NCBI RefSeq assembly: GCF_000426605.1
Contig: NZ_AUFR01000010.1
Location: 1 to 64,000, forward strand
DNA: 64,000 bases
Reading direction: 5' to 3'
Source of the DNA: Propionibacterium acidifaciens DSM 21887
GTDB taxonomy: Bacteria; Actinomycetota; Actinomycetes; Propionibacteriales; Propionibacteriaceae
Shown here: one piece after another, positions 1 through 64,000 of the stretch
How the letters are laid out: each line of letters begins with the position of its first letter
Position numbering within the stretch: the first letter of the stretch is position 1
Notes under the pieces: model-generated
Database searches by the model: none
The model's input: only the letters and a program-made list of their open reading frames with translations
Told to the model about the DNA's origin: nothing
Position numbers and translations under genes: made by a program

Positions 1-186
1 CTCAACCATCTTCGCGATGATGCCGATTCCGACTCCTTCAGAGGCGTACAGGATCGCTTCTGCTTTCATCCGCACCAGCACATGATTGTCGGAACGCCTC
101 CTCCACCCGACCAGGACGGCGGTTTCCTCCGGGGCGACCTCAACCTGCATGCTCCAATCATATCCGAAACGGCGCAGGAAATCCAT
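1..186 (-). CDS. IS630-type transposase, N-terminal part, cut by window edge
   Basis: This is an open reverse-strand frame of 62 codons that runs off the left edge, starting at ATG 186 with an in-frame ATG alternative at 150. After about 25 residues it has an Arg/Lys-rich stretch and a helix-turn-helix-like segment (RMKAEAILYASEGVGIGIIA). This resembles the N-terminal HTH of IS630/Tc1-mariner-like transposases, which commonly read R-x-KA-x-AIL-x-AEG followed by I-A-R. The catalytic DDE domain would lie outside the window, so intactness is unknown. The flanking 190-310 stretch is clearly AT-richer than the rest of the window, as expected for an acquired element. The terminal inverted repeat was not resolved. 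The family assignment is an inference from the HTH alone. Confidence 0.55.
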   Translation of the reverse strand, partial: MDFLRRFGYDWSMQVEVAPEETAVLVGWRRRSDNHVLVRMKAEAILYASEGVGIGIIAKMVE

Positions 187-307
187 GAAAAATACGGTTT
201 CGTTTCATGTCAGCCATACAACACGATAGACTTTACCTCAAGCTTGGGTTCAACTTACATATGGTGTATATTTATTTTAGATCTTTTACCTCGGTAAGTA
301 AAGGGGG

Positions 308-613
308 ATGCTGAAGTTCATCGGATTTCACAGAAGACTGACAGGTTTTCGTACTAAGAGTTGTCTCGTGCCCGCTGCATCCAAAGGTGGAAAGCCTACG
401 GAGTCTATTAGTGATTGGCCGCCAGAACCACCTGCGTTTGCCTTCGAACTTGAACAGACCGGAAACGCGAGCCCACTCCTACGTTTCCTCTTGACCTCCG
501 CCACTCGGATCGACGACTCCCAAGAGCTTCCGGATGAAGCATTACCCTTCATCGTCACAACGATGATCAGCGCCATCGGAGGACTTCTGCGCCGGCAACG
601 GAAAACCGCCTGA
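308..613 (+). CDS. hypothetical protein, AT-richer accessory ORF
   Basis: This is a 101-aa open frame that I do not recognise. It has no signal peptide or membrane segment. The N-terminus is basic, the middle is Pro/Glu-rich, and the last 45 residues could form two helices. Its stop (611-613) lies just before the Shine-Dalgarno of the MarR gene, so the two could be co-transcribed. The final helix could also be the missing first helix of that MarR protein, separated by a frameshift, because the two frames differ by one base. Codon use is less GC-biased than in the rest of the window. It may be non-coding; the evidence is only the open frame and its position. Confidence 0.3.
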   Translation: MLKFIGFHRRLTGFRTKSCLVPAASKGGKPTESISDWPPEPPAFAFELEQTGNASPLLRFLLTSATRIDDSQELPDEALPFIVTTMISAIGGLLRRQRKTA

Positions 614-630
614 CCGAGGAGGCGTGGGGA

Positions 631-981
631 ATGTCTTCGTCACGCGTTGAGCTACTCATGACCGTTGCACGCCTGGGTCGCCCCACCATGAGCGAACTCG
701 CAAGAACTCTCTCCGTCACCCCACGGGCCATCACTCGGCTCGTAGACGGACTCGAGGCAGATGGTCACGTCGTCCGCGAACGTCAGGCTGATGACGGGCG
801 AATAACTCGAGTAAGACTCAGCGATGAGGCCCTCGAGCGTATCGCCACAATGGGCGACAACCACCTTGACCGCATCACCCATCTGAGCGACGGTATCAGC
901 GTGGACGACCTTCGGACGACTCTTCGAGTACTCCACGCACTCAACACTGCCGTTCACGCCGATCTCGACTTGGAGACGTGA
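631..981 (+). CDS. MarR-family transcriptional regulator (short)
   Basis: This 116-aa protein has a winged-helix MarR core. Helix 2 begins SSRVELLMTVARLGRPTMSE, followed by the recognition helix (SVTPRAITRLVDGLEADG), the wing (VVRERQADDGRITRVRLSD) and a C-terminal dimerisation helix. MarR proteins are usually 135-160 aa and start with a long dimerisation helix. That helix is absent here, so the protein is either short or N-terminally broken (see the ORF ending at 613). ATG 631 is supported by GAGGAGG at 616-622. Such proteins act as dimeric repressors that release DNA on ligand binding. The target is unknown, but a palindromic element lies about 95 bp downstream, before the symporter gene. 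Confidence 0.7.
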   Translation: MSSSRVELLMTVARLGRPTMSELARTLSVTPRAITRLVDGLEADGHVVRERQADDGRITRVRLSDEALERIATMGDNHLDRITHLSDGISVDDLRTTLRVLHALNTAVHADLDLET

Positions 982-1075
982 GAGCGTCTACATCCATCCT
1001 CCACAGCACGAGCGGCCAATCGACGGGCGGACCGCGATGCCACCCACCCCCGCGATGCGCTACTCTGTCCTGGGC

Positions 1076-1101
1076 TTAAGCAGGTATTCAGTTTTGCTTA
1101 A
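1076..1101. promoter_or_regulatory. inverted repeat upstream of the symporter, candidate operator
   Basis: TTAAGCA (1076-1082) and TGCTTAA (1095-1101) form a 7-bp perfect inverted repeat with a 12-bp spacer, in a locally AT-rich patch 44 bp before the putP start. A dyad of this size suits a dimeric winged-helix regulator, and the MarR gene immediately upstream is the obvious candidate. The site is seen; the regulator pairing is an inference. Confidence 0.4.
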
Positions 1102-1144
1102 CCCCCACCCGTTGAGAACGACCGGCGGAACGGAGCGCACCGGC

Positions 1145-2629
1145 ATGAGCACCTTCGCATGGCAGGTCGTGGCGATGATCGTCTACCTGGGGGCCATGGT
1201 CGCCATCGGCTTCTGGGGCAACCACCAGACCGTCGACCTCGACGACTACATGCTCGGCGGGCGACGACTGCCCCCGCTCGTCTCGGCGCTCAGCGCCGGG
1301 GCCGCCGACTCGAGCGGCTGGCTGCTCATGGGCCTGCCCGGCGCCGTCTACGCGTCGGGCCTCGTCGAGGCGTGGATCGGCATCGGCCTCACGATCGGCG
1401 CCTGGTTCAACTGGCGGATCGTCGCCCCACGGCTGCGCAGCTACACCGAGACGGCGCGCAACGCGATCACGATCCCCAGCTTCTACGGCAACCGCCTCCA
1501 CGACGAGCGCGGCATCCTGCGCATCATCACGGGCCTCATCATCCTCGTCTACTTCACCTTCTACATCTCCTCCGGCATGGTCTCCGGCGGCACCTTCTTC
1601 GAGTCGAGCTTCCACCTGCCCTATCTGTGGGGCATGCTCCTGGTGGCCGGCGTCACCGTGCTCTACACGCTCGTCGGCGGCTTCCTCGCCGTCTCGTGGA
1701 CCGATGTCATCCAGGGTCTCATGATGGTCCTCGCCCTCGTCGTCCTGCCGATCGTCGGCATCATCCGCCTGGGGGGCCCGGGCGAGGCGCTGGCCGCGAT
1801 CCGCGGCGTCGACCCCGACCTCACCTCGCTCGTCCACGGCGGCACCCTCATCGGCGTCGTCTCCGCCCTCGCCTGGGGCCTGGGCTACTTCGGCCAGCCG
1901 CACATCCTCGTGCGCCTCATGGCGCTGAGCTCGCCCACCGAGGCCCGACGGGCCCGCCGCATCGGCATCGACTGGATGGTCCTGTCGTACCTGGGGGCAG
2001 TCGCGACGGCCCTGGTCGGCGTGGCCGTCTACCAGCAAGACGCGGCCCGTCTGGCCAATCCCGAGACGGTCTTCATCACGCTGGCCCAGCTGCTCTTCCA
2101 CCCGCTCATCGCCGGCTTCCTCCTGGCCGCCATCCTGGCCGCCATCATGTCGACGATCTCCAGCCAGCTCATCGTCACCTCGTCGGCCCTCGTCGAGGAC
2201 CTCTACCGCGGCGTCACGCGCAGGCCCCTCACCCCCGCCAAGGGCGTCTGGGCCGGCCGCATCGGCGTGCTCGCCGTGGCCGTCGTCGCCATGGCCCTGG
2301 CGGTCGGCCGCAGCGACACGATCCTCGGTCTCGTGGCCTTCGCCTGGGCCGGTTTCGGCGCCGGCTTCGGACCGACCACCCTGCTGGCCCTGTGGTGGCG
2401 CCGGCTCACGACGGCGGGCGCGGCCTCCGGCATGATCGTCGGCGCGGCGCTCGTGTTCCTCTGGGACCACCTGGGCGACACCCTCGGCGGCGTCTTCACC
2501 CTGTACGAGCTGCTGCCCGGCTTCGTCGCGAACCTCGTCGTCGCGATCGTCGTCTCGCTCCTCACCCACCGGCCGAACCCCGCGATCGACGCGGAGTTCT
2601 CCCGGGCCATCGAGCTGACGAGGGGCTGA
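1145..2629 (+). CDS. putP: sodium:proline (solute) symporter, PutP type
   Basis: This 494-aa sodium:solute symporter (SSF) family membrane protein has about 12-13 transmembrane segments. The N-terminal helix is followed by the substrate/Na+ motif AADSSGWLLMGLPGA. D55 and S57 fall at the same positions as the Na+-site Asp55/Ser57 of E. coli PutP. The later motif STISSQLIVTSSAL matches the TM8 Ser/Thr Na+ site of PutP. It imports proline (or a related solute) with Na+ across the cytoplasmic membrane. I chose ATG 1145 rather than upstream in-frame starts because it begins directly at the first helix and is preceded by a GGAG at about 10 bp. Length is normal for PutP. The upstream dyad and MarR gene suggest regulation. 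No putA or other proline catabolic gene is present nearby. Confidence 0.88.
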   Translation: MSTFAWQVVAMIVYLGAMVAIGFWGNHQTVDLDDYMLGGRRLPPLVSALSAGAADSSGWLLMGLPGAVYASGLVEAWIGIGLTIGAWFNWRIVAPRLRSYTETARNAITIPSFYGNRLHDERGILRIITGLIILVYFTFYISSGMVSGGTFFESSFHLPYLWGMLLVAGVTVLYTLVGGFLAVSWTDVIQGLMMVLALVVLPIVGIIRLGGPGEALAAIRGVDPDLTSLVHGGTLIGVVSALAWGLGYFGQPHILVRLMALSSPTEARRARRIGIDWMVLSYLGAVATALVGVAVYQQDAARLANPETVFITLAQLLFHPLIAGFLLAAILAAIMSTISSQLIVTSSALVEDLYRGVTRRPLTPAKGVWAGRIGVLAVAVVAMALAVGRSDTILGLVAFAWAGFGAGFGPTTLLALWWRRLTTAGAASGMIVGAALVFLWDHLGDTLGGVFTLYELLPGFVANLVVAIVVSLLTHRPNPAIDAEFSRAIELTRG

Positions 2630-2927
2630 GCCCCCGGCGAACGGCCCGCGCGCCCGGCCGCCGAGGACAGCAGCAGCGCCTCCCCCGAGTCTGACGCCCC
2701 GGGACGAGGAGAGCACGACGAGCATCGGCTCGGCGCCCGCGGGCAGGATCGACGCACGCCTGTCCATCGAGGGCCGGGAGAAGTCGACGAAGGCCTCGTC
2801 ATCCGCATCGTCGTCGAGGTGGACGGCGCCGTCGCCTTCCGTTCCGCGACGATCCCCGCCGAGCGCCAGGGACCTGCTGACCGACAGCGACCGGACGATC
2901 TCCGGGCCGCGCACCGCCGGGATCCGC
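2630..2927. other. no gene recognised between the symporter and the ABC operon
   Basis: About 300 bp lie between the convergent ends of putP and the ABC permease. The reverse strand reads open through part of it (roughly 2650-2910) and gives a protein-like segment containing FVDFSRPSMDRRASILPAG. It has no start, no clear family and runs into the antisense of putP. It may be the remnant of a small gene. No clear terminator hairpin was seen. Confidence 0.3.
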
Positions 2928-3758
2928 TCAGCGCAGCGAGGTGTGGTGCTCGATCGAGTTCACCGCCCAGATGGCCAGCACGGTCGCCAGCAGCGGCCCC
3001 AGGAGGGCGGAGCCGAGCCCCACGGTCGTCGGATCGGTGCCGCCGCGGATCGCGTCGAGCAGGGGTGTCGCCATGTCGCCGACGACGAGCCGCATGCCAC
3101 CGCCCTCCGGGCCGTCCAGGCGCAGGCCGACGGGGACGACGAGCATGAGCACGAGGGACAGCGCCTGGCTCACCACCTCGAGGAGCACGAGGCCGATGAT
3201 CGGGGCGCCGATGCCCAGGTGGGCCCAGCGCGAGCGGGCCCCGACGCTCATGACCCCGGCGCACTCGATGACGATGCACAGCGCCGACACGAGCGCGAGG
3301 GCGACCATCGCCCACAGGAACCGGGCGTCGATCGCGTCGTAGTACCCGCGGAGGACGTCGACGAGGTCGCCGAGCCGCTTGCCCTCGGGGATCGACAGCA
3401 GCCAGACGTGCAGCGCCAGCGCGATGATCATGACCGCCGAGGACATGAGCAGCCAGCACGAGCCGCGGGTGACCTTGGCCCAGAAGACGACCCGCCCGCG
3501 CACCGGCAACGAGAAGGTGAAGTAGCCGCGCTGGCCGTACATCGTCTGCCAGTAGACGACGGCCAGGTAGACGAGGACGATGACGGGCAGCGCGCCGAGC
3601 ACGAGCAGCCCGAGCCTGGCGCACAGTTCGCCGAGGACCGGCACGGGCAGCATCCCCAGCCCCGTGAGGAGGAGCCCGGTGAGCAGGTCGAGACCCGTGA
3701 TGACGGCGCAGGCGCGTCCGTGGGAGCGGAACTCCTGACCGACGAGGGTTGCGTACAT
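2928..3758 (-). CDS. ABC transporter permease (GntR/YtrA-type operon)
   Basis: This 276-aa integral membrane protein has about six hydrophobic segments: residues ~17-40, 50-70, 100-125, 145-168, 180-210 and 250-268. There are no enzymatic motifs. Its start codon overlaps the stop of the ATPase gene by one base, so they are translationally coupled. The order regulator, ATPase, permease is that of YtrA-regulated ABC-2-type transporters. These are commonly linked to cell-envelope stress or peptide-antibiotic responses in Gram-positive bacteria. The substrate cannot be inferred. The last residues carry no anchoring or sorting signal. Confidence 0.75.
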   Translation of the reverse strand: MYATLVGQEFRSHGRACAVITGLDLLTGLLLTGLGMLPVPVLGELCARLGLLVLGALPVIVLVYLAVVYWQTMYGQRGYFTFSLPVRGRVVFWAKVTRGSCWLLMSSAVMIIALALHVWLLSIPEGKRLGDLVDVLRGYYDAIDARFLWAMVALALVSALCIVIECAGVMSVGARSRWAHLGIGAPIIGLVLLEVVSQALSLVLMLVVPVGLRLDGPEGGGMRLVVGDMATPLLDAIRGGTDPTTVGLGSALLGPLLATVLAIWAVNSIEHHTSLR

Positions 3759-4507
3759 CAGCGGTACTCCTTCCGGAAGATGGCGTCCAGGCTCATGCCG
3801 CGGCGCTCGCGCAGGTCGTCCGCGTCGTCGGCGAGGAGGACGCGGCCGTCGCGCATGAGGACGACCGAGTCGACGATCGGTTCGACGTCGGCGATGAGAT
3901 GGGTGGAGATGAGCATGAGGGCGTCGGGCTCGAAGTCGCGCAGGATGCCGTCGAGGATGACCTCGCGCGCCGCAGGGTCGACGCCCGAGATGGGCTCGTC
4001 GAGCAGGTAGACGCGCGCCCGGCGGCTCATGACGAGGGCGATCTGGAGCTTCTCGCCCATGCCCCGCGACATCTCCTTGAGCGGGCGGTCGACGGGCAGC
4101 CCGAAGAAGCGCACCGCCTCGCGGGCCCGGTCGGTGTCGAAGTCGGGGAAGAAGCGGGCGTAGAGCTCGATGGCCTGCCCGACCCGCAGCGCGGGGTCGA
4201 GGAAGTCCGCGTCGCCGAGGTAGGAGATGATCGCCTTCGTGCCCGGTCCGGGCACCATGCCCGCGATGGCGACCTCACCGGTCCAGTCGGCGAGCAGGCC
4301 GGCCAGGACCTTGAGGAGGGTGGTCTTGCCGCAGCCGTTGGCCCCCATGAGGCCGACGATGCGCCCCGCGGGCAGGTCGAGGTCGAGGTCGTCCAGCGCC
4401 ACGATGCGGCGGTATCGCTTGGTCAGGCCGGCGATGCGGACCAGCGGCGCGGAGCCGTCGGGGGACGGGGGGACGGCCTGCGGCCGTGGTGTCGTGTCAG
4501 TGCTCAT
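3758..4507 (-). CDS. ABC transporter ATP-binding protein
   Basis: This 249-aa nucleotide-binding subunit has Walker A GANGCGKTT at about residues 54-62. The signature region SRGMGEKLQIAL is a variant of LSGGQ seen in ABC-2-type exporters. Walker B is VYLLDEPISGVDP, and the switch His sits in LISTHL. It hydrolyses ATP to drive the permease encoded immediately downstream. Its start overlaps the end of the GntR gene by 11 bp, so all three genes form one tightly packed operon. It is likely autoregulated through the GntR-type protein and the large palindrome at 4957-5002. Confidence 0.9.
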   Translation of the reverse strand: MSTDTTPRPQAVPPSPDGSAPLVRIAGLTKRYRRIVALDDLDLDLPAGRIVGLMGANGCGKTTLLKVLAGLLADWTGEVAIAGMVPGPGTKAIISYLGDADFLDPALRVGQAIELYARFFPDFDTDRAREAVRFFGLPVDRPLKEMSRGMGEKLQIALVMSRRARVYLLDEPISGVDPAAREVILDGILRDFEPDALMLISTHLIADVEPIVDSVVLMRDGRVLLADDADDLRERRGMSLDAIFRKEYR

Positions 4508-4916
4508 GGGAATCGTCCTGGTCGTGGTCGTCGTGGGGTCGGTCGGCCGCGGCGGCCCCGGCGCCGTGCCAGCACTCGGTGAGCAGGTCGACGGCCCGAC
4601 CGAGGTCGAGGCCGACGGCCCTCGCGTCGTCGCGGTAGACCCTGGCGGCCCCCGCGGCGAGCTCCCGGCGGATCGTGTCGATCACCGCGTCATCGGCGGC
4701 GACGAAGCGCCCCGAGGTGCGCTCCGTCGCGGTCAGCCCGCTGCGGTCGAGTTCGGCGAGGGCGCGCTGCACGGTGTTCGGGTTGACCCCGGCCCGCTGG
4801 GCGAGCTCGCGGACGCTGGGCACGCGCGATCCCGAGGGCCACCGGCCGGTGACGATGCACCGCCGGAACTCCTCGACGAGCTGGACCCAGATCGGCCGGG
4901 TGTCATCCACCGTCAC
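4497..4916 (-). CDS. GntR-family regulator, YtrA subfamily
   Basis: This 139-aa protein has an N-terminal winged helix (residues ~8-75) with the GntR signature GSRVPSVRELAQRAGVNPNT followed by VQRALAELDRSGL. The C-terminal part is short and helical, with no large effector domain, as in the YtrA subfamily. The start is GTG 4916 with GGAGGGG about 8 bp upstream. The tail is rich in His and Asp (HDDHDQDDSHEH) and could bind metal, or it may simply be low complexity. It is first in the operon with an ABC ATPase and permease. By analogy with B. subtilis YtrA it should repress its own operon. The perfect dyad just upstream is the likely binding site. Confidence 0.85.
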   Translation of the reverse strand: MTVDDTRPIWVQLVEEFRRCIVTGRWPSGSRVPSVRELAQRAGVNPNTVQRALAELDRSGLTATERTSGRFVAADDAVIDTIRRELAAGAARVYRDDARAVGLDLGRAVDLLTECWHGAGAAAADRPHDDHDQDDSHEH

Positions 4917-4956
4917 TCGTCCCCTCCTGCTCTCGACCGGGAGGAGGACGGACGCC

Positions 4957-5002
4957 CCGTCCGCCTCGCTGTGTTAATACAGTAACACAGCGAGGCGGAC
5001 GG
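4957..5002 (-). promoter_or_regulatory. 20-bp perfect inverted repeat, candidate GntR operator
   Basis: Arm 4957-4976 and arm 4983-5002 are perfect reverse complements around a 6-bp AT-rich spacer (ATACAG). The core reads GTGTTA-N6-TAACAC, similar to YtrA-type boxes. It lies 41 bp upstream of the GntR gene start and downstream of the phosphotransferase gene, so it may also fold as a terminator hairpin for that gene. The dyad is seen; the operator role is inferred. Confidence 0.65.
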
Positions 5003-5045
5003 CATCATCGCCGGGCTCGGGCCCGGAGGGCGGGGAAGGTCCCGC

Positions 5046-6344
5046 TCAGAGGGCCCCTGCGGCGTGGATGAGTCCCTGAGCGGCGTCGAGGATGTACCGA
5101 GTCTGGCCCTGCCAGTCGACCTCCTGCCCGCGGTAGGGGCCGGTGGCCAGCGAGATGGCGACCCCGGCCGCCCGCAGCCGCAACTGGACCGGGTCGACGC
5201 GGCGGTCGAAGACCTCGACGAGACCGTTGCGCAGCACCCCGACCCGGGCGGTCTGCACCGGGTCCATGCGCTGGACGGTCGACAGGTGCGCGACGAGGCA
5301 GGCCAGGTCGTCGACCCTGCGCCCCGGCCCGCAGGCGTCGACGTCGAGCAGTCCGACGATCCGTCCGTCGGCGAGGTGGATCTGCCCCTCGTGGAAGTCG
5401 CCGTGCGTCGGCTCGGAGCCCGGCGCGGCGCCAGCGGTGCCGGCGCAGATGGCCTCGACCATCGCGTCGAGCCGGTTCCCCTCGCCGGGCAGCTGGTTCG
5501 CGACGATGCCGGCGTAGTGGATGGCGGCATCGGCCCAGGCGGCGCGGCGCGGCAGGGCCGCGAGCTCCCCGGGCAGGGCGTCGAGCAGCTCGACCATCCG
5601 CTCACCGGCCACCTGCGGCACGGACTCGAAGAGCAGGCCCGCCATGGGCCTGCCGGGCAGGGCCCCGGTGATGAGCAGGTGGTCGGCGGTGACGCCCAGG
5701 ATGCGCGGCACGGGCAGCCCTGCGCGGGCGAGGATCTCCAGCCTCGAGACGGTCCGGGCCAGCTGCTCGGAGCCCTGTGCCTTGACGTAGAGGCTCGGCC
5801 CGCCGAGCACGTCGACACGCACGACGGCCCGGCGCCGGGGCCGGTAACTCACGACGCGGATGGTCAGCCGGGCCGGGTCGGGCTCGCCGGGGACGAGGCC
5901 GCGGCGCGCCAGCAGGCCGACGGCCGGGCCGGTCCGGGTGATGCGCGCCAGACCGGGCAGATCGGGGTCGTCCGGGTACAGCCAGGCGGCGACGCGCCGC
6001 CCTCCCCTCTCGAAGATCTGCGCTCCGGCGTCCTCCGCGGTGGGACCCCCGGGGCGGGCAGTGAGACCGACGAGCTCGGTGCGTCCCGCTGCTCCGGAGG
6101 TCCGGGCCTGATACGTGACGGTGAGCGCGCGGCCCGGCTCGTGGTCGACGTGGTCGAGCCGGGCGCCGGCCATCTCGTGGCCCCGCACGGCGAGCACCGC
6201 TGCGACGAGCTCGACGGCCCCGGGCCCGGTGAGTTCGGCCGCCAGCCGGGCGTCCTCGCGCGAGGACCGGGCCGGACCGTCGCGCGGGGCGCGGGCCGAC
6301 GGCGCGGACGCGCCGGGACCCGGGCCGAGTCCGCCGAGGATCAC
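5046..6344 (-). CDS. phosphotransferase-family (APH/choline kinase-like) protein
   Basis: This is a 432-aa soluble protein with a kinase-like fold of the aminoglycoside phosphotransferase family. The catalytic loop is THGDFHEGQIHL (Brenner-type HGDFH). It is followed by the metal-binding aspartate in IVGLLDVDACGPGRRVDDLA, about 20 residues later. The N-lobe is divergent and rich in Ala/Arg. The start is GTG 6344, overlapping the upstream stop as GTGA, so it is translationally coupled to the CNNM-type membrane protein gene. The substrate is unknown. Members of this superfamily phosphorylate sugars, choline, antibiotics or trehalose-related molecules, and nothing in the sequence selects among these. 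A resistance role should not be assumed. Confidence 0.75.
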   Translation of the reverse strand: MILGGLGPGPGASAPSARAPRDGPARSSREDARLAAELTGPGAVELVAAVLAVRGHEMAGARLDHVDHEPGRALTVTYQARTSGAAGRTELVGLTARPGGPTAEDAGAQIFERGGRRVAAWLYPDDPDLPGLARITRTGPAVGLLARRGLVPGEPDPARLTIRVVSYRPRRRAVVRVDVLGGPSLYVKAQGSEQLARTVSRLEILARAGLPVPRILGVTADHLLITGALPGRPMAGLLFESVPQVAGERMVELLDALPGELAALPRRAAWADAAIHYAGIVANQLPGEGNRLDAMVEAICAGTAGAAPGSEPTHGDFHEGQIHLADGRIVGLLDVDACGPGRRVDDLACLVAHLSTVQRMDPVQTARVGVLRNGLVEVFDRRVDPVQLRLRAAGVAISLATGPYRGQEVDWQGQTRYILDAAQGLIHAAGAL

Positions 6345-7834
6345 GGCAGCACGCCCGGGGTCCGCTCGTCGGCGCGCTGGAGCCCGGCGGCGAGGTTCGT
6401 GCGCGCCTGGCTGTCGGCGGCCATGACGGCGGCGTTGGAGTCGACGGGGCGCTCGCCCTGCTGCCCGGCCTCGGACCCCGCGGGCCGCCCGGCGCCGGGG
6501 GCCCCCGCGTCGAGGGCCTGGACGCTGAGCCAGGCGATGCGGCGCCCGTCCATCTGGGTGACGCCGATGAGGAAGGGGTCCTCCGGCGGGACCTCGTCCT
6601 CGCCCTCGTCGGCCTCGGGATCGAGGGGGGCGAGTGCGACGGTGATCGACTCGCCGACCCGCGGGATGGCCCCGTACCGGGCCATGAAGAAGCCCGCCAG
6701 GGTGTCGTAGGGGCCCTCGGGCAGCACGTGGCCGGTGAGATCGGCGAAGTCCTCGAGGGTGGTCAGCCCGTCGATGTCGCGCTGGAGGCGGTGACGACGG
6801 GTCTCGGGGTCGACGACGTCGTACTCGTCGGTGATGTCGCCGATGAGCTCCTCGACGAGATCCTCGAGCGTGACGATCCCGGCGGTGCCGCCGTACTCGT
6901 CGAGGACGACGGCCAGGTGCGAATGGGCGCGTCGCATGTCGGACAGGGCCCTCGGCACGCGCACCGTCTCGGGCAGGCGCAGCACGGGGCGGACGAGACG
7001 GCGCAGCCGGATGCCGGCGCCCGCGGCCCGGCCCATGAGGTCGCGCACATGGAGGAAGCCGAGCACCTTGTCGGGCGAGCCGTCGATGACCGGGTAGCGG
7101 CTGTGCGGGGAGCTCTGGACGTGGGCGATGGCCTCGTCGACGGTCATCTCCCCGGGCAGGAACTCCACCTCCGTGCGGGGCACCATGACCTCGCGCATCG
7201 AGCGCTCCCCGGCGCTGAAGACCTCGTCGACGATGTGCTTCTGGTCGGCGCCCAGCGAGTCGGCGTTCGTGACCATGGTGCGCAGCTCGTCATCGCTGAC
7301 CGCCTCGCGGTTCGCGTCGGGGTCCATGCCGACCAGGCGCACGAGCAGGTTGGTGCAGAAGCCGAGCGCCCAGATGAGCGGGCGGAAGAGGCGCGCGATG
7401 GAGTTGACGACGGGGGCCAGGGCCAGGGCGATCGCCTCGGGCTGCTGCATGGCCAGACGCTTGCTGAACAGCTCGCTGATGACGATCGAGCCGAACGAGA
7501 TGACCGCCGTGACGACGATGACGGCCAGCACCCTCGCGAGGGACTCCCCCAGACCCCGGCCCATGAGCAGCGGGGCGACCCACCGGCCGGCCAGCGAGTC
7601 CGAGCCGAAGGCCGAGGAGAGGAAGCCCGCCAGCGTCACGCCGATCTGCACGGCCGACAGGAAGCGGTTCGGGTTGCTCGTGAGCTGCTCGATCGCCCGA
7701 CCGCGGCTGCCCCGCCGGGCGAGCGCGGCGATCTGGGACTCGCGCAGCGAGACGAGGGCCATCTCGGCGGCGGAGAAGACGCCCGCGATGAAGAAGAGCA
7801 GGAGGATGAGGAGGAGCGAGGCCCACAGCGGCAT
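6341..7834 (-). CDS. CNNM/CorC-HlyC (UPF0053) membrane protein with CBS pair
   Basis: This 497-aa protein of the 'hemolysin family' (DUF21/CNNM) starts with an N-terminal DUF21 domain of four hydrophobic segments within residues 1-180, including the motif AAEMALVSL. Two CBS domains follow (about 205-325, with MVPRTEVEFLPG at their start and VVLDEYGGTAGIVTLEDL). A CorC_HlyC domain (about 340-425) and a Pro/Gly-rich tail complete it. The family is linked to Mg2+/divalent cation transport; the haemolysin name is historical. I chose ATG 7834, where the first membrane helix begins directly. ATG 7867 in the same frame would add 11 Arg/Pro-rich residues. Its stop overlaps the next gene. Confidence 0.85.
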   Translation of the reverse strand: MPLWASLLLILLLFFIAGVFSAAEMALVSLRESQIAALARRGSRGRAIEQLTSNPNRFLSAVQIGVTLAGFLSSAFGSDSLAGRWVAPLLMGRGLGESLARVLAVIVVTAVISFGSIVISELFSKRLAMQQPEAIALALAPVVNSIARLFRPLIWALGFCTNLLVRLVGMDPDANREAVSDDELRTMVTNADSLGADQKHIVDEVFSAGERSMREVMVPRTEVEFLPGEMTVDEAIAHVQSSPHSRYPVIDGSPDKVLGFLHVRDLMGRAAGAGIRLRRLVRPVLRLPETVRVPRALSDMRRAHSHLAVVLDEYGGTAGIVTLEDLVEELIGDITDEYDVVDPETRRHRLQRDIDGLTTLEDFADLTGHVLPEGPYDTLAGFFMARYGAIPRVGESITVALAPLDPEADEGEDEVPPEDPFLIGVTQMDGRRIAWLSVQALDAGAPGAGRPAGSEAGQQGERPVDSNAAVMAADSQARTNLAAGLQRADERTPGVLP

Positions 7835-7942
7835 GTCAGCGGCCCCCCGCACCGGTCGCGACCCCATCCGGGCGGGCGTCGGGGACGTGCACGTGTCTCA
7901 CGCCTGCCAGGATATCGAGTCGGAGTCCGGTCCGCCCGCCGC

Positions 7943-9157
7943 TCATCCCAACGCCCGCGCGAGGCCCTCGTCCAGGGCCGCCAGGAACTGCTCGGTGGTC
8001 AACCAGGGCTGGTCGCCGCCGACGAGCAGCGCCAGGTCCTTCGTCATCCGGCCCGACTCGACGGTCTCGACGCAGACCCGTTCGAGGGTCCGGGCGAACC
8101 CGGTGACCTCGGGGGTGCCGTCGAGCTCGCCGCGGTGCTTCAGGCCGCCGGTCCACGCGAAGATCGAGGCGATCGGGTTCGTGCTCGTGGCCTCGCCGCG
8201 CTGGTGGGCGCGGAAGTGGCGGGTGACGGTGCCGTGGGCGGCCTCGGCCTCGACGGTGCGCCCGTCCGGGGTCATGAGGACGGAGGTCATGAGGCCGAGC
8301 GAGCCGAAGCCCTGGGCGACGGTGTCGGACTGGACGTCGCCGTCGTAGTTCTTGCAGGCCCACACGTAGCCGCCCTCCCACTTGAGGGCGCTGGCGACCA
8401 TGTCGTCGATGAGGCGGTGCTCGTAGCCCAGGCCGGCGGCGGCGAAGCGGTCCCTGTACTCCTCGTCGAAGACGCGGGCGAAGACGTCCTTGAACCGGCC
8501 GTCGTAGGCCTTGAGGATCGTGTTCTTCGTCGACAGGTACACCGGGTAACCGCGCCGGAGGGCGTAGGCGAAGCAGGCGCGGGCGAAGCCCTCGATGGAC
8601 TCGTCGAGGTTGTACTGCACCTGGGCGACGCCGGGGCCCGGGTAGCCGTACACGACGTGCTCGATGGGCTCGGAGCCGTCGGCGGGGGTGAAGGCGACGG
8701 TGAGCCGGCCGGCGCCGGGCACCCGGAAGTCGGTGGCCTTGTACTGGTCGCCGAAGGCGTGGCGGGCGACGACGATCGGCTTCGTCCAGCCGGGCACCAG
8801 GCGCGGGATGTTCGAGATGACGATGGGCTCGCGGAAGATCGTGCCGCCCAGGATGTTGCGGATCGTGCCGTTGGGCGAGGACCACATGCGCTTGAGGCCG
8901 AACTCGGCGACGCGGGCCTCGTCGGGGGTGATGGTCGCGCACTTGACGCCGACGCCGTGCCGCTCGATCGCATGGGCGGCGTCGACGGTGACCTGGTCGT
9001 CGGTGGCGTCGCGGTTCGTGATGCCCAGGTCGTAGTACTCGAGGTCGACGTCCAGGTACGGCAGGATGAGGCGGTCCTTGATGAACTGCCAGATGACCCG
9101 GGTCATCTCGTCGCCGTCGAGCTCCACGACCGTGCCCACGACCTTGATCCTGCTCAT
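7943..9157 (-). CDS. icd: NADP-dependent isocitrate dehydrogenase (homodimeric, type II)
   Basis: This 404-aa TCA-cycle enzyme converts isocitrate to 2-oxoglutarate with NADP+. The N-terminal [14 protein letters not shown], the isocitrate-binding [18 protein letters not shown] and the metal/substrate segment containing [12 protein letters not shown] are all intact. So is [10 protein letters not shown] in the coenzyme region. Sequence and length match the eukaryote-like (type II) homodimeric enzymes rather than the 740-aa monomeric IDH of many actinobacteria or the E. coli type. It is divergent from malate dehydrogenase across a 154-bp intergenic region, pairing two TCA-cycle genes that could share regulation. 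The start is ATG 9157, preceded by GCGGAAGG. Confidence 0.95.
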
Positions 9158-9311
9158 TGCTGCACCTTCCGCCTCGACTGAACTCTCGATGTCAAGATAT
9201 CGGACGGGGCCGCTCCCCGCACCCGGCCCGGAACGGGCGCCCCGACGTCGAGGATGAGCCTCTCACGCGGTAATGTCAGCGGCAACCCACTCAATGGATG
9301 AGGAGAAGCTC

Positions 9312-10298
<987 letters not shown>

Positions 10299-10315
10299 CC
10301 GACAGCAACCGCTGG

Positions 10316-10350
10316 AACGGCGGGTCGTCCCTCGTGGACGGCCCGCCGTT
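10316..10350 (+). terminator. hairpin after mdh
   Basis: A 15-bp stem (arms 10316-10330 and 10336-10350, one T-G wobble) with a 5-nt loop lies 17 bp after the mdh stop. There is no U-tract. It sits between the convergent mdh and LCP genes and could serve both. Confidence 0.7.
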
Positions 10351-10477
10351 GCGCGTCCCGGGCGAGGGGCCCCGACGGGCGGTGGGGGCGTGCGGTCGGG
10401 GCGTCGAGGGCCGTGGGCGGGCCGGAGGGAGGGCGGAGGCGCCCGAGGGGGAGGACGACGAACGACCCTCGGCCGCG

Positions 10478-11410
10478 TCACAGGCGGCAGGTCCGCGTGT
10501 ACCCGATCCCCTCGGTGTACGCGCGGGTCCGCTCGTCAACCTCGGAGTAGAAGCCGTCGGGGCTCTGCGTGAGGGGCAGCTCCTGCACGTCGGCGCCGGA
10601 CGCGCCGGCCAGGAGAGCCAGCTCCCACAGATGGGTCCGCGTGTCGAGCCGGATGTCGGGCGCGATCCGCCAGGCGGCGCCGAACCAGTCGCCGGGGCGG
10701 GACCTGAGCCGTGCGACGACGGCGCCGAAGACCTCGCCGGCGCGGCGGGCGCGACCGTCCTGGCCCTCGGGATCGTCCACCCAGGCGCCGTCGATGAGCA
10801 CCCGGCCCTGACGGCTGCGCACGTACGCGAGGGCGGTGCGGCCGTCGACGTGGTGGGGACCGGCCGTGATGTCGAGGGCGGCCCGCTCGTCGCGCATGTC
10901 GTGCTGGACGGTGATGTCGATGCCGCCGAGGGCGTCCACGAGGTCGACGAAGGCCCGCAGGGTGACCGCCACGACGTGGTCCGCCGGGATGTTGAGCGTG
11001 AGGCAGGTCTGGTCGACGAGGGTCTGGGGATCGTCGCGCCAGGCCAGGCCGAGCCTGCCGGACAGGCCCATGCCGATCGAGTAGTGCACGTCGCGGCGCA
11101 CGCTCGTGAGGTGCCACTGGTCCTCGGTGCGCGTGGCGACGAGGATGACGTCGGCATTGGCCGCCGCGTCGCGGTGACCGTCCTGGTCGCCGATGTCGTT
11201 GCCCTCGGCCTGCTGGGTCCGGTCGTCGAGGCCGAGGATCAGCCAGGTGCTCGGACCGTCACCGGTGGGCATGCGCAGGGCGACGTCGCCGGAACGATGG
11301 TCGAGCACGCCGAGGACGATGACGGGCACGAGCACGGCGAGGACGAGGACCCCGATGAGACAGGACAGCACCCGGTGGCGCCGGATGGGGCCACCGGGTG
11401 CTGCCGTCAT
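10478..11410 (-). CDS. LytR-CpsA-Psr (LCP) family phosphotransferase
   Basis: This 310-aa protein has one N-terminal transmembrane segment (about 15-36) and an extracellular LCP domain (about 55-220). It shows the family's conserved strand WLILGLDDR, an acidic/Arg region (NADVILVATR), the SVRRDV motif (usually S-x-PRD), GGIDI, and the late RSRQGR arginines. LCP enzymes move lipid-linked glycopolymers onto peptidoglycan or, in Actinomyces oris, onto a sortase substrate protein (LcpA acting on GspA). Here the gene sits 26 bp downstream of an LPKTG surface-protein gene in the same direction, which suggests that pairing. No Shine-Dalgarno is visible at ATG 11410 (the upstream bases are pyrimidine-rich), so translation may depend on coupling. 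Confidence 0.85.
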   Translation of the reverse strand: MTAAPGGPIRRHRVLSCLIGVLVLAVLVPVIVLGVLDHRSGDVALRMPTGDGPSTWLILGLDDRTQQAEGNDIGDQDGHRDAAANADVILVATRTEDQWHLTSVRRDVHYSIGMGLSGRLGLAWRDDPQTLVDQTCLTLNIPADHVVAVTLRAFVDLVDALGGIDITVQHDMRDERAALDITAGPHHVDGRTALAYVRSRQGRVLIDGAWVDDPEGQDGRARRAGEVFGAVVARLRSRPGDWFGAAWRIAPDIRLDTRTHLWELALLAGASGADVQELPLTQSPDGFYSEVDERTRAYTEGIGYTRTCRL

Positions 11411-11436
11411 GTGAGGAGGAGGAAGGCGCGAGGGCG

Positions 11437-12330
11437 TCAGTGCTTGCGGCGCAGGGCCACAGCGCCGGCACCGGCCGCGATCACCGCACCGACGAGGCCG
11501 GAGCCGGCCAGGTCAGCGGTCTCGGAACCGGTCTTCGGCAGGGCCTGGGGGCGGGACGTCCCGTCCATCGGGGTGCCCTGCTGGGGAGCGGCCTCCTTGC
11601 TCTCGGCCGGGCCGGCGGTCGCCTCCTCCTGGTTCTGGTCGCCGGCGCTCTCGGGAGCGTCCCAGTAGTAGCCGGCGCTGGCCACGAGCTGGTTGCCGGC
11701 GGCATCGGTGCCGACGGCCTCGAGGCGGAAGTTGCCGGTCTTGTCGTAGGGCAGGACGACGTCGAGGGAGACGTTGCCGCTGTCATCGGCGGTGGCGGTC
11801 CAGGTGTGCAGGACCTCGTCGGAGGCGCGGTTGTAGTCGGCATCGGCGTCGTACAGGTTGAACGTCACGGCCGAGCCCGGGGCGAAACCGGAGCCGGTGA
11901 CCTTGACGGTGTCACCGGAGGTCCAATTGCTGGGGGTGATGTCGAGGACACCCTCCTGGGTCGCCTCGGCGGTGGCGGAGACCGCATCCGCGGCGGAGGA
12001 CATCTTCGTGTTCGCGTCGTAGGTGTTGCAGTGCAGACTGGCCGTCACGGTGCCGGCGCCCACGTAGCCGATCTGCACGGTGTCGGACTGGGCGGTGCCG
12101 GAGTGACTGGGCACCTCGACCTGGCCCTGCTCGACCCCGTTGAGAGCGACGACGACGGCACCGCCCCAGCCGTCGGCGCAGGTGGCGTTGGCGCTGAGGT
12201 CATGGGGGGACGCGTTGAGGGTCAGCGCGTCGGCGGGGTTCGCCATGGCGCTGCCAGCGCTCAGGATGATGCCCGTGCTGGCGAGGGCGGCGGTCGAAAG
12301 ACCGACCGTGAGCTTCTTCAGAATCGACAT
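11437..12330 (-). CDS. LPKTG cell-wall-anchored surface protein (GspA-like candidate)
   Basis: This 297-aa secreted protein has a signal peptide at residues 1-30 (MSILKKLTVGL..., cleavage after AMA) and a beta-rich body with Ig-like character at 36-225. Cys47 and Cys93 could form a disulfide. A Gly/Glu/Pro linker follows. The C-terminal sorting signal is LPKTG at 264-268, then a hydrophobic stretch and RRKH. Sortase would anchor it to peptidoglycan. I chose ATG 12330 over the upstream ATG 12417 because it opens a standard signal peptide and has AGGAGA upstream. The adjacent LCP gene suggests that it is glycosylated like GspA of Actinomyces oris. That function is inferred from context, not from sequence similarity. 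Confidence 0.85.
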   Translation of the reverse strand: MSILKKLTVGLSTAALASTGIILSAGSAMANPADALTLNASPHDLSANATCADGWGGAVVVALNGVEQGQVEVPSHSGTAQSDTVQIGYVGAGTVTASLHCNTYDANTKMSSAADAVSATAEATQEGVLDITPSNWTSGDTVKVTGSGFAPGSAVTFNLYDADADYNRASDEVLHTWTATADDSGNVSLDVVLPYDKTGNFRLEAVGTDAAGNQLVASAGYYWDAPESAGDQNQEEATAGPAESKEAAPQQGTPMDGTSRPQALPKTGSETADLAGSGLVGAVIAAGAGAVALRRKH

Positions 12331-12503
12331 GGTCAGGGGTTCTCCTAGTGGTTCCGGTGACTCCGGGCGCACCGGCATCGGCGCACCCGGAAGTGGTCTC
12401 ACCGTATGACAATTCACTGAACACCCTCAAGAATCTCGAAGAATGAACTTTATTGAAAATGAATTCATCGAGACGAAACCCCTTGCGAGCATGGGAACGA
12501 AGA

Positions 12504-12527
12504 AGATGATTTAATTCTTTATCATCT
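12504..12527. promoter_or_regulatory. AT-rich inverted repeat in the surface-protein upstream region
   Basis: AGATGAT (12504-12510) and ATCATCT (12521-12527) form a 7-bp perfect dyad with a 10-bp AT-rich spacer. It sits in a markedly AT-rich patch (about 12405-12540) upstream of the LPKTG gene. The 12331-12669 gap holds no gene. A weak reverse-strand -35-like TTGAGG lies at 12430-12425, with a poor -10 match near 12409. Candidate regulatory region only. Confidence 0.35.
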
Positions 12528-12669
12528 CGCAGGAAGTGAAACCCTCTCAGTCGAACGCCCTCCGGGGCCTCGGGGGATCGTCCGGGCGAGCACCCGTCGG
12601 ACCCCCTGGACGCCGTCCCGCCCTCCTGCGGCGGGGCCCCAGGGAGCACCGGGGCCCCTCGGGGTCGCT

Positions 12670-13014
12670 TCACTGGGGCGGGACGACGAGTGCCACGAGC
12701 CAGATGACGGCGCCGGCGCCGAGCATGAGCAGCACGTCGAACCAGCGGCGGCGCACGGCGAGCATGCCCGCCCACTGCTGGGGCAGCACCCAGCGGATGA
12801 CGCCGCCGGCGAGAGCCGCGGCCCCCATGACGAAGGCGCCGCGGCGCCAGTGCCCCGTCCCGGCGATGGCCATCCCCGCGGCGAACAGGAGCAGCACGGC
12901 GCAGGAGGGCGCCTGGAACCGGCGCGCGCCCACAGCCGGGTCCTCGGGCGGTGCGGCCGGCTCGGCGGGCCGGGAGGGCCCGGACGGGGCGGGGCCCGTG
13001 TCGACAGGGCTCAC
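12670..13014 (-). CDS. DUF3017 small membrane protein
   Basis: This 114-aa protein has a Pro/Ala-rich N-terminus and three hydrophobic helices (about 36-52, 59-76 and 90-110), a layout typical of DUF3017. DUF3017 genes commonly follow folD in actinobacteria. The start is GTG 13014, which overlaps the folD stop as GTGA, so translation should be coupled. No function is known for the family. The helix-helix spacing and the W-containing loop ([12 protein letters not shown]) are as usual for it. Confidence 0.8.
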
Positions 13015-13874
13015 GGCTGTCGGGAACCGGCGAGCCTCTCGGCCCGGTCGACCACATTGGCCAACAGCATGGCCCGGGTCATCGGGCCGACGCCGCCGGG
13101 ATTGGGCGTGGCGTAACCGGCGACGTCCCAGACCTCGGGCGCGAAGTCGCCGACCGGCGTGCCGTTCACACGGGTGATACCCACGTCGACGACGACGACC
13201 CCGGGCCTGATCATGTCGGCGGTGACGAGGCCGGGATGCCCCGCGGCGCCCACGACGATGTCGGCCCGTCGGGTGTGCTCGGCGAGGTCCTTCGTCCCGG
13301 TGTGGCACAGGGTGACCGTCGCATTGTTCTCGCGGGTGGTCAGCAGCAGGCCCAGCGGACGGCCGACCGTCGTGCCGCGGCCGATGATGCACACGTCCGC
13401 CCCGTCGAGCGGGATCTCGTAACGGCGCAGGAGTTCGACGATGCCGCGCGGTGTGCACGGCAGCGGCCCCTGCTGGCCGAGGACGAGCTTGCCGAGGCTG
13501 TCGGCGGTCAGGCCGTCGGCGTCCTTGTCGGGGTCGATGAGCTCGAGCACCCAGGTGAGGTCGATGTGCTGCGGCAGCGGCAGCTGGACGATGTAGCCGG
13601 TGCACAGGGCCGAGTCGTTGAGCACCCGGATGGAGCGCTCGACCTGCTCGGGGGTGGCGTCGGCGGCGAGGTCGACGCGGAACGACTCGATGCCCACCTG
13701 CTCGCAGTCGCGATGCTTGCCGTTGACGTAGATCTGGCTCGCGGGGTCGTCACCGACCAGGACGGTGCCCAGGCCCACGGCCGCGCCCTGGGCGTGCAGG
13801 GCGGCGACGCGGTCCTTGAGCTCGGCCTTGATCTGGGCCGCGACGGCCTTGCCGTCCATCCGGATTGCTGTCAT
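13011..13874 (-). CDS. folD: bifunctional methylenetetrahydrofolate dehydrogenase/cyclohydrolase
   Basis: This 287-aa FolD interconverts 5,10-methylene-THF, 5,10-methenyl-THF and 10-formyl-THF using NADP+. The catalytic Y-x3-K motif is present (IYVNGKH), as are the folate-binding VQLPLP and DKDADGL, the Rossmann motif [12 protein letters not shown] and the C-terminal PGGVGPMT. The usual Ser after GR (GRS-x2-VG) is Gly here, a mild deviation. 10-formyl-THF is the cosubstrate of PurN and PurH, which are encoded just upstream on the same strand. The run DUF6350-purN-purH-folD therefore couples one-carbon supply to purine synthesis. The start is ATG 13874, with AGAAGG upstream. Confidence 0.95.
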
Positions 13875-13895
13875 GCGACATGCACCTTCTCTCGT

Positions 13896-15452
13896 TCAGT
13901 GGAAGAAGTGTCGGTTGCCGGTGAGGTACATCGTGACGCCGGCCTTCTGCGCCGCCTCGATGGTCTGGTCGTCGCGGATCGAGCCGCCGGGCTGGACGAT
14001 GGCGCGCACGCCGGCGTCGAGCAGGATCTGCGGGCCGTCGCTGAACGGGAAGAAGGCGTCCGACGCGGCGACGGAGCCCTTGGCCCGCTCGCCGGCGCGC
14101 TCGACCGCGAGCCGGCAGGAGTCGACGCGGTTGACCTGGCCCATGCCGACGCCGACGGAGGCGCCGTCGTGGGCGAGCAGGATGGCGTTCGACTTGACCG
14201 AGCGGCAGGCCCGCCAGGCGAAGAGGAGATCGGCGAGGGTGGCCTCGTCGGCCGGCTCGCCGGACACGAGCCGCCAGCCGGCGGCCTCGTCGCCGGGGGC
14301 GTCGAGGCGGTCGGGGTCGCTCACGAGCAGGCCGCCGGAGACCTCGCGCCACATGAACCGGTCCGGGCGGTGGTCCTCGGCCCTCAGGATGCGCAGGTTC
14401 TTCTTCGTCTCCAGCAGCTCGAGAGCCGCGGGCTCGTAGTCGGGGGCGACGATGACCTCGGTGAAGATCTTCTTCACGGTCTGCGCCATCTCCAGGCTGA
14501 CGGGACGGTTCGCGGCGATGACCCCTCCGTAGGCCGACACCGGGTCGCAGGCGTGGGCCTTGCGGTGGGCCTCGGCGATGTCGGCGCCGACGGCGATGCC
14601 GCACGGGTTGGCGTGCTTGATGATCGCCACGGCGGGCTCGTCGAAGTCGTAGGCGGCGCGGCGGGCGGCGTCGGTGTCGGTGTAGTTGTTGTAGCTCATG
14701 GCCTTGCCGCCGAGCAGTTCGGCGCCGACGAGACCGGCGCTGGCGCCGTCGACCGCGTAGACGGCCGCGTTCTGGTGGGAGTTCTCGCCGTAGCGCAGGT
14801 CGCGGATCTTGGTGGCGGCGATGCCGGTGAAGGAGGGCAGGCCCTCGTCGGTGGTCCGCTCGGCCATCCAGGAGGCCACGGCCGCATCGTAGGCGGCGGT
14901 GTGGGCGAAGGCGCGCGCGGCGAGGACGCGGCGCCGCGCGAGCGTGAAGCCGCCGTCTGCGAGTGCCGCGGTGAGCTCGTCGTACTGGTCGGGGTCGGTG
15001 ATGATGGCCACCGACGGATGGTTCTTGGCGGCGGCGCGGACCATCGAGGGCCCGCCGATGTCGATCTGCTCGATGCAGGCGTCGAAGTCGGCGCCCGAGG
15101 CGACGGTCAGGGTGAACGGGTAGAGGTTCGACACGACGAGGTCGAAGGGCTTCACGCCGAGCCGGGCGAGCTGGTCGCGGTGCGAGGCGAGGCGGCGGTC
15201 GGCGAGAATGCCGGCGTGGACCATCGGGTGCAGCGTCTTGACCCGACCGTCGAGGCACTCGGGGAAGCCGGTGAGCTCCTCGACCGGGGTCACCTCGATC
15301 CCCGCCTCGGAGAGCCTCGCGGCGGTGGAACCGGTCGAGACGATCTCGACGCCGGCCGCGGCCAGGGCCCTGCCGAGCTCGACGAGGCCGGTCTTGTCGT
15401 AGACGCTGACCAAGGCGCGCCGGATCGGGTTTCGGGTGGAGTCCTCGCTCAT
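13896..15452 (-). CDS. purH: bifunctional AICAR formyltransferase/IMP cyclohydrolase
   Basis: This 518-aa enzyme performs the last two steps of IMP synthesis. The N-terminal IMP cyclohydrolase domain (about 10-150) starts [18 protein letters not shown] and includes TGSTAARL and the LHP motif of the cyclohydrolase family. The C-terminal AICAR transformylase domain contains the catalytic KHANPCGIA and ends [15 protein letters not shown]...GNRHFFH, the standard C-terminus. ATG 15452 overlaps the purN stop as ATGA, which fixes the start. An upstream extension in the same frame lies inside purN and is not real. Confidence 0.96.
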
Positions 15453-16075
15453 GGCATGACCTTTCTCGCGGCGGGCCGCGGGCCCGTCGCGTGCTGAGCC
15501 GCCAGCTCGTTGACGGTCTTGACCAACAAGGTGCGTTCGGACACCTTGATGCGCTCGTGCAGTGTCGGTTCGTCGTCGCCGGGAAGGATCTCCACGGGGA
15601 CCTGGGCGATCATCCGGCCGGTGTCGACGCCCTCGTCGACCCAGAAGATGGAGCATCCGGTGCCCGTCGCGCCCGCCGCGAGGGCGTCACGGACGGCGTG
15701 GGCGCCGGGGAAGGCCGGGAGCAACGCCGGGTGGGAGTTGATGATGCGGTCGCCGAAGCGGTCCGTGAAGGGGGCGCCGAGGAGCTTCATGAAGCCGGCC
15801 AGGACGATGAGGTCGGGCTCGTGGCGGGCCACCTCGTCGGCGAACCGCCGGTCCCAGTCCTCCCGCTCGGCCGAGCCCCGCGCCAGCAGTCGGGGCATGG
15901 GCACCACGAAGGTCGTCACGCCCGCCCGGCGGGCGCGCTCGAGACCGGTGCACCTGCTGTTCTCCGAGCCCACCGCGACGACTCGGGCATCGAGACGGCC
16001 CTGCGCCTGGGCGTCGAGGAGGGCCTGCAGGAGCGTGCCGGACCCGGAGACGAGGACGACTACGCGATAGGCCAC
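15449..16075 (-). CDS. purN: phosphoribosylglycinamide formyltransferase
   Basis: This 208-aa enzyme transfers formyl from 10-formyl-THF to GAR. The N-terminal phosphate loop [16 protein letters not shown] is present. The catalytic Asn and His are in [14 protein letters not shown], and the catalytic Asp is in VDEGVDTG. The residue usually His in the VHFVDEG segment is Phe here ([11 protein letters not shown]). The start is GTG 16075, giving [13 protein letters not shown]; upstream the frame has no sensible N-terminus. It overlaps purH by ATGA and follows DUF6350 by 10 bp. Confidence 0.92.
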
Positions 16076-16085
16076 GGGCGCCAGT

Positions 16086-17363
16086 TTAGCCGTTGCCCCC
16101 GCGACTGAGCCGCAGGGCGGTGGCGAAGCCCCCGAGCATGCCTCCCGCGCCGAGCACCGTGGGCGCCAGGACGAGCAGCCGTCCGAGCAGCGGCCCCAGC
16201 TCGGTGAGACGACGGGTGCCGAGCGCGCCGTGAGAGAGCAGGGCGAGCAGGCACAGCAACAGGGCCGCGAGGACGCCGACGATGAGTCCGTACAGGGCGC
16301 CCTCGTCGGGGAGGAACTCCCGTTCGGGCAGGGCGCGGCGGGCATCGTCGTGACGGGCGCGGACGCAGACGTGGGCGCCGACGGCGCCGGCCAGGGCGCC
16401 GGCAAGGAGCCAGACGGCGATCATCGCCGGATGGGCGTCGCCGGTCGACACGGCGGCGAGGAGCGGGATGGTGGGCAGGTCCCCGGTCGAGGAGCCGATC
16501 GGCGCGACGAGCGCGCCCTGCCCGAGCGAGAAGCCCGCGCCGAGCGTCCACGAGCAGGCCCAGAGGACCATCGAGGGGATCCAGGGCATCTGGGCCAGGG
16601 CGAGCAGCACCGATCCCGGCCCCCCGGCGCCGAGCGCGGCGTGCGCCCCGGTGACGGTCGTGTGGTTGACGACGAGGACGACCGCCAGGCGTGCGCAGCC
16701 GACGAGGACGGCGCCGGCCAGCGCAGCGCCGACGCCGGCGAGGACGCCGGTCGACCAGCCCCCCTGGCTGAGGCCGACGGGCGCCCATCCGAGGACCCGG
16801 CCGGAGGCGAGCAGCGAGCAAAGGCCCCCGATGAGCGCCCCGCAGACGAGGGCCCGGCCGAGCTCGGCGGACTGGCCGGCGAGGACCGTCGCGATGCCGA
16901 GGAGCAGGGCGTAGGAGCCGCCGAACCACAGGGCCAGGCGGCAGGACAGGGCGCGCAGGTCGGACTGCCGGCGGGCACGGACCGGGCCCTCGATGAACTC
17001 GTCGGCGGCACGCCGGGCGATGGCGCGCGACAGGCGCCAGACCATGAGGACGATGAGCGCCGTGAGCCCCAGCGGGACGAGCGTGAGCAGCCCCCTGCCG
17101 AGGTGCGCCGGCACGCCGTTGGCCAGCAGCCAGAAGCGCGTCGAGACCGTCAGCACCGAGCCGAACCCGATCCGCGGATCGGCGGCCCAGCCCAGGGCGC
17201 AGATGACGAGAAGGGGCAGCCAGCCGGCGAGAGCGATGCCGAGCGAGCCGACGAGGACGGCGCTGCGCCACGACAGCCCTGCGAGGGCGGCGCGGAGACC
17301 GCGTCGGCGGTTCTCGACCGCCACTTCCTCGTCCTCGTCGGGACCCGGGTCAACAGACGGCAT
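16086..17363 (-). CDS. DUF6350 polytopic membrane protein
   Basis: This 425-aa integral membrane protein has about nine to ten hydrophobic helices and short charged loops. It belongs to the DUF6350 family found upstream of purN-purH in many actinobacteria. ATG 17363 is supported by GGAGGTG 4-10 bp upstream. A much longer open frame extends upstream, but it is antisense GC-rich filler. Residues 1-25 are acidic and cytoplasmic. The function is unknown. It is 10 bp from purN, so very probably cotranscribed. Confidence 0.75.
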   Translation of the reverse strand: MPSVDPGPDEDEEVAVENRRRGLRAALAGLSWRSAVLVGSLGIALAGWLPLLVICALGWAADPRIGFGSVLTVSTRFWLLANGVPAHLGRGLLTLVPLGLTALIVLMVWRLSRAIARRAADEFIEGPVRARRQSDLRALSCRLALWFGGSYALLLGIATVLAGQSAELGRALVCGALIGGLCSLLASGRVLGWAPVGLSQGGWSTGVLAGVGAALAGAVLVGCARLAVVLVVNHTTVTGAHAALGAGGPGSVLLALAQMPWIPSMVLWACSWTLGAGFSLGQGALVAPIGSSTGDLPTIPLLAAVSTGDAHPAMIAVWLLAGALAGAVGAHVCVRARHDDARRALPEREFLPDEGALYGLIVGVLAALLLCLLALLSHGALGTRRLTELGPLLGRLLVLAPTVLGAGGMLGGFATALRLSRGGNG

Positions 17364-17587
17364 CGCACCTCCAGTGATCGGCCCCGACGATACCCAACGG
17401 CGGGGGCCCGGGGAACGATGGTCCTCCCGTCCGCCGGGGCCGCTCCGGGGCGCCGGCCCTCGGGGTCCCGCTCCGGTCGTCCGCAGGCCGGGGCCCGCCT
17501 GCACGAACGGTCCGAGGCGGGGCCCGGGGAACCGGACTCGGCGCGCCCACGGCCGCGGGCCGCCCCACGGAAGACGGGAAGGAAGAA

Positions 17588-17627
17588 GGGCGTCGCCCCA
17601 GAGCCACCACGGCTCGGGGCGACGCCC
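17588..17627 (-). terminator. strong hairpin after the WXG100 gene
   Basis: The outer arms 17588-17599 and 17616-17627 are perfect 12-bp complements. An inner 5-bp stem (17601-17605 with 17611-17615) follows after one bulged base. On the reverse strand the tail is pyrimidine/T-rich (TTCTTCCTTCC). It lies 20 bp after the WXG100 stop. The remainder of 17364-17647 has no recognisable gene. Confidence 0.8.
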
Positions 17628-17647
17628 CCTCGCACCGATCGATCGGC

Positions 17648-17929
17648 TCAGGCGCCGCCTGCGCTGAAGATGTCGCTGGAGATCTGCTGGGTCTGCTGCT
17701 GGAGCTCGTTGATCTGCTCGACCATCTGCTTCAGGGCGCTCGACAGCGACGGCCACGTCTCGTTGCTGAACTTGTCGGCCAGCGGGCCGTCCCAGTTGCT
17801 CTTGTCGCACAGGACCTGGCCCTGGGTCTCCAGGCCGTTCAGCTGATCCGTCAGACCGCCATCGGTGATGCTCTTGATCTGCGTGATCGCGTTCTGCGCA
17901 GCCTCAGTCGAAAGTACTCGACCGCTCAT
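17648..17929 (-). CDS. WXG100-family (ESAT-6-like) protein
   Basis: This 93-aa protein is predicted to be a helical hairpin. Helix 1 spans about 8-38, the turn carries the W-x-G motif (NWDGPLADKF), and helix 2 spans about 56-90 with Q/E-rich heptads. Length and motif position fit WXG100 proteins, which are small substrates exported by EccC/EssC ATPases of type VII secretion. ATG 17929 has GGAGG upstream; a longer frame to 18139 is spurious. A single Cys (C40) is present in the turn region. It sits 247 bp downstream of the FtsK-domain ATPase gene on the same strand. It may have its own promoter, and it is closed by a strong terminator, so it could be expressed above the rest of the locus. No second Esx partner is adjacent. 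Confidence 0.85.
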   Translation of the reverse strand: MSGRVLSTEAAQNAITQIKSITDGGLTDQLNGLETQGQVLCDKSNWDGPLADKFSNETWPSLSSALKQMVEQINELQQQTQQISSDIFSAGGA

Positions 17930-18082
17930 CGTGCCTCCATCTGTCAAGGGGTGGTGTTGAGACGCCCCGGCCGGAACGCCCGTTCTCACGACCATAGGGC
18001 AGATCACCGCGTCGACGCCACCTCGGCGGCCACGTTGCGAACCGGGGAGCCGACCGCCCCGACCGCTGTCAAGAGCAACGAA

Positions 18083-18100
18083 ATGCCTAGTCAAAGGCAT
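18083..18100. promoter_or_regulatory. small dyad upstream of the WXG100 gene
   Basis: ATGCCT (18083-18088) and AGGCAT (18095-18100) are separated by 6 bp, within the 247-bp gap between the ATPase and WXG100 genes. On the reverse strand a perfect TTGACA -35-like hexamer lies at 18072-18067, but there is no convincing -10 at 16-18 bp. It suggests a separate promoter or operator region for the WXG100 gene; evidence is weak. Confidence 0.3.
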
Positions 18101-18176
18101 ATCATGTAGGCTCAGGGAAAACACGGCGACAACCCCCATCCTCCCCTGACAATGATCGCGGGCGCCATGGCCGGAC

Positions 18177-21100
18177 TCACCGGGCCGTCGGTCCGGCGGT
18201 CTGGACGAGTTCGACGGTGCCGCTCATGCACATGTACCCCCGCCCGATGGTCACTGGCACGGTCGCCCGACGCGGCAGCCGGGCACCCAACAGGTCGCCG
18301 TCGTAGTCGACATTGGGCTGGAGCAGAATGCCGCAACGCGACTTGCGCAGGGTCTTCGTCCAGTGCGAGTAGAGACTGCGCAGGTCATCGGAACGACCGG
18401 CGGCGACGATGTGCAGGGTGGGCATGCCCGACTCGATGAGCGAGTTGATGGACTTGTCGCTGTCGTCGAACTGCTCGGCGTCATCGATGAGCAGCAGCAC
18501 CTGCTCCGTGGCGAGCCGCAGCTGGGCGGTGACGGCCGACACGCCGTCCCTTCCGACGGACACCTGGTCGAGCAGGGGCGAGTCGACGAGCGGGGAGCGG
18601 CGCATGCACAGGCCCCACACGCTCAGCTCGACGCCATCGCGGGCCGCGGCGGCCCTGGCGACCTCTGCCACGGCGAGCAGCACGGTGGACTTCCCGCTGC
18701 GGGCCGGCCCCGCGACGAGCATGTGCTCGCCCTCGTAGGTCTCCAGCGCGCCGACCGTCAGGTCGGAGCCGCGCAGGCCGATCGGAAGGCGCCACGGCTC
18801 GCCGGTCAGCTGCGCCGCGTCGAGGCAGTCGATGACGGCGACCTCAGTGGGCAGGGTCGCCACGACGCTGCGCTTCGGCTCCGGGCTCCCCCAGCGGCCG
18901 CGGACGAGCCCGACCGCCGCCTCGACGCCGCCGTGCGGGGTGGCGACGTGGGTCTGGAGCTTCGTCTCGGCGCCGACGCAGCGGCCCGGCACCGGGGGCG
19001 GGGCCTCGATGGCCTTGATGCCGCTCAGCGCGTAGTCGTAGCGGTCGGCGAGGTGGAACAGCCAGCGCTGGGTGGTGACCTCGTCGACGGCGGAGGGGAT
19101 CGACTTGGCGCGGCTGGTGGCCACGGCCGTCCAGATGCCCAGTTCGGGGCCGTCGGCATAGACGCGGTACAGGCTGTCGAGCAGGGCCATGCCGTCGATG
19201 TCCTGGTACTCGTCGCGCAGAGTCGCCAGGCCGTCCAGCAGGAAGACGATGCGCCGGTGGTCGCCGGTCGGATCGGCCTTGCGCCGGTCGAGTTCGTTCT
19301 TGAGGTGGCGCAGCAGCCGCGTCTGCTGCTCGCGGGAGCCCGAGCCGGACCCGGCGTAGCCGATGGTGTGCGGCAGCGCCTGGAGCGGCGCCAGGTCGCC
19401 GGCGCCCATGTCGAGGATGATGAGGTCCATCTCGTCGGGCGGCAGCTCGTCGGCGAGGGCGAGCGCCACCGTCATGAGGGTGGTGCTCGTGCCGCTGCCC
19501 GGGATGCCGAGGAACATGGCGTTGCCGCGGCTCATGTCCCAGTGGGCGAGGACCTGGCGCTGGTGGTCGGGGTCGTCGGACAGTCCCAGGGCGACACGCG
19601 TGCCGTCGGTGCCGCCCACGACCGGCTGCTGGGCCTCCTCGACCTGTCCGCCGGGCGCGTCGGCCGCATCGAGCCCATCGTCGGCGGTGAAGCCGGCCAG
19701 GTCGACGCGGGCGCCGAGCGGGGTCGGCCAGACCGGCCTGGGCGATGCGATGCCCAGATGGTCGGAGGCCTCGACGATGGCCTCGATCATGAGGTCCATG
19801 TCGGCTTCGGTGACCTCGGCGCCCTTCGTCCCCCCGAAGGAGACGCTCCCGCCGGGGGCGCCGAAGACGACGTCGCGGTACTCGATCTGGACGGCGTCGA
19901 CGGCCTCCGCGCGGCCGGTGACCAGCGCGGTCTGCACCGGCGTGATGTCCTCCTGGCCGAGCTTGACCCAGGAGCGGCCCTTCTGGGATCGGCTGATCGC
20001 GGCGGCGTGCGGCACGCCGATGACGTTGTTGGAGTCCTCCTTGCTCTGCACCCGCAGGGCCACGCGCAGGTTCGTATTGGCGAGGATGTCGTCGTTGACG
20101 ACGCCGGCCGGACGCTGGGTCGCCAGGATCATGTGGACGCCGAGGGTGCGGCCGACGGCGCCGATCGAGACGAGCGAGGTGAGCACGTCGGGGAAGTCCT
20201 TGGCGAGCATGGCGAACTCGTCGACGACGAGCAGCAGTCGCGGCATCGGCTCGGAGGGATTGGTGGCCAGATAGGCGTCGAGGTTGTCGACGCCCTCCCC
20301 CGCCGCGGCGAACATGCGCTGGCGGTAGTCCATCTCGGCCTCCAGGGCGCGCAGCGCGCGGTCGGCCAGCTGCTCGTCCAGGTTCGAGATGGTGCCGATG
20401 GTGTGCGGCAGCGCCTCGAGGGGCTTGAAGGCCGCACCGCCCTTGAAGTCGATGAGGATGAAGGTGAGCTTCGTCGGGTCGTTGCGGGCGGCGAGGCCCG
20501 AGATGAGCGACCGCAGGAACTCCGACTTGCCCGAACCGGTCGTGCCGCCGACCAGGCCGTGCGGGCCGTCCCGCACCAGATCGAGCTCGAACGGGCCGTT
20601 CTCGCCGATGCCGATCGGGGTGGAGGTGCCCCGCGAGTGGGCCCACAGCTCCTCGATCCCCCCGGGGGTGATCTCGTCGATGCCCAGCAGCGGCGGCAGA
20701 CGCACCAGCGAGGGCAGGGCGGCGCCGGGCACGACGAGCTCGGGGTCCTCGAAGCGCGACAGGGCCACAGCGGCCTCGCGCGCGGTCCGCAGGTCGATGC
20801 CGGCCAGCACCGCGTCGTCAATGGTCGTGCGGGTGCTGGGGTAGGTGACGACGCCGGCGCCGTCCTCGCGCACCTCGACGATCGTCGTGCAGGCCGCGGG
20901 CAGCTGCTCGACGGCCGAGGCGATGACGATGCCGGGCACGTGGTTGACGCGCTTGCCATCCCGGTCGGCGGTCGCGCCCCGGGCGTGGCCGAGCAGCTCG
21001 CGGGCGGGCGCCTCGCGGCCCTCCAGGAGCACGTCGGAGTCGATGACGAGGAGCACCTCGGGCACCGGATGGCCGTCGATCTCGTCGCGCAGGGAGCGCA

Positions 21101-22496
21101 GCTGGGTCTCCGAGCGGGACCGCTCGCACGACAGCCAGCGGTCCTCGACGCCGCCGAGGCAGCGGGTGTGGGGCAGCCATGTCGCCCACTCCCAGGCCTG
21201 CTGGCGGCCGGGGTCGCAGTAGACGCCGATGGACAGGTCGGCCGGACCGGACTGCACGGCGGCTTGGACGACGAGCGAGCGGGCCACCGCCAGGACGTCC
21301 TCGCGTTCGCCGACGACGCCGACGACCCCCGAGTCGGCCAGGTCGGCCCGGATCGGTGCCGCGGTGACTCGGCTCGCGTCGATCAGCGCCTTCACGTCGT
21401 CATCGAGATGGCGCGAGGCGTTGCGGTCGACGGGCACGGTCCAGTCGCTCGTCCCGGTCCCGGCGTGCAGGCTCAGGAAGTCGGGGTGCTCGGGACGGCG
21501 CTGCCACAGCGTCGTCGCCGGCAGCTCGGCGATCCGGACGAGGGTGGCCGGGTCGGGCGAGGCGCCGCGGAGCCGTTCGCGCTCCTCGCGCACGGCGTCG
21601 GCGAGGTCGGTGGTGAACTGCTCGCAGGCCTTCGCGAAGCGCTCGTCCTCCTCCTTCCTCTCCTTCTTGGAGCGGCGCTTCTGCTCGATCCACTGGAAGA
21701 CCGCCATGAACGGGCTGAGCATCGAGATCATCGCGTAGCGGGGGTTGCCCATGACGACGACCATGCCCACGGCGAGGACGATCGGACCCAGGACGGTGGC
21801 GACCGAGAACTTGCTGGAGCTCGTGACCTTCTTGCGCTCGGGGGGCACGAGCTGCTCGGGCGGGGCGGGCTGGCCCGGGCGCGGCGGGCGGTTGAACGGG
21901 ACCGTGCCGGCGCGGGTCTGGTTGTGGAGCGATCCGGGACGCGGGGCGAGGGGCTCGGAGCCCTCCTTGCGCAGCAGCACGGTGGCGCCGCCGACGGTGA
22001 TCAGCGCGTCGCGCTCCACGAGGACTCCCTCGTCCTCCTCGACGCGGATGCCGTCGCCGAAGGTGCCGTTCGTGGAGCGGCAGTCGGTGACGCGCAGCCC
22101 CTCATCCTCGCGGACAATGCGGGTGTGCTCCCACGAGGCGCTGGGCGAGTCGATGACGATGTCGGCCTGCGGGGCACGACCGATGACGAGGCGGCGGCGC
22201 AGCGGCACCGGGACGGCGGCCCCGGCGTGCATGCCGCCGGTGAGGGTCGCCGTCCAGCCCTCGAGGTTGGCCGGCGGGCGCACCGGCTCGGAGCCGATCG
22301 TGCAGCCCTCGAGCAGGGTGACGTCGTCGATCCTGTCGGACGCGCCGCAGCGCACGTCGTCGACCCAAACGCTCTCGTCGTCGCCGGGGCGCTGCTGGCC
22401 GGCCGCCTCGACGAGATCGGCCAGGCAGGCGTCCGGCGCGAACTTCGTGAGGTCGATCTCGTGCGCGGTCGGGCCCGCCGAGACGATCAGTCGCAC
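18177..22496 (-). CDS. FHA-FtsK type VII secretion ATPase (EssC/EccC-like)
   Basis: This 1439-aa protein starts with about 75 residues of unassigned N-terminal sequence. An FHA domain follows (about 98-175) with GR106-107, S121/H124 and NGT143-145, the phosphothreonine-binding residues. Two membrane helices lie at about 231-249 and 254-272, and three FtsK/SpoIIIE ATPase domains follow. Domain 1 is intact: GTTGSGKS at 651-658, DFKGG at 683-687, VVDE at 757-760. Domain 2 has a degenerate P-loop, GIPGSGTST, with Thr in place of the Lys. Domain 3 has GPARSGKS at 1263-1270 and LLLIDDAEQ. The order FHA-2TM-3xATPase resembles EssC of Firmicutes, while DFKGG is EccC-like. It would power export of WXG100-type substrates. 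The start is GTG 22496 with GGGGAG upstream. The adjacent kinase could phosphorylate the FHA ligand. Confidence 0.9.
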   Translation of the reverse strand: MRLIVSAGPTAHEIDLTKFAPDACLADLVEAAGQQRPGDDESVWVDDVRCGASDRIDDVTLLEGCTIGSEPVRPPANLEGWTATLTGGMHAGAAVPVPLRRRLVIGRAPQADIVIDSPSASWEHTRIVREDEGLRVTDCRSTNGTFGDGIRVEEDEGVLVERDALITVGGATVLLRKEGSEPLAPRPGSLHNQTRAGTVPFNRPPRPGQPAPPEQLVPPERKKVTSSSKFSVATVLGPIVLAVGMVVVMGNPRYAMISMLSPFMAVFQWIEQKRRSKKERKEEDERFAKACEQFTTDLADAVREERERLRGASPDPATLVRIAELPATTLWQRRPEHPDFLSLHAGTGTSDWTVPVDRNASRHLDDDVKALIDASRVTAAPIRADLADSGVVGVVGEREDVLAVARSLVVQAAVQSGPADLSIGVYCDPGRQQAWEWATWLPHTRCLGGVEDRWLSCERSRSETQLRSLRDEIDGHPVPEVLLVIDSDVLLEGREAPARELLGHARGATADRDGKRVNHVPGIVIASAVEQLPAACTTIVEVREDGAGVVTYPSTRTTIDDAVLAGIDLRTAREAAVALSRFEDPELVVPGAALPSLVRLPPLLGIDEITPGGIEELWAHSRGTSTPIGIGENGPFELDLVRDGPHGLVGGTTGSGKSEFLRSLISGLAARNDPTKLTFILIDFKGGAAFKPLEALPHTIGTISNLDEQLADRALRALEAEMDYRQRMFAAAGEGVDNLDAYLATNPSEPMPRLLLVVDEFAMLAKDFPDVLTSLVSIGAVGRTLGVHMILATQRPAGVVNDDILANTNLRVALRVQSKEDSNNVIGVPHAAAISRSQKGRSWVKLGQEDITPVQTALVTGRAEAVDAVQIEYRDVVFGAPGGSVSFGGTKGAEVTEADMDLMIEAIVEASDHLGIASPRPVWPTPLGARVDLAGFTADDGLDAADAPGGQVEEAQQPVVGGTDGTRVALGLSDDPDHQRQVLAHWDMSRGNAMFLGIPGSGTSTTLMTVALALADELPPDEMDLIILDMGAGDLAPLQALPHTIGYAGSGSGSREQQTRLLRHLKNELDRRKADPTGDHRRIVFLLDGLATLRDEYQDIDGMALLDSLYRVYADGPELGIWTAVATSRAKSIPSAVDEVTTQRWLFHLADRYDYALSGIKAIEAPPPVPGRCVGAETKLQTHVATPHGGVEAAVGLVRGRWGSPEPKRSVVATLPTEVAVIDCLDAAQLTGEPWRLPIGLRGSDLTVGALETYEGEHMLVAGPARSGKSTVLLAVAEVARAAAARDGVELSVWGLCMRRSPLVDSPLLDQVSVGRDGVSAVTAQLRLATEQVLLLIDDAEQFDDSDKSINSLIESGMPTLHIVAAGRSDDLRSLYSHWTKTLRKSRCGILLQPNVDYDGDLLGARLPRRATVPVTIGRGYMCMSGTVELVQTAGPTAR

Positions 22497-22558
22497 AGTG
22501 CTTCACTCCCCTTCGCCGACGCGGCCGCCGCGCCGTCGGGCCGCCCGAGGGCGACCCC

Positions 22559-23836
22559 TCAGCCGTTCGTCGTCGTCCTGAACCAGACGAGATTGCGGGT
22601 GGCGCTGTCCGGGCGCAGGCCCAAATCCTGCGAGGTCGCGCTGAGCGCGTGCACGGAGGCGTCGGGCAGGCCGGCGTGGTTGCCCAGGTCGAGCGCCGCT
22701 CCGGCCAGGCCGGCGCCGTGGTCGGGCCTGAGCCCGTTCATGGCCTCGGCGACCTTGCCGGGTTTCGTGCTGCCGGCCGCGGCGGCGGCGTCGGCGAGGA
22801 CGACGACGGCGTCGTGCGAGGCGACGTCGGCGGCCTGGGAGACCTCGTTGAAGCTCCGCTCGCCGGACAGGTCCTTGGTGTCGGGCTGGGACGCCACGAC
22901 ACGCACGCCGGACAGATAGGCCGAGACGGCATCGCCGTCGGCGTCGCTCGTGAGGGCGGCGGCATCGCCCGTGTCGGCGCCCGCACTGAGCAGCGGCGCC
23001 GACAGCGAGGCGCCGCTGTCGACGAGCGACTGGGAGAACCGGGAGCTCAGGGCGTCGGGGGTGCAGATGATCGGCACCGTGACACCGGCGTTCTGCAGGC
23101 CCGCGACGGCCGAGCCCAGGCGCGACGCCTGCCCGGAGACGACCACCGAGTCGGCGCCGGACGACTCGATCCTGCCCTCGACGGTGGACGCGAAGTCCTC
23201 GGCCGAGGCGTCGACGCTGTCGACGTAGGCGATGCCGTCGACGCCTCCCCCGCCGGCGTCGACGAGCAGCGGGCTCGTGGCGCTCTGGGAGGCGAGGGCG
23301 TCGCCGAGTCCGCGGCGCGTCTGGCCCGCGCTCGGCCCGGTGATCCAGGCGTCGGCCCCGAGCGAGTCGGTGGACTGCTCGTACGGGGCGATGACGGGCA
23401 TGTCGAGCTCATCGGCCTTGGCCAGGGCGGCGTCGATGTGGTCGCCACTGGTGGCCATGACGATGCCCATGACTCCGGCGTCCGACAGGGCCTGCACGGC
23501 GTCCGCCGCCTCGGCCGAGTCCCCCCGGTCGTCGACGGTCGTGAACTCGACCTCCGTGCCGCCGAGCCCGAGGCGGTAGGCGGCGACCTCGGCGCCGTTG
23601 GCGTTGTCGGCCCACTGCGATCCCTCGAGCTCGCCGGAGCCGAGACTCACGATGACGCCGATGTTCAGGTGCGAGGGGACGCCGCTGATGCGCAGTGCCA
23701 GCTCGGTGGGGTGGGCCGGCGTCCCGCCGGACCCGTCGTCCTGGCCGCCCCGGTCGCCGCTGCAGCCGCTCACGCCGAGCGCCACGGCGAGGACGAGGGC
23801 GGCGGCCCGACGGCCGCCGGGGGGGCGGGCCCTCAT
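22559..23836 (-). CDS. lipoprotein with periplasmic-binding-protein-like fold
   Basis: This 425-aa protein has a lipoprotein signal peptide with lipobox LGVSGC (Cys25), so it should be anchored to the outer face of the membrane. The body shows alternating alpha/beta units like type I periplasmic binding proteins (Leu/Ile/Val receptor family). Examples are LNIGVIVSLGSGEL at the start, GVMGIVMATSGDHIDAALA, SGADSVVVSGQASRLGSA and ASHDAVVVLADAAAAAG. Its ATG overlaps the stop of the 992-aa secreted protein gene (ATGA), and the FtsK-domain ATPase follows after 62 bp. A branched-chain amino acid role is unlikely because no permease genes are present. Within this locus it may sense a ligand or act as an envelope component. 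That is an inference from context. Confidence 0.7.
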   Translation of the reverse strand: MRARPPGGRRAAALVLAVALGVSGCSGDRGGQDDGSGGTPAHPTELALRISGVPSHLNIGVIVSLGSGELEGSQWADNANGAEVAAYRLGLGGTEVEFTTVDDRGDSAEAADAVQALSDAGVMGIVMATSGDHIDAALAKADELDMPVIAPYEQSTDSLGADAWITGPSAGQTRRGLGDALASQSATSPLLVDAGGGGVDGIAYVDSVDASAEDFASTVEGRIESSGADSVVVSGQASRLGSAVAGLQNAGVTVPIICTPDALSSRFSQSLVDSGASLSAPLLSAGADTGDAAALTSDADGDAVSAYLSGVRVVASQPDTKDLSGERSFNEVSQAADVASHDAVVVLADAAAAAGSTKPGKVAEAMNGLRPDHGAGLAGAALDLGNHAGLPDASVHALSATSQDLGLRPDSATRNLVWFRTTTNG

Positions 23837-26811
23837 CGGGAGCTCTCGATCGAGAAGGTGTAGACCGAGCCGGTCGTCCCGCCGCTGGGCTTGCGCATCT
23901 GGAACAGCGGCAGCGCGTCGAGCCGCTCCAGCGCGGCGCTCATCTGCGCCTGGCGCAGCAGCAGACCGCCCAGATCGGCGCTGCGCACGTTCGCGTAGCC
24001 GGTCATGGTGCCGCTGGCGACGGCCAGCTGGGTGTCGGCGGCCTGGGCCAAGGCGGCATTCTTGCCGAGCGAGCCGAGCAGACCCGAACCGGCCGCCTCG
24101 GGATCGCCGATGTCGGCCAGCAGCTTGGCCATGTCGTCGCCGAGCAGCGCGTTCGCACCGGCGAGGTCGGCCGCCGATTGGTCGACGGAGTCGGCCACGG
24201 ACTGCTGGGCCTGCTGGGTGGCGCTGTCCATGGACTGCTGGGCCTGCGTGTAACCGTTGGCCAGTTGCTGGTTCTGGGCGTCGATGGTCGACTTGGCCTG
24301 GTCGGTCATCTGCTGGGCCTGCTGGTCAAGGGCCGACCGGTCGAAGACGTCCTGGTCGGCGGACTGGCCGCTGCCGTCCTTGGCGGAGCCGATCCGGCGG
24401 ATCTGCTCGTCGAGGGCGCCATCGCCATTCTTCTGGGCCAGCTCGGCGGCGGAGATCGCCTGCTCCAGTGCACTGGGCTGCCCGTCGAAGGCGTTGACGC
24501 TGTGGTTGAGCTTCTCGGCGGTCGAGCTGAGCTCGGCGGCCATGTCGTCGAGGCTGCTGGACTGCCGCTGCATCTCCCCGGCGCTGTCGGTCAGCCTGGC
24601 CATCGCGGCGTCCAGCTCGCCGTCACCGGCCTGTCCACCGGCGTTCCCGGTGGCCGTGGAGGAGGGCGAGGGGGACGCTGAGCCCGTCGAGGGCGAGGGG
24701 GACGTCGGGGAGGCGGAGGCCGCTCCCCCGGCCTGTCCGCCCGCGGTCAGCGCGTCGTAGTCGGACCTGAGCTGCTGGTAGGTCGCGGTGGCGTCACTGA
24801 GCGCCTTGCCGGCGCCGCCGGTCGTGTCGTTCCGGTCGAGGGTCCTGCTGAGATCGCCCCACGTCGCGCCCTCGTCGGCGAGCAGCGCCTCCACGGACGT
24901 GGTCTGCGCGTCGCCGGTCTGCGCGTCGCCGTTGCAGTCCTTGGTGCTGAGCAGCGGCATGAGCTTCGCTCGGTCGGCGGCGCTCATCTGGCAGACCTGC
25001 TTCGTCACGTCCCCGAGTCTTGCCGAGGCCGAGTCGTTCGAGGCCTTGCCCGCATCGGCCTTCGCCTTGGCGGCGTCGATCGCAGTGCCCAGCGCGGTGA
25101 TCCGGGTGTTCAGGGCGTCGATGTTCGCGCCCAGCGCGGCGACCTGCGGGGTCGCGGGGTCGACCCGGGCGGAGTCGTCGGGCAGGGCGTTCTTCACGGC
25201 CTGGACGTCGCCGACGACGGTGTTGGCCTGCGCGAGCGCGCCTCCGGCGGCCGTGGCGAGGCTCGAGGCCTGCTGCGCCGTGTCCTGGGCCGATCCCTTC
25301 AGCCCGTCGACGGCGCTCCTGGCGGCCGTGGTGAAGTCGGAGATCGCGGCGTTCAGCGACTGCTGGCCCTGGTAGAGGGCGCACGTCGCGGGCAGGGCCT
25401 CGGAGGAGGCCGAGCCGGTGGCGCTCGCCTCGGAGGGCCTGCTCGACTGCCCGTCGCCGGCCTCCTGGCCGACGGCCGCGCCCGAGGACGGCGCCTTCGA
25501 GGACGGCGTTCCCTGAGGGGTCTCGTCCCCGGTCGGCCCGGACGCCCCACTCGTGGGTTGGGGGGCGGCTGGCGTGGCGGCCGCCGGGCAGTTCTCCTCG
25601 TTCGGCTCCGACGGTCCGATGGCGGCCTCGAGGGCCGCCCGGACGCTCTCGCGCTGGTCGTCGCCGGCATCGGCGTAGGCCTGGAGCTGGGCGGCGATGT
25701 TCTGCACCGTCGCGTAGACGCTGGTCGACCGGCCGTCGGGCGCCGCGCCGCTCGTGTCGCCGAGCATCGCGCTCATGGCCTCGACACTGCTGGTCAGCTG
25801 GGCGAGGGTCTGCGACGAGCTCTGCGCCGAGGCGCTCTGCAGCTCGCCTTTGAGGCCGTCGAGCTGGCTGCCGACCGAAGTCATCGCGCCGCTCAGGTTC
25901 TGCGCATTGGACTGCATGTCCGACAGGGTCTGGGCGCCGATCGTCTCGGCCGAGGTGTCGAGGCTGGAGCGCACGTCCTGGATCGTCGAGGAGGTCTGCG
26001 CGAGCACCTGGTTGACCTGGGCGGCGAGCTCGATGGTGCGCTCCTCGAGGTCCATCTGGGCCCTCATCTGCGACGAGGCGTCCAGCAGGGAGTTCGACGA
26101 GGAGTCGGTGGCCAGTCCCGGCTGCACCGAGATGGAGAAGTCGGGGCTCGAGAAGTTCTTGGCGTCGACGACAAGGCGCAGATCGGCGCTGGCCGGCATC
26201 ATCGGCGGGGCCAGCAGGTCGGCCCACTGCACCTGGGTCCTGCCGTCGGAGTCCATGCTCACCAGGCCGTTCGTCGTGTCGCCATCACCCTCGACGATGA
26301 CGTCGCCGGCGCCCGTGCCCTCGAGCGAGGCCGAGGCGACGACGGTCAGCGGCGCCCCGACGAGCGCGCTGGTGCTGTAGGAGTTGCCGTCCATGTCGTA
26401 GCTGACCTGCTGGGCGACGAGCGTGAGGTTCTCGATCGAGACGTCGATGACGACCTTGCCGCTGTAGCCGTTGAGCTCGGACAGGTCGCTGCCGGACGAG
26501 TCCGCGGTCCGGTAGCTCGTGGTGACGCGCGCGGGGAGGTCGTCGGCGGTCTCGGACGGGGAGAACTCGTCGGACGAGGAGCTGCTCGACCGGTTCGACC
26601 TCGTCGTGATGCTCGTGGCCCTGACCGCCGTCATCGTGCCGTCGCCCGACATGGTGACGTCGACGGCGCGCAGCAGGGAGTCGCCCTGGCCCAGCGCCGT
26701 GCCGGGCCTGATCGCCATGCCCGCCACCAGGGCGGCGATGGCCGCCGCGGCGAGACCGGCGCGCGTCCGCCGTGACGAATGGATCAGACGGCTGCCACGA
26801 TGAGTGCCCAT
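23833..26811 (-). CDS. large secreted Ser/Ala/Gln-rich helical protein, type VII locus
   Basis: This 992-aa protein has a signal peptide at about residues 1-40 (basic start, hydrophobic AGLAAAAIAALVAGMA, then PGTALG). Residues 45-255 look beta-rich. A very long region (about 255-940) is predicted helical and coiled-coil, with many Asp-Ala-Gln-Ser repeats. It is broken by Ser/Pro/Thr/Gly-rich linkers near 455-505 and 715-750. I see no membrane helix after the signal, no LPXTG and no enzymatic motif. By position it resembles the extracellular part of YueB/EsaA or YhgE-type proteins of Gram-positive type VII loci, but without their membrane helices. ATG 26811 is supported by AAGGA; ATG 26883 is upstream in frame. 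Its stop overlaps the lipoprotein start. Confidence 0.65.
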   Translation of the reverse strand: MGTHRGSRLIHSSRRTRAGLAAAAIAALVAGMAIRPGTALGQGDSLLRAVDVTMSGDGTMTAVRATSITTRSNRSSSSSSDEFSPSETADDLPARVTTSYRTADSSGSDLSELNGYSGKVVIDVSIENLTLVAQQVSYDMDGNSYSTSALVGAPLTVVASASLEGTGAGDVIVEGDGDTTNGLVSMDSDGRTQVQWADLLAPPMMPASADLRLVVDAKNFSSPDFSISVQPGLATDSSSNSLLDASSQMRAQMDLEERTIELAAQVNQVLAQTSSTIQDVRSSLDTSAETIGAQTLSDMQSNAQNLSGAMTSVGSQLDGLKGELQSASAQSSSQTLAQLTSSVEAMSAMLGDTSGAAPDGRSTSVYATVQNIAAQLQAYADAGDDQRESVRAALEAAIGPSEPNEENCPAAATPAAPQPTSGASGPTGDETPQGTPSSKAPSSGAAVGQEAGDGQSSRPSEASATGSASSEALPATCALYQGQQSLNAAISDFTTAARSAVDGLKGSAQDTAQQASSLATAAGGALAQANTVVGDVQAVKNALPDDSARVDPATPQVAALGANIDALNTRITALGTAIDAAKAKADAGKASNDSASARLGDVTKQVCQMSAADRAKLMPLLSTKDCNGDAQTGDAQTTSVEALLADEGATWGDLSRTLDRNDTTGGAGKALSDATATYQQLRSDYDALTAGGQAGGAASASPTSPSPSTGSASPSPSSTATGNAGGQAGDGELDAAMARLTDSAGEMQRQSSSLDDMAAELSSTAEKLNHSVNAFDGQPSALEQAISAAELAQKNGDGALDEQIRRIGSAKDGSGQSADQDVFDRSALDQQAQQMTDQAKSTIDAQNQQLANGYTQAQQSMDSATQQAQQSVADSVDQSAADLAGANALLGDDMAKLLADIGDPEAAGSGLLGSLGKNAALAQAADTQLAVASGTMTGYANVRSADLGGLLLRQAQMSAALERLDALPLFQMRKPSGGTTGSVYTFSIESSR

Positions 26812-27096
26812 TGCGTTCCTTCCAGGGGGTGGGAGGCCTCGGCGCGGCCGCATCCCGCGCACCTCGACCGGGAAAACACCCATCGAGTCTACGGGATCAT
26901 CATGGCCCGTCCACAGCGTTCTCCCAGTGAGACGGAGACGGCCCGTCCGGTCGGACCACGGACGAGGAGCAGCCGGGCGGCGCTCCCAGAGAGACGGGGA
27001 CGCCCGCCGCAGCCCTGCCCCGATCAGGGGGAGGCACCGGGGCCCTCCCGCGAGGAGGGGACGGTCCCGATCCGATCACCTCCGGAGGGGTGCGGC

Positions 27097-29082
27097 TCAG
27101 CTCCCGTGCGCCGCGATCTGGAAGCTGCTGCTCGTGAGGTCCGTGAAGTTGCCCACCTGGGCGTCGACCGTGCACGAATCGGCCACCTGCTGGGCCGCCA
27201 CGTTGAGGCCGTCGCTCGTGACGGTGAGCGCGCCGGCGCATCCGTCCGAGAAGCGCACTCCGGACTCCCCTCCCGCGACGGCCTCGAGCATGGAGCTGGG
27301 TTTGCCGGTGGACGGGCTCTTGTACAGGGGGTTCAGGTCGTCCTGCCCGCTGGGCCACACCGGCAGCAGCGAGATCTCCAGGCCGGACTGGTTGACGACC
27401 TTGTCGGGGGTCTTGACGGTGATGTCCTGCAGGCGCTGGACCGGGTAGTGGGTCGACTCGACGCTCGAGTCCGTGACGGCCGCCGTCGTCGCGGCGGCGG
27501 CCCGGTCGAGCCAGGCCTGCACCGCCGACTCCTCGTCGCCGTCGTCGAACGTCACGGGCACCTGGGCCTGCACCTGGAGGTTCTGCCCCGCCGGCACCTG
27601 CCCCGGGTCGACGGACCAGCCGCAGTCGACGCTCAGACCGCTCGTGGTCGTCAGGTTGTGGCCGGCCCGGGCCCCGCCGAGCCAGGTGACGTCCGGGCAG
27701 GCCGCGCCGTCGGCGGCACCGGGGACGACTTCGAGGAACGGCCCTTCCAGGGGGGCCTTCTGCGCCGTGTAGGTGATGGTCAGGTTCACCGACCCGGACG
27801 AGGCGTCGTAGCCGGCCTCGCGCCGGATGCCCAGCCCCGTCGGGAGGGCCTGGTCCTGCTGGCTCGCCTTGACCGGACCGGAGTTCCTGCGGTGGGGCGG
27901 GAAGAGGTGCCCGCCGCCGCGGAGGATCGCGAAGGCGCTCACCCCGACGAGCACCATGGCGGCGCCGATGATCAGGGACACCATCCGCTTGCCGGGACGC
28001 CTCGGGCCGGGCGCGGATTCGGCCCCCGTCGTCCCCAACTGCACCTGTTCCGGCTGGTGCGGCGTGACGGGCCGCAGCCGAGTGGCACCGGAGGGGGCGT
28101 CGAGCTCGGGCTCGGGGCTGATGTCGACGACGGCGGTGGGACGCGACTCCGCCGCGGCGGATTCGACCCCGGGGCTCCTCACCACCGTCATGGGGTGGGC
28201 GCCCTCGAACTCCTCGGGCGCCTCCACCGGCTCGAGCGCAGGCAGCTGCGCGACGAGGAGCACCAGCTCCCGGCAGGAGGCCGCGGCCTCCTGCGCGCCG
28301 GGTCTGCGCCCGGGGTCCTTCTCGAGCATCCCCGACAGCAGCTCCCACAGCGGCTCCGGCACGTCGAGAACGGGCACGCGGGACTGCACGTGTCGGTGGG
28401 CGACGGCGTAGTCCGTACCGGGCCCGGCGAACGGCGTACGCCCGGCGAGCAGCTCGTAGGCCATGATGCCGGCCGAGTAGACGTCCGACGCGAAGCCGGC
28501 CCGGCCCGAGTAGATGAGCTCCGGACTCATGTACTCGGGTGTGCCGATGAGTCCCGTCGTGGACTTCGCATCGCCCATCATCACCGAGGCGATGCCGAAG
28601 TCGCTCACCCTGAGGGCGCCCGGATCCTGCGGACCCCACTCGGGGTCGAGCAGCACGTTGTCGGGCTTGACGTCGCGGTGCACCACGTCGTGCTCGTGCG
28701 AGGCGGCCAGCGCGTCGAGGACGGCGGCCATCGCGGCCAGCGCCGTGCCCGGCGGCAGGGTCCGGCTCGTGTCGAGCCGGTCGCGCAGCGATCCCCCGGC
28801 GACGAAGTCCATGACGATCGCCAGCTGCTCGCCCTCGACGACGAGGTCGCGGAAGCCGACGATGTTGGGATGCCTCAGGGACTCCAGGACGGCACGCTCC
28901 TGGATGAACCGCCCCACCAGGTCGCGGTCGGCGGCGTGCTGCGGGTAGAGGAGCTTGGCGGCCACGCGTTCGCCCGTGCGCAGGTCGGTGGCGGCCCAGA
29001 CCGCACCCGTGGCGCCCTGCCCGACCTTCTCGACCAGACGGTACGAGGCACCCAGGGCGTCGTCGAACTTCTTACCGACCAT
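27097..29082 (-). CDS. membrane Ser/Thr protein kinase with extracytoplasmic domain
   Basis: This 661-aa Hanks-type kinase has its kinase domain at residues ~14-275: glycine loop GQGATGAV 21-28, Lys43 (VAAKLL), HRD 135-137 (VVHRDVKPDN), DFG 161-163, activation segment TGLIGTPEY and SPE. An acidic/Pro-rich juxtamembrane stretch with several Thr residues follows to about 330. There is one transmembrane helix at ~335-355, then an outside domain of about 300 residues with three to four cysteines. PASTA repeats, typical of PknB, are absent. ATG 29082 has GGAGGAAG upstream, so the longer N-terminal frame is not used. It heads the minus-strand secretion locus. It could phosphorylate a Thr that the ATPase FHA domain binds; that link is inferred. 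Confidence 0.85.
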   Translation of the reverse strand: MVGKKFDDALGASYRLVEKVGQGATGAVWAATDLRTGERVAAKLLYPQHAADRDLVGRFIQERAVLESLRHPNIVGFRDLVVEGEQLAIVMDFVAGGSLRDRLDTSRTLPPGTALAAMAAVLDALAASHEHDVVHRDVKPDNVLLDPEWGPQDPGALRVSDFGIASVMMGDAKSTTGLIGTPEYMSPELIYSGRAGFASDVYSAGIMAYELLAGRTPFAGPGTDYAVAHRHVQSRVPVLDVPEPLWELLSGMLEKDPGRRPGAQEAAASCRELVLLVAQLPALEPVEAPEEFEGAHPMTVVRSPGVESAAAESRPTAVVDISPEPELDAPSGATRLRPVTPHQPEQVQLGTTGAESAPGPRRPGKRMVSLIIGAAMVLVGVSAFAILRGGGHLFPPHRRNSGPVKASQQDQALPTGLGIRREAGYDASSGSVNLTITYTAQKAPLEGPFLEVVPGAADGAACPDVTWLGGARAGHNLTTTSGLSVDCGWSVDPGQVPAGQNLQVQAQVPVTFDDGDEESAVQAWLDRAAAATTAAVTDSSVESTHYPVQRLQDITVKTPDKVVNQSGLEISLLPVWPSGQDDLNPLYKSPSTGKPSSMLEAVAGGESGVRFSDGCAGALTVTSDGLNVAAQQVADSCTVDAQVGNFTDLTSSSFQIAAHGS

Positions 29083-29407
29083 CTTCCTCCGCCTGCTCCG
29101 ACCCGCCGGTCCGCGGGCACGCAGCCCATTATCCATGCCCGGCGCACCGCCCCACGGTCGGCGCCCCCATGGCCTGACGGCCCGGCGTCCGTTCCGAGGG
29201 TTCGATGAGGCGGGCGCGAGGGTGACTGGCGGCTCATCCAACTCGTCCGCCTCACCCCGTCCAACGTGGCTTCGCGGGCACCGGGGCGGCCAGCGGATCC
29301 GACCCGAGGTGCACGCCTCAGCGTTGGTTTGAGCTGTTCGGGGTGCGTCGGGGCTTGTCGGCGTGATTTGCGTGGGCGGTTGGGAGGCACTATATGGTCT
29401 CGATGGG
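29083..29407. other. intergenic stretch upstream of the kinase gene
   Basis: About 325 bp lie between the kinase start (reverse strand) and the transposase remnant (forward strand). I see no gene. It should hold the promoter of the secretion locus, but no clear -35/-10 pair stands out. From about 29320 the composition becomes G/T-rich, possibly the edge of the insertion-sequence remnant. Confidence 0.4.
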
Positions 29408-30028
29408 ATGGTGGCTCATGCGCCCGTTCGCGCGGAAGGTGAGGACCGCTTCGGGGCGCCTGCAGTGCAGATCGTGGAGAAGAAGCACGGGCGGCGTCGT
29501 GTCGTGGAGCATCCGGGCCCGGCTCGTACGGAGGCCGGCACTGCCGCGTTGATGCCGGTGGGACGGGAGGAACCGGCTGTCAGGGATCAGCCTGACCTCG
29601 GTTCCGATGACCCCTTGGACGACCGGTCTCGATCACGCGGCGGCGCGGCCGTGCAGGGGCAGGCCTCCCGGTTGTTCGTCGAGACGATTCGCGGGGCCTG
29701 GGACCGGCTCGGGTCCCGAGCGGTCGAGGACGAGGCGTTCTTCCAGCTCGTGCCGGCGCGTCCGGTGGAACCGGCCCCGAACTCGGACGGCCTCCGTGCG
29801 ATCGACGGACGCGGGCTGCCCGCGCCGCACCGCAACGCATTCACCAGAGCGCTCCGCCGCTGCGCGGGCGACGACCACCGCAGCACGATCACCGGGGTGT
29901 GCTCCCAGCATGCCCGGCATGAGCGCGGCGGGGACGTCTCGTTGCTGCTCCATGACATGACCACTTCGTGTTTCGAGGCCGAGAAGGAAGACAGTCCGCG
30001 GAAGACCGGCTACTCGAAGGTAGAGTGA
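29408..30028 (+). pseudogene. IS1634-family transposase remnant (N-terminal part only)
   Basis: The frame gives APAVQIVEKKHGRRRVVEH, then LFVETIRGAWDRLGSRAVED, LPAPHRNAFTRALRRCAGDD and VSLLLHDMTTSCFEAEKED with GYSK. These are the successive N-terminal and first-Asp blocks of IS1634-type (DDE) transposases, whose usual block reads LLLYDVTTLYFEAEKED-x-LRK-x-GYSKE. The protein stops at once after GYSK, so about two thirds of the enzyme is missing. Near the start the expected RKVRTASG is readable only in the next frame (about 29436-29456), which indicates a frameshift. It is an inactive relic. The following 30029-30299 holds nothing I recognise. Confidence 0.8.
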
Positions 30029-30299
30029 AGTGGGTTTTTCGGACAGTGGTGAATGTTCGTCTCGGGCCGCTTGGGTCCGGTGCCGGCTTCGCCCGGTGCG
30101 CGGTGGTCGATCGCCGGGTGGGGCCTGCTGCGACCGCATGCCGACCCGGTCCCGGGGGTCCACCCCGGCGGCGCTCGGATCGTGCATGTGCTTCCGGGGG
30201 ATCGGGGCGGCCGTCCACCGCCGGGACGACGGCCGGGTTCCCGACTCGGGGCCGCGGCTCCCGGCCGCGGGCCATGCCTCGGGCTCCGCGACCGCCGGC

Positions 30300-32792
30300 T
30301 CAGAGTTTCTCGAGCGGCGCGAAGCGCAGGGCGAGGCGTTTGACGCCACCCGAGCCGAAGTCGACGTCGGCCTTGGCGTTGTCGCCACTGCCGCTTGTCG
30401 CGACGACCGTGCCCAGCCCGAAGCTGGGGTGCAGCACGCGATCGCCCGCCTCGAGCGAGACGATCCGAGAGTCACGGCCGGCCCCCGAGGCGGGCATGTG
30501 CCCCCGCCCCGAGCCGAACGCCGGGGCGTCGTCCCGCGGCCCGGAGGCGCCCGCGGCCCGCCGCGAGGCGCCCGTACGGGCGCCGGCGCTCAGGGTCCAG
30601 CCGTCCAGCTCGACGGCGGTGCGCTGCCAGTCGATGAGCTCGGCGGGGATCTCCTCGAGGAAGCGGCTGGCCGGGTTGTACTGCGGGGCGCCCCACGCCG
30701 ACCGGACGGCAGCGCGCGAGACGTAGAGCCGCCGTCGGGCCCGGGTGATGCCCACATAGCTCAGCCGGCGCTCCTCGGCGAGCTCGTCCTTGCTCGCCAG
30801 GGCCCTCATGTGGGGGAAGACGCCATCCTCCATCCCGGTGAGGAAGACGTTGTCGAACTCCAGTCCCTTGGCCGTGTGCAGGGTCATGAGGGTGACGACG
30901 CCCGGCGAGTCCGGGTCGGCGTCGGGGATCTGGTCGGAGTCGGCCACCAGGGCGATGCGCTCCAGGAAGACGCCGAGCGAGTCGTCGCCCTCGAGGGCGC
31001 GGGCGTCCAGCTCCTCGTCGTCGACGGCGACCTGGTCGGCCTCCAGGTCGACGACGTGGGCCTGGGCGACGAACTCCTGGGCGACCGCCACGAGCTCGAC
31101 GAGGTTCTCGACGCGAGTCTGGTCCTGCGGGTCCTTCGAGGCCTTCAGCTCGTCCAGCAGGCCGGAGTCCTTGAGCACCGCCGCCAGGACCTGGTCGGCG
31201 GGGGCCCCCTGCTCGACGAGCCCGCGGAGGCCGCGCATCAGTTCGCCGAACGCCCGCACCTGCCTGGTCGAGCGGGTGGCCATGCCGGGCACCTCGTCGA
31301 CGCGGTCGACGGCCTCGGTGAAGGCGATCCCCTCGTCGGCGGCGAAGACCTCGAGCGCCGCCTCGGCACGGGCACCGATGCCCCTCTTGGGCACGTTGAG
31401 GATGCGGCGCACCGAGACGTCGTCCACGGGATTGGCGATGGCCCGCAGGTAGCTCAGGGCGTCGCGCACCTCGCGGCGCTCGTAGAAGCGCACTCCCCCG
31501 ACCACCCGGTACGGCAGGCCGAGACGGATGAAGACCTCCTCGAACGGGCGCGACTGGGCGTTGGTGCGGTAGAAGACGGCCGTGTCGGAGTACTTGCAGC
31601 CCTCCTCGTCGTGCAGCCGGTCGATCTCGTCGGCCACCCAGCGGGCCTCGTCGTGCTCGGTGTCGGAGACGTAGCCGATGATGCGCTCGCCGCCGGACAC
31701 GCTGCTCCACAGCTTCTTGGCGGGCCGGTCCGGGTTGTTGCCGATGACGGCGTTGGCGGCCGACAGGATCGTCTGGGTGCTGCGGTAGTTCTGCTCCAGC
31801 AGGATCGTGCGGGCGCCGGGGAAGTCCTTCTCGAAGTCGAGGATGTTGCGCACGTCGGCGCCCCTGAAGGAGTAGATCGACTGGTCGGAGTCGCCCACGA
31901 CCATGAGCTCGGGCGGCGGCACCGCCGGCGCGCCGGGAACCGGGTCGAGCGGCGAGCAGAGCTCGCGGATGAGCATGTACTGGGCGTGGTTCGTGTCCTG
32001 GTACTCGTCGACGAGCACCTGGCGGAAGCGGCGGCGGTACTTCTCGCGGACGTCCGGGTGCGTCCGGAGGAGCCGGACCGTCAGCATGATGAGGTCGTCG
32101 AAGTCCACGGCGTTGGCGGCGCGCAGTCTGCGGTCGTACTCGGCGTAGGCGCGCGCATGGAGCTCGTCGTTGCCGCTGGCGGCATCGGCGAGCGCCTCGG
32201 CCGGGCCTGTCAGCTCGTTCTTGGCGTTCGAGACCCGGGCGAGCACCGAGCGCGGCGGGAACTTCTTCGCGTCGACGTCCTCGTCGCGCAGCACGAGGGC
32301 CATGAGTCGGCGGGCGTCGGCGTCGTCGTAGATCGAGAAGTTGCGCCGCAGCCCGAACTCGGGCGCCTCGCCCAGTTCGGCGCGCAGGATGCGCACGCAG
32401 GCCGAGTGGAAGGTGGAGACCCACATCGCCCGGGCGCGCCGGCCGACCAACGCTGTGACGCGGGCCCGCATCTCCGCCGCCGCCTTGTTGGTGAAGGTGA
32501 TCGCCAGCACCGAGCCCGGGTGCACGCCGCACCGGGAGATGAGGTGGGCGATGCGGCGCGTCAGTACGCGCGTCTTGCCCGAGCCGGCACCGGCCACGAC
32601 GAGCACGGGCCCCCCGGTGTGGACGACGGCCTCGCGCTGGGGCCCGTTGAGGCCCTCGAGCAGGCGAGCCTCGTCCTCGTCGGGCCCGGACGGGCCGTCG
32701 ACGCCGGGCGCAGGCACCGCCCCGGCCCCGTGAAGGGCATCGAGACGAGCGCCGAAGGCGGCGAACGGGTTGGGCGAGGCGGCATCAGTCAT
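30300..32792 (-). CDS. pcrA: UvrD/PcrA-type superfamily 1 DNA helicase
   Basis: This 830-aa ATP-dependent 3'-5' helicase acts in repair and replication. After a 45-residue Ala/Pro/Asp-rich leader come the Q-motif LNGPQREAV and the Walker A motif VVAGAGSGKT. Motif Ia is AITFTNKAAAEM, motif II is QVLVDEYQDTNHAQY, and motif III is VVGDSDQSIYSFRGAD. Motif IV is LEQNYRST, motif V is VTLMTLHTAKGLEF and motif VI is RLSYVGITRARRRLYV. The C-terminus (residues ~775-830) ends in the basic Tudor-like GDRVLHPSFGLGTVVA, which in PcrA contacts RNA polymerase. ATG 32792 was chosen; longer frames run into the duplicated intergenic repeat. Confidence 0.93.
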   Translation of the reverse strand: MTDAASPNPFAAFGARLDALHGAGAVPAPGVDGPSGPDEDEARLLEGLNGPQREAVVHTGGPVLVVAGAGSGKTRVLTRRIAHLISRCGVHPGSVLAITFTNKAAAEMRARVTALVGRRARAMWVSTFHSACVRILRAELGEAPEFGLRRNFSIYDDADARRLMALVLRDEDVDAKKFPPRSVLARVSNAKNELTGPAEALADAASGNDELHARAYAEYDRRLRAANAVDFDDLIMLTVRLLRTHPDVREKYRRRFRQVLVDEYQDTNHAQYMLIRELCSPLDPVPGAPAVPPPELMVVGDSDQSIYSFRGADVRNILDFEKDFPGARTILLEQNYRSTQTILSAANAVIGNNPDRPAKKLWSSVSGGERIIGYVSDTEHDEARWVADEIDRLHDEEGCKYSDTAVFYRTNAQSRPFEEVFIRLGLPYRVVGGVRFYERREVRDALSYLRAIANPVDDVSVRRILNVPKRGIGARAEAALEVFAADEGIAFTEAVDRVDEVPGMATRSTRQVRAFGELMRGLRGLVEQGAPADQVLAAVLKDSGLLDELKASKDPQDQTRVENLVELVAVAQEFVAQAHVVDLEADQVAVDDEELDARALEGDDSLGVFLERIALVADSDQIPDADPDSPGVVTLMTLHTAKGLEFDNVFLTGMEDGVFPHMRALASKDELAEERRLSYVGITRARRRLYVSRAAVRSAWGAPQYNPASRFLEEIPAELIDWQRTAVELDGWTLSAGARTGASRRAAGASGPRDDAPAFGSGRGHMPASGAGRDSRIVSLEAGDRVLHPSFGLGTVVATSGSGDNAKADVDFGSGGVKRLALRFAPLEKL

Positions 32793-32825
32793 GACCCAGC
32801 AATCGTACCGGCGCACCTGCTCCTC

Positions 32826-32915
32826 GGCACGCGCCCGCCGGGCGCGCCGCACGACGGGCGCCAATCCCCCGGCACGCGCCCGCCGGGCGCGCCGCACGAC
32901 GGGCGCCAATCCCCC
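32826..32915. repeat. 45-bp perfect tandem duplication in a divergent promoter region
   Basis: 32826-32870 and 32871-32915 are identical 45-bp units, head to tail. They lie between the divergently transcribed pcrA (start 32792) and phospholipase-D-family gene (start 32948). Each unit contains a GC-rich dyad, CGCGCCC-GCC-GGGCGCG, so four complementary arms lie within 90 bp. The duplication changes the spacing of the shared promoter region. Confidence 0.9.
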
Positions 32916-32947
32916 GCATCATGGCCCGGCGACCCTAGAATCGGCCC

Positions 32948-34204
32948 ATGTCCTCGATTCCCCACCGTGTCAGGCGCGCGATCGGCGTGGCACTCCTGGC
33001 GGTCGCCGCAGCACAGACGACCGCGGCAGCGGCGGTCATGACGATGGATCATCTGCGCAAACGCCGCCAGGGCCCGCCCACCTTCCCGCGCAGTCCGGTG
33101 GCCGAGGCCAGCGCCCACCACGACGAGGTGACGGTCTACTCGTTCGGCGAGGACCTCTACGCGGACATGCTGGCCGCCATCGACGCCGCCACCGACCGCA
33201 TCTACTTCGAGACCTTCATCTGGAAGGGCGACGAGATGGGCCGGCGCTTCAAGCGGGCGCTCATCGACGCCGCCGACCGCGGCGTCGAGGTCTACGTCGT
33301 TTACGACGCCTTCGCGAACATCGTCGTCGACCCCCGTTTCTTCAGCCTCCCCGGGTCGATCCACGTCAAGACGCACCCGCTGGTCCAGTCGGCCGCCTTC
33401 TGGAACCTGCGCTACTCGGGCCGGGACCACCGCAAACTGCTCGTCATCGACGGCGAGGTCGCCTTCATGGGCGGGTACAACATCGGCTCGCTGTACGCCG
33501 ACTCCTGGCGCGACACCCACGGCCGTTTCACCGGCCCGTGCGTGGCGGAGTTCGAGAACGCCTTCATCGACTACTGGAACATGCGCCCGGTGCACCTGTT
33601 CTGGTGGCGCCCGTCCTCGCGCCCCGAGCTGCCCGACGTGGTCGAGCGAGACTGGGGCGGGCCCGTCACCCTGCAGCGCAACGTGCCGCGCCGGCGGGTC
33701 TACCCGATCCGCAACATGTACCTCGAGGCGATCGACCGGGCCCAGCGGAACATCTGGCTCACGACGGCCTATCTCATCCCCGACGATGACCTCCGCACCG
33801 CCCTGGGGCGCGCCGCCAAACGCGGGGTCGACGTGCGGATCATCGTGCCGGCCGAGTCGAACCACATCCTCACCGACTGGTTGAGCCGGGGCTTCTACTC
33901 GGGCATGCTCCGCGACGGCATCCGGCTGTTCCTCTACCAGAACGCCATGGTCCACGCGAAGACGGCGACGATCGACGGCCAGTGGTCGACGATCGGCACC
34001 GCCAACCTCGACCGCCTCTCGCTCGTGGGCAACTACGAGATCAATGCCGAGATCGTCTCGCCGACCGTCGCCGACGCCCTCGAGGGGATCTTCCTCACCG
34101 ACCTCACGAACTGCCGCGAGGTCGACCTGGCGCACTGGGAGCAGCGCAGCCCGGTCGCGAAGTTCACCGAGGGCCTGCTGGCGCCCTGGCGCCCGATCTT
34201 CTGA
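32948..34204 (+). CDS. cardiolipin synthase-like phospholipase D family protein
   Basis: This 418-aa protein has an N-terminal hydrophobic segment (about 10-32) and two phospholipase D HKD motifs: H161-K163-D168 (RDHRKLLVID, followed by GGYNIG) and H336-K338-D343 (VHAKTATID, followed by GTANLD). Two HKD motifs and the length fit bacterial cardiolipin synthases of the ClsA/B type, which condense phosphatidylglycerol at the membrane. A generic PLD-family transphosphatidylase is the alternative. It is transcribed divergently from pcrA. The start is ATG 32948, 32 bp after the duplicated repeat. Confidence 0.85.
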   Translation: MSSIPHRVRRAIGVALLAVAAAQTTAAAAVMTMDHLRKRRQGPPTFPRSPVAEASAHHDEVTVYSFGEDLYADMLAAIDAATDRIYFETFIWKGDEMGRRFKRALIDAADRGVEVYVVYDAFANIVVDPRFFSLPGSIHVKTHPLVQSAAFWNLRYSGRDHRKLLVIDGEVAFMGGYNIGSLYADSWRDTHGRFTGPCVAEFENAFIDYWNMRPVHLFWWRPSSRPELPDVVERDWGGPVTLQRNVPRRRVYPIRNMYLEAIDRAQRNIWLTTAYLIPDDDLRTALGRAAKRGVDVRIIVPAESNHILTDWLSRGFYSGMLRDGIRLFLYQNAMVHAKTATIDGQWSTIGTANLDRLSLVGNYEINAEIVSPTVADALEGIFLTDLTNCREVDLAHWEQRSPVAKFTEGLLAPWRPIF

Positions 34205-34243
34205 GCCGACGGGACCCGGCGCGCTCGTCCCGGGTCGGCGCGC

Positions 34244-34945
34244 TCAGACCAGCTTGCGGTCGGTGGCCCACTTCGTCAGCTCGTGGCGGTTCGACAGCTG
34301 GAGCTTGCGCAGTACGCTCGACACGTGCGTCTCGACCGTCTTGATCGAGATGAACAACTCCTTGGCGACCTCCTTGTAGGTGTAGCCGCGGGCGATGAGC
34401 TTCATGACCTCGCGCTCGCGCTGGCTGAGCCGGTCGAGGTCCTCGTCGACGCTGGCGACCGAGATGGAGCCGGAGAAGGCGTCGAGGACGAAGCCGGCGA
34501 GCCGGGGGCTGAACACGGCGTCACCGGTGGCGACGCGGCTGATGGCGTCGACCAGGTCGTCGGTGCTGATGGACTTGGTGACGTAGCCGCGGGCACCGGC
34601 GCGGATGACGCCGATGACGTCCTCGGCCGCGTCGGAGACCGACAGGGCCAGGAAGGTGATCTCGGGCGCGTTCCGGTGCACCTGCTTGGCGACCTCGGCC
34701 CCGCCCCCGCCGGGCAGGTGGACGTCGAGCAGGACGACGTCGGGCCGCGTGTCGAGGATGGTCCGGACGGCGCTCGTCACGTCCTCGCCCTCGCCGACGA
34801 CGTCGACGTGCTCGGGCGCGGAGCTGGTGAGCTCGTGGCGCACACCCGCGCGGAAGATCGCGTGGTCGTCCACGAGGACGACCCGCCAGGGCCCCTCGTG
34901 CGTGGGCTGCTCGGGGCTCACGAGAGCCTGCGGGGCGTTGGTCAT
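34244..34945 (-). CDS. LuxR/NarL-family response regulator
   Basis: This 233-aa protein has a receiver domain at residues ~20-140, with the acidic pair VDDH at 25-28, phospho-acceptor D74 (VVLLDVHLPG), Ser101 in FLALSVSD and Lys123 in VTKSI. The DNA-binding domain has the LuxR HTH LSQREREVMKLIARGYTYKE...LFISIKTVETHVSSVLRKL. ATG 34945 overlaps the stop of the sensor kinase gene (ATGA), so the two form a coupled two-component pair. The kinase carries a PspC domain and the divergent genes encode PspC proteins, so an envelope-stress role is likely. That is an inference. Confidence 0.92.
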   Translation of the reverse strand: MTNAPQALVSPEQPTHEGPWRVVLVDDHAIFRAGVRHELTSSAPEHVDVVGEGEDVTSAVRTILDTRPDVVLLDVHLPGGGGAEVAKQVHRNAPEITFLALSVSDAAEDVIGVIRAGARGYVTKSISTDDLVDAISRVATGDAVFSPRLAGFVLDAFSGSISVASVDEDLDRLSQREREVMKLIARGYTYKEVAKELFISIKTVETHVSSVLRKLQLSNRHELTKWATDRKLV

Positions 34946-36330
34946 CGCGTCATCTCCAGTCTCACCTCAGTGCCTTCGCCCGGTGCCGTGCGGATGACCG
35001 CCCGGCCCCCGTAGCGTTCCATGCGTTCGACAATCGATCTTTTCACACCCATGCGGTCCTCCCCGATCTGTTCCGGATCGAATCCCCTGCCACGGTCGCG
35101 GACGAAGACCTCGACCGTCTCCGGCCCCACCTCCGCGTAGACGTCGATCTTGTCGGCGCCGGAGTGCTTGGAGGCGTTCATCATCGCCTCGCGCGCCGCG
35201 CGGAGCGTGGCCTCCAGGCCCGGCGTGTTCTCGGCGTCGCCGACGCAGACCACCTCGATGGGCACGCCCCGCTCGTCCTCGATCTCGGCGCCCGCCTCGA
35301 CGAGGGCCGCCCGGAAGGTCTCCGGGCCGGGCTGCTCCCCGTAGAGCCAGGCGCGCAGCTCACGCTCCTGGCGGCGGGCGAGCGAGGCGACGGCCTTGGG
35401 GTCGCCCGCCTGGCGCTGGATGAGGGCGAGGGTCTGCAGGACGGAGTCGTGCAGGTGGGCGGCCATGTCGGCGCGGGCGTCCGAGACGATCCGCGCCTCG
35501 CGCGCAGCGGCGAGGTTGTTGCGCATGCGGTTCATGGCGGGCGCGGCGACGACGCCGATGCCGATGAGGGTGAGGGCCGCGACGGCGAGCATCGACGGCA
35601 GATAGGGCTGCCCGGCCTGGCTGTAGGCCAGCAGCGAGATGGCCGCACCGATGAGGATGAGCGCCAGACCCATGCGCACGAGCAGTGCCCAGTGGTCCTG
35701 GCTCACGAGGGGGGCCAGCCAGCGCGGGGTGCCGTGCTCCGAACCGTCCCCCTCGGGGGCCTCGGCCTGCCGCCAGACGAGGGCGACGCCCAGACAGGCG
35801 AGGATGATCGGCCAGAAGAAGACGCCGCCCGGATTGACGTCCATCATGCGCACGAGCATGAGCACGCCGACGCACAGGACGATGACCGCCAGCGCGCTCC
35901 CGGTGCCGGCCGGGCTCGTGTCCCTGGTCGTGCGGCGCATGTCGGCGCGGTTGGCCATCTCCAGGCCCGGCGCCTCGTGGTCGGGCACCTTGGCGGGGAT
36001 GAGCAGCCAGGCCAGGGCGTAGAAGATGATGCCGATGTAATCGGCGCCCACGAGCACGATGAAGCACACGCGCACGACCCACACCGGCCAGCCGAGGTGG
36101 TCGGCCACACCGGTGCACACCCCGCCGAGCCAGCGTCGGTCCAGGGGCCGGCGCAGCTTGGGGCGGGGTGCGCGGCGCGCCGGGGCGGGGGGCCCGTCGG
36201 GCGCGGGGGACGGGTCGTCGGCGGCGCGCGCCGGGCCGGGGCCGGGACGAGGAGCGGAACCGGCGGCCTGCGCGGGCGCGCCGGCCCCCATCGCCCGCTG
36301 CCCCGCGGAGGGCTCGTCCTGGTACCTCAC
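34942..36330 (-). CDS. sensor histidine kinase with N-terminal PspC domain
   Basis: This 462-aa protein has a Pro/Ala-rich leader (1-57) and a PspC domain at about 59-115 (RRPLDRRWLGGVCTGVADHLG, then membrane helix VGADYIGIIFYALAWLLIP). Further membrane helices lie at ~147-163, 170-187, 217-236 and 247-264. A HisKA_3 dimerisation region has the phosphorylated His294 in AHLHDSVLQTLALIQRQ, and a HATPase domain shows NASKHSGA (N-box) and DRGRGFD. It passes phosphate to the overlapping LuxR-type regulator. PspC-kinase fusions of this kind in actinobacteria respond to envelope stress. Its start faces the divergent PspC gene at 36447, a 116-bp shared promoter region. Confidence 0.9.
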   Translation of the reverse strand: MRYQDEPSAGQRAMGAGAPAQAAGSAPRPGPGPARAADDPSPAPDGPPAPARRAPRPKLRRPLDRRWLGGVCTGVADHLGWPVWVVRVCFIVLVGADYIGIIFYALAWLLIPAKVPDHEAPGLEMANRADMRRTTRDTSPAGTGSALAVIVLCVGVLMLVRMMDVNPGGVFFWPIILACLGVALVWRQAEAPEGDGSEHGTPRWLAPLVSQDHWALLVRMGLALILIGAAISLLAYSQAGQPYLPSMLAVAALTLIGIGVVAAPAMNRMRNNLAAAREARIVSDARADMAAHLHDSVLQTLALIQRQAGDPKAVASLARRQERELRAWLYGEQPGPETFRAALVEAGAEIEDERGVPIEVVCVGDAENTPGLEATLRAAREAMMNASKHSGADKIDVYAEVGPETVEVFVRDRGRGFDPEQIGEDRMGVKRSIVERMERYGGRAVIRTAPGEGTEVRLEMTR

Positions 36331-36446
36331 CCCTCAATCTTTGCGCATCCCCGGACCCGGGGGAACGGCGAGGACGCCGATGGGAGGGGGACGATCCGGG
36401 CACGAGGGGCATTTCAGGGGTGTCTCGTGTGGGGAGGAGGGGTGAC

Positions 36447-37628
36447 GTGGACGAGACTGGGCCCATGGCGAATGGGGACGAGCAGGGCACCGGCCCGGCG
36501 GTCGACGACGTCCCCGGACGATCGGCCCGACCCGTCACCAGGCGCCGGGGGCCGGGCTCGCTCATCGTCCGCGACCCCGATGCCGGCGTCATCGGCGGCG
36601 TCTGCCAGGGCATCGCAGACCGCACCGGCATCGATCCCCTGCTGCTGCGCCTCGTCGCCGCGCTGGCCGGACTCAGCGCCGGCCTCGGCGTCGCCCTCTA
36701 CCTCACCCTGTGGGTCACCACACCCACCCGTCAGGACGACCGCAGCCCCGTCGAGCGGGTCCTGCCCTGCCTGCGCCGCACCGGCTGGTTCGGCTTCGCG
36801 GTCCTGCTGCTGGCGGTCGGCGCAGCCACGGTCCTGGCCGTGCACGACCTCGTCCCCCTCACGTGGTGGCCGATCGCCCTCATCGCGCTCCTCGTCATCA
36901 TCATGTGGGCGGTCGGGCCGCTGCGCGCCGCCCGGGCCCGACGGCGCCGCGCCGACGCGGCCGCCCCCGACGCGCGACGCCCCGGGCCGGTCACCGCCAT
37001 CGCGGCGGTCACGCTGCCCCTGGCGGCCGGGGCCGGCGCGGCAGTGTTCCTCCTCGTCGACGCCCGGCCCCTCGCCCGGCTGGTCTGCGGCGTCGCCGCC
37101 GCCCTCGGCACGATCGGCGCCGGCCTGGTGCTCTCGAGCCCCTGGGGCCTTTCGCGCCCGCTGCGCGACGTCGGCGCCTGCCTCGGCGTCCTCATCCTCG
37201 TGCTCGACGCGCCCTTCATGACCACCCTCGGTCAGCAGGCGCACCCCGGGGACCGCCTCGGCCCGGACGAGTACGCCGCCGGCCCGCTCGACATCGAGAG
37301 CCGCAGCGTCCTCCTCGACCTGAGCTCCCTGCCCGCCCAGCGCGACGAGCTGACGATCCAGGCGCACGACGCGATCGTGCGCATCATCGTCCCGGCCGAC
37401 CGCACGGTGACGATCGAGTACAGCTGCTTCTTCTCGGAGCTCGCCCTGCCCTCGGCGGGCGGCTGCGCGAGCGTCGGCTCGGGCACGTGGACGAGCACCG
37501 TCGGGCCCGGCGCGCCGGTCCCCGACGACGGGACCGACGGGACCGACGGGGCGCAGGCCCGCCCGGCCCCCGGAGCCCTGCGCGTCGAGGTGCGACTCGT
37601 GCGCTCGCAGATGGAGGTCGTCCGATGA
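36447..37628 (+). CDS. PspC-domain membrane protein, long form
   Basis: This 393-aa protein has a PspC domain at about residues 38-95 (IVRDPDAGVIGGVCQGIADRTG...LYLTLWV). Three to four membrane helices follow between 110 and 250, and then an extracytoplasmic domain of about 140 residues with two cysteines. That domain resembles the adhesin-like C-terminal modules (DUF4097/DUF2154-type) attached to PspC. I chose GTG 36447 because GGAGGAGG ends 6 bp upstream; ATG 36465 is an in-frame alternative. Its stop overlaps the next gene's start (ATGA). It is divergent from the PspC-kinase, so probably a target or partner of that system. Confidence 0.75.
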   Translation: MDETGPMANGDEQGTGPAVDDVPGRSARPVTRRRGPGSLIVRDPDAGVIGGVCQGIADRTGIDPLLLRLVAALAGLSAGLGVALYLTLWVTTPTRQDDRSPVERVLPCLRRTGWFGFAVLLLAVGAATVLAVHDLVPLTWWPIALIALLVIIMWAVGPLRAARARRRRADAAAPDARRPGPVTAIAAVTLPLAAGAGAAVFLLVDARPLARLVCGVAAALGTIGAGLVLSSPWGLSRPLRDVGACLGVLILVLDAPFMTTLGQQAHPGDRLGPDEYAAGPLDIESRSVLLDLSSLPAQRDELTIQAHDAIVRIIVPADRTVTIEYSCFFSELALPSAGGCASVGSGTWTSTVGPGAPVPDDGTDGTDGAQARPAPGALRVEVRLVRSQMEVVR

Positions 37629-37912
37629 GCCCCGAGAGCCGGCGCCCGGACGGGCGCTCCCAGCGGTCCGCCTCCCTCGTGTGGGGGCTTCTGTTCCTCA
37701 TCATCGCCGCGGTGGCGGTGCTCACCTCGAACCACCTGGTCGGCCATGCCGCCGTGCGACTCGGAGTACCGCTGGCCCTCATCGTCACCGGGCTCCTGGG
37801 GCTGGCCGCGGGTAACATGAGGACACACGGCGGAATCGGGGGCGCGGGGCCGTCCGGCGCCCCGACGCCCACGACGACGCGACACAACGCGACGGGACAA
37901 GGAGAACCCTGA
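37625..37912 (+). CDS. small two-helix membrane protein in the PspC operon
   Basis: This 95-aa protein has a charged N-terminus (1-16) and two hydrophobic helices (about 19-36 and 44-64). The tail is Gly/Pro/Thr-rich. I do not recognise a family. ATG 37625 overlaps the stop of the long PspC gene (ATGA) and its own stop shares a base with the next ATG. It is therefore translationally linked in a three-gene PspC operon and is likely real despite its size. Confidence 0.65.
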   Translation: MSPESRRPDGRSQRSASLVWGLLFLIIAAVAVLTSNHLVGHAAVRLGVPLALIVTGLLGLAAGNMRTHGGIGGAGPSGAPTPTTTRHNATGQGEP

Positions 37913-38190
37913 TGGCCTCGAAGAAGCTCACGCGAAGCCGTGACCACCGGATGCTCAGCGGCGTGGCCGGAGGCATCGCCGACTACTTCGGCATCGACTC
38001 GAACCTCGTCCGCCTCGTCTTCTGCGTCCTCGCCCTCGTGACGAGCGGCGGCGGGGTCATCGCCTATCTCATCGGCTGGCTGCTGCTGCCCGACGAGTAC
38101 GACGACGTGCGCGGCTTCGACCAGGTCAAGAAGAAGCTCGACGAGTTCGGTGGCAAGAAGTCCGACGGCTACGACGGCGGCTCCTGGTGA
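37912..38190 (+). CDS. short PspC-domain protein
   Basis: This 92-aa protein consists essentially of one PspC domain. LTRSRDHRMLSGVAGGIADYFG is followed by the membrane helix VRLVFCVLALVTSGGGVIAYLIGWLLLPDE, and then a short basic/acidic tail. PspC proteins in E. coli sense or transmit inner-membrane stress. Here it is the third gene of an operon divergent from a PspC-fused sensor kinase. ATG 37912 overlaps the preceding stop by one base, and AAGGAGAA lies upstream. Confidence 0.88.
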   Translation: MASKKLTRSRDHRMLSGVAGGIADYFGIDSNLVRLVFCVLALVTSGGGVIAYLIGWLLLPDEYDDVRGFDQVKKKLDEFGGKKSDGYDGGSW

Positions 38191-38241
38191 CCGGCCGGGC
38201 GCCGGGGCGACGACGCTCGCCCGCGCGTCTCGTCCTGCCCG

Positions 38242-38267
38242 GCCGGATCCGCGACTGAGGATCCGGC
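38242..38267 (+). terminator. hairpin between PspC operon and DUF2993 gene
   Basis: Arms 38242-38250 and 38259-38267 are perfect 9-bp complements with an 8-nt loop, 51 bp after the PspC stop. They lie in the gap between convergent genes. There is no U-tract, so it is a candidate only. Confidence 0.55.
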
Positions 38268-38318
38268 GCAGTCCGCCCCGCGGGGGAGACCGGGGGATCG
38301 GCCCCGCCGGCCGGTCCA

Positions 38319-39029
38319 TCATCCCCCGAGCCGCGAGATCGTGACGTCCTGACCGCTCAGGGCGACCCTCATGCCGTCCTGGACGATTTCCAGCCCCGAG
38401 TAGCCGAGGCCCTCGGGCGGCTCCGGCAGGCGGAGCCGGTCCTGGACCTCGGCCAGGACCGGCTGGGCGAGCGCATCGGGCAGGTCGGAGTCGGCGACCC
38501 GGACCCCGGCGCCGGTCAACGTGACGGTCCCGTCGGCGGCCACGGCCGGCGACGCCGAGGTGATCGTCACCGGGAGCTGCGCCCCGACGGCAGACACCGT
38601 GGTGGTGGCCTCGACCGTCCCGTCGCCGGAGCGGCTCACCGTCAGGCCCGTGGCCGAGGCGATCGCGTCCCAGCCCATGACGGCCGAGGCCCTGAGACTC
38701 CCGGCCGTCAGCGCGTCGGGCTCGCGCACATGGGTGAGATCGGTGAGCTCGGCGCGGGCCGAGCGCAGCGTGACGTCCTGGCCCCGAACGGTCAGCCCGA
38801 ACTCGTCGACGTCGACGCTGAGGTCGTCGAGCGTGCCGGAGGTGAGCACCGGCAGCAGGATCCGCTGGGAGCTCGCGACGTGGACCCGGGAGGGGTCCTC
38901 GCCGAGCCGAGCGGCGACGCGCGACTGCACGGAGCGCATCGCCACATGGTAGGACACCCCGACCGCCGCGCCGGCGAGCAGCAGGACGAGGACCAGGAGG
39001 CCGCACAGGACCTTCAGACCGCGGGGCAC
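38319..39029 (-). CDS. DUF2993 (LmeA-like) secreted or membrane-anchored protein
   Basis: This 236-aa protein has an N-terminal hydrophobic helix (about 5-25) followed by a beta-rich DUF2993 domain. It reads SRVAARLGEDPSRVHVAS, then FGLTVRGQDVTLRSARAELTDL. DUF2993 includes mycobacterial LmeA, which binds phospholipid and supports mannan synthesis in the periplasmic space. I chose GTG 39029, eight bases after the dapB stop region, giving VPRGLKVLCGLLVLV. Upstream codons in this frame are inside dapB. It is cotranscribed with dapB. Confidence 0.7.
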   Translation of the reverse strand: MPRGLKVLCGLLVLVLLLAGAAVGVSYHVAMRSVQSRVAARLGEDPSRVHVASSQRILLPVLTSGTLDDLSVDVDEFGLTVRGQDVTLRSARAELTDLTHVREPDALTAGSLRASAVMGWDAIASATGLTVSRSGDGTVEATTTVSAVGAQLPVTITSASPAVAADGTVTLTGAGVRVADSDLPDALAQPVLAEVQDRLRLPEPPEGLGYSGLEIVQDGMRVALSGQDVTISRLGG

Positions 39030-39036
39030 GGCAGGC

Positions 39037-39816
<780 letters not shown>

Positions 39817-39868
39817 CTACCCGCGCCACGGGACCGACGGCCCCCGCGGCGCAGCCGCCGTGGGACCG

Positions 39869-39910
39869 GACGGAGGGCCGGCCCCGCTCGAGCGGGGCCG
39901 GCCCTCCGTC
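39869..39910 (-). terminator. 42-bp perfect palindrome after pnp
   Basis: 39869-39889 and 39890-39910 are exact reverse complements, a 21-bp arm pair with a central CTCGAG. It sits 16 bp downstream of the pnp stop on the reverse strand. No T-tract follows. It is a very stable hairpin, fitting a terminator or an RNA 3'-end protector. Confidence 0.85.
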
Positions 39911-39926
39911 GGTCGAGCGATCCTGA

Positions 39927-42137
39927 TCAGTCCTCGTCCTCGTCATCCTCGAGGACCGGGCTCAGCGAGAGCTTGCCCCGGTCGTCGACATCGGTGATCT
40001 CGACCTGCAGCTTCTGGCCGACCGAGAGCACGTCGTCGACCTCCTCGACGCGCTTGCCGCCGTTGAGGGCGCGCAGCCTCGAGATGTGGAGCAGGCCGTC
40101 CTTGCCCGGCAGCAGCGAGACGAAGGCTCCGAAGCTCGTGAGCTTCACGACGGTGCCCAGATAGCGCTCGCCCTCCTCCGGCATGGTCGGATTGGCGATG
40201 GCATTGATCATCGTACGCGCAGACTCGGCGGACTCGCCGTTGTCGGCGCCGATGTAGATCGTGCCGTCCTCCTCGATGGAGATGCTGGCGCCGGTGTCGT
40301 CCTGGATCTGGTTGATGACCTTGCCCTTGGGCCCGATGACCTCGCCGATCTTGTCGGTGGGGATGTGCACGGTGATGATGCGCGGGGCGAACTCGCTCAT
40401 CTCGTCGGGCTCGTCGATCGCGTCGTGGATGACGCCGAGGATCGTCGTGCGGGCCTCGCGGGCCTGCAGCAGGGCCTGGGCGAGCACGTCGGCGGGGATG
40501 CCGTCGAGCTTCGTGTCGAGCTGCAGGGCGGTGACGAACTCGCTGGTGCCGGCCACCTTGAAGTCCATGTCGCCGAGGGCGTCCTCGGCGCCGAGGATGT
40601 CGGTGAGGGCCAGGTAGGTGGTCTCACCGCTCTTCTCGTCCGTCTCGCTCATGAGACCCATGGCGATGCCGGCCACGGGCGCCCTCAACGGCACGCCGGC
40701 GTTGAGCAGGGAGAGCGTCGAGGCGCAGACCGAGCCCATCGAGGTGGAGCCGTTGGAGCCGATGGCCTCGGAGACCTGACGGATGGCGTAGGGGAACTCG
40801 TCGCGGGTGGGCAGCACCGGGACGATGGCGCGCTCGGCCAAGTGGCCGTGGCCGACCTCGCGGCGCTTCGGCGAACCGATGCGGCCGGTCTCGCCGGTGG
40901 AGTACGGCGGCATCTCGTACTGGTGCATGTAGCGCTTGGTCCTGGCCGAGCTGAGGGTGTCGAGCTTCTGCTCCATGTCGAGCATGTTGAGCGTCGTGAT
41001 GCCCAGCACCTGGGTCTCACCGCGCTGGAACAGGCCGGAGCCGTGGACGCGCGGGATGACGCCGACCTCGCTGGACAGCGTGCGGATGTCCTTGGGGCCG
41101 CGGCCGTCGATGCGGACGCCCTCGGACAGGACGCGCCCGCGGACGATCTGCTTCGTCATGGCCTTGAAGGCGCCCGAGATCTCGCCCTCTCGGCCGGCGA
41201 AGACCTCCTCGGCGCCCATGACGTCCTTGATCTCGTGCTTGAGATCGGACTCGGCCTCCTGGCGCTCCAGCTTGGCGGCGATCTGCTCGATCGCGTCGAG
41301 CCGGTCGCGGCCGAGCTCGTTCACGCGCGTCCAGACGTCGTCCTCGTAGTCCTTGAAGACCGGGAAGTCGTAGGTCTCCTTGTTGACCTGGGCGGCCAAC
41401 TCGGCCTGGGCGTCGCACAGGACCTTGATGAACGGCTTGGCGGCCTCGAGACCGGCGCCGACGACCTCCTCGGTCGGGGCGGTGCGGCCCGCCTTCACGA
41501 GATCCCAGGTGGCCTCGGTCGAACCGGCCTCGACCATCATGATCGCGACGTCGCCGCCGGCCAGGACACGGCCGGCGACGACCATCGAGAAGGTGGCCTC
41601 CTTCTCCTGGTCGACGGTGGGGAAGCACACCCACTGGTCGCCGATGAGGCTGATGCGCACGCCGCCGATCGGGCCGCTGAAGGGCAGGCCGGAGATCTGG
41701 GTGGACATCGACGCGGCGTTGATGGCCACGACGTCGTACTCGACCTGCGGGTTGAGGGCGAGGACGGTGATGACGACCTGGACCTCGTTGCGCAGTCCCT
41801 TCTTGAACGCGGGGCGCAGCGGACGGTCGATGAGGCGGCAGGCCAGGATGGCGCCCTCGGACGGGCGGCCCTCGCGACGGAAGAACGAGCCGGGGATGCG
41901 GCCCACGGCGTACATCTTCTCGTCGACGTCGACGGTCAGCGGGAAGAAGTCGATGGACTCGCGCGGGGTCTTCTGGGCGGTGGTGGCGCTCAGCAGCATG
42001 GTGTCGCCGTCGAGGTAGACGGCCGCCGAGCCGTCCGCCTGCTTGGCGAGTTTGCCCGTCTCGAAACGGACTACGTGCCTGCCGAACGAGCCGTTGTCGA
42101 TGACGGCCTCGGCGAACTTGACGTCAGGTCCCTCCAT
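39927..42137 (-). CDS. pnp: polyribonucleotide nucleotidyltransferase (PNPase)
   Basis: This 736-aa phosphorolytic 3'-5' exoribonuclease has two RNase PH domains. The first includes [21 protein letters not shown] and [10 protein letters not shown]; the second starts [20 protein letters not shown] and contains [20 protein letters not shown] domain (about 595-655, [16 protein letters not shown]) and an S1 domain (about 665-730, [26 protein letters not shown]) follow, with an acidic tail EDDEDED. ATG 42137 has AAAGGAA upstream; the longer upstream frame is non-coding. In actinobacteria the enzyme can also synthesise RNA tails. rpsO lies upstream on the same strand, separated by a strong hairpin. 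Confidence 0.97.
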
Positions 42138-42398
42138 GGGATTCCTTTCACTGGGGAATCGCCACTGGCATGGACGCCCGTCAGAACCGGTCTTCGATCG
42201 AGGACGCCGGGACGGGCCCGGGATCCACCACCGAGGACCGAGGGCTGATCGTGGCGGCCATGACGGCGGCGTCATAGGGGTGCGCGTCGGGCGCACCGGG
42301 TCAAGGCTAGCCGACGCACCCGGATTCCACCTATTCGGGCACCGCTCCGCGCGCCGCGGGGCCCGTTCCGACCCGGACGGACGCGGGCCCGGACGGAC

Positions 42399-42431
42399 GG
42401 AACCGCCCGGGGACGATCCCCGGGCGGTTCC
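42399..42431 (-). terminator. hairpin after rpsO
   Basis: Perfect 15-bp arms 42399-42413 and 42417-42431 with a 3-nt loop lie 22 bp after the rpsO stop. Without a U-tract it could be a leaky terminator or processing site in the rpsO-pnp region. The remainder of 42138-42398 has no gene and probably holds the pnp promoter. Confidence 0.8.
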
Positions 42432-42453
42432 CGTGGCTGCGACGCGCCGGACC

Positions 42454-42717
42454 TCAGCGGCGGATGCCGAGGCGCTTGACGAGCGCGCGGTAGTGGTTGA
42501 TGTCCTCCTTGGCCACGTAGTTGAGCAGGCGGCGGCGCTGGCCGACCATGAGCATGAGCCCGCGGCGGCTGTGGTGGTCGCCCTTGTGCTCCTTGAGGTG
42601 CTCGGTCAGGTGCGAGATGCGCCTGGTCAGCAGGGCGATCTGGACATCGGGGGAACCGGTGTCGCCCGGGTGCGTCGCGTACTCTTCGATGATCCTCTTC
42701 TTCTCGGCGGCATCCAT
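42454..42717 (-). CDS. rpsO: 30S ribosomal protein S15
   Basis: This 87-aa S15 starts [20 protein letters not shown] and includes [32 protein letters not shown] and the C-terminal [10 protein letters not shown]. It binds 16S rRNA at the h20-h22 junction and the platform of the small subunit. ATG 42717 with GGGGAGG upstream fits the usual N-terminus. It is followed by a strong hairpin and then pnp, the usual order. Confidence 0.98.
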
Positions 42718-42857
42718 GATGGCCTCCCCTTCCCGTTCCCGCTGCGCGGCGCCGCCCCACCCTGTCCGTGGGCGGCTCTTGGTGCTCCGCGGCCGATCGA
42801 CGGCAACTCGCGAAGCCTAGCAGGCCCCGGCCCGGACGACCGAATCGGCGACCGCCG

Positions 42858-43793
42858 TCACAGGGGCAGCGACCGGTTCGCCGGGTCGGCGAGCAGCCGC
42901 CGCGTCTCGGCGACGTCGCGGCGCATCTGGACGACGAGCCCCTCGGCCCCGGCGAAGCGCAGCTGCCCGCGCAGCGACCTCACGAATTCGACGCGCACCT
43001 TCGCGCCGTACAGCTCCAGGTCGGTGCGGTCGAGCACGTAGGACTCGACGCGGCGCTCGATGCCGTCGAAGGTCGGGTTCGTGCCGACGCTCACAGCGGC
43101 GGGCATGGCCTCGGCGCCGGGCTCGTCGAGGCGGCGCAGCCAGCCGGCGTAGACGCCGTCGCCGGGCGTCGCGAGCTCGGCGGGGATCGGCAGATTGGCC
43201 GTCGGGAAGCCGAGCATGCGGCCGCGCTGGTCGCCGACGACCACGACGCCCGACAGGGAGAACCAGCGGCCGAGGTGCTCGGCGGCGCCGGTGACCTCGC
43301 CTGCGGCCAGGGCCTTGCGGATGCGGCTCGAGGAGGTGTCGACGCCCCCGACCCCGACCAGGTCGAGGGCGGTGGTCTCGAAACGGCCGGCGCCGAGCTC
43401 GGCGAGGGTCCGGGCGGTCCCGGCGGCGCCCCTGCCGAAGGTGAAGTTCGTGCCGACGATGACGAGCCGGGGGTCGAGCGGGTCGATGATGCGCTCGACG
43501 AAACGGGCGGGGGGCCAGGCGGCGACCTCCCCGTTGAACTGGACGACCCGCACCTGCGAGGCGCCGCAGCGCTTCAGCAGCTCGATGCGGTCGTCGAGAC
43601 TGGTGAGCAGGCGTGGCACCCGGTCCGGCGCGAAGACGGTCATCGGGTGGGGCCACAGGGTCACCGCGACGACCGGCAGCGGGACGCCGTCGACGCCGAG
43701 GGCGGCGGCCCGGGCGCGCGCGCGGTCCAGCAGCGCCCGATGACCGCGGTGAACGCCGTCGAAGTTGCCGATGACGACAACCGATCCAGCCAT
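42858..43793 (-). CDS. ribF: bifunctional riboflavin kinase/FAD synthetase
   Basis: This 311-aa enzyme makes FMN and FAD from riboflavin. The N-terminal FAD synthetase (adenylyltransferase) domain starts VVVIGNFDGVHRGHRALLD with the HxGH-type motif, and TNFTFGRGAAG and SSSRIRKALAAG follow. The C-terminal riboflavin kinase domain carries RGRMLGFPTANLPI and ends EFVRSLRGQLRFAG. ATG 43793 has an AGAGGTGG ribosome-binding region; longer upstream frames are GC filler. It is transcribed toward rpsO, with 140 bp between them. Confidence 0.94.
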   Translation of the reverse strand: MAGSVVVIGNFDGVHRGHRALLDRARARAAALGVDGVPLPVVAVTLWPHPMTVFAPDRVPRLLTSLDDRIELLKRCGASQVRVVQFNGEVAAWPPARFVERIIDPLDPRLVIVGTNFTFGRGAAGTARTLAELGAGRFETTALDLVGVGGVDTSSSRIRKALAAGEVTGAAEHLGRWFSLSGVVVVGDQRGRMLGFPTANLPIPAELATPGDGVYAGWLRRLDEPGAEAMPAAVSVGTNPTFDGIERRVESYVLDRTDLELYGAKVRVEFVRSLRGQLRFAGAEGLVVQMRRDVAETRRLLADPANRSLPL

Positions 43794-43911
43794 GACCCAC
43801 CTCTCCGGTCCGCGCGGGGCGGTGCGCGCCGCGCCGGGCCGAGTGTAGTACGGGCCGCCGGCGCGGGCCGGGCGCCGACCCCGGGCCCGGGCGTCACCCG
43901 CCGGACGCGCA

Positions 43912-43941
43912 GCGAGGGGCCCCGGTGACGGGGCCCCTCGC
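43912..43941 (-). terminator. hairpin after glpK
   Basis: Perfect 12-bp arms 43912-43923 and 43930-43941 with a 6-nt loop lie 19 bp after the glpK stop on the reverse strand. Confidence 0.75.
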
Positions 43942-43960
43942 ACGGTCGGCGATCAGCGGG

Positions 43961-45487
43961 TCACTCGACGACGTCCTCGTCGACCCAGTTGAGGGTGCGC
44001 TGGACGGCCTTCTTCCAGTTGCGGTAGAGGCGGTCCCGCTCGGCGGGAACGGCCGCCGGCTCCCAGCGGGTGTCCTCGGCCCAGTTGTCGATGACGTCCT
44101 GCTCGCCGCTCCAGAAGCCCACCGCGATACCGGCCGCGTAGGCGGCGCCGAGGGCGGTGGTCTCGGCAACGACCGGGCGGATGACCGGCACGTCGAGCTG
44201 GTCGGCCTGGAACTGCATGAGCAGCTGGTTCGCGGTCATGCCGCCGTCGACCTTGAGCTCGGTCAGCGGCACGCCGGAGTCGGCGTTCATGGCGTCCAGG
44301 ACCTCCCGGGTCTGGTAGGCGGTCGACTCGAGCACAGCGCGGGCGATGTGGCCCCGGTTGACGTAGCGGGTCAGGCCGACGAGGGCCCCGCGGGCGTCCG
44401 GGCGCCAGTACGGCGCGAAGAGACCCGAGAAGGCCGGCACGAAGTAGGCGCCGCCGTTGTCGTCCACCGAGGCGGCCAGGGCCTCGGACTCGGGGGCGCT
44501 CGCGACCATCTTCAGGCTGTCGCGCAGCCACTGCACGAGCGAGCCCGCCACGGCGATCGAGCCCTCGAGGGCGTACACCGCGGGCCGGTCGCCGAGCTTG
44601 TAGCAGACGGTGGTGAGCAGGCCGTTCTTGCTGAAGACGGGCTCGGTGCCCGTGTTCTGGAGCATGAAGCAGCCCGTACCGTAGGTGTTCTTCGCCATGC
44701 CGGGCTCGAAGCAGGCCTGGCCGAAGGTGGCCGCCTGCTGGTCACCGAGGATGCCGGCGATCGGGGTGTCGATGAGCAGGCCGTTCTTGCGGCCGAGGCC
44801 GTAGACCTCGGAGCTGGACCTGATCTGCGGCAGCATCGAGGCCGGGATGCCGAGGGCCTCGATCATGCGCTCGTCCCACTGGAGGGTCTCGATGTTCATG
44901 AGCATGGTCCGCGAGGCGTTCGTCACGTCGGTGACGTGGACGCCGCCGTCGAGACCGCCGGTGAGGTTCCACAGCACCCAGGTGTCCATGGTGCCCATGA
45001 GGAGCCCGCCCTCCTCGGCCCGCTGCCGGGCGCCCTCGACGTTCTCGAGGATCCAGCGCACCTTGGGCCCCGCGAAGTAGGTGTTGAGGGGCAGGCCGCA
45101 GATGCTCTTGAAACGGTCGGGGCCCTCGTCCCCGGCCAGCTCCTCGCAGATCCGCTGGGTGCGGGTGTCCTGCCAGACGATGGCGTTGTAGACGGGCTCG
45201 CCGGTCTCGCGGTCCCACACGACGGTGGTCTCGCGCTGGTTCGTGATGCCCACCGCGGCGAGCTGGTGCCGGTTGATCTCGGCGTTCGACAGGGCCTGGC
45301 CGACGACGGCCCGGACGGCCTCCCAGATCTCGACCGGGTTGTGCTCGACCCAGCCGGCCCGTGGAAAGATCTGCTCGAACTCCTGCTGACCGGTGGCGAC
45401 GATGCGGCCGGCATGGTTGAAGATGATGGCCCGTGCGGAGGTGGTGCCCTCGTCGATGGCCAGGATGTACTGCTCTTCTTCTGCCAT
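43961..45487 (-). CDS. glpK: glycerol kinase
   Basis: This 508-aa FGGY-family kinase phosphorylates glycerol to glycerol-3-phosphate. The N-terminal phosphate loop [16 protein letters not shown], the substrate-contact [13 protein letters not shown], the catalytic-region [13 protein letters not shown], the FGGY signature region and [17 protein letters not shown] are all intact. Residue 10 onwards matches E. coli GlpK closely and the length is normal. It lies 120 bp downstream of glpF, so both form a glycerol uptake operon. No glpD or glpR gene is present nearby. Confidence 0.97.
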
Positions 45488-45607
45488 GTGAGTGTTCCTT
45501 TCAGCTGTGGTGCGCTCGCCTTCGAACGCACTCTGAGCGGCCCGCGACGGCCGGGGACGGGAGCCCGCGGTCCGGGCGCGTGACCCTCGCCGCGGGCGCC
45601 CGGGGGA

Positions 45608-46390
45608 TCACCAGAAGATCTGGTAGGTGAGGCCGGCGAGGACGCCGCCGAGCAGCGGGCCGACGACCGGGACCCAGGAGTAGGCCCAGTCGGAGTCGCC
45701 CTTGCCCTTGATGGGCAGGACGGCGTGGGCCAGGCGCGGCATGAGGTCACGAGCCGGGTTCAGGGCGTACCCGGTGGGCCCGCCGAGGCTGTTGCCGATG
45801 CCGACGATGACGAGCATGACGCCCAGGGGGCCGATGAGGGAGCCGGCGAGCTGCTCGACCCCGTCGGCGGTCGTGACGGTGGCGATGTTGGTGTAGCCGG
45901 ACAGGATGACCCAGATCACCAGGACGTAGGTCGCGACGGTCTCGACGAGGCAGTTCCAGCCGTAGGCGCGGATCTGCGGGGCGGTGCAGAAGGAGCCCCG
46001 CTTGAGGGCCGGCTCGCAGTCCTCGTCGTACTGCTTCTTGTAGACGAGCCAGGCGAAGACGGCGCCGACGAAGCCGCCGCACAGCTGGGCGATGATGTAG
46101 ATCGCGATGTTGCTCGCGGTGGCCGGGATGCCGGTGGCGAGGTCCTTGCCGGAGGCCGCCAGGCCGACGGTGACGGCGGGGTTGAGGTGGCCACCGGTCC
46201 GGTAGGCGCCGTAGACGCCCACCATGACCGCGATGCCCCATCCCCAGTTGATGAACTGCGGGCCTCCGCCGTGGCCGCCGGTCTTCGGGAGATTGTGGTT
46301 CGCGACGACGCCCACGCCGAGCAGCATGAGCAGTGCGGTGCCGAGGAACTCGGAGCCGAAGATGGCCGCCGAGGAGACAAGAGGAATCAT
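45608..46390 (-). CDS. glpF: aquaglyceroporin, glycerol facilitator
   Basis: This 260-aa MIP-family channel has six membrane helices and two half-helix NPA motifs: GGHLNPAV at 70-72 and ALNPARD at 211-213. The Asp directly after the second NPA-Arg is typical of glycerol facilitators rather than water-only aquaporins. ATG 46390 has AAGGAAG upstream; the longer upstream frame is not real. It precedes glpK, so glycerol enters by GlpF and is trapped by GlpK. A loop carries C125 and C135. Confidence 0.93.
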   Translation of the reverse strand: MIPLVSSAAIFGSEFLGTALLMLLGVGVVANHNLPKTGGHGGGPQFINWGWGIAVMVGVYGAYRTGGHLNPAVTVGLAASGKDLATGIPATASNIAIYIIAQLCGGFVGAVFAWLVYKKQYDEDCEPALKRGSFCTAPQIRAYGWNCLVETVATYVLVIWVILSGYTNIATVTTADGVEQLAGSLIGPLGVMLVIVGIGNSLGGPTGYALNPARDLMPRLAHAVLPIKGKGDSDWAYSWVPVVGPLLGGVLAGLTYQIFW

Positions 46391-46959
46391 GTGGCACTTC
46401 CTTGTGTCTTGTGGACGAGTACCCGCCGGCGCCGTGCCGACGGGCCGCCGGACCGCTCGCCACGCGCGAGCCCGAATTCCCACGAGCCCGTGCGCAGAGG
46501 ATGCGACCCGACCCAACCCCCTAGGGGGAAGCCGCAGAACAAGTTTTCACCTCTCGGCGCCGAATGCCAGTTCGAGAGGGGTTCTCGCAGGAAAAATGCA
46601 AGATGTGCACCGGATTATGCCGAGCGGCGCACTTCCTCCCAGGCGCCCGCCGCCCGCGCGGAGCGCCGGCGCCGAGGACGGGACGAGGCGAGCCTCCACT
46701 CACCGCGCTGCGCTCCGCCGGATCCGCCCCCCCGCCGCCGCAAGCGACGACGCCGATCGGGGGTCGGACGCCCGCCGCGACGGCCGACACGCGAACCGTC
46801 ACCGGTCCCCGGGCGGTTCCGGCCGTGAGAAGCGACTATCGTGGGCCTGAGCCGGTGGGACGGGCCGATCCGGACCGTGTCCGCCGAGCGGAGCGCCCCG
46901 GCGCCCGGCGGGAGCCGGCGGCGGGCCATGATCCCAAGCTGTTCGGAGGAGAACGAACG
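46391..46959. other. intergenic region upstream of glpF and the formate dehydrogenase operon
   Basis: There are about 570 bp with no supported gene. Features seen are a 12-bp palindrome CCCCCTAGGGGG at 46517-46528 and a 7-bp dyad CCTCTCG...CGAGAGG near 46552-46580. A less GC-rich patch at 46530-46620 suits a promoter. Divergent promoters for glpF (left) and the formate dehydrogenase genes (right) must lie here. An open forward frame upstream of 46960 is GC filler. Confidence 0.4.
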
Positions 46960-47487
46960 ATGACCGATCCGACCCGCGACGAGGTCGCCGGGATCCTCGA
47001 GCGCTGGGGCCACTCGCGCGAGCACATCCTGTCGATCCTCCAGGACGTCCAGCACGCCTGCCCCGAGCACTACGTCGGCCGGGAGGCCGCCGCGCAGGTG
47101 GCGGCCGACCTGGGGATGACGACCACCGGGATCTACGAGATCGTCACCTTCTACCACATGCTCCACCCCGAGCCCCACGGGCGGCACCACGTGGAGATCT
47201 GCGAGAGCACCCCCTGCTTCTTCCAGGGCGGACGGGCCCTCCAGGACGTCGCCGCCGAGCGGCTGGGCGTCGCCGTGGACGAGGTGAGCCCGGACGGCGC
47301 CGTCTGCCTCGAGACCGTCCCGTGCTTCGGCCGCTGCGCCAGCGCGCCGAACGTCAAGATCGACGGCAGGGTGCACCACCGGGTCTCCCCCGCCGCGCTC
47401 CGCGGGCTCGTCGACCGCCTCGTCGCCGACGGGGCCGCCGAGCGGGGCCGCGCCGACGAACAGGAGCGGGTGGGCCGCCATGTATGA
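46960..47487 (+). CDS. formate dehydrogenase NuoE-like [2Fe-2S] subunit
   Basis: This 175-aa thioredoxin-like ferredoxin subunit has four cysteine ligands, C81 and C86 (CESTPC) and C122 and C126 (CFGRC), preceded by the helical NuoE N-terminus GRE...GIYEIVTFYHML. It is the gamma-type subunit (FdsG-like) that passes electrons to the diaphorase subunit. ATG 46960 has GGAGGAG upstream. It overlaps the next gene by 8 bp. In complex I the same fold is NuoE. Here the neighbours show that it belongs to a formate dehydrogenase. Confidence 0.92.
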   Translation: MTDPTRDEVAGILERWGHSREHILSILQDVQHACPEHYVGREAAAQVAADLGMTTTGIYEIVTFYHMLHPEPHGRHHVEICESTPCFFQGGRALQDVAAERLGVAVDEVSPDGAVCLETVPCFGRCASAPNVKIDGRVHHRVSPAALRGLVDRLVADGAAERGRADEQERVGRHV

Positions 47488-48740
47488 CCGCCTGCTCGAG
47501 CACGTCGGCGACGACGAGGACCAGAAGCAGCTGTCCGTCTACCTCGGCCAGGGCGGCTACGAGGGGCTGCGCAGGGCCGTGACGATGGCCCCGGACGCGG
47601 TCATCGAGGAGATCTCCACCGCCTACGTGCGCGGCCGCGGCGGCGCCGCCTACCCCACCGGCCGCAAGTGGGGTCAGCTGGCCCGCATCGACGGCTCGCC
47701 CAAGTACATCGTCTGCAACGCCGACGAGGGCGAGCCGGGCACCTTCAAGGACCAGATCCTCCTCGAGAAGAACCCCTACTCGGTCATCGAGGGGATGACG
47801 ATCGCGGGTCGCGTCTTCGGCTCGCCCAAGGGCATCATCTACGTGCGCGGCGAGTACCCCGAGGAGTTCGGCATCCTGCGCGCCTGCCTCGAGCAGGCCC
47901 GCGAGGCCGGCCTGCTCGGGCGCGGCGTCCTGGGCATCGAGGGCTTCGACTACGACATCGACACCGTCGCGGGGGGAGGCGCCTACGTCTGCGGCGAGAA
48001 CTCGGCCATGCTCAACTCGATCGAGGGCAAACCGGGCCGCCCGCGCATCAAGCCCCCGCACCTGGCCGAAGTCGGCCTCCACGGCAAGCCGACCCTCGTC
48101 AACAACGTCGAGAGCTACGCCGACGTCACGCTCGTCCTGGCCAACGGCGGCGAGCACTACAGGGACCAGGGTTCGGAGCACGGCGGCGGCATGAAGCTCA
48201 TCTCCCTCTGCGGCCACGTCGCCCACCCGGGCGTCTACGAGGTGCCCTTCGGGCGGTACACGCTGCGCGAGCTCATCTGGGCCCCCGAGTTCGGCGGCGG
48301 CGTCGTCGGGGGCGGCTTCGGCTTCGTCCACTGCGGCGGGCACTCGGGGCCGATCGGCTTCGAGGGCTGCCTGGACGCCCCCTACGACTACGACGACGAG
48401 TGGTCCGGCGGCAAGGCGATCGGCTCGGGCGCGATCGTCGTGATGAACGAGACGGTCGACGTCGTCGACTACCTGCGCCAGGTGATGGTCTTCTTCCGCA
48501 AGGAGTCGTGCGGCAAGTGCACGCCCTGCCGCCTCGGCACGACCCGCGTCTGGGAGGTCCTCGAGCGGCTGGTCGCCGGCCGGGGCGAGCCCGACGACCT
48601 CGAGCGGCTGCGCACCACCACCGAGCAGGTCCACAAGCTGTCGGCCTGCGGCCTCGGGGAGTCCATCGACGTCCCCGTCCTCAGCGCCCTCGACGGCGCA
48701 CCCGCCGCCTTCGAGGCGGCCCTCGCGAAGGAGCCCAGCC

Positions 48741-48748
<8 letters not shown>
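47480..48748 (+). CDS. formate dehydrogenase NuoF-like diaphorase subunit
   Basis: This 422-aa NAD- and FMN-binding subunit has the NAD/FMN motif RGRGGAAYPTGRKW, NADEGEPGTFKDQ and GAYVCGENSAMLNSIEG. A [4Fe-4S] motif CGKCTPCRLG (C-x2-C-x2-C) has its fourth Cys in SACGLG. It transfers electrons from the iron-sulfur chain to NAD+, or reduces formate's partner in reverse. Unlike FdsB of about 515 aa, it has no N-terminal thioredoxin-like domain; that part is the separate upstream gene. It overlaps both neighbours by 8 bp. Confidence 0.93.
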
Positions 48749-51569
<2,821 letters not shown>

Positions 51570-51589
51570 GGGCGCGGGGAGGACGAGCC

Positions 51590-52438
51590 ATGGGCCGGGT
51601 CACCACGCGGCACCGCGTCGTGCGCCTCGACGGGCGCCACCCCGAGGGCACGACCGCCGTCGACACGCTCGCCGTCGAGGAGCCCCTCGAGATCCGTCTC
51701 GGCGCGACGAGCTACGCCACGACGATGCGCACCCCCGGCCACGACCTGGAGCTGGCGCACGGCTTCCTCTCCGCCGAGGGCGTCATCGCCGGTCCGGAGG
51801 ACGTCGTGAGCGCCCGCTACTGCACGGGCACCGTCGAGGACGAGGAGACCGGGCTGGCGCGCAACACCTACAACGTCCTGCAGATCGCCCTCGCCGACTC
51901 CGTCCCGCCGCCGAGGGCCGGCCGCACGACGGTGACCTCGTCCGCCTGCGGCATCTGCGGGACCGACGCGATCGAGGCCCTGCGGCGCGACTCCCGCTTC
52001 GACCTGCGCGCCGACCGCACCTCCGTGGCGGCGGGCACGGTCCTCGGGCTGCCCGACGAGCTCCGCCGCGCCCAACGGGCCTTCTCCAGCACCGGCGCCA
52101 CGCACGCCGCAGCGCTGTTCGGCTCCGACGGCGAGCTGCTCGTGGCCCGCGAGGACATCGGACGGCACAACGCCGTCGACAAGGTGGTCGGCTGGGCGAT
52201 GCTCTCCGGGCGCCGCCCGGCGACCGGCTGCGTGCTCATGGTCTCGGGGCGCATCGGCTTCGAACTCGCGCAGAAGTCCGTCCTGGCGGGGATCCCCGTC
52301 CTGGCGGGCATCTCGGCGCCCACCGCCCTGGCCGTGCGCACCGCCGACGAGACCGGGCTGACACTGGCCGGCTTCGTGCGAGGCGACCGGATGAGCATCT
52401 ACGCGAACTCCGAGCGGATCCTCCGGAGCAGGCACTGA
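51590..52438 (+). CDS. fdhD: FdhD sulfurtransferase for formate dehydrogenase maturation
   Basis: This 282-aa accessory protein carries the sulfur-transfer motif CGICG at C120-C123 (SSACGICGTDAIEAL). Also present are EEPLEIRL, ATTMRTPGHDLELAHGFL, EDIGRHNAVDKV and SGRIGFELAQK, all standard FdhD blocks. In E. coli it transfers sulfur from IscS to the molybdenum cofactor before insertion into FdhF. ATG 51590 has GGGGAGGA upstream. It is the last gene of the operon, which fits a dedicated maturation factor. No molybdenum cofactor biosynthesis genes lie in this window. Confidence 0.94.
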   Translation: MGRVTTRHRVVRLDGRHPEGTTAVDTLAVEEPLEIRLGATSYATTMRTPGHDLELAHGFLSAEGVIAGPEDVVSARYCTGTVEDEETGLARNTYNVLQIALADSVPPPRAGRTTVTSSACGICGTDAIEALRRDSRFDLRADRTSVAAGTVLGLPDELRRAQRAFSSTGATHAAALFGSDGELLVAREDIGRHNAVDKVVGWAMLSGRRPATGCVLMVSGRIGFELAQKSVLAGIPVLAGISAPTALAVRTADETGLTLAGFVRGDRMSIYANSERILRSRH

Positions 52439-52745
52439 GGGCATCCTCAGTCCGGCACGCCCGCCCCGTCGTCGTGACCCGGCGTCCCCGCTTGTCATCG
52501 GCTCGCTCACGGCGGACGCCGAGTTGTCCGAACCCGGCTCCGACCACTGGTCAGGGAACGGGCCGGGGCCCTAGCATGAGCACCGGGTGCCCGGACCCCG
52601 GCGCCGACGACCGCACCGATGCGGCCCGCGGCGCCGGATCCGCCCCCGGTCGGATCGTGGTCGGGATCCGGAGCGCAGGCTCCGTCCCGGCCGACCCGGT
52701 CGACCTTCCCTGCAAGCATCCGGACAGATCCAGGTGATCAGTTTC
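52439..52745. other. intergenic region before cstA
   Basis: About 307 bp lie between fdhD and cstA with no gene or clear hairpin recognised. The forward frame is open but lacks a credible start or family, so it is probably the promoter region and 5' leader of cstA. Confidence 0.35.
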
Positions 52746-55160
52746 ATGGCCGAACAGACATCAGCATCCGCGTTGCCCACCTACACGCCCGAGGAGGAGC
52801 GGCGCGTCATCCGCAACTCGAAGGGCGTACCGGTCGGCATCAGACCCGACAGCAGATGGACGCCCCGACGGATCGTCCTGTGGGTCGCCATCACCGCGCT
52901 GGGCGTGCTCGGCTGGACGATGCTCGCCGCCGTACGGGGCGAACGGGTCGACACGATCTGGTTCGTCATCACCGCGGTGTGCACCTACGTCATCGCCTAC
53001 CGCTTCTACGCGCTGTACGTCCAGCGCACGATCATGCGCCCCGACGACACGAACGCGACGCCGTCCGAGCGCATCAACAACGGCAAGGACTTCGACCCGA
53101 CGAACCGGATCGTCCTCTACGGCCACCACTTCGCCGCCATCGCCGGCGCCGGCCCGCTCGTCGGCCCCGTGCTCGCCGCGCAGATGGGCTACCTCCCGGG
53201 CACGCTGTGGATCATCGTCGGCGTCTGCCTGGCAGGGGCCATCCAGGACATGCTCGTCCTGTTCTTCTCGATGCGCCGCGGCGGCCGCTCGCTCGGCCAG
53301 ATGGCCACCGACGAGATCGGCAAGGTCGGCGGCATCGTCGCAACCGTCATCGTCTTCGTCATGCTCATGATCGTCCTGGCCGTGCTCGCCATGATCTGCG
53401 TCAACGCACTGGCCGCCTCCCCATGGGGCGTCTTCTCGGTCGGCTGCACCATCCCGATCGCCATCGCGATGGGCCTGTGGCTGCGCTTCGTCCAGCCCGG
53501 CAGGATCACCCAGGTGTCGATCGTCGGCTTCGCCATCCTCATCGGCGTCATCGTCGCGGGGCGTTGGGTCGCCGACTCGGCCTTCGGCCGGGCGCACCTG
53601 CACCTGTCCCCCACCGCCCTCGTGTGGGCGATGATCGTCTACGGCTTCTTCGCCGCGGTCCTGCCCGTGTGGATGCTGCTCACCCCGCGCGACTACCTGT
53701 CCACCTTCATGAAGGTCGGCACGATCGTCGTCCTGGCCCTCGGCATCCTCATCGTGCGCCCCATCGTCGAGATGCCCGCCGTCACCGAGTTCGCGACGAA
53801 CACGGCCGGCCCGGTCTTCGCCGGGTCGATCTTCCCGTTCCTGTTCATCACGATCGCCTGCGGCGCCCTGTCCGGCATGCACGCCATGGTCTCCTCGGGC
53901 ACGAGCCCCAAGATGATCCAGAAGGAGTCGCAGACCCGCATGATCGGCTACGGCGGCATGCTCATGGAGTCCTTCGTGGCCGTCATGGCCATGGCCGCCG
54001 CGGTGAGCCTCAACCAGGGCATCTACTTCGGCATGAACACCTCGACGGCCACCGTCGACAAGCTGGCCGGCAGCGCCGTCGTCCAGTCGGCCGGCAACCG
54101 CGAGGACATCACCGCCGAGGCCGTGCAGAACCTCGGGGTCACCGACGTCCACGGCGACCGGATCCGCGCGACCTGGGAGACCTGGGACGAGAACGGCAAC
54201 ACGATCACCGTCCACGACGGCGACGCCTACCGGGCCGTCGCCGAGGACGTCGGCGAGACCTCGATCGTCTCGCGCACCGGCGGCGCACCGACCCTGGCCG
54301 TGGGCATGGCGCACATCCTCCACCAGGTCGGCGGCGGGCGCACGATGATGGGCTTCTGGTACCACTTCGCGATCATGTTCGAGGCCCTGTTCATCCTCTC
54401 GGCGGTCGACGCGGTCACGAGGGTCGCGCGCTTCCAGCTCTCCGATGCCCTGGGCAATGCGATCCCGCGGTTCGCCGATCCCTCCTGGCGGGTCGGCGCA
54501 TGGATCACCACCGCCATCGTTGTGGCGGCCTGGGGCTCCCTGCTGCTCATGGGCGTCACGGACCCGCGCGGCGGCATCCAGACGCTCTACCCGCTGTTCG
54601 GCATCGCCAACCAGCTCATCGCCGCCGTGGCGCTGCTCGTCGTCACCGTCATGGTGGTGCGCAAGGGCTACGCCCGGTACGTGTGGATCCCGATCATCCC
54701 GCTCGTCTTCGACACGGTGGTGACCTTCGTCGCGAGCTGGCAGAAGATCTTCTCGCACGACTCGGCGCTGGGCTACTGGCAGCAGTGGCGCGATGCCCGG
54801 GCCAAGCTGGCCTCGCTCACCGACGCCGACCAGATCGCCGTCCAGCGGGCCATCGAGCGCAACACCTTCATCCAGGGCACGCTGTCGATCGTCTTCCTCG
54901 TGACGGTGGCGTTCGTCATGGCCTGCGGCATCGTCCGCGTCGTCCGGACACTGCGCACCGGCGACCCGAGCACCTCGGAGGACCCGCGCCAGGAGTCGAA
55001 CTTCTTCGCCCCCTGCACGTTCGTCCCCTCAGCGCTCGACCGCAAGTGCGCCGCCGAGTACGAGGTCGTCGGCGACCCGGCGCTCATCCCGGGCCTCAAG
55101 CAGGCCGAACGGGCCGCCCGGCTCCAGACGGCAGGGACCGGGACGGGGGACGGGACATGA
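52746..55160 (+). CDS. cstA: carbon starvation protein A (peptide/pyruvate transporter family)
   Basis: This 804-aa polytopic membrane protein of the CstA family has about 16-18 helices. A motif-rich N-terminal half carries YGHHFAAIAGAGPLVGPVLA, MGYLPGTLWIIVGV and GAIQDMLVLFFSMRRGGRSL. The later half carries GALSGMHAMVSSGTSPKMIQ. CstA proteins take up peptides, or pyruvate in the YjiY/BtsT branch, when carbon is limiting. ATG 52746 has AGGTGA upstream and gives MAEQTSASALPTY. The insert near residues 430-530 (TSTATVDKL...VHDGDAYRAV) is soluble and could be an extracellular loop. It is followed at once by its small YbdD-type partner. Confidence 0.93.
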   Translation: MAEQTSASALPTYTPEEERRVIRNSKGVPVGIRPDSRWTPRRIVLWVAITALGVLGWTMLAAVRGERVDTIWFVITAVCTYVIAYRFYALYVQRTIMRPDDTNATPSERINNGKDFDPTNRIVLYGHHFAAIAGAGPLVGPVLAAQMGYLPGTLWIIVGVCLAGAIQDMLVLFFSMRRGGRSLGQMATDEIGKVGGIVATVIVFVMLMIVLAVLAMICVNALAASPWGVFSVGCTIPIAIAMGLWLRFVQPGRITQVSIVGFAILIGVIVAGRWVADSAFGRAHLHLSPTALVWAMIVYGFFAAVLPVWMLLTPRDYLSTFMKVGTIVVLALGILIVRPIVEMPAVTEFATNTAGPVFAGSIFPFLFITIACGALSGMHAMVSSGTSPKMIQKESQTRMIGYGGMLMESFVAVMAMAAAVSLNQGIYFGMNTSTATVDKLAGSAVVQSAGNREDITAEAVQNLGVTDVHGDRIRATWETWDENGNTITVHDGDAYRAVAEDVGETSIVSRTGGAPTLAVGMAHILHQVGGGRTMMGFWYHFAIMFEALFILSAVDAVTRVARFQLSDALGNAIPRFADPSWRVGAWITTAIVVAAWGSLLLMGVTDPRGGIQTLYPLFGIANQLIAAVALLVVTVMVVRKGYARYVWIPIIPLVFDTVVTFVASWQKIFSHDSALGYWQQWRDARAKLASLTDADQIAVQRAIERNTFIQGTLSIVFLVTVAFVMACGIVRVVRTLRTGDPSTSEDPRQESNFFAPCTFVPSALDRKCAAEYEVVGDPALIPGLKQAERAARLQTAGTGTGDGT

Positions 55161-55399
55161 GCCGATCCCCCGGCGCGGCCCGTCCACCACTGCCCGGGCC
55201 CGCGGGACCCGGGCGCGTCCGGAGGCTGCTGGACCCGGCGCGGGCGCTGTGGCGCGACTTCACCGGCGAGTCGGCGTACGACAGGTACGTGCTACGGCAC
55301 CGCCTGGAGCATCCCGGGCACGAGCCGATGAGCGAGCGCCGGTTCTGGCGGGCGCGCATCGCCGTCGACGAGGGGAACGTCCAGTCGGGCTGCTGCTGA
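55157..55399 (+). CDS. YbdD/YjiX-family small protein (CstA partner)
   Basis: This 80-aa protein has the family core: FTGESAYDRYVLRHRLEHPG, then PMSERRFWRARIAVDEGNVQ and the cysteine-rich end SGCC. YbdD/YjiX proteins are encoded directly after cstA or yjiY in many bacteria and are needed for full transport activity. ATG 55157 overlaps the cstA stop (ATGA). The first 23 residues are Pro/Arg-rich and variable. Confidence 0.9.
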   Translation: MSRSPGAARPPLPGPAGPGRVRRLLDPARALWRDFTGESAYDRYVLRHRLEHPGHEPMSERRFWRARIAVDEGNVQSGCC

Positions 55400-55423
55400 G
55401 CGACCGCGGGGCGGTCCGGGCAT

Positions 55424-55462
55424 GCGGCGGGGCCGCCCCGTTCGCGCGTCCGGCCCCGCCGC
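55424..55462. terminator. hairpin between cstA operon and truB
   Basis: Perfect 12-bp arms 55424-55435 and 55451-55462 with a 15-nt loop lie in the 75-bp gap between convergent genes. It may stop transcription from both sides. Confidence 0.6.
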
Positions 55463-55474
55463 CCCGGGCGTCTG

Positions 55475-56392
55475 TCAGGGGCCGTCCCCGCCGATGAGCA
55501 CCGCCACCGGGCGGGCCCGACCCGGCCCGTCCGGGCGGTAGAGGGCGACGAGCCGCCCCTGCGGGTCGATGAGGCCGGTGGGCCCGGCGGGCACGTCGAT
55601 GGGCAGCGCGGCGCCGTGGCCGACGGCGACGCACTGGTCGGCATCGATGTCGAGCACCGGAAGGCTGATCCTGGCCGCATCGGCCATGCTCATGAGCGGC
55701 GGCGCGACGGCCTCGGGGTCGTCGGGGTCCGGCAGGGCCCAGGCGTCCTCGATGCGGTGACCGCCGATGCGGGTGCGGCGCAGGGCGGTGAGGTGGCCGC
55801 CGACCCCCAGGGCGGAGCCGAGGTCCCGGGCCAGGGCCCGCACGTAGGTGCCCGAGGAGCAGGTGACGACGACGTCGAGATCGGTCAGGCCGTCGTGGCT
55901 GCGCCGCCCGAGCACGGTGAACTCGTCGACGGTGACCGGGCGGGCGGCGAGCTCGACCCGCTCGCCGGCGCGCACCCGGGCGTGGGAGCGCCGCCCGTTC
56001 ACCTTGATGGCCGAGACGGCGCTCGGAACCTGCATGATCGGCCCGCGCAGCGCGGCGACGGCGGCCTCGACGGCCGCGTCGGCCAGGCCGGAGGCGTCGG
56101 CGCTCGTGAGGACCTCCCCGGAGGCGTCATCCGTGACGGTCGAGCGCCCCAACCGGATGGTGGCCGTGTAGGACTTGTCGTGCAGGGCCAAGCGGCCGAG
56201 CAGACGGGTGGCCCGGTTGACGCCGATGATGAGCACCCCGGTGGCCATCGGGTCGAGCGTGCCGGCATGCCCGACGCGCCGGGTCGCGTAGAGCCGCCGG
56301 CAGCGCCCCACCACCTGGTGGGAAGTGAGACCCGCCGGCTTGTCGATGACGATCAGGCCGCTGGGGCCGGTCGACGCCGCCCGGCCGCTCAC
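55475..56392 (-). CDS. truB: tRNA pseudouridine(55) synthase
   Basis: This 305-aa enzyme forms pseudouridine-55 in the T loop. The start GLIVIDKPAGLTSHQVVGR, the catalytic GHAGTLDPMATGVL with its Asp, KSYTATIRLG, and the C-terminal PUA-like tail ending in GGDGP are as in TruB. The start is GTG 56392, overlapping the rbfA stop as GTGA. It is the last gene of the infB-rbfA-truB run. Confidence 0.95.
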   Translation of the reverse strand: MSGRAASTGPSGLIVIDKPAGLTSHQVVGRCRRLYATRRVGHAGTLDPMATGVLIIGVNRATRLLGRLALHDKSYTATIRLGRSTVTDDASGEVLTSADASGLADAAVEAAVAALRGPIMQVPSAVSAIKVNGRRSHARVRAGERVELAARPVTVDEFTVLGRRSHDGLTDLDVVVTCSSGTYVRALARDLGSALGVGGHLTALRRTRIGGHRIEDAWALPDPDDPEAVAPPLMSMADAARISLPVLDIDADQCVAVGHGAALPIDVPAGPTGLIDPQGRLVALYRPDGPGRARPVAVLIGGDGP

Positions 56393-56811
56393 TCGGCCCC
56401 TCCGTCGGCCCGGTAGGGGTCGGCCTCACCGGCGAAGCTGGTGCCCCTGCGGGCCTCGAGCTCGGCGTCGGCCCGACGGACCCGGGCGAGCAGCGCCTCC
56501 ATGTCGGCGGCGGTCGCGGTGGTCGCGTCGGGCACGAAGGCCAGCGTCGGGACGAAGCGCAGCCCGAGCCGCCTGCCCACGGCCGAGCGCAGCAGGCCCT
56601 TCGCCGACTCGAGCGCCGCAGCGGTGGCGGCCAGATCCGCCTCGGCCCCCATCACCGTGTAGAAGACGGTGGCCTCGCGGGCGTCGCCCGTGAGCCGCAC
56701 GTCGGTGACGGTGACGAAGCCGAGGCGCGGGTCCTTGACGCGCGTCTGGAGCAGCTGCGCGACGATGACCTGAATCCGGTCCTCGAGCCTGGCGATGCGA
56801 GGGCTGGGCAT
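56389..56811 (-). CDS. rbfA: ribosome-binding factor A
   Basis: This 140-aa KH-fold protein assists late 30S maturation. RIARLEDRIQVIVAQLLQTRVKDPRLGFVTVTDV is the usual RbfA start, followed by ATVFYTV, ESAKGLLRSAVGRRLGLRFVPTLAF and a charged tail of about 35 residues. ATG 56811 lies 2 bp after the infB stop and is preceded by GGAGAGG inside the end of infB. It overlaps truB at its end. Confidence 0.95.
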   Translation of the reverse strand: MPSPRIARLEDRIQVIVAQLLQTRVKDPRLGFVTVTDVRLTGDAREATVFYTVMGAEADLAATAAALESAKGLLRSAVGRRLGLRFVPTLAFVPDATTATAADMEALLARVRRADAELEARRGTSFAGEADPYRADGGAE

Positions 56812-56813
56812 CC

Positions 56814-59639
56814 CTACTTGTCCCTCTCCTTCTCGACCATCTCGTGGGTCTCGATCTGGTCGCCGACGCGGATGTCGGAGTAGCCCAGCGTGAGGCCGCA
56901 CTCGAAGCCCTCGCGGACCTCGGTGACGTCGTCCTTCTCCCGACGCAGCGAGTTGATCGAGGTCTCGGCGACGACGACGCCGTCGCGCACCAGGCGCGCC
57001 GTGGCGTTGCGCCGGATGATGCCGTCGAGCACCATGCAGCCGGCGATGTTGCCCACCTTGGAGGAGTGGAAGATCTCGCGGATCTCGGCCGTGCCGAGCG
57101 TCCTCTCCTCGTAGACCGGCTTGAGCATGCCCTTGAGGGCGGCCTCGATCTCGTCGATCGCGTCGTAGATGACCGTGTAGTAGCGCACGTCGACGTTGTC
57201 CTGGTCGGCCATGCGGGCGGCCTGGACGGTCGGACGTACGTTGAAGCCGATGATGACGGCGTGCGGCTCGGACGCGGCCGCCAGCGTGACATTGGTCTCG
57301 GTGATGGCGCCGACGCCGCGGTCGATGACGCGCAGGTCGACCTCGTTGCCCACGTCGATCTGGCTGAGCGAGTCCTCCAGCGCCTCGACCGAGCCGGCCG
57401 AATCGCCCTTGAGGATGAGCAGCAGCTCGTTGGTCTCGCCCTTCTCCATCTGCTCGAACAGCTCGTCGAGCGTGCGACGGCGGCTCGACGCGGCCTGCTG
57501 GGCGGCGCGGATGCGGGCCTCGCGCTTCTCGGCGATCTGGCGGGCCATGCGGTCGTCCTCGACGACCAGGAAGTTGTCGCCGGCGCCGGGGACGCTGGTC
57601 AGGCCGAGCACCTGGACCGGCATCGATGGCGTGGCCTCGTCGACCTGCTCGCCGTGGTCGTTGACGAGGGCGCGCACGCGGCCGTAGGCCGAGCCCGCGA
57701 CGATCGAGTCCCCCTTGCGCAGGGTGCCGCGCTGGACCAGGGCGGTGGCCACGGGACCGCGGCCCTTGTCGAGGTGGGCCTCGATGGCGACGCCCTGGGC
57801 GTCCATGTCGGGATTGGCCCGCAGGTCCAGGGCGGCGTCGGCGGTGAGGACGATGGCCTGCAGCAGGTCGTCCAGGCCCTGACCGGTGACGGCCGAGACG
57901 TCGACGAACATGGTGTCGCCGCCGTACTCCTCGGGGACCAGCTCGAACTCGGTCAGCTGACCGCGCACCTTGGTGGGGTCGGCGCCGGGCTTGTCGATCT
58001 TGTTCACCGCGACGACGATCGGCACATCGGCGGCCTTCGCGTGGTTGAGGGCCTCGATGGTCTGGGGCATGACGCCGTCATCGGCCGCGACGACGAGCAC
58101 CGCGATGTCGGTGGACTTGGCGCCGCGGGCCCGCATGGCGGTGAAGGCCTCGTGACCGGGGGTGTCGATGAAGGTGATCGGACGGTCCTCGCCGTCGACC
58201 TCCGCCTGCACCTGGTAGGCGCCGATCGACTGGGTGATGCCGCCGGCCTCGCCCTCGACGACGTGCGTGTGGCGCAGCGCGTCGAGCAGCTTCGTCTTGC
58301 CGTGGTCGACGTGGCCCATGACGGTGACGACCGGGGGGCGCGGGGCGAGGTCGGACTCGTCGCCTTCGTCCTCGCCGAACTCCAGGTCGAAGCTCTCCAG
58401 GAGCTCGCGGTCCTCGTCCTCGGGCGAGACCACGTCGATGGTGTAGTTCAGCTCGGCGCCGAGGACCTCGAGGGTCTCGTCGGGGACCGACTGGGTGGCC
58501 GTGATCATCTCGCCCAGATTGAACAGGACCTGCACGAGGGCGGCCGGATCGGCGCCGATCTTCTCGGCGAGATCGGTCAACGAGGAGCCGCGGCGCAGCC
58601 GAACGGTCTCGCCATTGCCCTGCTTGATGCGCACGCCGCCGATCGTCGGCGCCTGCATCTCGTCGAACTCCTGCCTGCGCTGCTTGCGGCTCTTGCGACC
58701 GCGGCGGTTCCCGCCGCCGCGCCCGAAGGCGCCCTGCGTGCCGGAGCCGCCACGGCCGCCACGGCCGCCGCGACCGCCGCCGAGGGGCACGCCCATGCCG
58801 GGGCCGCCGCGGAAGCCGCCGCCACCGCGGCCGGGGCCGCCGCTGCCGCGCCCGCGACCGCCGCCGCGGGTGGAGCGTGAGCCGGCCGGGGCCAGCTGGG
58901 AGTTGTGACGCTTGGGCATCATCGCCGGGTTGGGGCGGGGCAGACCGCCGGTGGCGCCGGGACGGGGCGCGTGCGGCCGGGCGCCCTCGGCGGAACGGCC
59001 CTGGCCGCGGCGCTGCTGACCCATCCCCTGGGACTGGCTGAACGGGTTGTTCCCGGGACGCGGGGCACCGCCGCGGCGGCCGCCGCGACCGGTGGGCAGG
59101 CCGCCGGTCGCCCCCGCGCGGGAACCCCCGGGGCGCGGGCCGGGACGGGCGCCGGAGCCCCGACCGGGACGCGGCGCGGGGGCGGCCGGGCGCGGGCCGG
59201 GGGTCGGGCGGGCGCCGGAACGGGCCGGGGCGCCGGGGCGCGGAGCCGGACCGGAGGCGGGCGCCGACGGCGAGGCGGAGCCCTGGGCCCTGCCGCCAGG
59301 ACGCGGGCGGGCGCCCGGCTTGGGGGCGCCGGAGGGCGCGGCCGGCTTCGGGGCGCCGGGACGGGCCGCAGGACGCGCGGCGGGTGCGGACGAGCCCACC
59401 GTCGGCGCGGACGAGCGCGCGGGCCGGGCCTCCGCGGCCGGCTTGGCGGCGGACGACGAATCGCCATCGCCCCCCGTGCGCTCGGACCGGACCTTCTCGG
59501 TCACCCTGCGCACCACGGGGGCTTCAATGGTCGACGAGGCGGACCGGACGAACTCGCCCATGTCCTTCAGCTTCGCCAGAAGTTCTTTGCTTTCGAGTCC
59601 GAGCTCCTTGGCGAGCTCGTAGACGCGGACCTTGGCCAC
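56814..59639 (-). CDS. infB: translation initiation factor IF-2
   Basis: This 941-aa factor starts with an IF2_N segment ([21 protein letters not shown]). A very Pro/Ala/Gly/Arg-rich linker, including RGG-like repeats, fills about residues 75-330, and a second IF2_N motif lies at 335-400. The GTPase domain is intact: [23 protein letters not shown] and [11 protein letters not shown]-terminal domains include [22 protein letters not shown]. The start is GTG 59639 with AAGGAGA 5 bp upstream. The linker is longer and more Gly/Arg-rich than usual. Its upstream gene ylxR is 244 bp away, so infB probably has its own promoter. Confidence 0.96.
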
Positions 59640-59783
59640 TACTCTCCTTCAGGTCCGGGCGTCCGCCAGGACCGGTTAGTCGTCGGTTGTGCTCATTGCT
59701 GCGTACTCATCGAGTGGTCATGAGCGTTAGCCCACTTTCTGAAGATCACTGGGAACACACCGCACCTCACGGCACGAATGAAC

Positions 59784-59802
59784 GCGCGCCGCAATGGCGC
59801 GC
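59784..59802 (-). terminator. small hairpin between ylxR and infB
   Basis: GCGCGCC (59784-59790) and GGCGCGC (59796-59802) form a 7-bp stem with a 5-nt loop, flanked by direct CACGAAT repeats. It lies in the 244-bp gap before infB and may be a terminator or attenuator element. The gap is less GC-rich near 59690-59770, which would suit an infB promoter. Confidence 0.4.
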
Positions 59803-59883
59803 ACGAATCAGTCTACTCCGCGGCACCCCTCGCAGACCAACCGGTGACGGGCGTCGACGACCGCGCGGACGCCGTCCGCGGCG

Positions 59884-60129
59884 CTACTCGAACGGAGGCC
59901 GGTCGATCTCGTCGGGGCGCACGGGGGCGCGCAGGGCGCGGGCGAATCCTCCGCGCAGCGCCCCGTCCCAGCACCGGCGGTCCGGATGCACCCAGACGCC
60001 CCGCCCGGGCGCACCACCGGCCTCGTCGAGCACCAGCCCCCGGTCGGTGCGCACGTACCGGCGCAGCGCGGACCGCTCGTCGGTGCGGCGGCAGCCGACG
60101 CAGGTGCGGATCGGACGGGAGGCGCTCAC
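59884..60129 (-). CDS. ylxR: YlxR family protein (DUF448)
   Basis: This 81-aa protein has the YlxR core RPIRTCVGCRRTDERSALRRYV and GRGVWVHPDRRCWDGALRGG, then a basic helix. YlxR genes sit between nusA and infB almost everywhere; the protein binds RNA and affects expression of nearby genes. Here its neighbour on the nusA side is an opposite-strand decayed module. The start is GTG 60129. Confidence 0.92.
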   Translation of the reverse strand: MSASRPIRTCVGCRRTDERSALRRYVRTDRGLVLDEAGGAPGRGVWVHPDRRCWDGALRGGFARALRAPVRPDEIDRPPFE

Positions 60130-60189
60130 CCGGTCAGGATAGCCGGGGCCGCCGCCGGGCCCCGCCCGGAGTCGACCCGTCCCCCATCA

Positions 60190-60687
60190 ACCCACTGCTT
60201 CGGCGGCAAGGAGGGCCTGTTCCGGCAGGCGATGGAGATCCCCGTCGAGCCGCAGGAGGTCCTCGCCCGCTTCGAGGCGATCGGCACGGCCGACGAACTG
60301 CCCGAGGTGATCGTGAGGGCCTTCGTCGACATCTGGGAGAGCCCGCGCAGCGGGCCCCAGATGAGGGCCCTCCTGCGCCGCGCCCTCGAGGACCCCGAGC
60401 GCTTCGGCGCCCTGGTCGACTTCCTCTCGACGGCGGCCGTCGAACCCGTCTCGGCGCGCCTCGAGGGCCTCTCCCCCCAGCAGGCCCGGCTGCGCCTGAC
60501 CCTCGTCGCCTCGCACCTGCTGGGCACGGTCGTCATCCGCGGGCTCATGGGTGTGGAGCCGCCGGCGGGTCTGGACGCCGAACGACTCGTCGAGCTGCCC
60601 GAGCCGGCCATCCGGGCCGACCTGGCGCTCGGCGCCCCACCGAAGGACGGTCACCGGGCCCGTCCGGAGGACGACCATGGGCGCTGA
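60190..60687 (+). pseudogene. TetR-family regulator remnant, DNA-binding half missing
   Basis: From 60190 the frame reads HCFGGKEGLFRQAMEIPVEP, the sequence that follows the recognition helix of TetR regulators. A helical ligand-binding part (VIVRAFVDIWESP, LLRRALEDPERF, LVASHLLGTVVIRGLMGVEP) continues to the stop. The expected HTH before it is absent, and the GGK region is preceded by out-of-frame sequence instead. Its ATG-initiated open frame upstream is antisense to ylxR. The protein, if made, could not bind DNA. It overlaps the ATPase fragment that follows, as in TetR-ABC operons. Confidence 0.8.
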
Positions 60688-60770
60688 CACGGTGATCCTC
60701 GCACGCGGGCTGGTCAAGCGGTTCGGAGCCACCATCGCCCTCGCCGGCCCCGACCTGGCGGTCGGGGCCG
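60677..60770 (+). pseudogene. ABC transporter ATPase, first 30 residues only
   Basis: ATG 60677 has GGAGG 6 bp upstream and opens the start of an ABC ATPase (ILARGLVKRFGATIALAGPDL). The Walker A region and everything after it are missing. The reading continues into the permease gene in the wrong frame. A deletion of roughly 900 bp relative to a normal ATPase gene is implied. Confidence 0.75.
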
Positions 60771-60773
60771 GGG

Positions 60774-62345
60774 GTGCGGCCGCTGCTCGTGATGACGCTG
60801 CGCCGGGACGTCCGGGGCACCGCGCCCTGGATCGTCCTCGTCGGCACCCCGTCGGCGAGCTCGGCCGCCGCCCGCCGGTGGTCTTACCGACTGCCGAGGA
60901 CCGCGCGGCGCTGGCCGTGGCCATGTCCTCCGATCCGGCGATCGACCTGGTCCTCGGGCCGGCCCGTGACCTGATGACCGTCGACGGCTCCACCGCCTGG
61001 CGGTCCGGGACGCTCGGCTCCCTGCTGTCCGGTCTCATGGCGGTCCTGCTCGTCGCGCGCGACACCCGCGAGGATGAGCGAGGATGAGACTGCAGGCGCG
61101 CCGAGCCCGTCGCCTCGGGCGTCATCGGCCGTCGGAGCCGGCTGCTCGTGCCGATTGTCCTGCTGGTTGTCCTGCTGGTCCTGTTCGCGACCGCGCTCGG
61201 CACGTTCTGCTTCGCGCTCACCCGCGCGTTCGGCGGCGGGGCCGTCCCGACGCTCGTCCCGGCGGCGACCTTCGCGGTCTCCGCGCTGGTCTTCGGCGCG
61301 CTCACCGCCCAGTTCGGCGCGGACGCGCACGCCGCCGGATCCCGCGCGTTCGGCGGCCCGGGCGCTCTACGTCGTCCGGGGCTGCCTCGACGCGAACGAC
61401 GCGCCAGACCGGACGCAGTGGCTCACCCCGTTCGGCCGGTTCGAGCGGACCGGTCCGGCCGTCGAGAACGACCCGCTGCCGCTGCTCGCGGCGCTCGGGC
61501 TGACGGCCGCGCTGCTCGTCGCGGCCCTGGCCGCCGCCGAGCACCGGGACCTCAGCGGCGGCATCGTCCCTCCCCGACCGGTCCCGCCCACGCGCCGCAC
61601 TGGGCCGTCCTGGCCCTGACCTGGCGCCTCCACAGCGCGCTGGGCCGGTGGGGCGCCGCCTTCGCCGTGCTCGACCTCACCATGGGCTCGCCGGGCACCT
61701 CGGTCGGCTCGATCCTGACCGGACGACCCGGTGGTCTCCGCCCTCCTCGTCTCCGGCCGGATGGACGAGGACGAGCTGTCGTCCGCGTTCATCGTCACGA
61801 CTGGGCAGCTGCTGGACGTCGTCGCCGCGGTCCTGGGGACGCAGATCGTCATGCGCGTCCGCGCCGAGGAGCTCGACCGCCGCGCGGAACCGCTGCTGGC
61901 CGGCCCGCTGCGCCGCGACCGCTACCTCGCGCCGTCCTCGTGGCGCTCGGCTCGTCCGGAGGCGCGATGCTCGTCGCCGACGCCGGCATCGGCCTGGTGA
62001 ACGCGCTCGGGGGCACGGCCATCACGTTCGGCGAGACCCTGGAACAGGCCGCCTGCACGGTCCCGGCCGTCTGGCTGCTCGTCGGGCTCGCGACGGCGGT
62101 CGTCGCCACGCGTCCGACGCTGCGCCCCCTCGGAGGGGCGGGCATCGTGGCGACCTTCGGCATCACCCTGCTGGGCCCGACGTTCAGGTTCCCGGACCAA
62201 GCGATGTCGATCAGCCCCATAGGCCACGTACCGAACATCACCGCGGACGACGCCCCGTGGACCGGGCTCCTCGTCGTCGGCGGCATCGCGATGGCCCCTG
62301 CTCGCAGTCGGCTTCGTCGGTTTCGAGCGACGCGACGTGCGATGA
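60774..62345 (+). pseudogene. ABC exporter permease (polyketide-antibiotic-exporter-like), multiply frameshifted
   Basis: Successive blocks of one roughly 520-aa permease are readable but switch frame. RPLLVMTLRRDVRGTAPW opens it near 60774, and VLPTAEDRAALAVAMSSDP follows in another frame from about 60880. GVIGRRSRLLVPIVLLVV continues to 61350, ALYVVRGCLDANDAPDRTQW to about 61600, and APHWAVLALTWRLH to 61730. VVSALLVSGRMDEDELSSAF runs to about 61940 and VADAGIGLVNALGGTAITFG to 62297. The last segment GFVGFERRDVR ends at 62345. At least five frame changes plus an in-frame stop near 61085 exclude function. Order and total span match the antibiotic-exporter permease family. It is followed by a strong hairpin. 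Confidence 0.85.
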
Positions 62346-62347
62346 GA

Positions 62348-62380
62348 CCCCTGGGCGGCGCGACGGGCGCCGCCCAGGGG
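62348..62380 (+). terminator. hairpin after the decayed permease
   Basis: Perfect 14-bp arms 62348-62361 and 62367-62380 with a 5-nt loop begin 2 bp after the permease stop at 62345. The terminator remained intact although the gene decayed. Confidence 0.8.
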
Positions 62381-62392
62381 GTTAAGTGAAGC

Positions 62393-62424
62393 GGCTGGGA
62401 TCCCCACCCCCTGGGATCCCAGCC
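62393..62424 (-). terminator. hairpin downstream of nusA
   Basis: Perfect 12-bp arms 62393-62404 and 62413-62424 with an 8-nt loop lie 85 bp after the nusA stop on the reverse strand. Together with the adjacent hairpin at 62348-62380 it would end transcription of nusA before reaching ylxR. Confidence 0.7.
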
Positions 62425-62508
62425 TTCGGTGCGAGAGCGGGAGGATGATTCACCCCTCAACCGGTCACTCGCGACCTATTAGAAACCTACCACACCGATA
62501 TGCCCGGG

Positions 62509-63501
62509 TCAACTGGCTGTTACAGAGGGTGAATCGGGGGTGATATCGGGCTTGATGTCGATCCTCCAGCCGGTGAGGCGCGCGGCGAGCCGGACGTTCT
62601 GCCCCTCCCTGCCGATCGCCAGGGAGAGCTGGTAGTCCGGCACGATGACGCGCACCGTGCGGGCCGCCCGGTCGATGATCTGGACGGTGACCGCCTTGGC
62701 GGGGCTCAGCGAGTTGCCGACGTACACGGCGGGGTCCTCGGACCAGTCGACGATGTCGATCTTCTCCTCGTTCAGCTCGTGCATGACGGCGCGCACCCGC
62801 TGGCCCATCGGACCGATGCAGGCGCCCTTGGCCGAGACGTCGGGGTTGTGCGAGACGACCGCGATCTTCGAGCGGTGGCCGGCCTCCCGGGCGATGCCCA
62901 TGATCTCCACGACGCCCTGCTCGACCTCGGGGACCTCGAGCTCGAAGAGCTTCTTCACGAGGTTCGGGTGGGTGCGGCTGACCATGACCCGGGGTCCGCG
63001 GGCCTCCATGCGCACGCTCACGACGTAAATGCGCAGGCGTTTGCCGTGCTCGTAGTTCTCGCCGGGGGTCTGCTCGGCCAGCGGCATGAAGCCCTCGGTC
63101 TCGCCCAGGTCCACGCGCACGGTCCTGCTGCCGCCGTCCTTCTGGACGACGCCGGTGAGGATGTCGCCCTCGGAGGCGCTGAACTTGCCGTACGTGCGCT
63201 CGTCCTCGGCCTCGCGCAGCCGCTGGAAGATCACCTGGCGGGCGGTCGAGGCGGCGACCCGGCCGAAGTCGGCGGGGGTGTCGTCGTATTCGCCGACGAC
63301 CTCACCGGCCTCGTCGCGCTCGGGGACCATGACCGAGGCCCTGCCGGAGCGACGGTCGAGCACGACCCGAGCGCCCGGCTTGGGGCTGCCGGTCTTCGTG
63401 TAGGCGTTGTAGAGCGCGTCCTCGATGGCGCGCACCAAGTAGTCGAAGGAGATGTCCTTCTCGTTGCCGATGGCCCTCAGGGCCGTCATGTCCACGTCCA
63501 T
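62509..63501 (-). CDS. nusA: transcription termination/antitermination factor NusA
   Basis: This 330-aa NusA has an RNA-polymerase-binding N-terminus (about 1-125, [27 protein letters not shown]) and an S1 domain (about 110-190, [15 protein letters not shown]). Two KH domains end with [24 protein letters not shown]. There are no C-terminal acidic repeats, as in actinobacteria. ATG 63501 has GAGGAGG upstream and starts 2 bp after the rimP stop. Downstream, where ylxR and infB usually follow, are two hairpins and an opposite-strand pseudogene module. Confidence 0.96.
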
Positions 63502-63502
63502 C

Positions 63503-63976
63503 TCAGACCTCCTCGTCCCTGCGGTTCAGCTCGACCTGGACCACGGCGCGGCGCACCGCGTCGAAGCCGAGGCGCCGACGACGCCCGTCGACGTCGAGTT
63601 CGGCGCCGGTGTCGTCGACGGCGCGGATCCGCCCGACGAAGCGCTCGCCCTCGACGGGGGTGATCCGGACCAGGCGGGAGACGTTGCGGCGCCAGTGCGC
63701 CGGGCGCTCGAGCGGCGCGGACACGCCGCGGGAGCCGACCTCGAGCGTGTAGGGATGCTCACCGATGGCGTCGGAGTCGTCGAGCGCGGCCGAGATGGCG
63801 CGCGTGGCCTCGGCGATGTCGTCGATGGTGGGACCGCGGCCGTCGGGACCGTCCCCGTCGAGCGCGATGCGCAGGACGCTGCGCCTGCCGGCGTTCACCA
63901 CGGTGAGATCGTCCAATTCGAGTCCGTGCGCGGCCACGATGGGCTCGAGCACGGCTACCAACGCTGATTCGTTCAC
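63503..63976 (-). CDS. rimP: ribosome maturation factor RimP
   Basis: This 157-aa protein is needed for 30S subunit maturation. The N-terminal domain reads LEPIVAAHGLELDDLTVVNAG; the segment YTLEVGSRGVSAPLERPAHWRRN is the characteristic RimP block. It has a C-terminal SH3-like domain. The start is GTG 63976, just inside the window edge; an AGGGCC-like ribosome site precedes it. It starts the rimP-nusA pair; nothing further upstream is visible. Confidence 0.93.
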   Translation of the reverse strand: MNESALVAVLEPIVAAHGLELDDLTVVNAGRRSVLRIALDGDGPDGRGPTIDDIAEATRAISAALDDSDAIGEHPYTLEVGSRGVSAPLERPAHWRRNVSRLVRITPVEGERFVGRIRAVDDTGAELDVDGRRRRLGFDAVRRAVVQVELNRRDEEV

Positions 63977-64000
63977 AGGCCGGCCCTCATCCTCTTGTCG

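What the first reader, a model, noticed from the sequence alone, without database searches (positions are those of the whole stretch)
17648..29082. Compact type VII-like locus: kinase, secreted helical protein, lipoprotein, FHA-3xFtsK ATPase, WXG100
Five same-strand genes join a WXG100 protein and an EssC/EccC-type ATPase to three unusual partners. These are a membrane Ser/Thr kinase without PASTA repeats, a 992-aa secreted helical protein, and a lipoprotein with a solute-receptor fold. Overlapping ATGA coupling links the secreted protein to the lipoprotein. No EccB, EccD, EccE, mycosin, YukD or EsaA-like gene lies in the window. The ATPase has the EssC-type layout (FHA, two TM) although the organism is an actinomycete. 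The lipoprotein and the TM-less EsaA-like protein could replace the missing envelope parts, which would make this a variant export system. That reading is an inference.
Basis: partly seen in the sequence, partly recalled or inferred. Interest (0 to 1): 0.8.

Follow-up and report, generated by a model that had tools for sequence, protein, structure and literature searches.

The report
Undescribed actinobacterial type VII secretion variant
This is a compact, so far unnamed version of the type VII protein export machine of actinobacteria, which appears to launch large Rhs toxins against rival bacteria and to be switched by a membrane kinase wired to an outside sensor-like lipoprotein; none of this has been tested at the bench.

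Summary
The five genes are real and at the stated places: membrane Ser/Thr kinase, 992-aa exported protein (SECR), periplasmic-binding-like lipoprotein (LIPO), FHA-containing EssC-like ATPase, WXG100. They form a conserved cassette: SECR-LIPO-ATPase, nearly always with the kinase, recurs across several genera of the order and in Curtobacterium. The ATPase belongs to an Actinomycetota-only clade separate from EccC, T7SSb EssC and the T7SSd/e ATPases. The combination is absent from the published T7SSa-j scheme, so I call it a new variant of a known kind.

New findings: (1) The 'missing' YukD is probably fused to the ATPase N-terminus as a ubiquitin-like domain. (2) The likely substrates are Rhs toxins with a WXG100/EspB-like N-terminal region. 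They sit beside the cluster in relatives, number about ten in this genome, and co-occur with this ATPase type (15 of 16 genomes, against 2 of 181 without it). (3) The kinase's extracellular domain tracks SECR+LIPO: two relatives lack all three. This suggests a sensing or gating module rather than an EsaA replacement.

A second, T7SSa-like locus lies elsewhere in the genome. Export, phosphorylation and ligand sensing are inferred, not shown.

The parts
27097..29082 (-). KIN: membrane Ser/Thr protein kinase (cytoplasmic kinase, one TM, about 245-aa extracellular domain, no PASTA repeats)
   Evidence: Pfam Pkinase E 1e-53; HRD/DFG residues invariant in 8 orthologues; start M of MVGKKF at 29082
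27097..27840 (-). KEXD: extracellular domain of the kinase, four cysteines conserved
   Evidence: alignment A4; present in the kinase of all loci with SECR and LIPO where the full kinase gene was in view, absent from G111 and Actinoplanes kinases; boundary approximate
23833..26811 (-). SECR: exported protein, N-terminal hydrophobic segment, beta-sandwich head then long helices, C-terminal strand, no C-terminal TM
   Evidence: ORF is open to 26883
22559..23836 (-). LIPO: lipoprotein with type I periplasmic-binding-protein fold (HAAT-like)
   Evidence: lipobox VSGC; profile matches 4obb, 4nqr E 6e-8; Pfam Peripla_BP_1 1e-4, marginally under cut-off
23833..23836 (-). four-base ATGA overlap of SECR stop and LIPO start
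   Evidence: coordinates
18177..22496 (-). ATPase: ubiquitin-like domain + FHA + two TM + three FtsK/SpoIIIE-type domains
22263..22496 (-). N-terminal ubiquitin-like (YukD-like) domain of the ATPase, residues 1-78
   Evidence: profile matches to ubiquitin fold (2mlb E 3.7e-5, ISG15 0.012, SAMP), Pfam YukD on 2 related members E 0.016, collinear hhalign to YukD set
21990..22187 (-). FHA domain of the ATPase with intact phosphothreonine-site residues (G106 R107 S121 H124 N143)
   Evidence: Pfam FHA 2.5e-12; residues invariant in 12 ATPases
20106..20603 (-). first FtsK/SpoIIIE ATPase domain core, intact Walker A (GGTTGSGKS)
   Evidence: Pfam residues 632-797; invariant
17648..17929 (-). WXG100 protein, 93 aa (WDG motif)
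   Evidence: alignment A7, 46-59% identity to the other six; start at 17929

Best explanation
A dedicated type VII secretion system of an undescribed Actinomycetota subtype. The UBL-FHA-2TM-ATPase is the motor, and the WXG100 protein is its small substrate or co-factor. The main cargo is a set of large Rhs polymorphic toxins encoded elsewhere in the genome, exported by an N-terminal region that folds as a fused pair of WXG100-like hairpins. Use against neighbouring bacteria is the likely purpose. The membrane kinase probably switches the motor: it autophosphorylates or phosphorylates a partner on threonine, and the FHA domain of the ATPase binds that phosphothreonine. SECR and the binding-protein-like lipoprotein form an outside module that works with the extracellular domain of the kinase, most likely to sense a ligand or the envelope state and license secretion. 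Shown by sequence: gene content, conservation, clade, domain make-up, co-occurrence of the toxins. Inferred: export, phospho-switch, sensing.
For: SECR-LIPO-ATPase adjacent, usually with the kinase, in most of the loci examined, across several genera. ATPase clade separate with 100% SH-aLRT from EccC, T7SSb and T7SSd/e. Rhs N-terminal domain found in 15 of 16 genomes with this ATPase type and in 2 of 181 others (Fisher p 2e-19, not corrected for relatedness, but contrasts hold inside genera g1, g2, g3, g4, g7, g27). Rhs genes lie beside the cluster or its WXG100 gene in several relatives. Own-genome Rhs proteins carry DUF6531, RHS repeats, HINT and an NS_2 endonuclease. The Rhs N-terminal region is predicted as helical hairpins with FxG at the first turn (pLDDT 95-98); structure matches 1-6 are the ESX-1 substrate EspB (Z 11-12). 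The stand-alone Actinoplanes version matches Pfam WXG100_2 (E 1e-4). FHA phosphothreonine residues and kinase catalytic residues are invariant. KEXD is present with SECR+LIPO and absent without. Precedent for binding protein -> Ser/Thr kinase -> FHA protein: GlnH-GlnX-PknG-OdhI/GarA (PMC9769921, PMC6069109).
Against: No experiment. The Rhs genes in this genome are not next to the cluster, and another T7SS-like locus (C21) exists that could export them. EspB matches stand only about 1 Z unit above ferritin bundles, within the noise for helical bundles. G063 and G159 hold Rhs N-domain remnants without this ATPase. A pThr target for the FHA domain was not identified. Relatives without SECR/LIPO show that this module is not essential to the core.
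Confidence: 0.66

Rival explanations
1. SECR and LIPO are structural envelope parts (an EsaA/EccB/TsdI-like conduit), and the kinase mainly stabilises the complex like the pseudokinase EssB.
For: SECR is long, helical and exported; LIPO is anchored in all examined orthologues with an intact N-terminus, by lipid or by TM; they are tightly coupled to the ATPase gene.
Against: No profile similarity to EsaA or TsdI; kinase residues are intact, unlike EssB; G111 and Actinoplanes lack SECR and LIPO.
Confidence: 0.2
2. It is a member of the published T7SSd.
For: Same general make-up: WXG100, FHA-ATPase with intact phosphothreonine site, membrane kinase, no free ubiquitin-like gene, a large exported protein, Rhs toxins (PMC11217815).
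Against: ATPase tree places Coriobacteriia T7SSd-like ATPases with Bacillota T7SSe-like ones, not with the window clade; SECR is unrelated to the Ig-like TsdI of Rubneribacter and has no C-terminal TM; no TsdH-like gene; LIPO is not part of T7SSd.
Confidence: 0.08
3. The cluster is a regulatory or cell-envelope kinase system and not a secretion system; the ATPase and WXG100 are remnants.
For: Low WXG100 profile score; no classical membrane partners; kinase and binding protein are typical of signalling.
Against: Strong conservation of all three ATPase modules and the WXG100 protein over genera and gain/loss together with Rhs toxins.
Confidence: 0.06

Closest known systems
T7SSd (Garrett et al. 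2024, PMC11217815; Olsenella, Bifidobacterium)
   Same: Actinomycetota; WXG100, FHA-bearing ATPase with intact phosphothreonine site, transmembrane Ser/Thr kinase, no separate YukD, Rhs toxins nearby
   Different: ATPase in another clade; TsdI (Ig-like, C-terminal TM) and TsdH absent; SECR and a binding-protein-like lipoprotein present instead; ubiquitin-like domain fused to the ATPase
T7SSb (EssC, EssB, EssA, EsaA, EsaB)
   Same: ATPase with N-terminal FHA, two TM, three ATPase domains; kinase-fold membrane partner; antibacterial substrates
   Different: One FHA after a ubiquitin-like domain rather than two FHA; active kinase rather than pseudokinase; no EsaA, EssA or free EsaB
T7SSa/ESX (EccC, EccB, EccD, EccE, MycP)
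   Same: EccC-family motor and WXG100 protein; presumed substrates structurally like EspB
   Different: No EccB/D/E/MycP in the window; the genome's T7SSa-like locus is a separate one on C21 with its own EccC
GlnH-GlnX-PknG-OdhI/GarA signalling (Corynebacterium, Mycobacterium)
   Same: Outside binding lipoprotein feeding a Ser/Thr kinase that acts on an FHA protein
   Different: There the output is metabolism; here the FHA domain is part of a secretion motor; this likeness is functional analogy only

Membership tests
Type VII secretion (any subtype) | EccC/EssC-type multi-ATPase membrane protein | tested here: met
   EssC E 1e-144, EccCa 2e-108; FtsK_SpoIIIE over cut-off
Type VII secretion (any subtype) | WXG100 (TsxA) protein encoded at the locus | tested here: met
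   93-aa WDG protein, conserved in other genera; Pfam score under cut-off
Type VII secretion (any subtype) | ATPase-dependent export of WXG100 protein | not testable with these tools
   needs a deletion and secretome
Type VII secretion (any subtype) | YukD/EsaB-like ubiquitin-fold component (all but T7SSd) | tested here: inconclusive
   no free gene: the only YukD match in the genome is inside EccD on C21; a fused ubiquitin-like domain on the ATPase is supported by profiles, no structure made
T7SSd | ATPase (TsdC) clusters with other T7SSd/e ATPases | tested here: not met
   tree, 100% SH-aLRT separation; reference loci are Coriobacteriia, Bifidobacterium could not be examined
T7SSd | TsdI: large exported protein with Ig-like domains and C-terminal TM | tested here: not met
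   hhalign SECR against Rubneribacter TsdI-like protein probability 0.2%; no C-terminal TM in 20 SECR orthologues
T7SSd | TsdD membrane Ser/Thr kinase | tested here: met
   kinase domain and TM
T7SSd | TsdH small single-TM protein at the locus | tested here: not met
   no such gene called between 17648 and 29082; very short genes could be missed
T7SSb | EsaA, EssA, EssB partners | tested here: inconclusive
   SECR against EsaA probability 0.2%; EssA and EssB not searched genome-wide
T7SSa | EccB and EccD at the same locus | tested here: not met
   EccD only on C21; no EccB match (control silent so EccB alone is inconclusive)
Type I periplasmic binding proteins (LIPO) | profile match to a solved member | tested here: met
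   4obb, 4nqr, 4gnr, E 6e-8 to 4e-7

The most novel reading that the evidence does not exclude
A ligand-gated, phospho-switched type VII secretion system: the lipoprotein senses an extracellular solute and, through SECR and the extracellular domain of the kinase, triggers threonine phosphorylation that is read by the FHA domain of a motor carrying its own built-in ubiquitin-like domain, so that Rhs toxins are fired on demand.
Probability: 0.33. Interest if true: 0.87.

Novelty: new variant of a known kind. Interest (0 to 1): 0.7.

Why it matters
The published list of type VII systems gives Actinomycetota only T7SSa and T7SSd. The tree here shows a whole Actinomycetota-only radiation of UBL-FHA-ATPases that this list does not cover, of which the window locus is a compact, well-conserved case. 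It offers a minimal system (five genes, one motor, named candidate toxins) in which two open questions can be tested: how T7SS activity is switched, and what the ubiquitin-like component does for the motor, since here it appears to be covalently attached. It also names a new T7SS-linked Rhs toxin family in actinomycetes.

Tried and rejected
SECR as EsaA-like: hhalign against Listeria/Streptococcus EsaA, probability 0.2%. SECR as TsdI: 0.2%. SECR structure search: only generic beta-sandwich and coiled-coil matches; the model is low-confidence outside the head. LIPO across the phylum: 1 of 396 genomes, the own genome only; only four candidates per genome were scored, so absence there is weak. 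Bifidobacterium as host of related clusters: a genus-specific 16S stretch recalled from memory was absent from 12 genomes; no positive control, so only suggestive. EccB in own genome: none, but the control was silent. PADLOC hits to the kinase and ATPase are generic domain hits. RhsN against WXG100 by hhalign: FxG aligned on WxG but probability only 6%; Foldseek alone gave nothing significant for the RhsN model. ARAGORN's tRNA-Ala at 22747-22835 lies inside the LIPO gene and is taken as a false call. Literature searches found no description of a T7SS with a binding-protein lipoprotein; the library holds only open-licence papers.

Full report
Observation. The five genes are present where stated, all on the minus strand, in the order kinase, SECR, LIPO, ATPase, WXG100. 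Domain scans confirm kinase, FHA and FtsK/SpoIIIE domains; the ATPase scores as EssC/EccC but under both curated cut-offs, which already says it is neither standard type. The WXG100 start should be moved to 17929. LIPO and SECR overlap by ATGA. The rest of the window holds ordinary-looking chromosomal genes.

Conservation. ATPase searches in 197 genomes of the order gave 16 genomes with the window type (over 700 bits or 40% identity or more) and many more with other EccC/EssC types. Reading the neighbourhoods with profiles made from the orthologues shows SECR-LIPO-ATPase side by side, with the kinase next to them, in relatives of several genera, and in the named Curtobacterium flaccumfaciens UCD-AKU. 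A lipoprotein search in the same 197 genomes found 20 carriers. Six of them (family f3) have SECR-LIPO-KIN orthologues. In the two of these whose ATPase was placed on the tree, it belongs to another sub-clade. So SECR-LIPO-KIN behaves as a unit that can sit with more than one ATPase lineage. Gene order varies, but the partners do not.

Where the ATPase belongs. A tree of 51 ATPases puts the window protein in an Actinomycetota-only group of 30, separated with full SH-aLRT support from T7SSa EccC (including this genome's own EccC on contig C21), from T7SSb (Listeria, Streptococcus) and from a group that joins Coriobacteriia T7SSd-like with Bacillota ATPases. The published subtype scheme, built from a Brevibacillus EssC query, gives Actinomycetota only T7SSa and T7SSd (PMC11217815). 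SECR is not TsdI and not EsaA by profile comparison.

The ubiquitin-like piece. The only YukD match in the genome is inside EccD on C21. Residues 1-78 of the window ATPase, before the FHA domain, align end to end with YukD proteins (2 of 100 column shuffles score as high). A profile of the window-clade N-termini finds ubiquitin-like proteins as its best five PDB matches, all weak. A profile of the whole actinobacterial group finds ubiquitin at E 3.7e-5 and ISG15 at 0.012, and two members match Pfam YukD at E 0.016 at best. I conclude, as a well-supported inference, that YukD is fused to the motor here. In T7SSb it is free and in T7SSa it is fused to EccD.

Cargo. Beside the cluster in G066, G072, G048, G150 and others, and beside the WXG100 gene in Actinoplanes, lie Rhs proteins with DUF6531, RHS repeats and, where complete, HINT and nuclease ends. 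The window genome has nine DUF6531 places and eleven matches to the Rhs N-terminal domain, none in the window. Proteins with this domain end in polymorphic toxins such as an NS_2 endonuclease after a HINT domain. In the 197 genomes the domain occurs in 15 of 16 carriers of the window-type ATPase and in 2 of 181 others, both remnants. Related species with neither lie in the same genera, so the link is not just shared ancestry, although the p-value ignores relatedness. The 290-aa N-terminal region is predicted with good confidence as helical hairpins with an FxG turn. The six best structural matches are EspB, an ESX-1 substrate, at Z 11-12, although ferritin bundles follow closely. In Actinoplanes the first hairpin is a separate gene next to the Rhs and WXG100 genes and matches Pfam WXG100_2. 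These are therefore the best candidates for substrates. Export of Rhs toxins by T7SS has been proposed before for Listeria and Olsenella (PMC10327511, PMC11217815).

Switching. The kinase has all catalytic residues. The FHA domain has all phosphothreonine-binding residues in 12 ATPases, including distant ones. The extracellular kinase domain is found with SECR and LIPO wherever the full kinase gene could be read, and is missing from the two relatives, G111 and Actinoplanes, that lack SECR and LIPO. LIPO is anchored in all examined orthologues with an intact N-terminus, by a lipobox or a TM segment; SECR has an N-terminal hydrophobic segment and never a C-terminal TM. LIPO is related to amino-acid-type binding proteins. 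The simplest reading is an outside sensor or gate acting on the kinase, which acts on the FHA domain of the motor. An actinobacterial precedent for binding protein to kinase to FHA protein is GlnH-GlnX-PknG-OdhI/GarA (PMC9769921, PMC6069109). This step is inference.

Second system. Contig C21 holds an EccC without FHA, an EccD with YukD domain, an FHA protein, a WXG100-like protein, DUF6177 and DUF6507 genes and an 835-aa candidate substrate. It is a T7SSa-like locus.

Verdict. A real, recurring and apparently unnamed T7SS subtype: a new variant of a known kind. Export, phosphorylation and sensing remain to be tested.

Noticed in passing
L055:1445-6495 and L052:2485-6420 (same family as the window genome): Another FHA-ATPase cluster in Actinomycetota with a membrane kinase and, in L055, a PP2C phosphatase and FHA proteins. 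It recalls the kinase/phosphatase of T7SSc/T7SSe, which the published scheme lists only in Bacillota.
   Followed up: partly
L050:6701-17837 and L061:1221-10573: FHA-type ATPases next to Tad-pilus-like genes (T2SSE-type ATPase in L050) in Streptomyces-like and Humibacillus genomes, as reported for T7SSg/h in Bacillota.
   Followed up: no
L040:1485-15791 (own genome, contig C21): T7SSa-like locus with EccC, EccD-YukD, FHA, WXG100-like, DUF6177, DUF6507 and an 835-aa candidate substrate; no EccB found.
   Followed up: partly
own genome contigs C1, C2, C5, C10, C13, C23, C31, C44, C57: About ten scattered Rhs genes or remnants with near-identical N-terminal domains and different ends, some broken: looks like a recombining toxin reservoir.
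   Followed up: partly
window 22747-22835, plus strand: ARAGORN calls a tRNA-Ala (cgc) antisense inside the lipoprotein gene; probably a false call.
   Followed up: no
window 42186-42242, minus strand: Actino-pnp RNA (RF01688) leader ahead of the pnp-like gene, an ordinary actinobacterial feature.
   Followed up: no
L189, L190, L191 (G116, G139, G152): SECR-LIPO-KIN present while the adjacent ATPase reads as fragments: decay or sequencing errors.
   Followed up: no

What the first reader, a model, noticed from the sequence alone, without database searches (positions are those of the whole stretch)
60190..62345. Decayed TetR-ABC antibiotic-exporter module splits the nusA-ylxR-infB operon
rimP-nusA and ylxR-infB-rbfA-truB are normally contiguous. 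Here about 2.4 kb separates nusA from ylxR, holding a truncated TetR, a truncated ATPase and a permease with at least five frame changes, all on the opposite strand. Two intact hairpins between the module and nusA would end nusA transcripts. infB must therefore be driven from elsewhere.
Basis: partly seen in the sequence, partly recalled or inferred. Interest (0 to 1): 0.7.

Follow-up and report, generated by a model that had tools for sequence, protein, structure and literature searches.

The report
Dead drug-pump cassette between nusA and ylxR
A broken drug-pump cassette sits inside a translation-gene operon of a Propionibacterium, probably at little cost because the genes beyond it appear to have their own promoters; the gene for initiation factor IF2 is preceded by a leader of three tiny coupled reading frames, kept across the class Actinomycetes, that I could not find described.

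Summary
2,379 bp separate nusA from ylxR, filled by a decayed TetR-ATPase-permease cassette on the opposite strand. Propionibacterium australiense carries the same cassette with intact reading frames at the same site; two other species of the genus have no insert. The permease and ATPase are closest, among solved structures, to the M. tuberculosis multidrug exporter Rv1217c/Rv1218c. In the window the TetR operators and half of its helix-turn-helix, plus about 820 bp of ATPase, are deleted, and the permease has six frameshifting indels.

The implied harm to infB is probably overstated. In Propionibacteriaceae the nusA-ylxR junction exceeds 400 bp in 30 of 63 loci (rimP-nusA 0 of 61), with different genes inserted. 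Where the junction is open, ylxR nearly always has its own -10 box 5-8 nt before its start codon (32 of 37, against 7 of 37 where closed). The window keeps this box, and the deletion stops beside it. infB has a further promoter-like site of its own. Neither promoter has been measured.

Unexpected: infB is preceded by three mini-ORFs linked by ATGA overlaps, then a hairpin. 137 of 152 distinct leaders hold such a chain (shuffles 0.8%); 0 of 24 loci from other classes do. It is not in Rfam, and limited literature searches found no description.

The parts
62509..63501 (-). nusA (330 aa), last gene of the rimP-nusA unit
   Evidence: ORF; homologous to NusA loci throughout Propionibacteriaceae
62393..62424 (.). 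hairpin B (12-bp perfect stem, loop part of CCCAGGGGGTGGGG), older than the module
   Evidence: 32 of 32 bases identical in P. australiense, compensated stem in G001 which has no module; loop motif once per genome, always here
62348..62380 (.). hairpin A (14-bp stem) just past the permease remnant, no T-run
   Evidence: fold -35.4 kcal/mol; not conserved in P. australiense
60771..62345 (+). permease pseudogene, relative of Rv1217c
   Evidence: aligned to the intact 541-aa permease of P. australiense; 11 indels, 6 frameshifting; intact relative matches PDB 8k1m Rv1217c, E 2.6e-58
60677..60770 (+). ATPase pseudogene, first ~30 codons only, rest deleted (about 820 bp)
   Evidence: alignment; intact relative matches Rv1218c, E 8.5e-100
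60165..60676 (+). tetR pseudogene lacking promoter, both operators and the first ~54 codons
   Evidence: alignment; operator palindromes YCAACANNTGTTGA present only in P. australiense
60136..60141 (-). TATCCT, candidate -10 box of a leaderless ylxR promoter, 6 nt before the GTG start; the deletion begins at its outer edge
   Evidence: TANNNT at 5-8 nt from an in-frame start in 41 of 86 loci, shuffled 0.5%; 32 of 37 with open junction against 7 of 37 with closed junction; deletion edge
59884..60129 (-). ylxR (81 aa)
   Evidence: ORF, conserved in relatives
59810..59840 (-). candidate infB promoter: -35 TTGGTC (59840-59835), 19-nt spacer, -10 TAGACT (59815-59810)
   Evidence: TTGNNN-N16-19-TANNNT upstream of the leader in 24 of 52 Propionibacteriaceae, shuffled 2.4%; TANNNT in 50 of 52
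59676..59721 (-). three coupled mini-ORFs of the infB leader: MTTR* (59721-59707), MSTQQ* (59710-59693), MSTTDD* (59696-59676), joined by ATGA overlaps
   Evidence: chain of 3 or more in 137 of 152 distinct leaders against 0.76% of shuffles; one strong model hit per genome, at infB
59652..59673 (-). hairpin between the last mini-ORF and the infB Shine-Dalgarno site
   Evidence: median z -1.6 over 134 leaders; U-A to C-G exchange at stem pair 3
56814..59639 (-). infB (IF2, 941 aa), GTG start, Shine-Dalgarno AAGGAG at 59649-59644
   Evidence: ORF; leader alignment

Best explanation
A TetR-regulated ABC exporter cassette of the Rv1218c/Rv1217c type entered the nusA-ylxR junction, on the opposite strand, in the common ancestor of this genome and P. 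australiense; its reading frames stayed open in P. australiense and it became a pseudogene here through two large deletions and at least six frameshifts (shown by comparison). The insertion was tolerated because the operon was already functionally divided at this point (inferred): ylxR has its own -10 box, placed so that transcripts would start at its GTG codon, and infB has a further promoter-like site behind ylxR. Both sites are shown as conserved sequence; transcription from them is inferred. Whatever its source, infB mRNA would carry a class-wide leader of three translationally coupled mini-ORFs and a hairpin, so IF2 synthesis is probably set at translation by a termination-reinitiation relay (architecture shown; translation and function inferred).
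For: Intact reading frames, same site and orientation in P. australiense; empty site in G001 and G003. Decay pattern. Exporter identity of the intact copy. Junction opened repeatedly and selectively: 30 of 63 against 0 of 61, 4 of 53 and 2 of 28 at the neighbouring junctions, at least 8 changes on the nusA tree, at least 3 forced by well-supported branches, different inserted genes. ylxR -10 box associated with open junctions, Fisher p 6e-9 uncorrected for relatedness. infB promoter-like site. A WhiB7 ChIP peak lies upstream of infB in Mycobacterium abscessus (PMC10727445), which agrees with infB having its own regulated promoter in another family. Leader.
Against: No transcript or ribosome data were available; both promoters rest on motif conservation and the ylxR site lacks a clear -35 element. 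Read-through from nusA across 2.4 kb is not excluded, since the hairpins lack T-runs. The association of -10 box and open junction is partly phylogenetic. 15 of 152 leaders fall short of a chain of three under the strict overlap rule, some because they use TGATG or TAATG junctions instead.
Confidence: 0.78

Rival explanations
1. The frameshifts are sequencing or assembly errors and the module is functional here, as it may be in P. australiense.
For: Draft assembly of 85 contigs; P. australiense has open frames at the same site.
Against: Two long deletions remove the tetR start with its operators and most of the ATPase; six frameshifting indels are spread over the permease; codon-position identity is flat.
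Confidence: 0.03
2. infB is still transcribed from the rimP-nusA promoter by read-through across the antisense pseudogenes; the ylxR and infB -10 boxes are weak or chance.
For: No canonical terminator found between nusA and ylxR; ylxR site lacks a -35 element.
Against: Strong association of the ylxR -10 box with open junctions, shuffled rate 0.5%; infB promoter-like pattern 24 of 52 against 2.4%; conserved hairpin B at the end of nusA.
Confidence: 0.15
3. The insertion damaged ylxR/infB expression and new compensatory promoters evolved afterwards in this lineage.
For: Open junctions have the box more often than closed ones.
Against: The ylxR -10 box and infB promoter-like site are present in G001 and G003, which have no insert, so they predate it.
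Confidence: 0.07
4. The infB mini-ORFs are not translated; the conserved block is an RNA protein-binding or structural element.
For: Conserved hairpin with one covarying pair; some sequence conservation outside the frames.
Against: Distance between the last two ATGA sites is 2 mod 3 in 133 of 150 with several lengths; where the first ATG is lost, an in-frame start lies upstream, in one family behind a good Shine-Dalgarno site.
Confidence: 0.2

Closest known systems
Rv1219c-Rv1218c-Rv1217c multidrug ABC exporter locus of Mycobacterium tuberculosis
   Same: tetR, ATPase and ~540-aa permease in one cassette; permease and ATPase of the intact P. australiense copy are closest to Rv1217c and Rv1218c among solved structures
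   Different: TetR is not closest to Rv1219c; in the window all three genes are broken; substrate unknown
uORF-controlled whiB7/wblC leader of actinobacteria
   Same: leader translation ahead of a translation-related gene in actinobacteria (PMC10727445, PMC7157823)
   Different: whiB7 uses an upstream ORF and an intrinsic terminator; infB has three mini-ORFs coupled by ATGA overlaps and no T-run terminator
Termination-reinitiation coupling at ATGA/TGATG overlaps
   Same: identical overlap type, shown experimentally for gene pairs (PMC6728339)
   Different: here the coupled units are a few codons long and stand in a row before a single gene
infC (IF3) start-codon autoregulation
   Same: translation factor gene possibly controlled by the factor it encodes (own knowledge)
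   Different: no unusual start codon at infB; mini-ORF relay instead; factor dependence untested

Membership tests
Rv1218c/Rv1217c-type multidrug ABC exporter (intact copy in P. australiense) | permease homologous over full length to Rv1217c | tested here: met
   E 2.6e-58, residues 15-540
Rv1218c/Rv1217c-type multidrug ABC exporter (intact copy in P. australiense) | ATPase homologous over full length to Rv1218c | tested here: met
   E 8.5e-100, next family 2.3e-50; PF00005
Rv1218c/Rv1217c-type multidrug ABC exporter (intact copy in P. australiense) | TetR regulator orthologous to Rv1219c | tested here: inconclusive
   TetR_N and TetR_C_16; Rv1219c (4nn1, identity recalled) matches only in the DNA-binding part, best match is another TetR
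Rv1218c/Rv1217c-type multidrug ABC exporter (intact copy in P. australiense) | drug efflux activity | not testable with these tools
   needs a transport assay in a laboratory strain
functional exporter in the window itself | open reading frames for ATPase and permease | tested here: not met
   ATPase mostly deleted, permease with six frameshifting indels
translationally coupled uORF leader | overlapping stop/start codons in a row upstream of the gene | tested here: met
   137 of 152 distinct leaders with three or more, shuffles 0.76%
translationally coupled uORF leader | frame kept when lengths change | tested here: met
   133 of 150 at 2 mod 3
translationally coupled uORF leader | translation of the mini-ORFs and effect on infB | not testable with these tools
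   needs ribosome profiling and reporter fusions
known Rfam RNA family | match to any of 4227 families | tested here: not met
   no match up to E 1 in 59600-62600

The most novel reading that the evidence does not exclude
Across the class Actinomycetes the gene for initiation factor IF2 is controlled by an undescribed leader: a relay of three mini-ORFs coupled by ATGA overlaps and followed by a hairpin, which senses initiation or recycling capacity (for example IF2 itself) through reinitiation or short-peptidyl-tRNA drop-off. Together with local promoters at ylxR and infB this makes infB autonomous and turns the nusA-ylxR junction into a tolerated landing site for foreign genes.
Probability: 0.4. 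Interest if true: 0.85.

Novelty: new variant of a known kind. Interest (0 to 1): 0.55.

Why it matters
The decayed cassette alone is ordinary genome decay. What matters is why it could land there: in this family the nusA-infB operon is repeatedly cut at one junction, and the cut goes with a promoter at the next gene. That gives a concrete case of how an old, widely shared operon comes apart. The infB leader, if translated, would offer a testable route by which actinobacteria, including Streptomyces and mycobacteria, adjust IF2, a factor whose own regulation is little known.

Tried and rejected
Plasmid collection for the module: no match. Rfam on the region: none. Canonical terminator and strict sigma-70 scans: none. 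TetR control of ylxR in P. australiense was considered because operators lie between ylxR and tetR; they are about 110-165 bp upstream of the ylxR -10 box, so I did not claim it. Hairpin B as part of the module: rejected, present in G001 without module. Whole-alignment RNAalifold of the leader gave only two pairs because the 5' arm misaligned over variable lengths; stem pairs were tallied per sequence instead. A first ylxR-start scan by regular expression reached only 29 loci and was replaced by a tblastn-anchored scan. Literature searches for an infB uORF leader found none; the library lacks most subscription papers, so absence is weak evidence. The window's species name (probably P. acidifaciens, from memory of relatives and genome size) was not tested.

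Full report
Observation. The window lies in a 3.04-Mb draft genome of a Propionibacteriaceae. On the minus strand rimP (63503-63976) and nusA (62509-63501) are followed after 2,379 bp by ylxR (59884-60129) and infB (56814-59639). The 2.4 kb hold, on the plus strand, remnants of a tetR, an ABC ATPase and a permease.

Comparison within the genus. A DNA search of 57 genomes found that G002, identified as Propionibacterium australiense NML98A072 by its nusA locus, carries the same cassette at the same site with open frames: tetR 223 aa, ATPase 304 aa, permease 541 aa. G001 and G003, also of this genus, have nusA and ylxR 197 and 107 bp apart. On a nusA tree window and P. australiense are sisters with full SH-aLRT support. 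The cassette therefore entered before these two split, and decayed here. The P. australiense ATPase and permease are closest, among solved structures, to Rv1218c and Rv1217c; its TetR has TetR_N and TetR_C_16 domains but is not closest to Rv1219c. Whether the P. australiense copy exports anything is untested.

Decay. Against P. australiense the window lacks both operator palindromes (found only in P. australiense), the tetR start and about 54 codons, and about 820 bp of ATPase; the permease has 11 indels, 6 frameshifting. Identity by codon position is nearly flat in the permease but 0.88/0.85/0.69 in ylxR. This is a pseudogene set, not an assembly fault, though no reads were available.

Hairpins. 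Hairpin B (62393-62424) is identical over 32 bases in P. australiense. In G001, which has no module, it recurs with changed but still paired stem bases and the same loop. The loop motif CCCAGGGGGTGGGG occurs exactly once in each of the three genomes, always here. It belongs to the end of nusA, not to the module. Hairpin A is not conserved. Neither has a T-run, so termination is possible but unproven.

The junction in the family. Among Propionibacteriaceae loci fetched mostly with NusA, the nusA-ylxR distance exceeds 400 bp in 30 of 63, against 0 of 61 for rimP-nusA, 4 of 53 for ylxR-infB and 2 of 28 for infB-rbfA. The inserted frames differ and most run against nusA: from their sequences I read a catalase, a DEAD-box helicase, a UvrA-like protein, an alpha-amylase-type enzyme, a VOC protein and a small secreted protein common in one clade (names by eye, not by family search). 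The tree needs at least 8 changes of state, at least 3 forced by well-supported branches. So the junction has been opened several times.

Why it is tolerated. In 41 of 86 distinct loci a TANNNT box lies 5-8 nt, most often 6, before an in-frame ylxR start (shuffled 0.5%). This spacing would start the transcript at or next to the start codon. The box is present in 32 of 37 loci with an open junction and 7 of 37 with a closed one (Fisher p 6e-9, not corrected for relatedness). The window has TATCCT at 60136-60141, and the large deletion starts at its outer edge. A second promoter-like site, TTGGTC-N19-TAGACT (59840-59810), lies between ylxR and infB; the full pattern occurs in 24 of 52 family leaders (shuffled 2.4%) and TANNNT in 50 of 52. 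G001 and G003 have both sites, so they predate the insertion. In Mycobacterium abscessus a WhiB7 ChIP peak lies upstream of infB (PMC10727445), in agreement with a separate infB promoter elsewhere in the class. Transcription from these sites in this family has not been measured.

The infB leader. The four Propionibacterium species share a block of about 115 nt before infB that is far better conserved than its surroundings. It encodes three mini-ORFs joined by ATGA overlaps (window: MTTR, MSTQQ, MSTTDD), then a hairpin, a Shine-Dalgarno site and the GTG start. The same arrangement stands before infB across the class: 137 of 152 distinct leaders contain a chain of three or more, against 0.76% of dinucleotide shuffles, and several of the 15 others use TGATG or TAATG junctions. 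Without assuming frames, the distance between the last two ATGA sites is 2 mod 3 in 133 of 150. In families where the first ATG is lost an in-frame start lies upstream, in one family as GTG behind AAGGAG. None of 24 loci from other classes of the phylum has such a chain. A model of the leader finds one strong hit in each of 8 genomes, at infB (E 1.6e-27 to 6.5e-8), the next hits being weak (E 0.008 or more). The stem after the mini-ORFs varies compatibly, with U-A to C-G exchange at one pair. It is not in Rfam and no paper found in the held library describes it.

Mechanism. Shown: cassette, decay, recurrence of the split, conserved boxes, leader architecture. Inferred: ylxR and infB are transcribed locally; ribosomes load at mini-ORF 1 and pass by termination-reinitiation, a process demonstrated for ATGA gene overlaps (PMC6728339), to the infB start. 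Repeated initiation makes the relay a plausible sensor of initiation capacity, possibly of IF2 itself; from memory, IF1 and IF2 stimulate drop-off of short peptidyl-tRNAs in E. coli, which would fit, but nothing here tests it.

Verdict. The assigned finding is real but in itself ordinary: a pseudogene cassette at a junction that its family tolerates being cut. The leader uncovered on the way is the part of lasting interest.

Noticed in passing
window 59637-59739 (minus); same position before infB in relatives, e.g. L025:3763-3865, L137, L216: Class-wide infB leader with three ATGA-coupled mini-ORFs and a hairpin, absent from Rfam; function untested.
   Followed up: partly
window 62484-62512 (minus) and hairpin B 62393-62424: TTGACC-N17-TAGGTT, conserved in P. 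australiense (TAGTTT), starting at the nusA stop and pointing at hairpin B: possible small RNA or antisense promoter into the module.
   Followed up: no
L025:4376-4432: Two palindromes (CCAACAAGTGTTGA, TCAACACCTGTTGA) between ylxR and tetR in P. australiense, found nowhere else in four genomes: likely TetR operators.
   Followed up: partly
L037, L040, L041, L044, L050, L070, L076 between nusA and ylxR: Unrelated genes occupy the same junction in other Propionibacteriaceae; a small secreted protein gene (MNSKQRIGLAIGGG...) recurs there in the Propionicimonas/Micropruina clade.
   Followed up: partly
L066 and L071 between ylxR and infB: In a Microlunatus and one MAG the ylxR-infB junction itself appears opened by about 3.5-4 kb, possibly through ylxR hits being misplaced.
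   Followed up: no
window 42186-42242 (minus): Actino-pnp RNA (RF01688), 55 bits, an expected element.
   Followed up: no
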